Shown here in pieces: positions 1 through 19,330 of a stretch of 19,330 nt of DNA. Position numbers and translations under genes: made by a program. This stretch comes from Bacteroides sp. CAG:144. GTDB lineage: Bacteria; Bacteroidota; Bacteroidia; Bacteroidales; UBA11471. A model generated the notes under the pieces. That model worked only from the letters and a program-made list of their open reading frames with translations, was not told the origin of the DNA and did not search any database. The stretch covers positions 13,485-32,814 of the forward strand of contig HF999744.1 of NCBI GenBank assembly GCA_000434215.1. Reading direction: 5' to 3'. Positions within the stretch are counted from its first letter, which is position 1, and every line of letters starts with the position of its first letter.

Positions 1-507
1 GCCGATACGTTCCGTGCGGCGGCCGTCGAACAGATTTCGATATGGGGCGAACGGGTAGGCGTGCCTGTCGTGAAACAGAAAATGGGAGCCGATCCGGCAT
101 CGGTGGCTTTTGATACGTTGAGTTCGGCGAAAGCCAATGATGCTGATGTCGTGATTATCGATACGGCCGGTCGCTTGCACAATAAAGTAGGCCTTATGAA
201 TGAGTTGACCAAGATAAAGAAGGTAATGGATAAGGTTGTTCCCGGCGCACCGCAAGAGGTATTGCTTGTTCTCGACGGTTCGACGGGGCAAAACGCATTC
301 GAGCAGGCACGCCAGTTTACGGCAGCTACCGAAGTAACGGCTTTGGCGATTACCAAACTCGACGGTACGGCCAAAGGAGGTGTCGTGATAGGAATCTCCG
401 ACCAATTCAAGACACCTGTGAAATATATCGGTTTGGGTGAAGGAATAGAAGATTTACAGCCTTTCCGCCGCCGTGAATTTGTCGATTCGTTGTTCGGAGA
501 CAATTGA
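1..507 (+). CDS. ftsY: Signal recognition particle receptor FtsY, 3' part
   Basis: This is the C-terminal part of the SRP-receptor GTPase FtsY, which docks SRP-ribosome complexes at the membrane for co-translational insertion. The frame is open from base 1 and begins with the family motif DTFRAAAVEQ, so the start codon and the N-terminal NG region, including the P-loop, lie to the left of the window. Visible SRP-GTPase motifs are DTAGR (160-174), LDGSTGQNAFEQA (271-309), the guanine-specificity motif TKLDG (352-366) with TAKGG, and the closing GLGEGIEDLQPF. The order matches FtsY rather than Ffh, because the protein stops soon after the G domain with no methionine-rich M domain. The stop lies 7 bp before the rimO start, so the two are probably co-transcribed. 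Confidence 0.96.
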   Translation, partial: ADTFRAAAVEQISIWGERVGVPVVKQKMGADPASVAFDTLSSAKANDADVVIIDTAGRLHNKVGLMNELTKIKKVMDKVVPGAPQEVLLVLDGSTGQNAFEQARQFTAATEVTALAITKLDGTAKGGVVIGISDQFKTPVKYIGLGEGIEDLQPFRRREFVDSLFGDN

Positions 508-514
508 TGAGCGT

Positions 515-1807
515 ATGATCAAGAACCGTATCGACGTTATTACCCTCGGTTGTTCCAAAAATTTGGTCGACTCGGAGTTTCTCATGCGTCAATTCCGCGA
601 AGCCGGTTATGATGTGCATCACGATGCCCCCGAAGTGAAAGGCGAAATCGTGGTCGTCAATACATGCGGATTTATCGGCGATGCCAAAGAAGAGTCGGTA
701 AATATGATTCTTTCGTGTGTACAGGCGAAAGCCCGCCGCAAGATCCGGAAGCTCTATGTGATGGGATGTCTTTCTCAGCGTTATATGACCGAGTTGATGG
801 GAGAGATACCCGAGGTCGACAAGTTCTACGGAAAATTCGATTATACCTCTTTGTTGGCCGATTTGGGCGAGGCCTACCATAAGGATTTGCGTTTGCAGCG
901 GGAGCTGACTACCCCGCCGCATTATGCCTATGTGAAGATAGCGGAAGGGTGCGATCGCATGTGTGCATATTGTGCCATACCCATTATTACGGGTCGTTAT
1001 GTGTCGCGTCCTATGGAAGACATTCTGGCCGAGATGGAAATACTCGTTTCCCGGGGGGTAAAAGAGTTTCAAATCATCGCACAAGACCTTACTTATTACG
1101 GGAAGGATCTGTATGGCAAGTTCTGTATTGCCGAGTTGGTAGAGCGTATGGCTACTCTTCCCGGTGTGGAGTGGATTCGTTTGCATTATGCCTATCCCGA
1201 CCGTTTTCCGGTCGATTTGCTTCCTGTCATGGCCCGGCACGATAATATTTGCAAGTACCTCGACATTGCTTTGCAACATATCAGTGATGGCGTGTTGGCG
1301 CGAATGCATCGTCATGTAACCCGCAAGGAGACCGAAGAACTTTTGACTCGTATCCGCCGGGAGGTACCCGGTATCCATTTGCGCACGACGCTTATGGTCG
1401 GTTTTCCCGGAGAGACCGAAGCCGATTTCGAAGAACTGTTGCAGTTTGTGCGCGATGCCCGCTTCGAGCGTATGGGTGCGTTTGCCTATTCCGAAGAAGA
1501 GGGTACTTACTCGGCCGGTCATTATGCCGATGATGTGCCCGATGAGATAAAACAACGGCGGCTCGATGCCTTGATGTCGGAGCAGGAGGAAATATCGTTG
1601 GAGGTAAATCGCGCGAAAGTCGGTCATAATGTTCGTGTGATTATAGACCGGGAGGAAGCCGATTATTATGTGGGTCGTACCGAGTATGAATCGCCCGAAG
1701 TCGATCCCGAGGTACTCATAGAGAAAACGAAGCCTCTTGTAATCGGTGAATTTTATGATGCAACGATAACCTCGGCGCAACCGTTTGAGCTCTTTGCCGT
1801 TGTATAA
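515..1807 (+). CDS. rimO: Ribosomal protein S12 methylthiotransferase RimO
   Basis: This radical-SAM enzyme adds a methylthio group to the conserved aspartate of ribosomal protein uS12. The protein is 430 residues, normal for the family. The N-terminal UPF0004 domain shows the three cluster cysteines C13 (ITLGCSKNLVDSE), C51 (NTCGFI) and C85 (VMGCLSQ). The radical-SAM core has C146-x3-C150-x2-C153 (EGCDRMCAYC), and a TRAM-like tail follows from about residue 365. LGCSKNLVDSE separates RimO from MiaB. I chose the ATG at 515, giving MIKNRIDVITLGCSKN. An upstream in-frame ATG at 473 would overlap ftsY and add 14 residues the family lacks. It follows ftsY by 7 bp. Confidence 0.95.
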   Translation: MIKNRIDVITLGCSKNLVDSEFLMRQFREAGYDVHHDAPEVKGEIVVVNTCGFIGDAKEESVNMILSCVQAKARRKIRKLYVMGCLSQRYMTELMGEIPEVDKFYGKFDYTSLLADLGEAYHKDLRLQRELTTPPHYAYVKIAEGCDRMCAYCAIPIITGRYVSRPMEDILAEMEILVSRGVKEFQIIAQDLTYYGKDLYGKFCIAELVERMATLPGVEWIRLHYAYPDRFPVDLLPVMARHDNICKYLDIALQHISDGVLARMHRHVTRKETEELLTRIRREVPGIHLRTTLMVGFPGETEADFEELLQFVRDARFERMGAFAYSEEEGTYSAGHYADDVPDEIKQRRLDALMSEQEEISLEVNRAKVGHNVRVIIDREEADYYVGRTEYESPEVDPEVLIEKTKPLVIGEFYDATITSAQPFELFAVV

Positions 1808-1960
1808 TAATAGGGGGAATGAGGCATAATCGAAAAGAAGAGTCTTTTGGAGTCGATTGATGTCTTGGAAGAGAGATTTCTACAAGGTTTCCGATCGGAG
1901 GTGTATTATTTCAAGTGAAACAAGAAATGCCTCTTGTAATAGTAGATCTTTTTCTATAGA

Positions 1961-1981
1961 TTTTCTCCGATTGAGAGAAAA
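1961..1981 (+). other. Small hairpin in the rimO-lipoprotein gap
   Basis: The 248-bp gap between rimO and the small lipoprotein gene holds a 7-bp perfect inverted repeat (TTTTCTC at 1961-1967, GAGAAAA at 1975-1981) with a 7-nt loop. No U-tract follows on the plus strand, so it is not a clear terminator for rimO. Downstream, TTG (1998-2000) and TATTTTCG (2018-2025) resemble a Bacteroidetes promoter, but the -7 box has one mismatch and the spacer is 17 nt. It is only a weak candidate promoter for the lipoprotein gene. I see nothing else in the gap. Confidence 0.3.
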
Positions 1982-2055
1982 AGAGAAAAAACACAAATTG
2001 ATTTTAGAATAATTGTGTATTTTCGTTTTGATAGGAAGCTTTTATAAGTTTGAAA

Positions 2056-2253
2056 ATGAAAGGTATATTTGTTTGTATAATGGTTGTTGTCGCTTCGGCT
2101 TTTACCTCTTGTATCAACGACAAAAAGAGTTGCCAGTGTACGGGTGTCGCCGAGGAGGTAACGGCTGTTACCGTCGAGTCGTCCGAAGATTGCGCTTCGG
2201 CCTCTTATACAACTGTGGTCGACGGAGTTACGGTCTCTATCGATTGCGAGTAG
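2056..2253 (+). CDS. Small cysteine-rich lipoprotein of unknown function
   Basis: This 65-residue protein has a typical lipoprotein signal: a lysine, a hydrophobic stretch (residues 4-16), then FTSC with C19 as the probable lipidated cysteine. The short mature part is rich in Thr, Val, Ser and Glu and has four further cysteines: C26 and C28 (SCQC), C46 (EDC) and C64 (IDC). Two disulphides in an exported domain are therefore possible. Small lipoproteins with a similar CxC...C...C pattern occur in Bacteroidetes, but I know of no assigned function. I used the ATG at 2056; a TTG two codons earlier is also in frame. It sits 70 bp before a membrane thioredoxin-like gene on the same strand, so a redox link is possible but unproven. 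Confidence 0.72.
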   Translation: MKGIFVCIMVVVASAFTSCINDKKSCQCTGVAEEVTAVTVESSEDCASASYTTVVDGVTVSIDCE

Positions 2254-2323
2254 TACTTCCTCTCTTTGAAGGTTGGCGTATCGGCAGAATCACGCTTGTG
2301 CGCCCATTTTTATTTGTCGGGAG

Positions 2324-3229
2324 ATGAGCGGGAAAATTTTGTATATGGCGAAATGTTTGCTGGGAGTTTTGTTTATCCTCTCGGCTGTATTGAAGTTCAT
2401 ATCGATCGATGCGTTCGAACGTTATCTTTTCAGTTTCACCCTTTTCTCTTTCAATTTTTGCTCCTTTGCCGCCCGGCTGGTTATCGCCGCGGAGAGCCTG
2501 ATCGGTTTCGCCTTTATACTCAATTATCGCCATAAGTTGTTGTGCCGCATTACGGCGGTTGTGTTGGCTGTATTCTCTTGTTTTCTCCTTTACCTTGTTT
2601 TTGTCGGTAATGAAGAAAATTGCCATTGTTTCGGAGAAGTCATCGATATGCGACCCGAAGAATCGTTGTCCAAGAATGTGGGTCTGGCGATACTTCTGGC
2701 GGTTGTTTGGCGTTATTCCGGGAAAAAGGAAATTTTGTCCCGTTGGTTGGCGCATATCGTTTTCGTAGCGGTATTTATTGCTCCGTTCATTTTTTCTGTT
2801 CCCGATTGTTTTGTACGTTCTGGCCGGAGGAGCAAAGATTTGGTACAATCGGTATATCGTTCCGTTGCCGATTCCCTGCACTTATCGACGGGTAAGCACA
2901 TGGTGTGCTTATACAGTGTGCATTGCTCGTTTTGCAAAGCGACTGCACAGAAGGTTGCTGCGATAGCACGGCGGCATCATCTGTCTGGCAATGAGGTCCG
3001 ATGCCTTTTTATACAGACCGAGGAGAATATGCAACCCTCCGTTTCGGCTTTTTTCGCCGGAAACGGAGGGCAGGTTTTCCCGTATGATATTATAGACCCA
3101 TTTGTATTTCTCGATATGACGGGCGGGGTTATGCCTATCGTGTTGTTGACGTCAGATACGGATCTTGTGGCCGAATATAATTATCGTACGCTCGATGAAC
3201 GGGCTATTGCCGATTTTTTCAATCACTGA
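2324..3229 (+). CDS. MauE/DoxX-like membrane protein fused to a thioredoxin-like domain
   Basis: This 301-residue protein has two parts. Residues 1-160 contain about five hydrophobic helices, with the pair C100-H-C102 in ENCHCFGE. That resembles the CGCFG signature of MauE/DoxX-type redox-associated membrane proteins. From about residue 180 a soluble thioredoxin-like domain follows, with a CxxC (C201-SF-C204 in HCSFC) and a probable cis-proline at P271 (GGVMPIV). The likely role is moving electrons or disulphides across the inner membrane to periplasmic or lipoprotein substrates; the partner is unknown. I chose the ATG at 2324 just before the first helix, since the upstream extension begins with TTG and is not helix-like. 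The stop overlaps the trpA stop region by 11 bp, tail to tail. Confidence 0.78.
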
Positions 3230-4010
3230 TTCCGTTTGATTCGTGTAGGGCTTCGAGCAGTTTTTTTATGGCGCGGTCGGTATCGCATTCTTCTCCCAGC
3301 AGTGAGACGAATTTACTGCCGATGATTGCTCCTGAGGCATGGGCACAAGCCGTTTCGAAAGTTTGTCGGTTGGAAATCCCGAATCCGATCATTCGCGGTC
3401 TCTTCAATCGCATGGATTCTATGTGGCGGAAGTAAGCTTGCCTCTGCTCGTCGAAGTTTTTTTGTGCGCCGGTGATGGCCGCTGACGATACCATGTAGAT
3501 AAATCCATCGGTATGATCGTCGATAAGGCGTATGCGTTCTTCGCTCGTTTCGGGAGTGATGAGCATTATCATTTTCAAGTCATGGCGTTCGGCAATTTCT
3601 TTGTAGTTCTCGATGTATTCTTTAAACGGCAAATCCGGAATAATGATACCGTCGATACCGCATTCCCGACATGAATGGCAGAAATTCTCGAATCCGTATT
3701 GCATGATGGGGTTGAGGTAACCCATGAGTACGAGTGGAATTTTCACGTCGTTGCGTATCCCCGAAAGTTGGGAGAAAAGGACCTTCAACGTCATACCGTT
3801 GTGCAGGGCTTGCGTTGCCGCGTGTTGTATGACGGGGCCGTCGGCCATCGGGTCGCTGAACGGTATGCCTATCTCTATCATGTCGATACCATTCTGTTCA
3901 AGGTTTTTTATGATTTCCCGGGTCCCGTCGAGAGTCGGATATCCGGCACAGAAGTATATCGATAATATACCTCTTTTCTTGGTTGCGAATAGTTGGTTGA
4001 TTCGGTTCAT
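3219..4010 (-). CDS. trpA: Tryptophan synthase alpha subunit
   Basis: TrpA cleaves indole-3-glycerol phosphate to indole and glyceraldehyde-3-phosphate and channels the indole to TrpB. The protein is 263 residues, typical for the family. Catalytic residues E46 (MIEIGIP) and D57 (FSDPMADGP) have the 11-residue spacing seen in characterised Trp[11 protein letters not shown] and [10 protein letters not shown] near the phosphate-binding region are also present. It is the last gene of the operon; its ATG overlaps the trpF stop as ATGA. It contains no tryptophan. No terminator hairpin is visible after its stop, where it meets the convergent membrane-protein gene. Confidence 0.96.
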
Positions 4011-4651
4011 AAGATGGTTGTTTTTGTAGGGTTATTGTCATATATGGAGCGGAACTCCCGAATGAACGCTTTCAATTTTTCTGCGTCTTTCAGGGCAGGA
4101 GCCGTTTCAAAGCGGCTGTTAAGGTCGATTCCCGCCCAGCGAGGATGAGAAAACGGGCGTAAGGATCCGATATTTTCTGTACCTATGCCGCCGCTGAGCA
4201 GGAAAGGTGTCTTTCCGTTATACCGGTCGAGCAATTTCCAGTCGAAAACCGCTCCCGACCCGCCATATCCCGGCGTAGGCGTATCGAAGAGGAAATAGTC
4301 GCAAACATATTCGTAGTTGCGGCATGCCTCTAAACAGAAACGGTCGCGTATCGGAAACGCTTTGATAACTTTCACTCCGCTCGACCGCAATGCTTTGCAA
4401 AGGTGTGGCGGTTCATTTCCATGTAACTGCACGCCGTAAAGACCGTATTCGGTGATACGGCTGCGAATATTTTCGAGCGTTTCATCGACAAATACGCCGA
4501 TACGTCGTATTTTATCGGGCAAGTATCCCGGCTTTTTTGCGACAAAACGGGGAGATTGCGGGTAAAATATAAATCCCATCATGTCGACGGTGCATTCTTC
4601 TACGGCGCGGATATTTTCGGGCTCGCGCATACCGCATACCTTTATAATCAT
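4007..4651 (-). CDS. trpF: Phosphoribosylanthranilate isomerase
   Basis: TrpF performs the Amadori rearrangement of N-(5'-phosphoribosyl)anthranilate to CdRP. The protein is 214 residues, a monofunctional form. The general-base cysteine lies in the N-terminal [12 protein letters not shown]. Other family motifs are VQLHGNEP and [17 protein letters not shown] with the catalytic aspartate, then [10 protein letters not shown] and GIDLNSRFE. The last motif is a looser match to the usual LDVNSGVE, with R in place of G. The start overlaps the trpC stop by 4 bases (ATGA) and the end overlaps trpA the same way, which suggests translational coupling. Confidence 0.95.
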
Positions 4652-5430
4652 ATCAGTTTCCTTATAAACTGTTGTAAAGTATCACCCGGATTTTCGGTTT
4701 TCATAAATGTTTCGCCGATGAGGAATCCGTCGAATCCGACATCATGTAAGGCTTTTATCTTTTCGGGGTCGGAGATACCGCTTTCCGATACTTTGACCAT
4801 TTCCCGGGGCAATTTTCCGATCAATCGGAAAGAGTTTTCCACGTCGGTGTGGAAGCTGCCCAGATTGCGGTTGTTGATACCTATCATATCGATATTTTCG
4901 TTTATGTAATCGAGTTCTTCCTCCCGGTGGATTTCCAGCAAGACTTCCAGTTCCAGTTCGTGGGCTTTGGCTGCCAGTGCGCGGCATTTTTTCGGGGTAA
5001 GGGCTGCTGCGATAAGCAGTACGGCGTCGGCTCCGATGATGCGTGTCTGGTAGAGCTGGTACTCATCGATGATGAAATCTTTCCGTAAAATAGGTCTTTT
5101 GGTAAGCGGACGGGCTGTGGCAATATCGTGTAACGAACCTCCGAAAAACGGAGTATCGGTAAGGATAGACAAGGCCGATGCGCCGTTCTTTTCATAATCG
5201 GGCGGGATAATGTCGCTCCGTCCCTCTTTTTTTATCCACCCTTTTGACGGGGATTTCCGTTTGAATTCCGCAATGATTCCGTACGGAACAGAAACCAATG
5301 CTTTGCGCATACTCCGGCGAGGGCGTTGTGCCAGACAGTTGTCGCAAAGAATATCCTCTTTTACTATCTGTCGCAGATTTTCGATTTCCTTTTGTTTGCA
5401 GGCGATGATTTCTTCGAGAATATCTTTCAT
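4648..5430 (-). CDS. trpC: Indole-3-glycerol phosphate synthase
   Basis: TrpC closes the indole ring, turning CdRP into indole-3-glycerol phosphate with loss of CO2. The protein is 260 residues, a single-domain TIM barrel not fused to TrpF. Visible motifs are E55-x-K57 in AEFKRKSPSKG, the catalytic lysine in LRKDFIIDEYQ, ADAVLLIAAAL, IGINNRNL, VSESGIS and GFLIGETFM. It starts 4 bp after the trpD stop and overlaps trpF by 4 bases. Confidence 0.96.
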   Translation of the reverse strand: MKDILEEIIACKQKEIENLRQIVKEDILCDNCLAQRPRRSMRKALVSVPYGIIAEFKRKSPSKGWIKKEGRSDIIPPDYEKNGASALSILTDTPFFGGSLHDIATARPLTKRPILRKDFIIDEYQLYQTRIIGADAVLLIAAALTPKKCRALAAKAHELELEVLLEIHREEELDYINENIDMIGINNRNLGSFHTDVENSFRLIGKLPREMVKVSESGISDPEKIKALHDVGFDGFLIGETFMKTENPGDTLQQFIRKLI

Positions 5431-5434
5431 GTGG

Positions 5435-6430
5435 TCAGCTGTTTAGTTCGATGAATTTTTTTAGTGTTCTCAGTGCTTTTCCGCTTTCGAGCGATTCCCG
5501 GGCTATGGCGGTGCATTCGTCGATGAGTTTGGTCGGTTCCAAAACTTGTATGGCAAATGCGGCATTGTATAGGACGCAGTCTTTTTGCGATCCAGTCGCC
5601 CGGTTGTAGAGAATATCGTCGAAGATACTGGCGGCTTCTTGTGGGGTATTTCCGCCGAACAGCTCTTGGGGTTGCAGCGACGGAATACCCATTTCTTCGG
5701 GACGGTATATGCGTTCGTAATGTTTCATGATGACTTTGAATTCGTTGGTGAGCGATATTTCGTCGTATCCGTCGAGACTGGTTACAACGGCAAATTCCAT
5801 ATCCAATGCCTGAAAGACTTGTGCATAAAGACGCATCAGACTCAAATTGGCTACACCTAATAATTGATTAGGAGGCAATACCGGATTGACAAGAGGCCCG
5901 AGCAGGTTGAATATTGTGCTGACTTGTAATGATTTTCGTGTGGGAGCAACGGTTTTCATGGCCGGATTGAAAAGCGGTGCGTGCAGATAGGCGATGTTGC
6001 ATTGCTCTATCGAACGGCGCAGTTTGCTTTCGTCGTTGGTGAATTTTACCCCGTGCTGCTCGATGACATTGCTCGCACCGCTCACCGATGTTGCGCCGTA
6101 GTTTCCGTGTTTGGCTACTTTGTAACCTGCACCGGCAACTACGAAACAGGCGCAGGTAGATATGTTGAACGTATTTTTCCCGTCGCCGCCCGTACCGACT
6201 ATATCTATCGGCGAGAATTCGCTCAGGTCTATGCGTATGCGGCTTTCGAGCAGGGCTTCCCTGAACCCGATGAGTTCTTCGACCGATACCGATCGCATTT
6301 TATACACGGTGAGGAGTGCGGCGATTTGTGCTTCGTTGTATAGCCCGTGTGTGATATTCAGGAGTATCTCTTTCGATTCTTTCCGGGAGAGTATTTCGTG
6401 ATTGAAAAGTCGATTCAGAACTGTTTTCAT
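5435..6430 (-). CDS. trpD: Anthranilate phosphoribosyltransferase
   Basis: TrpD transfers phosphoribose from PRPP to anthranilate. The protein is 331 residues, the usual size of a TrpD not fused to TrpG. The PRPP-binding glycine loop is GTGGD (79-83), followed by KNTFNIST, and the anthranilate site shows VAKHGNYGATS with KHGN at 107-110. FNLLGPLVNP is another family signature. The gene contains no Trp codon. It follows trpG by 4 bp and precedes trpC by 4 bp. Confidence 0.96.
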   Translation of the reverse strand: MKTVLNRLFNHEILSRKESKEILLNITHGLYNEAQIAALLTVYKMRSVSVEELIGFREALLESRIRIDLSEFSPIDIVGTGGDGKNTFNISTCACFVVAGAGYKVAKHGNYGATSVSGASNVIEQHGVKFTNDESKLRRSIEQCNIAYLHAPLFNPAMKTVAPTRKSLQVSTIFNLLGPLVNPVLPPNQLLGVANLSLMRLYAQVFQALDMEFAVVTSLDGYDEISLTNEFKVIMKHYERIYRPEEMGIPSLQPQELFGGNTPQEAASIFDDILYNRATGSQKDCVLYNAAFAIQVLEPTKLIDECTAIARESLESGKALRTLKKFIELNS

Positions 6431-6435
6431 ATTCT

Positions 6436-6999
6436 TTATGCATTTAAAAAATTGGCGATAATACGTTTCCCTTGCGGGGTGAGTACCGATTCGGGGTGGA
6501 ATTGTATGCCGTGTATATCGTATGTTTTATGGCGTAGTGCCATGATAAGACCTTCTCGGCTGGTTGCCGTGATTTCGAGGCACTCGGGCAATCCATTAGC
6601 ATCTACAACCCATGAATGATAACGCCCTACGAGGATTTCATGTCCTAACCCGTTGAAGATAGAATCGTTGCCGATTATCTCGACGGGTGTTTGCACACCG
6701 TGAAATACCTCGCTCAGGTTTATGAGCTTTGCGCCGAAAGCTTCGCCTATCGCTTGATGACCCAGACATACTCCCAGTATGGGCTTTTCTCCGGAATATC
6801 GGTGAATCACGGCCGGCATCAGTCCGGCTTCCCGGGGAATACCAGGCCCCGGTGAGAGAATGATTTTGTCATATTGTGCAATGGATTCGATGTCGAAAGC
6901 ATCGTTACGCAGGACATCTACGTCGACGCCCAATTCGTTTACTATATGTCTCAGATTATAAGTGAACGAGTCGTAATTATCTATAATGACGGATTTCAT
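6436..6999 (-). CDS. trpG: Anthranilate synthase glutamine amidotransferase subunit
   Basis: TrpG is a class I glutamine amidotransferase that supplies ammonia to TrpE for anthranilate synthesis. It is 187 residues. It shows the triad nucleophile C78 in GVCLGHQAIGEA, with H168 and E170 in GIQFHPES, and the oxyanion-region motif SPGPGIP near residue 49. PabA proteins are very similar, and some organisms share one subunit. Its position between trpE and trpD makes TrpG the natural call. It starts 10 bp after the trpE stop. Confidence 0.94.
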   Translation of the reverse strand: MKSVIIDNYDSFTYNLRHIVNELGVDVDVLRNDAFDIESIAQYDKIILSPGPGIPREAGLMPAVIHRYSGEKPILGVCLGHQAIGEAFGAKLINLSEVFHGVQTPVEIIGNDSIFNGLGHEILVGRYHSWVVDANGLPECLEITATSREGLIMALRHKTYDIHGIQFHPESVLTPQGKRIIANFLNA

Positions 7000-7009
7000 G
7001 AGGGTAGAT

Positions 7010-8410
7010 TTAGAGTTGTTCGGCTATTTCTATGGCTTTTTTCAATGCGCCGAGTTTATTGTTTACTTCTTGTAATTCGTTTTCTACGTTGCTTTGGGCA
7101 ACGATCCCGCCGCCGGCCTGGAACCATAGTTCGTTATTGCGGCTTACGAAAGTACGAATGGTAATTGCCTGATTCAGATTTCCGTTGAACCCGATGAAAC
7201 CTATGCAGCCGCCATATGCGCCTCGCGAGTGCGGTTCGTATTCGTTGATAAGTTGCATGGCTTTGATTTTGGGTGCCCCCGAAAGTGTTCCGGCCGGGAA
7301 TGTATCGATAAATGTCTTGATGGGGTCGGCATCCTCATGGAGTTGTCCGCTTACCCGACTGACAAGATGAATGACATGACTGTAATATTGTGTTTCTTTA
7401 TAGAAATCAACTTTTACATTGTGGCAGTTCCGGCTCAGGTCATTGCGGGCAAGATCGACCAGCATGACGTGTTCGGCGTTTTCTTTCGGGTCGTTTCGTA
7501 AGGTTTCGGCAAGATGTTTGTCTTTTTCCCTCTCTCCGGTGCGTCGGGTAGTTCCGGCAATCGGGTCGATGTAGGCGTGGCGGTCTTCGATGCGGCAGTG
7601 AGTTTCGGGAGACGATCCGAAGATGCGAAAGCCTCCGAAGTCGAAATAAAAAAGATAAGGCGACGGATTGATGCTGCGCAGGGCGCGGTAAAGTTTGAAA
7701 TCGTCGCCGGTATAAGATTGTACAAATCGACGGGAGAGGACTATCTGGAAGACGTCTCCTCGTAGGCAGTGTGCGATGCCGCGCCGTATATTTTCCCTAT
7801 GTTGGTCGTCGGTAAGCGGACTTGTTGTCGGGCCGACCGCATGGAAATCGTATGTCGTATAATTGCGGTTTCCGATGGCTTTTTCAAGAAAATCCATTGA
7901 GCTTGTTTCGTTATCGCCAACCAGTTCGAGCAATACCATTTCGTGCTTGAAGTCATTGAATACGATAATGTATTTGTAGAGTATGTAAAGCAGGTCGGGA
8001 GCGTCGTTACGTTCATCGCGACTGTCGGCGACAGGAATGTTTTCGAAATAGCGTACGGCATTGAAGGAGGTATATCCGTACAGGCCACAGTAATCCTTGA
8101 ACTCACCTTTTACATCGAAAGACCGGATAAATTCGTTGATGACGTCCTCGCATCGGTAAGAGTCGTTAATTGTGTGCTCAACTGTATAATTGTCGGGGTA
8201 TCGGAGTATTGCTTTCCCATGATTGATTCCGATACTGGCAATCGGGTGTAAACCGATGAACGAGCGGGAATTTTCACCTCCGTGGTAATCCGAACTTTCC
8301 ATCAAAGCACTTTGGGAAAAGAAATCTCTTACTTTAAGATATGTACTCACCGGTGTATGCAGGTCGCCGAGTATGAGTTTGTGGCAGGTTTTATAACGAT
8401 AGGTTTTCAT
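7010..8410 (-). CDS. trpE: Anthranilate synthase component I
   Basis: TrpE converts chorismate and ammonia to anthranilate, the first committed and usually feedback-inhibited step of tryptophan synthesis. It is 466 residues. The C-terminal chorismate-binding domain shows DPIAGTTRRTGE, MLVDLARNDLSRN, FPAGTLSGAPKIKAM and GCIGFIGFNG. Near the N-terminus, LMESSDYHGGENSRSF corresponds in position to the LLES-type region that binds Trp in characterised enzymes, so feedback control is likely. PabB is the main alternative but is unlikely inside an otherwise complete trp operon. The stop of trpB lies 1 bp upstream of its ATG. Confidence 0.95.
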   Translation of the reverse strand: MKTYRYKTCHKLILGDLHTPVSTYLKVRDFFSQSALMESSDYHGGENSRSFIGLHPIASIGINHGKAILRYPDNYTVEHTINDSYRCEDVINEFIRSFDVKGEFKDYCGLYGYTSFNAVRYFENIPVADSRDERNDAPDLLYILYKYIIVFNDFKHEMVLLELVGDNETSSMDFLEKAIGNRNYTTYDFHAVGPTTSPLTDDQHRENIRRGIAHCLRGDVFQIVLSRRFVQSYTGDDFKLYRALRSINPSPYLFYFDFGGFRIFGSSPETHCRIEDRHAYIDPIAGTTRRTGEREKDKHLAETLRNDPKENAEHVMLVDLARNDLSRNCHNVKVDFYKETQYYSHVIHLVSRVSGQLHEDADPIKTFIDTFPAGTLSGAPKIKAMQLINEYEPHSRGAYGGCIGFIGFNGNLNQAITIRTFVSRNNELWFQAGGGIVAQSNVENELQEVNNKLGALKKAIEIAEQL

Positions 8411-8411
8411 T

Positions 8412-9596
8412 TTACTTAGGCATGTGTTTTAAGTAGGTTTCTATATCTTTATCTCCGCGCCCCGATACGGTAAGGACAACAATATCTGTCGGCTTGAATG
8501 CTATTTTGGACAATGCACCTAAGGCATGTGCCGATTCGAGAGCCGGAATGATACCTTCTAAGCGGGTCAGTTCATAGGCGGCAGCCAACGCTTCGTCATC
8601 GTTGATAGCCAATACGGTGGCGCGTTTTTGTCGGGAGAGATTGGCATGTAGAGGTCCTATTCCCGGATAGTCGAGTCCGGCCGATATGGAGTAGGGTTCT
8701 TGTATCTGTCCGTCTTCGTTTTGCATGACGAGAGTGCGGGCTCCGTGTATGATTCCTTCGCGGCCCAGTTGTATGGTCGCTGCCGACATGGGTGTGTCGA
8801 TACCCAAGCCTCCTGCTTCGGCCAGTACGATTTTTACTCTTTCGTCATCGATGTAATGATATATCGTTCCGGCGGCGTTGCTTCCGCCTCCTACGCAAGC
8901 CATCAGGTAGTCGGGGTAATCGCGGCCTTCTTGTTCGAGCAGTTGTTTGCGTATTTCTTCGCTGATGACCGATTGCAGCCGGGCAACCATGTCGGGGTAG
9001 GGATGTGGTCCTACGGTCGAGCCTATGATATAATAGGTGTCGGCCGGGTGGCAACACCAGTCGCGTATCGCTTCATTGGTTGCGTCTTTCAGTGTCATGT
9101 TACCCGATGTTACGGGTTGTACTTTCGCTCCCAGCATTTTCATTTTTTCAACGTTAATGTGTTGTCTTTCCACATCGGTTTTTCCCATGTATACGATACA
9201 TTCCATATTCATAAGGGCACATACCGTCGCTGTGGCGACGCCATGTTGCCCGGCACCGGTTTCGGCGATAATCCGGGTTTTTCCCATGCGGCGGGCCAGC
9301 AGTATCTGGCCTATCGTGTTGTTTATTTTATGTGCGCCGGTGTGGTTCAGGTCTTCACGTTTCAGATAGATTTTACAACCGTATTTTTCCGACAATCTGT
9401 TGGCCCGATAGAGAGGAGAGGGCCTTCCTACGTAATTACGAAGCAATTCGTCATACTCGCGTTTGAACGATTCGCTTTCGATGACTTCGAGATAGCTCTT
9501 TTGCAGTTCTTCTACGCAACGGTGTAGAATTTCGGGAACGTAAGCACCTCCGAATTCTCCGTAATACCCCTCGCTATTTACATGAAATGTTTTCAT
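8412..9596 (-). CDS. trpB: Tryptophan synthase beta subunit
   Basis: TrpB is the PLP enzyme that joins indole to serine to make tryptophan. It is 394 residues, TrpB1-type. The Schiff-base lysine is K90 in [11 protein letters not shown] and the acid-base glutamate is E112 in [19 protein letters not shown] binds the PLP phosphate, and [14 protein letters not shown] and [11 protein letters not shown] are family signatures. It is the first structural gene of the operon, unlike the enterobacterial order but as in other Bacteroidetes. The ATG lies 42 bp after the U-tract of the attenuator terminator. Confidence 0.97.
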
Positions 9597-9638
9597 TGTG
9601 TTTGTATTTTTAGTTTATGATTTTATCCGGCAGATACC

Positions 9639-9672
9639 AAAAAAGGCCCGTCGTAATTACGACGGGCCTTTT
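9639..9672 (-). terminator. trp attenuator terminator hairpin
   Basis: On the minus strand a perfect 12-bp GC-rich stem (9645-9656 with 9657-9668, core GGCCCGTCGTAA) is extended by four A-T pairs and followed by six U residues (9644-9639). This is an intrinsic terminator between the leader peptide and trpB. The central 14 bases are fully self-complementary, so a small loop must open at the tip. The half TTACGACGG can instead pair with TTGTCGTAA at the end of the leader-peptide gene, giving a competing antiterminator. Confidence 0.88.
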
Positions 9673-9710
9673 ATTCTTTTGGGATATCTTGTTATCTATA
9701 CATATATACG

Positions 9711-9750
9711 GCACATCTCCTTACGACAATTGTTGCTGTAAGTAGTGCCA
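9711..9750 (-). promoter_or_regulatory. trp leader 1:2 hairpin overlapping the Trp codons
   Basis: On the minus strand GGCAC (overlapping the last Trp codon and His codon) can pair with GTGCC (9715-9711). Inside it CTTAC pairs with GTAAG, the latter overlapping the leader stop codon, and CAA with TTG closes the tip. A ribosome stalled on the Trp codons would cover the 5' arm and free the 3' arm, TTGTCGTAA. That arm could then pair with TTACGACGG of the terminator (9 pairs, two of them G-U). The layout is that of classical attenuation; the folding itself is inferred by eye. Confidence 0.65.
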
Positions 9751-9783
9751 CCACCAAAAGTTATTTTGTATAGAATAGAACAT
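9721..9783 (-). CDS. trpL: trp operon leader peptide
   Basis: This is a 20-codon ORF starting at ATG and ending at TAA, with three consecutive tryptophan codons (TGG TGG TGG) at residues 10-12 in NNFWWWHYL. Three Trp in 20 residues contrasts with six in the 2,115 residues of the seven trp enzymes downstream. Its role is to sense charged tRNA-Trp: ribosome stalling at the Trp codons should favour the antiterminator and allow transcription into trpB. It lies 49 bp before the terminator stem in the direction of transcription. An Rfam motif called Bacteroid-trp, as I recall it, describes this kind of leader in Bacteroidetes. Confidence 0.9.
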   Translation of the reverse strand: MFYSIQNNFWWWHYLQQQLS

Positions 9784-9809
9784 GTCGATATTGTTTCTGT
9801 TTCAACGGC

Positions 9810-9840
9810 CAAAATTAATATCGTTGAAAAACAAAAACAA
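9810..9840 (-). promoter_or_regulatory. Candidate trp operon promoter
   Basis: On the minus strand TAATTTTG (9817-9810) matches the Bacteroidetes -7 consensus TAnnTTTG. A TTG at 9840-9838 lies 20 nt upstream in the -33 position. The predicted transcript start, near 9803, is about 20 nt before the leader-peptide ATG, as expected for an attenuated leader RNA. Confidence 0.7.
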
Positions 9841-9966
9841 GAGAAAACGGGATTTTTTTTCAAAAAAACTTTTTAAGGACGGTTTTCAGAGTAGAAAAGA
9901 ATAATTTTATATCGATTACTACATAATTGTAGGGAGTGAAAGATTTTAAATCCCTATATTTCGGTA

Positions 9967-9997
9967 TTGCCTCAGGAATAGTAACTCCGTACCTTTG
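9967..9997 (+). promoter_or_regulatory. Bacteroidetes-type promoter of small RNA copy 1
   Basis: TTG (9967-9969), a 20-nt spacer and TACCTTTG (9990-9997) fit the Bacteroidetes -33/-7 consensus. The -7 box is a full match to TAnnTTTG. The expected start is near 10004. Confidence 0.78.
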
Positions 9998-10003
9998 CTA
10001 TGT

Positions 10004-10101
10004 AAAAATGAAAATGCTATACTTGATATAATAGGATTTGGGTTTAATAATAATGTAGTGTGTAAGTCGAGGTCTGATGGGAATCGGATCTCGTCCTTTT
10101 T
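10004..10101 (+). ncRNA. Putative small RNA, copy 1
   Basis: This predicted transcript of about 98 nt runs from a consensus promoter to an intrinsic terminator. The body is AT-rich and contains TTGATATAATAGGATTTGGG, also found in copy 2. The 3' end folds into an 11-bp stem with loop GGGA (10068-10093), followed after three bases by five U. No meaningful ORF is present; a six-codon ATG reading MLYLI is too short to judge. I do not recognise the RNA. It lies divergently from the trp promoter but has no obvious target. The evidence is promoter, terminator and paralogous copy; start and end are approximate. Confidence 0.68.
10068..10101 (+). terminator. Terminator of small RNA copy 1
   Basis: CGAGGTCTGAT (10068-10078) pairs over 11 positions with ATCGGATCTCG (10083-10093), using two G-U pairs, around the loop GGGA. 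TCC and five U follow. Compared with copy 2, one stem position changes as a full A-U to G-C pair and three more change between Watson-Crick and G-U pairs, so pairing is preserved throughout. Confidence 0.75.
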
Positions 10102-10171
10102 ATGGTCGAGTGCATTTTGCTTTTATAGTATGTAGGGTAGATTATTGGAATAAATTCCCTATATTTCGGTA

Positions 10172-10202
10172 TTGTTTTGGGAATAGCAACCCCGTATCTT
10201 TG
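10172..10202 (+). promoter_or_regulatory. Bacteroidetes-type promoter of small RNA copy 2
   Basis: TTG (10172-10174), a 20-nt spacer and TATCTTTG (10195-10202) repeat the arrangement of copy 1. The spacer sequence differs but its length is identical, and both boxes keep the consensus. Confidence 0.78.
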
Positions 10203-10208
10203 CTGTGT

Positions 10209-10303
10209 AAAACAAAAATGCTATACTTGATATAATAGGATTTGGGTTTAATAATGTAGTGTGTAGATCGGGGTCTGATGGGAATCAGGCCCCGAATGTT
10301 TTT
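10209..10303 (+). ncRNA. Putative small RNA, copy 2
   Basis: This is the paralogue of the first small RNA, about 95 nt. The body is nearly identical, with one three-base unit fewer in the TAATAAT stretch. The terminator stem is GC-richer: CGGGGTCTGAT pairs with ATCAGGCCCCG around the same GGGA loop. A GTG-started 64-codon frame (10259-10453) crosses the terminator and runs into repeats; I do not regard it as a gene. The 118 bases between this RNA and the first palindromic repeat (10304-10421) show nothing I can identify. Confidence 0.68.
10269..10303 (+). terminator. Terminator of small RNA copy 2
   Basis: An 11-bp stem (10269-10279 with 10284-10294, one G-U pair) has loop GGGA, followed by AATG and five U (10299-10303). 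The stem is the covarying counterpart of the copy 1 terminator. Confidence 0.75.
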
Positions 10304-10421
10304 AATTGGACAGCAAAACTCGCAGGAAATAAAGGAGTGGTGGTAGTGCTAACCTTTCTCTTTTTATTCTGTTTTGAGGTCGGCAAAAAGTTTTTTATGC
10401 TGATGTTTCTTGTGCTTTTGC

Positions 10422-10488
10422 GTCATTCTGAACTGAAACTTTCTATTGTTTGAGATTCTTCACTTCACTCCGTTCTGTTCAGAATGAC
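10422..10488 (+). repeat. Short palindromic intergenic repeat A
   Basis: This 67-bp element is bounded by a perfect 12-bp inverted repeat, GTCATTCTGAAC (10422-10433) and GTTCAGAATGAC (10477-10488). Its interior carries GAGATTCTTCACTTCACTCC. It is the best-preserved member of the family found through 11250 and again at 19150. Similar GTCATTCTGAA...GAAGAATCTC elements are common between genes in Bacteroidetes genomes. Confidence 0.75.
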
Positions 10489-10494
10489 AATAAT

Positions 10495-10577
10495 GTCATC
10501 TCGAACGTAGCTGAGGATCTCATACAATAACGCTCGCTTGGCGGGAGATTCTTCAAGGCAAAGCCTTTCAGAATGAC
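10495..10577 (+). repeat. Short palindromic intergenic repeat B
   Basis: It begins with GTCATCTCGAACGTAGCTGA, continues through GAGGATCTC and GGGAGATTCTTCAAGG, and ends TTTCAGAATGAC (10566-10577). The two halves are opposed versions of the same short sequence, so the element can fold as an imperfect palindrome. Confidence 0.65.
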
Positions 10578-10600
10578 ACTGTACCGTGAGGGCTGCATTA

Positions 10601-10641
10601 CTTGACAAGGGATTCTTCTCCCTTGTAGTCGTCAGAATGAC
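10601..10641 (+). repeat. Partial palindromic repeat C
   Basis: Only the right half is present: AGGGATTCTTCTCCCTTGTA followed by GTCGTCAGAATGAC, ending at 10641. It closely matches the right half of repeat F (11165-11198) and of the copy at 19150-19245. Confidence 0.55.
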
Positions 10642-10668
10642 ATGCGTTTTCAAGGGCGGCAACCCTTT

Positions 10669-10784
10669 GTCATTCCGAGTGAGGCCGGCAGGCCGACGAG
10701 GAATCTCCTTCTTCTTACTCACAACAGTGGCAATAGTATTCTCACTTGGTGGAGATTCTGAGGGGTTTCACCCCTCAGAATAAC
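10669..10784 (+). repeat. Palindromic repeat D
   Basis: The left half is GTCATTCCGAGTGAGGCCGG with GACGAGGAATCTC. The right half is GGTGGAGATTCTGAGGGG and CCTCAGAATAAC. It runs directly into the larger GC-rich repeat, the same junction seen at the right end of the window. Confidence 0.6.
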
Positions 10785-10970
10785 AGCGTTCCGTAATTTC
10801 TTTTCCACCGCAAAGAAGTAACCCAGAAAGGTCGCCCGCTGGTTATCGGGTTTTCCTGCCTCCCGCTTCGCTCGCCGACGGGGGCTGCGGAACTCGCTCC
10901 GCTCAAACAGTCCTCGCCCGCTTTCCGTCTTCTCCCTCGCTCCCGGCAGCCCGATAAAGGCGGGCATTTT
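10775..10970. repeat. Larger GC-rich dispersed repeat, full copy
   Basis: Bases 10775-10870 align with 19235-19330 at the window edge, with scattered differences over about 95 bp, proving a dispersed repeat. The inner part is GC-rich and flanked by imperfect inverted repeats, GCCCGCTGGTTATCGGG (10834-10850) and CCCGATAAAGGCGGGC (10950-10965). Minus-strand open frames cross it, one reading GLFERSEFRSPRRR (10719-10967). Such short frames recur with this repeat in Bacteroidetes annotations, as far as I recall, and are more likely by-products than genes. Confidence 0.7.
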
Positions 10971-11017
10971 TCCTCTCCGATATTACCGGCTATCAAGGGT
11001 GAGGGTGGTAACTATTT

Positions 11018-11132
11018 GTCATTCCGAGCGAGGGCGATAGCCCGACGAGGAATCCCTTGCTTTTACTCGCAACATAGCAATTGTACTCTCGCTTGGTGAG
11101 AGATTCTTCGGTGCTCCATACCTCTGAATGAC
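11018..11132 (+). repeat. Palindromic repeat E
   Basis: It starts GTCATTCCGAGCGAGGGCGA, contains GACGAGGAATCCCTTGC and GGTGAGAGATTCTTCGG, and ends CTCTGAATGAC. Structure and length match repeat D. Confidence 0.62.
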
Positions 11133-11164
11133 ATCATACAAGCAAAGGACTATAACACTTTGCA

Positions 11165-11250
11165 TGAGATTCTTTCTCCCTGTGGTCGTCAGAATGACAA
11201 GTACTTGGTAAGGGATTTCTTCATTCCACTTGCGCGGCATTCAGAATGAT
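11165..11250 (+). repeat. Partial palindromic repeats F and G
   Basis: Two right-half fragments lie in a row: TGAGATTCTTTCTCCC with GTCGTCAGAATGAC (to 11198), then GGGATTTCTTCATTCCAC with CATTCAGAATGAT (to 11250). They have the same orientation as the right halves of the other units, suggesting repeated insertion or tandem decay. Confidence 0.5.
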
Positions 11251-11324
11251 AGTGTACCGTATAAGAAGTTTTTCTTTCCTTGATCGTTGACTGGAAGGTT
11301 GGGTTGTTATCGGAAAAAAAATAA

Positions 11325-11357
11325 TAAAAAAAGGCTGCGTCATTTCGACACAGCCTT
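11325..11357 (-). terminator. Terminator after secG
   Basis: On the minus strand AAGGCTG pairs with CAGCCTT (7 bp), then after one mismatch GTC pairs with GAC around a 5-nt loop (11331-11357). A U-rich run follows at 11330-11319. It lies 24 bp after the secG stop and should end the four-gene operon. Confidence 0.85.
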
Positions 11358-11381
11358 GCTGTTCCTTGCATAAAGTGTATT

Positions 11382-11720
11382 TTATTGAGCGGCGTTTTCT
11401 CCAGCTTCGGGAGCTACTGGAACTTGGGTTTCAAAGTTGGGGGCCGGAATTTCGGTATTGATGGCATCTTTGATTTCAGATGTTGCCCCGAGATTGCGGT
11501 TAGGAAGGAAAGCCGCTGCAACGATACTCAACACGATAACGATACCGGCGAGTGTCCAAGTGGCTTTTTCGAGGAAATCGGCTGTTTTGGGAGCTCCCAT
11601 AATTTGGTTCGATGAAGCGAAACTCGAAGCCAAACCTCCACCTTTGGAGTTTTGTACCAAAACTATGAGAATCAGGCATACAGCTGCGATAAGGATCAAA
11701 ACGGTGATGAACACGTACAT
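11382..11720 (-). CDS. secG: Preprotein translocase subunit SecG
   Basis: SecG is the small accessory subunit of the SecYEG channel in the inner membrane. The protein is 112 residues with two membrane helices (about 3-23 and 53-75) joined by the family loop NSKGGGLASSFASSNQIMG. The polar C-terminal tail, rich in Pro, Glu and Ala, is longer than in E. coli but usual for Bacteroidetes. It is the last gene of the operon, 2 bp after the TPR-like gene, and a strong terminator follows. Confidence 0.93.
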   Translation of the reverse strand: MYVFITVLILIAAVCLILIVLVQNSKGGGLASSFASSNQIMGAPKTADFLEKATWTLAGIVIVLSIVAAAFLPNRNLGATSEIKDAINTEIPAPNFETQVPVAPEAGENAAQ

Positions 11721-11722
11721 GG

Positions 11723-12484
11723 TTATTCTGTTTTTATGTTAATAATCAATTTCTCCAAAAATCGAATTTGGTCTGCAAAGTAAATATTTTTTTCCGGATA
11801 TTTCAAACTTAATTTCCGAATAATTTCCAGCGCTTTGGCATAACGCCGTTGTTTTATGTAGATTTTAGCCAGACTTTCGGTCAGGAACTCATCTTCCGGT
11901 ATATCTTCATCTGGTTCATTGATGTTTTGGGGAGAGGGGATATCCGGTTGAAGGGAGGCCGGAGCAATAGTTTTCTCTTCGGGAGATTTTTCGAGAAAAG
12001 CATCGATGAGGTCGAAAGAGGATTTTTCGCTTTTCCCGGCAACCGTTTCATACTCTTTTTGCGCCGGATTTTCAGTGGAAATTTCCGTATCGATGCGGTA
12101 TATTGCCCCGCTTTCGGGTAAATCGGCATAAATCATCTCTTTCGATGATAATTCGCTCGCATGTGATTCGAGATAGGAATCGATAAGGTCGAATGCATTT
12201 GGCCTTTCGGCGTTTTCTTTTTCTGTTTCGGAATATAACCGGCTCCATATCTGACGGGCCCCCTCTAACTGATAAAAGAGAGATTTGCGGTCTCCCGCAT
12301 AGATGACGTTCTCATGCAGGGCATTTACATATCGTTCGGGAAAAACGTGTTGCAGTTTTTTCAGATAAAGAAATCGTACCGCTTGAAAATAAGGATAGTC
12401 GAGCTGAAAACGTAGCAGATCATCGACGGAGAGAGCCGGTACGTCGCGGGTGAAATCTTGTCGTAAAAGTTCTCCTTCTGTCAT
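11723..12484 (-). CDS. TPR-like protein of unknown function
   Basis: This 253-residue protein has no signal peptide or membrane helix, so it is probably cytoplasmic. The N-terminal part is helical, with PYFQAVRFLYLKKL. The middle is acidic and low in complexity. It holds two copies of a short motif, FDLIDSYLE (98-106) and FDLIDAFLE (157-165). The C-terminal 50 residues (about 199-247) look like one and a half tetratricopeptide repeats (LAKIYIKQRRYAKALEIIRK). It sits between lptE and secG with gaps of 4 and 2 bp, an order I recall from other Bacteroidales. A scaffold role in envelope assembly is possible but is only a guess from context. Confidence 0.75.
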   Translation of the reverse strand: MTEGELLRQDFTRDVPALSVDDLLRFQLDYPYFQAVRFLYLKKLQHVFPERYVNALHENVIYAGDRKSLFYQLEGARQIWSRLYSETEKENAERPNAFDLIDSYLESHASELSSKEMIYADLPESGAIYRIDTEISTENPAQKEYETVAGKSEKSSFDLIDAFLEKSPEEKTIAPASLQPDIPSPQNINEPDEDIPEDEFLTESLAKIYIKQRRYAKALEIIRKLSLKYPEKNIYFADQIRFLEKLIINIKTE

Positions 12485-12488
12485 AGTA

Positions 12489-12989
12489 TTACCAGTTTCC
12501 TACCGTGGCATTGAAAATAAGGTCGGCAAGTTCTTGTGTGATTTCACTTATCAGTTCGTCTTGCACATCGGTGAGCATACGGGTGCTTGAGAAATCCCTA
12601 TATGCACTGAATGTGCGATCCAAGTCGTTCGAAGGTTTCTTGGTATCGGTATATCGCACGCGTACGGTTACGGTAAGTCGTGTCTGGGAAGCATAAGCGT
12701 CTTCGGTAACGGCTTGCGGTGTAAGGTTATAACCCGTTATTTCTCCTTCGAGAACAAGGTCACCTCCGCTGTTTACGAGACTTAGTCGTGTTTGGCGGGT
12801 ATATGCATCTTTCAGCGTTTCATTGAATGTCGTGGCAAGAGGCGGGTATACCAGTGCCGCCCGTATGGGAAAGTCGTTGATGGTAATGGTTTTTGTCGTA
12901 TTGTAGTCGATCGATGCTCCATTGAATTTGTACGAAATCGTACAAGCTGTCGTGCATACGATGAGAAAAAGGGCAAGGAGTCGTTTCAT
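12489..12989 (-). CDS. lptE: LptE-family LPS assembly lipoprotein
   Basis: LptE plugs and assembles the outer-membrane LPS translocon LptD. The 166-residue protein has a lipoprotein signal peptide ending in TTAC with C16 as the lipidated residue. SYKFNGASIDY after the cleavage site and IRAALVYPPLATTFNETLKD are typical of Bacteroidetes LptE-family proteins. GEITGYNLTPQAV and TVTVRVRYTDTKKP fit the alternating strands of the fold. The call rests on this pattern and on its place between a sigma54-type regulator and secG. Function in LPS export is inferred from the family. Confidence 0.85.
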   Translation of the reverse strand: MKRLLALFLIVCTTACTISYKFNGASIDYNTTKTITINDFPIRAALVYPPLATTFNETLKDAYTRQTRLSLVNSGGDLVLEGEITGYNLTPQAVTEDAYASQTRLTVTVRVRYTDTKKPSNDLDRTFSAYRDFSSTRMLTDVQDELISEITQELADLIFNATVGNW

Positions 12990-12991
12990 GG

Positions 12992-14263
12992 TCAGTCGCT
13001 GAGATTGTATTCTTTTATTTTACGGTAAAGGGTTCGTTCCGATATTCCCAGTTCTTCGGCCGTTTTTTTTCGTTTCCCGTTGTTCCGTTCCAGCGATTTG
13101 CGTATCATTTCCCGTTCGGCATCTTCGAGGGAGGGTATGGCCGAAACGATTTCTCCCGGAATAAAGTCCGATTCTTCATGGACGATTTCCCCGTCTTCCT
13201 TGTCTATATCGTGTGGAAGATGTCCCAGAGGCTGTATGGTGCGGGTGATGGGTGCCAAAGCGTCGGGTTTGGAGTATATGACAGGTGTCGTTGCAACAGC
13301 GGCGGTTGTAACGGCATGATTACCGTTACGGTTCATCGATTCTATGGTGGCCCTTAATTCGTCGATCTCTTTTTTCATTTCGAAGACGAGATAAAGCAGC
13401 TCCCGTTCATTCCCGAGAGGTATGGATTTACTGTTGGACGAGTGGTTGAGTATCGGCAATCGTTCTATGTCGTGGGCCGGCAAGTAGCTATGTAATGTCT
13501 CTGCATTTATTTCACGAGAGGTTTCAAAAATGGAAATTTGTTCGGTTACATTTTTGAGCTGCCTTATGTTGCCCGGCCAACGGTAGGAAAGCATGATTTT
13601 TTGTGCCTCCTCGGTGAGTTGTATGGGCGGCATGTGATATTTCTCTGCAAAATCGGCGGCAAATTTCCGAAACAGCAGCAATATGTCGTCCATACGGTCG
13701 CGCAGAGGGGGTAACTCGATAGGTACCGTACTGAGTCGGTAAAAGAGATCTTCCCTGAAACGACCTTCGGCTATGGCCTCCATCATGTTGACGTTGGTCG
13801 CAGCGATGATGCGGACATTGGTTTTCTGTACTTTCGATGAGCCTACTTTGATGAATTCGCCGTTTTCCAGTACCCGCAACAGTCGGGCTTGGGTAGTCAT
13901 GGGCAATTCGCCGACTTCGTCCAGAAAGATGGTACCCCCGTCGGCTTCTTCGAAATATCCTTTACGGTCGGATAATGCTCCGGTAAACGAACCTTTTTCA
14001 TGCCCGAATAATTCCGAATCGACTGTCCCTTCGGGTATCGCACCACAGTTTACGGCGATGTAGCGGCCGTGTTTGCGTGCGCTGTTGGCATGGATTATCT
14101 GAGGAAAATTTTCTTTACCCGTACCGCTTTCTCCGGTAATGAGAACCGATAGGTCGGTGGGCGCGATTTGCAGGGCGCGGCTTACGGCACGCAACAATCC
14201 CGTGCTGTTTCCGATGATACCGAAACGTTGTTTTACTTGTTGTATTTCTGCAGTGGCGACCAT
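12992..14263 (-). CDS. Sigma54-type AAA+ transcriptional activator without sensor domain
   Basis: This 423-residue protein starts almost directly with the AAA+ domain. The Walker A is GESGTGKE (44-51), the sigma54-contact loop is GSFTGA (91-96) instead of the usual GAFTGA, the Walker B is IFLDE (112-116), and REDLFYRL carries the arginine finger. A variable linker follows, then a Fis-type helix-turn-helix at about 380-423 (GKRKKTAEELGISERTLYRK). There is no receiver or other N-terminal input domain, so activity may be set by expression level or a partner. I used the ATG at 14263; the longer frame starts at TTG upstream. It heads the operon with lptE, the TPR-like gene and secG, 2 bp before lptE. 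Confidence 0.9.
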   Translation of the reverse strand: MVATAEIQQVKQRFGIIGNSTGLLRAVSRALQIAPTDLSVLITGESGTGKENFPQIIHANSARKHGRYIAVNCGAIPEGTVDSELFGHEKGSFTGALSDRKGYFEEADGGTIFLDEVGELPMTTQARLLRVLENGEFIKVGSSKVQKTNVRIIAATNVNMMEAIAEGRFREDLFYRLSTVPIELPPLRDRMDDILLLFRKFAADFAEKYHMPPIQLTEEAQKIMLSYRWPGNIRQLKNVTEQISIFETSREINAETLHSYLPAHDIERLPILNHSSNSKSIPLGNERELLYLVFEMKKEIDELRATIESMNRNGNHAVTTAAVATTPVIYSKPDALAPITRTIQPLGHLPHDIDKEDGEIVHEESDFIPGEIVSAIPSLEDAEREMIRKSLERNNGKRKKTAEELGISERTLYRKIKEYNLSD

Positions 14264-14287
14264 ATTTGTGCGGAATATTTCAATGAA

Positions 14288-14295
14288 CAAAGATA
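14288..14295 (-). promoter_or_regulatory. Candidate -7 box upstream of the sigma54-type activator
   Basis: On the minus strand TATCTTTG matches TAnnTTTG, 24 bp before the chosen ATG at 14263. No TTG is found at the matching -33 distance, so support is partial. Confidence 0.45.
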
Positions 14296-14436
14296 GCGAA
14301 AAACTTGGAAGGACTCTCTGTTTGCCATTCTTTTTTTTCGTCGGGATATTTTATATGTTTCATCGGAAACATTTCGGTCGTAACATTGTTTCTTTTGTGG
14401 GTAATAAAAGCAATAACCTTTAAAAAATATATGATT

Positions 14437-14949
14437 ATGGGAAAAAAAGCAGTTGAAATTGTAGATTTGGACGTGAAGAAGTTGATTGAGATTCTCAATC
14501 AGGCTTTGTCAGAAGAGTGGTTGGCCTATTATCAGTACTGGATCGGGGCTCGTGTTATGAGCGGGCCTATGCATGGCGAGATTGAAAAAGAACTTTACAA
14601 GCATGCCAACGAGGAGTTGAATCATGCCGAAATGTTGGCTAACCGAATTATCGAACTCGACGGAACTCCCGTCCTTTCGCCCGAAGATTGGCCGCATTTG
14701 GCAAAATGCAAATATGAAGCACCGGTCGATGCCTACATCGAGTCGGTATTGAAACAGAATCTTACCTCGGAACGCTGTGCCATTCAGCGGTATGAGATGT
14801 TGGCGAAGTTGACCGACGGGAAAGATTTTACGACTTTTGCTATTGCTACACAGATTCTTGCCGAGGAAATCGATCATGAAAACGATATCGAATCATGGCT
14901 CGAAGATATACGGGTATTCCGGGAATCTTTGGTGGCGATGTCGGTATAA
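14437..14949 (+). CDS. Dps-like ferritin (DPSL/thioferritin family)
   Basis: This 170-residue four-helix ferritin-like protein probably oxidises and stores iron and protects against peroxide. Putative di-iron ligands are E27 (SEEWLAYYQYW), E60 with H63 (NEELNHAE), E112 or E120, and E144 with H147 (AEEIDHE). Two cysteines, C91 (AKCKYEAP) and C114 (SERCAIQRYE), are placed like the cysteine pair that defines DPSL/thioferritins, described from Sulfolobus and Bacteroides fragilis. I chose the ATG at 14437 (MGKKAVEIVDLD); an ATG two codons upstream is also possible. It has its own terminator and precedes the cytochrome bd genes, fitting an oxygen-defence role. Confidence 0.82.
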   Translation: MGKKAVEIVDLDVKKLIEILNQALSEEWLAYYQYWIGARVMSGPMHGEIEKELYKHANEELNHAEMLANRIIELDGTPVLSPEDWPHLAKCKYEAPVDAYIESVLKQNLTSERCAIQRYEMLAKLTDGKDFTTFAIATQILAEEIDHENDIESWLEDIRVFRESLVAMSV

Positions 14950-14981
14950 CCAGTATGTTTTTGTATTGGCGTACGAAGAGT

Positions 14982-15031
14982 ACGGGTCGGCTTGTATATA
15001 AAACAGGGCCGGCCCGTTGTCGTTTTTTTTT
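14982..15031 (+). terminator. Terminator after the Dps-like gene
   Basis: ACGGGTCGGC (14982-14991) pairs with GCCGGCCCGT (15008-15017) over 10 bp with one G-U pair. After TGTCG comes a run of nine U. The loop is about 16 nt. It lies 32 bp after the stop, separating this gene from the cyd cluster. Confidence 0.68.
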
Positions 15032-15062
15032 ATTTTGGCCTTTTTTCTTCGAAATAGTTGTT

Positions 15063-15070
15063 TATATTTG
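15063..15070 (+). promoter_or_regulatory. Candidate -7 box before DUF4492-cydAB
   Basis: TATATTTG matches TAnnTTTG between the Dps-like terminator and the DUF4492 gene. No TTG lies at the expected -33 distance; TTTG at 15034-15037 is 25 nt away. The predicted start would fall at or near the ATG at 15076. Confidence 0.5.
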
Positions 15071-15075
15071 TAAAA

Positions 15076-15330
15076 ATGATCGGACGTATGATGACCGGGA
15101 AAGCGAGAGGTAGCAATGTCTTTTCTAAGATATTTTATTTCTATTACGACGGATTCAAAGCTATGACGCTGGGTAAAACGTTGTGGATCATCATTCTTGT
15201 CAAATTATTCATCTTTTTTTTCGTACTGAAACTGTTTTTCTTTCCCGATTTATTGAATACACGTTTTGATACCGATGATGAAAGAGCCGAACATGTTTCA
15301 GTCGAGTTGACAAATCCTTATGTAAAATAA
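15076..15330 (+). CDS. DUF4492 small membrane protein
   Basis: This 84-residue protein has one strong hydrophobic segment (TLWIIILVKLFIFFFVLKLF), preceded by FYYDGFKAMTLGK, which I recognise as the DUF4492 signature. It is found upstream of cydAB in many Bacteroidetes. Its position, 18 bp before cydA, suggests it is an accessory or assembly subunit of cytochrome bd, perhaps analogous to CydX, though that is inference. The ATG at 15076 gives MIGRMMTGKARG. Because the -7 box is so close, translation may start instead at 15088 or 15091, or the mRNA may be leaderless. Confidence 0.83.
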   Translation: MIGRMMTGKARGSNVFSKIFYFYYDGFKAMTLGKTLWIIILVKLFIFFFVLKLFFFPDLLNTRFDTDDERAEHVSVELTNPYVK

Positions 15331-15348
15331 TTTTATTTTTTTTGATGT

Positions 15349-16905
15349 ATGGGCGATTTATATTCTCTTGTTGATTGGTCGCGGGCTCAATTTGCATTGA
15401 CGGCGATGTATCACTGGCTGTTTGTCCCGTTGACGTTGGGGCTGGGTCTTATCATCGGTTGTATGGAGACGATTTATTATCGTACCCGGGACGAACGGTG
15501 GAAACGGATTACCAAATATTGGATGAACCTTTTTGGCGTGAATTTTGCCCTCGGTATTGCTACGGGCATTATTTTGGAATTCCAGTTTGGTACCAATTGG
15601 TCCAATTACAGTTGGTTCGTAGGCGATATTTTCGGAGCCCCGTTAGCCATCGAAGGTATTTTGGCGTTTTTTATGGAGGCGACTTTCGTGGCTATCATGT
15701 TTTTCGGTTGGAACAAGGTAAGTCGAGGTATGCACTTGACGGCGACATGGCTTACAGCGATAGGTGCCGCTCTCTCGGCGTTGTGGATTCTGGTGGCCAA
15801 TGCATGGATGCAATTTCCTACGGGTATGCAGTTCAATCCCGATAGCGTGCGCAATGAAATGGTCGATTTCTTTGCCGTCATATTTTCTCCTGTGGCGATC
15901 AATAAATTCTTACATTCGGTATCGGCCGGTTGGGTCTTAGGGGCTATTTTCGTCATTTCGATTTCATCGTGGTATTTACTCAAAAAAAGAGAAGATTTTT
16001 TAGCCCGGAATAGTATGAAAGTCGCTGCATGGATAGGCTTGGCCGGTATATTGCTGGTGCTATACACGGGCGACGGTTCGGCTTATTGGGCCGGGAAAAA
16101 GCAGCCCATGAAGTTGGCTGTCATGGAAGGTGTCTATGAAGGAAGCGAAGGCCGGGGATTGATAGCGGTTGGTGTACTCAATCCCGAAAAGAAAACCTAT
16201 GACGATGATGTAGAACCTTTCCTGTTCAAAATAGAGATACCCAAATTACTTTCGATCTTGGCGACCCGACATGTCGACGGTTTCGTTCCCGGTATCGAGA
16301 ATATCATTGAAGGCGGTTATACCGAGGTGAATGAAAAAGGAGAGGAAGTCGTAGCCCTATCGGCCGAGGATCGTATAGAGCGAGGAAAACTGGCAATACG
16401 GGCATTGGCCGATTACAAGCAAGCCCGTAAGGCGGGCGATGAGCAAGCCGCCGATGAGGCGCGTCTGGTTTTGGAAGAAAATTTCCCGCATTTCGGCTAC
16501 GGTTACGTAACCGACTTGTCGCAGCTTGTACCTTATGTGCCGCTGGTATTTTATTCGTTTCACATCATGGTGCTTTTGGGAATGTATTTTCTTTTGCTTT
16601 TTGTCGTTGTTCTCGTTCTTTCTTATCGTAAAAGCATTGCTTCTTACGCATGGTTGTTGTGGATATTCTTGTTTTCGTTGCCGTTGGGCTATATCTGTCT
16701 CGAATCGGGTTGGGTAGTGGCCGAGATGGGGCGGCAGCCGTGGGTCATACAAGACATTATGCCCACGTTTGCGGCAGTGTCGCGTATCGAGACGGCCGCT
16801 GTACAGACTACTTTCTGGCTTTTTGCCGCTATCTTTACCGTGCTGCTCGTTGCCGAGATAGGAATCATGTTGAAACAAATCAAAAAAGGATCTGAACAAA
16901 AATAA
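15349..16905 (+). CDS. cydA: Cytochrome bd quinol oxidase subunit I
   Basis: CydA carries the haems and the quinol site of the high-affinity oxygen reductase in the inner membrane. The protein is 518 residues. Haem ligand candidates are H22 (AMYHWLFVPLT), H189 (NKFLHSVSAGWV) and M407 (SFHIMV). The quinol-loop motif KKQPMKLAVMEG and the C-terminal GRQPW (461-465) are intact. The residue two before M407 is H405, where E. coli has an arginine; I believe this is common in Bacteroidetes. It is translated with the DUF4492 gene and cydB, 7 bp before the latter. In anaerobes this oxidase allows nanomolar oxygen use and detoxification. Confidence 0.97.
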   Translation: MGDLYSLVDWSRAQFALTAMYHWLFVPLTLGLGLIIGCMETIYYRTRDERWKRITKYWMNLFGVNFALGIATGIILEFQFGTNWSNYSWFVGDIFGAPLAIEGILAFFMEATFVAIMFFGWNKVSRGMHLTATWLTAIGAALSALWILVANAWMQFPTGMQFNPDSVRNEMVDFFAVIFSPVAINKFLHSVSAGWVLGAIFVISISSWYLLKKREDFLARNSMKVAAWIGLAGILLVLYTGDGSAYWAGKKQPMKLAVMEGVYEGSEGRGLIAVGVLNPEKKTYDDDVEPFLFKIEIPKLLSILATRHVDGFVPGIENIIEGGYTEVNEKGEEVVALSAEDRIERGKLAIRALADYKQARKAGDEQAADEARLVLEENFPHFGYGYVTDLSQLVPYVPLVFYSFHIMVLLGMYFLLLFVVVLVLSYRKSIASYAWLLWIFLFSLPLGYICLESGWVVAEMGRQPWVIQDIMPTFAAVSRIETAAVQTTFWLFAAIFTVLLVAEIGIMLKQIKKGSEQK

Positions 16906-16912
16906 TGCGACT

Positions 16913-18067
16913 ATGGAACTGAACGAAATTTTTTACCAACATTACTGGTGGTTTCTTATCTCGACGTTGGGTGCGCTGCTGGTATTTCTTCTTTTTGTAC
17001 AAGGTGGGCAGACGTTGTTGTCGACCCTTGCCAAAGAACCGATAGAGAGGTCGATGCTCGTCAATTCGCTGGGGCGTAAATGGGAATTTACGTTTACGAC
17101 GCTGGTCGTTTTCGGCGGAGCTTTTTTTGCCTCGTTCCCTCTATTCTATTCTACGAGTTTCGGAGGCGCATATTGGTTGTGGATGGCTATCTTGTTCAGC
17201 TTTATCATACAAGCTGTCTCGTATGAATATCGTTCTAAGAAAGGAAACTTTCTGGGGCAGAACGTGTACGATGTATTTCTGCTTATCAACGGTATAGTGG
17301 GTGTCGTGTTGATAGGCGTGGCAGTAGGAACGTTTTTTACCGGTGCCGATTTCCGGGTCGACAAGGCCAATCTTTACGATGACTTGTCGATGCCGATTAT
17401 TTCGACTTGGCAGAATCCCTGGCATGGCTTGGAGGCGGTTCTCGATTGGCGTAACCTTTTGTTGGGAATTACATTGTTTTTTCTGGCTCGCGTGCAGGCG
17501 TTGCTTTATTTTATCAACAATATCGATAGCGAGACGATTTATGCACGGGCACGTCGTCAGTTGCTTTACAATGCGGTTCCGTTCGTTGTATTTTTTCTTC
17601 TTTTTGTGGTTGCTACTCTTTGTGCCGACGGGTATCAGCTCAATTCCGTATCGGGCGAAATATCGGTGCGCGCATATAAGTATTTTTATAACCTGATGGA
17701 GATGCCGTGGGTATTGTTTCTTTTCCTTTTGGGGGTAGCCGGTGTACTCTATGCTATTGTGCGGTCGGTTTTTTTCAAAAGGTGGATTTATGGTATTTGG
17801 TTCAGCGGTATCGGTACGATATTCGTTGTGTTGAGTCTCTTTTTCCTGGCCGGTTATAACAATACGCCCTATTATCCTTCGGCGGTGGATATGCAGAGTT
17901 CGCTTACGATATATAACAGTTCTTCGAGTCTCTTTACACTGGAAGTGATGAGTGTCGTATCTCTTGTTTTACCGGTGGTTGCAGGGTATATCTTTTTTGC
18001 GTGGAGGGCAATGGATCGAAAAGCAATTACGGCCGATGAAATGAAAGACGACGATCATATCTATTAG
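16913..18067 (+). CDS. cydB: Cytochrome bd quinol oxidase subunit II
   Basis: CydB is the structural partner of CydA. It is 384 residues with about eight or nine membrane helices. The N-terminus FYQHYWWFLISTLGALLVFL is typical, as is the N-terminal motif FVQGGQTLL. It lies 7 bp after cydA and is the last gene of the cluster. The C-terminus ends in a short polar tail with DEMKDDDH. The ABC exporter genes cydDC are not adjacent. Confidence 0.95.
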   Translation: MELNEIFYQHYWWFLISTLGALLVFLLFVQGGQTLLSTLAKEPIERSMLVNSLGRKWEFTFTTLVVFGGAFFASFPLFYSTSFGGAYWLWMAILFSFIIQAVSYEYRSKKGNFLGQNVYDVFLLINGIVGVVLIGVAVGTFFTGADFRVDKANLYDDLSMPIISTWQNPWHGLEAVLDWRNLLLGITLFFLARVQALLYFINNIDSETIYARARRQLLYNAVPFVVFFLLFVVATLCADGYQLNSVSGEISVRAYKYFYNLMEMPWVLFLFLLGVAGVLYAIVRSVFFKRWIYGIWFSGIGTIFVVLSLFFLAGYNNTPYYPSAVDMQSSLTIYNSSSSLFTLEVMSVVSLVLPVVAGYIFFAWRAMDRKAITADEMKDDDHIY

Positions 18068-18072
18068 AAAAA

Positions 18073-18168
18073 CCTCTTATTGGGACTAATGGAGTAATTT
18101 ATATACTAAAAGTCTTGTGTTGCTTGTATCACAAGACTTTTAGTATATATTTGTATCAAAATAAGAGG
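18073..18168. promoter_or_regulatory. Nested palindrome between cydB and the AraC gene
   Basis: A perfect 19-bp inverted repeat (18101-18119 with 18130-18148, core CTAAAAGTCTTGTG) has a 10-nt loop. It is nested inside a second 8-bp repeat, CCTCTTAT (18073-18080) with ATAAGAGG (18161-18168). The inner hairpin may stop cydAB transcripts, though only a short U stretch follows. The same DNA contains the candidate araC-type promoter, so it may also be an operator. Confidence 0.75.
18124..18153 (+). promoter_or_regulatory. Candidate promoter of the AraC-family gene
   Basis: TTG (18124-18126), a 19-nt spacer and TATATTTG (18146-18153) fit the Bacteroidetes consensus. The -33 element is in the loop and the -7 box overlaps the right arm of the 19-bp palindrome. 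The predicted start near 18160 leaves a short leader before the ATG at 18173. Confidence 0.65.
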
Positions 18169-18172
18169 ATTT

Positions 18173-19129
18173 ATGGATAAGAAAGTTTACGATATATCTT
18201 TTTCGGATATGGTCAATAATCTCGGTAAGAGGGTCAGCAGGAATGATGATTTGGCATTGATCGAGTTCGATGACTACGATTATCAAAAAATAAAAGAATG
18301 GCTTACGAAAAATCGTTTGTCAGGGAATATCGAGTTTTTGAGAAGTAAAAATCAAGGTCAATTTTGTTGTTTGCTCGAAGGGTCTATAAGTTTGGAAGTC
18401 AATAGGCGGAGGTATGATTTACAGGCGGGAGAAGGCTGTTGTATGCTCGAAGGAGACTATTTCCGGTTACTCGATGCCTCGAAAGATTCCCGTTGGTTTG
18501 TCATCATAAGCCGGTCGGGCGATTCGATGATGTACGGGATAAATAATGCCTTGTTGTTGATGTCGTTCAAAAATAAGCTCGATAGTAAGCGGTGTTTCAA
18601 AATGAAGGAGAAAACAGCACGTATTATTTTTACGTTGTACGGCTTGATGAGGGAGACCCTCGATGACAGGGAATTGTCTTATAGAGATGCGATTATCAAG
18701 AATTACATGCATATCATGTTCTATCACATGTGCTCCGATTTCTTCGATGAGGAATCTTATCCCGATATGCCGGTACCTTCGAGGCGAGATGAACTGTTGT
18801 TACAGTTTACCAAGATGGTATCGGAAAATTATAAGGAACATCGGAAAGTCTCTTATTATGCCGACAAGATGTGTCTTACACCCAAATATCTCTCGACAAT
18901 CGTGTATGAGGTGGGTGGAAGATATGCAAGGGATATCATTGCAGAATTTGTGATATGCGAGGCCAAACGGTGCTTGTTGAATACCTCCATGACGGTGCAA
19001 GAGATCAGCGACTATCTCCATTTTTCGTGCCAAAGTTTTTTCGGAAAATATTTCAGGGAACACACCGGCATGTCGCCGCAGGCTTATCGGCAATCGCCCA
19101 ATCAAATATTAGAGGAGAGGGGTGTTTGA
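18173..19129 (+). CDS. AraC-family transcriptional regulator
   Basis: This 318-residue regulator has an N-terminal half resembling a cupin-like sensory domain (CCLLEGSISLEVNRRRYDLQ, then LQAGEGCCMLEG). The C-terminal AraC-type double helix-turn-helix covers about residues 210-310, with the first helix region in VSYYADKMCLTPKYLSTIVYE. The second carries the signature TVQEISDYLHFSCQSFFGKY and FREHTGMSPQAYR. Six or more cysteines are scattered, including a CC pair in the sensory half, which might respond to redox state; this is speculation. Its own palindromic promoter region suggests autoregulation. It follows cydAB on the same strand, but a hairpin separates them and its targets are unknown. 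Confidence 0.9.
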   Translation: MDKKVYDISFSDMVNNLGKRVSRNDDLALIEFDDYDYQKIKEWLTKNRLSGNIEFLRSKNQGQFCCLLEGSISLEVNRRRYDLQAGEGCCMLEGDYFRLLDASKDSRWFVIISRSGDSMMYGINNALLLMSFKNKLDSKRCFKMKEKTARIIFTLYGLMRETLDDRELSYRDAIIKNYMHIMFYHMCSDFFDEESYPDMPVPSRRDELLLQFTKMVSENYKEHRKVSYYADKMCLTPKYLSTIVYEVGGRYARDIIAEFVICEAKRCLLNTSMTVQEISDYLHFSCQSFFGKYFREHTGMSPQAYRQSPNQILEERGV

Positions 19130-19149
19130 TCCTTATTATAGAAGTCGGT

Positions 19150-19245
19150 GTCATTCCGAACCGAGACCTTTGGTTGAGCATGAGGAATCCCTACTCACCA
19201 CACCTACGGCCAGAGATTTTTCCTCCTTACGGTCGTCAGAATGAC
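19150..19245 (+). repeat. Palindromic repeat H after the AraC gene
   Basis: It starts GTCATTCCGAACCGAGACC, includes GAGGAATCCC in the middle, and ends CCTTACGGTCGTCAGAATGAC. It has the same family ends and order as repeats D and E, and runs directly into the larger GC-rich repeat, as at 10784. Confidence 0.65.
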
Positions 19246-19330
19246 AGCGTTCTGTAACTTCTTTCCCACCGCAAAGAAGTTACCAAGAAAGGTCGCCCGC
19301 TCGTTATCGGGTATTCCTGCCTCCCGCTTC
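19235..19330. repeat. Larger GC-rich dispersed repeat, cut by the window end
   Basis: The sequence aligns with 10775-10870, including ACCGCAAAGAAGT, AAAGGTCGCCCGCT and TCCTGCCTCCCGCTTC. The rest lies beyond the window. Two copies 8.5 kb apart in the same orientation could support recombination. Confidence 0.72.

Follow-up and report, generated by a model that had tools for sequence, protein, structure and literature searches.

The window, by which we mean the whole 19,330-nucleotide stretch of DNA analyzed here, carries two tandem units that are supported as selected, standalone small RNA genes, each with its own putative promoter and intrinsic terminator. We think it rather probable that their product is an iron-sparing sRNA, which would resemble RyhB in action while being unrelated to it. 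A more specific proposal, for and against which we lean equally, is that of a Bacteroidota iron-sparing RNA, a lineage-specific RyhB analogue that would silence genes for rubrerythrin (rbr), fumarate reductase/succinate dehydrogenase (sdh), and Rnf (rnf), and that would be doubled for dose or for split control. Iron sparing is what we infer beyond an earlier note on this DNA, which proposed no function; transcription of the units, their response to iron, and repression of the predicted target RNAs are likewise predictions from sequence.

The two copies lie ~205 nt apart on the plus strand (copy 1, 9948-10104; copy 2, 10153-10303) and align in blocks of 60 nt (85 per cent), 47 nt (96 per cent), and 38 nt (92 per cent). 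They are divergent from trpB (8412-9596, minus strand) and convergent with secG (11382-11720, minus strand), and each is predicted to give an RNA of ~100 nt from a promoter of the form TTG-N20-TAnnTTTG. The individual features, with the evidence for them in brackets, are listed below.

9919-9936, plus strand: candidate regulator site, CTACATAATTGTAGGGAG, the element lying far upstream of copy 1 (similar in the homologues when upstream regions are aligned; degenerate in copy 2)
9948-9971, plus strand: conserved -33 region and upstream flank of copy 1, AAATCCCTATATTTCGGTATTGCC, with TTG at 9967-9969 (upstream alignment; site search in the relative G003)
9990-9997, plus strand: -7 box of copy 1, TACCTTTG, N20 from TTG (sequence)
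10002-10101, plus strand: predicted small RNA 1, from start to T-run, ends approximate (sequence, fold, homologues)
10018-10062, plus strand: P1, a possible closing helix of copy 1, 10018-10023 with 10057-10062 (pairing in the alignment)
10034-10052, plus strand: core 1, predicted to pair with targets, GGATTTGGGTTTAATAATA (GGATTTGGGTTT in eight of eight sequences; pairing scores)
10068-10093, plus strand: terminator hairpin 1, 11 bp, loop GGGA, T-run at 10097-10101 (sequence, fold, covariation)
10153-10176, plus strand: -33 region and upstream flank of copy 2, with TTG at 10172-10174 (repeat comparison, upstream alignment)
10195-10202, plus strand: -7 box of copy 2, TATCTTTG, N20 from TTG (sequence)
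10207-10303, plus strand: predicted small RNA 2, from start to T-run, ends approximate (sequence, fold)
10238-10255, plus strand: core 2, predicted to pair with targets, GGATTTGGGTTTAATAAT, one AAT shorter than core 1 (repeat comparison, pairing scores)
10269-10294, plus strand: terminator hairpin 2, 11 shared bp plus an outer pair 10268-10295, loop GGGA, T-run at 10299-10303 (sequence, fold, covariation)

The two diverged copies and their TTG-N20-TAnnTTTG promoters, as described in the earlier note, are present at 9967-9997 and 10172-10202. The transcribed body that it called nearly invariant is near-identical between the copies, apart from a few substitutions and an indel of 3 nt (AAT), and the 11-bp terminator with a GGGA loop applies to copy 1 and to the shared stem, but not to the whole of copy 2, whose extra outer pair makes 12 bp. 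Its comparison of the stems was right: one A-U/G-C double change, three alternations between Watson-Crick and G-U pairs, and no pair lost in the shared 11 bp. Folding gave z = -4.2 for copy 2 and only z = -2.0 for copy 1, and the partition function leaves the core ~43-67 per cent unpaired. With a promoter of its own, an intrinsic terminator, and no evident downstream gene in cis, the predicted anatomy is that of a trans-encoded base-pairing sRNA.

Several other elements surround the units. The trp operon leader (9640-9803, minus strand) combines a frame containing three Trp codons, MFYSIQNNFWWWHYLQQQLS, with a perfect inverted repeat and a T-run after it; the Rfam model RF01692 (Bacteroid-trp) matches there, on the strand opposite to the units, with 34.4 bits, below its gathering score of 49. 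Between small RNA 2 and secG, ~0.9 kb (10380-11260) is occupied by dispersed, partly inverted REP-like repeats (TCAGAATGACA, GTCATTCCGA, and AGATTCTTC). A plus-strand gene near the sRNAs (14305-14949) encodes a ferritin-like protein that matches Dps models best in NCBIfam, with scores below the cut-offs; the start region of this gene is not predicted to pair with the RNA, and we rejected the gene as a target.

By function the RNA would join the RyhB-like kind, and by sequence it would join no known family at Rfam gathering score. The earlier note had not recognized a family, and in agreement with this the whole window has no Rfam match at gathering score; when 9600-10340 was scanned permissively, all matches over the units stayed below threshold, and none of them was convincing. 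The exact 22-nt core has no match in genome contigs (GTDB r220 representatives) and none in viral contigs. A TrpB scan supplied 80 related loci as a search space for homologues, and four of these (L001-L004, uncultured Bacteroidales, TrpB 91 per cent) have a single homologous unit, placed upstream of trpB and oriented as in the window. For several of the remaining 76 loci, little sequence upstream of trpB is available, and absence there is not proof.

Covariance-model searches extended this set. The model gave one strong match each in G001-G004 when run on 8 genomes and added G011 (86.6 bits) and G010 when run on 198 relatives of G003, the G010 match, at only 40.5 bits, being accepted on its core, promoter, and terminator. 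With a second model, run on 393 genomes of the order, strong matches were confined to G001-G004 and G011; the matches listed for it do not include G010. Matches that we did not accept came from 10 of 16 matching genomes in the 198-genome search, from 28 of 33 in the 393-genome search, and from two of six (G007 and G008) in the 8-genome search, together with a second match in G002. None of 20 fetched loci of weak matches (L085-L087, L090-L099, and L302-L308, some of them repeated places) has GGATTTGGG in or near the match, and the lower-scoring matches of the second model lie outside the loci inspected for the core. The accepted set comprises eight sequences, namely the two window copies and one each from G001-G004, G010, and G011; the RNA is known in seven genomes and is doubled only in that of the window, with one accepted copy in each of the six others.

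Three observations concern divergent forms. In the G010 homologue (L089), the 5' leader between promoter and core is ~90 nt longer and includes an inverted repeat, GTAAGAAAC/GTTTCTTAC. A possible very distant relative, L099/L308 (G036, contig C27), has CTGTACAAAT and the TATGTGTGTGAAA-plus-terminator end (GTGTGTG), with the core absent, and another, L306 (G398, contig C121), has a core-like GATTTGGTTTGGGTTAATAAT before a terminator.

The conclusion of the earlier note that the units are under selection as RNA genes is supported by these searches of Bacteroidales genomes, which found homologues in six genomes with promoter, core, and paired stem conserved. We looked for homologues that lose the promoter boxes or the stem pairing and encountered none: TTG-N20-TAnnTTTG, GGATTTGGGTTT, and the terminator are kept in all eight aligned sequences. 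In that alignment, 94.5 per cent of cells pair, with double changes in 8 of 21 pairs, whereas slid controls pair in 37-58 per cent. The covariation score was reached by none of 500 shuffles (eight sequences, three of them near-identical). P1 (TATAC/GTGTG) is paired in 97.8 per cent of cells, with one-sided changes only; it would present the core in a loop, a weakly supported arrangement.

For the segment with GGATTTGGG, suggested earlier as a target-pairing region, target scoring supports a predicted role of this kind. We scored 1,513 start regions from 1.94 Mb of G003, which is a relative and not the window's own genome, using pairing energies that ignore accessibility. The core paired best with rbr (rank 1; -22.4 kcal/mol, z -5.1), with a perfect complement of 16 nt in the leader, and sdhC was fourth (z -3.6). 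The lowest energy in G003 is not unusual in itself (45 of 200 shuffled cores had a match as low), and the case for the targets rests on z-scores and on recurrence in relatives, which share ancestry. As to identities, SdhC passes TIGR02046, RnfB passes TIGR01944, and the rubrerythrin has Rubrerythrin and rubredoxin-like Pfam domains.

The rbr and sdhC leaders were located in all five other sRNA-bearing genomes. When paired with the RNA of the same genome, rbr had z-scores of -4.9 (G003), -4.4 (G011), -3.0 (G001), and -4.3 (G010), and sdhC had -3.7, -2.9, -4.3, and -4.4 in the same order. Against the G003 background, 4, 1, 42, and 3 of the 1,513 start regions were as low as rbr and 5, 47, 13, and 3 as low as sdhC; two of these eight confirmations (rbr of G001 and sdhC of G011) are modest by this measure. 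In G010, the RNA core and the rbr leader both diverge from the others, with pairing still strong.

Complementarity at the target sites is weak in most genomes without a detected RNA. With the G003 core, z-scores in such controls were around zero for sdhC (-1.7 to 1.5; 11 genomes, some of the SdhC matches being distant, at 32-36 per cent identity) and ranged from -2.8, for the G005 leader, to 1.7 for rbr (8 genomes, one rbr lacking a placed ATG). These 11 and 8 matches came from 14 genomes searched, three of which (G007, G008, and G020) had unaccepted covariance matches. The lowest sdhC value among the controls comes from the 1.6-Mb assembly G009, where SdhC (83 per cent) is no more distant than in the sRNA bearers. 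Among 157 orthologue pairs of G003 and G001, a set that rbr entered via its own locus, sdhC ranked first and rbr second, with the third well behind; the minimum was as low in 2 of 150 shuffles and the second-lowest value in none of 150.

Pairing with rnfB is weaker in G003 (rank 25, z -1.8) than in three relatives (z -2.6 in G011, -2.9 in G004, and -4.1 in G001); among the four genomes searched, G010 had no rnfB match at the cut-off. Copies 1 and 2 of the window are about equal in their pairing with the G003 rbr and sdhC start regions and with G001 rnfB, and the window's own rbr, sdhC, and rnfB would be targets by extension. By computation, then, a conserved seed is complementary to conserved start regions of its putative targets, with korA as a failure: this gene, which belongs to the vor class likewise lowered by low iron, was not supported in relatives (z -0.2 in G011, 0.2 in G010, and -2.0 in both G001 and G004). 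The gene pfor reached only rank 76 in G003 (z -1.65), and genes with Fe-S motifs did not stand out as a whole class (7 genes, Mann-Whitney p 0.12; as low in 5 of 200 shuffled cores). Separately, TTAAATCCAAATCC, which matches the core over 14 bp including one G-U, stands one base before the ATG of a lipoprotein-like gene directly after a susD-like end (L106/L107; G001 and G004, contig C15).

Evidence on regulation comes from the promoter. A search of both strands of the 1.94 Mb of G003 for the copy 1 flank AAATCCCTATATTTCGGTATTGCC found one site at up to five mismatches (it has 3), and the same search found none in 20 simulated genomes. The site lies ~60 nt before a gene for a TonB-dependent receptor, which is followed by those for DUF4374 and PepSY_TM proteins, and adjoins the sdh operon; judged by its domain order, this operon appears xusABC-like in make-up (TonB receptor/DUF4374/PepSY). 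In the fetched G003 sequence, the pattern GGTATTG-N19..22-[TG]AnnTTTG is confined to the sRNA and the xusA-like operon, and in the window to the two units; the 400 kb of G001 lack it. The element at the xusA-like operon is nearer window copy 1 (3 mismatches) than G003's own sRNA element (6). In G011, TTTCGGTATTG-N20 stands before the receptor orthologue, which has sdhB on one side and, after it, a DUF4374 gene. G003 and G011 are the two of six genomes in which the xusA-like receptor was found; G001, G002, G004, and G010 gave none. A candidate form of the shared element is AAATC-N7-TTTCGGTATTGCC. The far-upstream element CTACATAATTGTAGGGAG is not common to the xusA-like promoter and has two matches in G003, one of them the sRNA itself, versus three in a shuffled control. 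The promoter element has no resemblance to a recognized Fur box, and the fetched G003 stretches contain no FeoB-like gene.

The target ranking was made before PMC10434189 was consulted. The available part of that source describes iron limitation as lowering rbr, sdh, vor, and pfor in P. gingivalis, P. intermedia, and Bacteroides thetaiotaomicron, as lowering rnf too, and as raising B. thetaiotaomicron BT2063-65 (TonB receptor/DUF4374/PepSY; xenosiderophore use, xusABC) 489- to 676-fold; the same part names no RNA as the cause of the low-iron fall (PMC10434189). We link the RNA to iron because rbr, sdh, and rnf match this published low-iron set and because the promoter element recurs at the xusABC-like operon, which is also the reason for proposing joint low-iron induction. 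The five genes rbr, sdhC, rnfB, pfor, and korA had a mean z of -2.75, as low in none of 200 shuffled cores and none of 200,000 random sets; this set follows the list of PMC10434189 with ferredoxin left out, and the high ranks of several of its genes had already been seen.

In the mechanism that we propose, low iron, via some regulator, would induce the RNA and the xus-like operon together. The conserved segment around GGAUUUGGGUUUAAUAAU would pair with the rbr, sdhC, and rnfB mRNAs at the start codon or immediately 5' of it, and this pairing would block translation of rubrerythrin, SdhC (the cytochrome b subunit), and RnfB, so that iron would be spared. The duplication may raise the dose, because both copies pair about equally well, and the differing upstream elements may split control; additive action of the two siblings is possible. 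Among the matches listed in the open-access literature, there was no iron-sparing sRNA of Bacteroidota. If true, the proposal would explain mechanistically why rbr, sdh, and rnf transcripts fall under low iron, as reported in Bacteroidota, at least in this clade, and the named start regions and promoter element make it testable.

The same anatomy would suit a base-pairing sRNA that answers to another signal, such as oxygen/oxidative stress or the supply of sugar; rbr and sdhC would then be redox targets. Rubrerythrin and fumarate reductase are also part of redox adaptation, the promoter element is uncharacterized, and the top G003 matches include genes that, by sequence reading, are not iron-like (for a lipoprotein, ribosomal protein L10, SusD, and pyruvate kinase). 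We consider this alternative credible but unlikely, given that the element is common to the xusABC-like operon and that rbr, sdh, and rnf together fit the low-iron set in the available part of PMC10434189. Membership in or kinship with FopS/GibS, which would entail repression of SusC-type transporters at start codons, strikes us as improbable. The plan is the same as in the available text of PMC11697453 (a single-stranded seed and a terminator, in multiple copies), and good sites occur at the gene after a susD-like end (G001 and G004) and at one G003 susD. For three of the eight sequences compared with the R1/R1' seed consensus, there is local likeness in L003 and copy 1 (61 and 74 of 1,000 shuffles as good, respectively) but no similarity in L001 (577 of 1,000). 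Moreover, SusC/SusD start regions are not enriched in G003 (as low in 131 of 200 shuffles for 11 susC genes and in 67 of 200 for 10 susD genes), and we rejected them as the main target class; the RNA has ~100 nt rather than 65-70 and one copy per relative rather than 12-15, and no FopS match was listed in the permissive Rfam scan.

A strong terminator ~100 nt after a promoter, linked to trpB in L001-L004, could also be read as a cis-acting attenuator or as a regulator of the neighbouring trp operon, a reading that we regard as very improbable. The plus-strand ORFs of at least 80 aa that start within 10306-14305 (shorter ORFs fall outside this count) all overlap minus-strand genes, so there is no evident recipient of read-through. 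The RNA pairs weakly with the start regions of the trp genes and with their leader (z -1.3 to 2.0), such that the trp operon is not predicted to be a target, and G010 has neither trpB nor secG in the 1.5 kb fetched to either side of the unit; in G011, the unit lies near secG and the contig ends before trpB could appear. We give still less credence to a gene for a short peptide (MKMLYLI / MLYLI) or to an intergenic repeat without function, readings for which one may point to an ATG-TAA frame in both window copies and to the REP-like repeats that fill 10380-11260. None of the six homologues has this frame (the ATG in L002 is unrelated), and promoter and stem pairing persist in them. An iron-sparing, base-pairing sRNA is the reading that we prefer.

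Among systems described in Bacteroidota, the closest in plan are the FopS/GibS sRNAs of B. thetaiotaomicron, of which FopS is described in the available part of PMC11697453 as repressing SusC transporters; the likeness lies in a Bacteroidota promoter, an exposed seed, a terminator, multiple copies, and pairing near start codons. OmrA/OmrB, named in the available part of the same source (PMC11697453), resemble the window's pair as two paralogous sRNA genes with one core, with the difference that the duplication here is confined to the window. As far as the available parts of the sources go, SnoA is a different, hcp-linked RNA (PMC13370916), and Rfp18 concerns proteases (PMC9723704). A text pattern for an RRM protein (compare RbpB of FopS/GibS) found none in G003 and is too crude to judge by.

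Proteobacteria and Firmicutes have iron-sparing sRNAs, among whose targets sdh recurs, and PrrF and FsrA are analogous examples. In the available accounts, NrrF represses sdhCDAB under Fur, HrrF is Fur-regulated, BrrF is induced by low iron, and IsrR is iron-regulated. No covariance match to RyhB, PrrF, FsrA, or NrrF was found at Rfam gathering score, and Rfam 15 may not hold each of these families. The window RNA differs from the RyhB type in belonging to another phylum, in having rubrerythrin and Rnf as predicted targets, and in lacking a recognized Fur box, the promoter element common to the xusABC-like operon being what points to induction by iron limitation. Its likeness to RyhB, NrrF, HrrF, BrrF, and IsrR would consist in low-iron induction, predicted here, and in predicted pairing with the start regions of sdhC and of an iron protein of oxidant defence; complementarity to sdhC, rbr, and rnfB is computed, and their repression is predicted from it. 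If an unrelated RNA has settled on the same sdh target in Bacteroidota, this would exemplify convergence.
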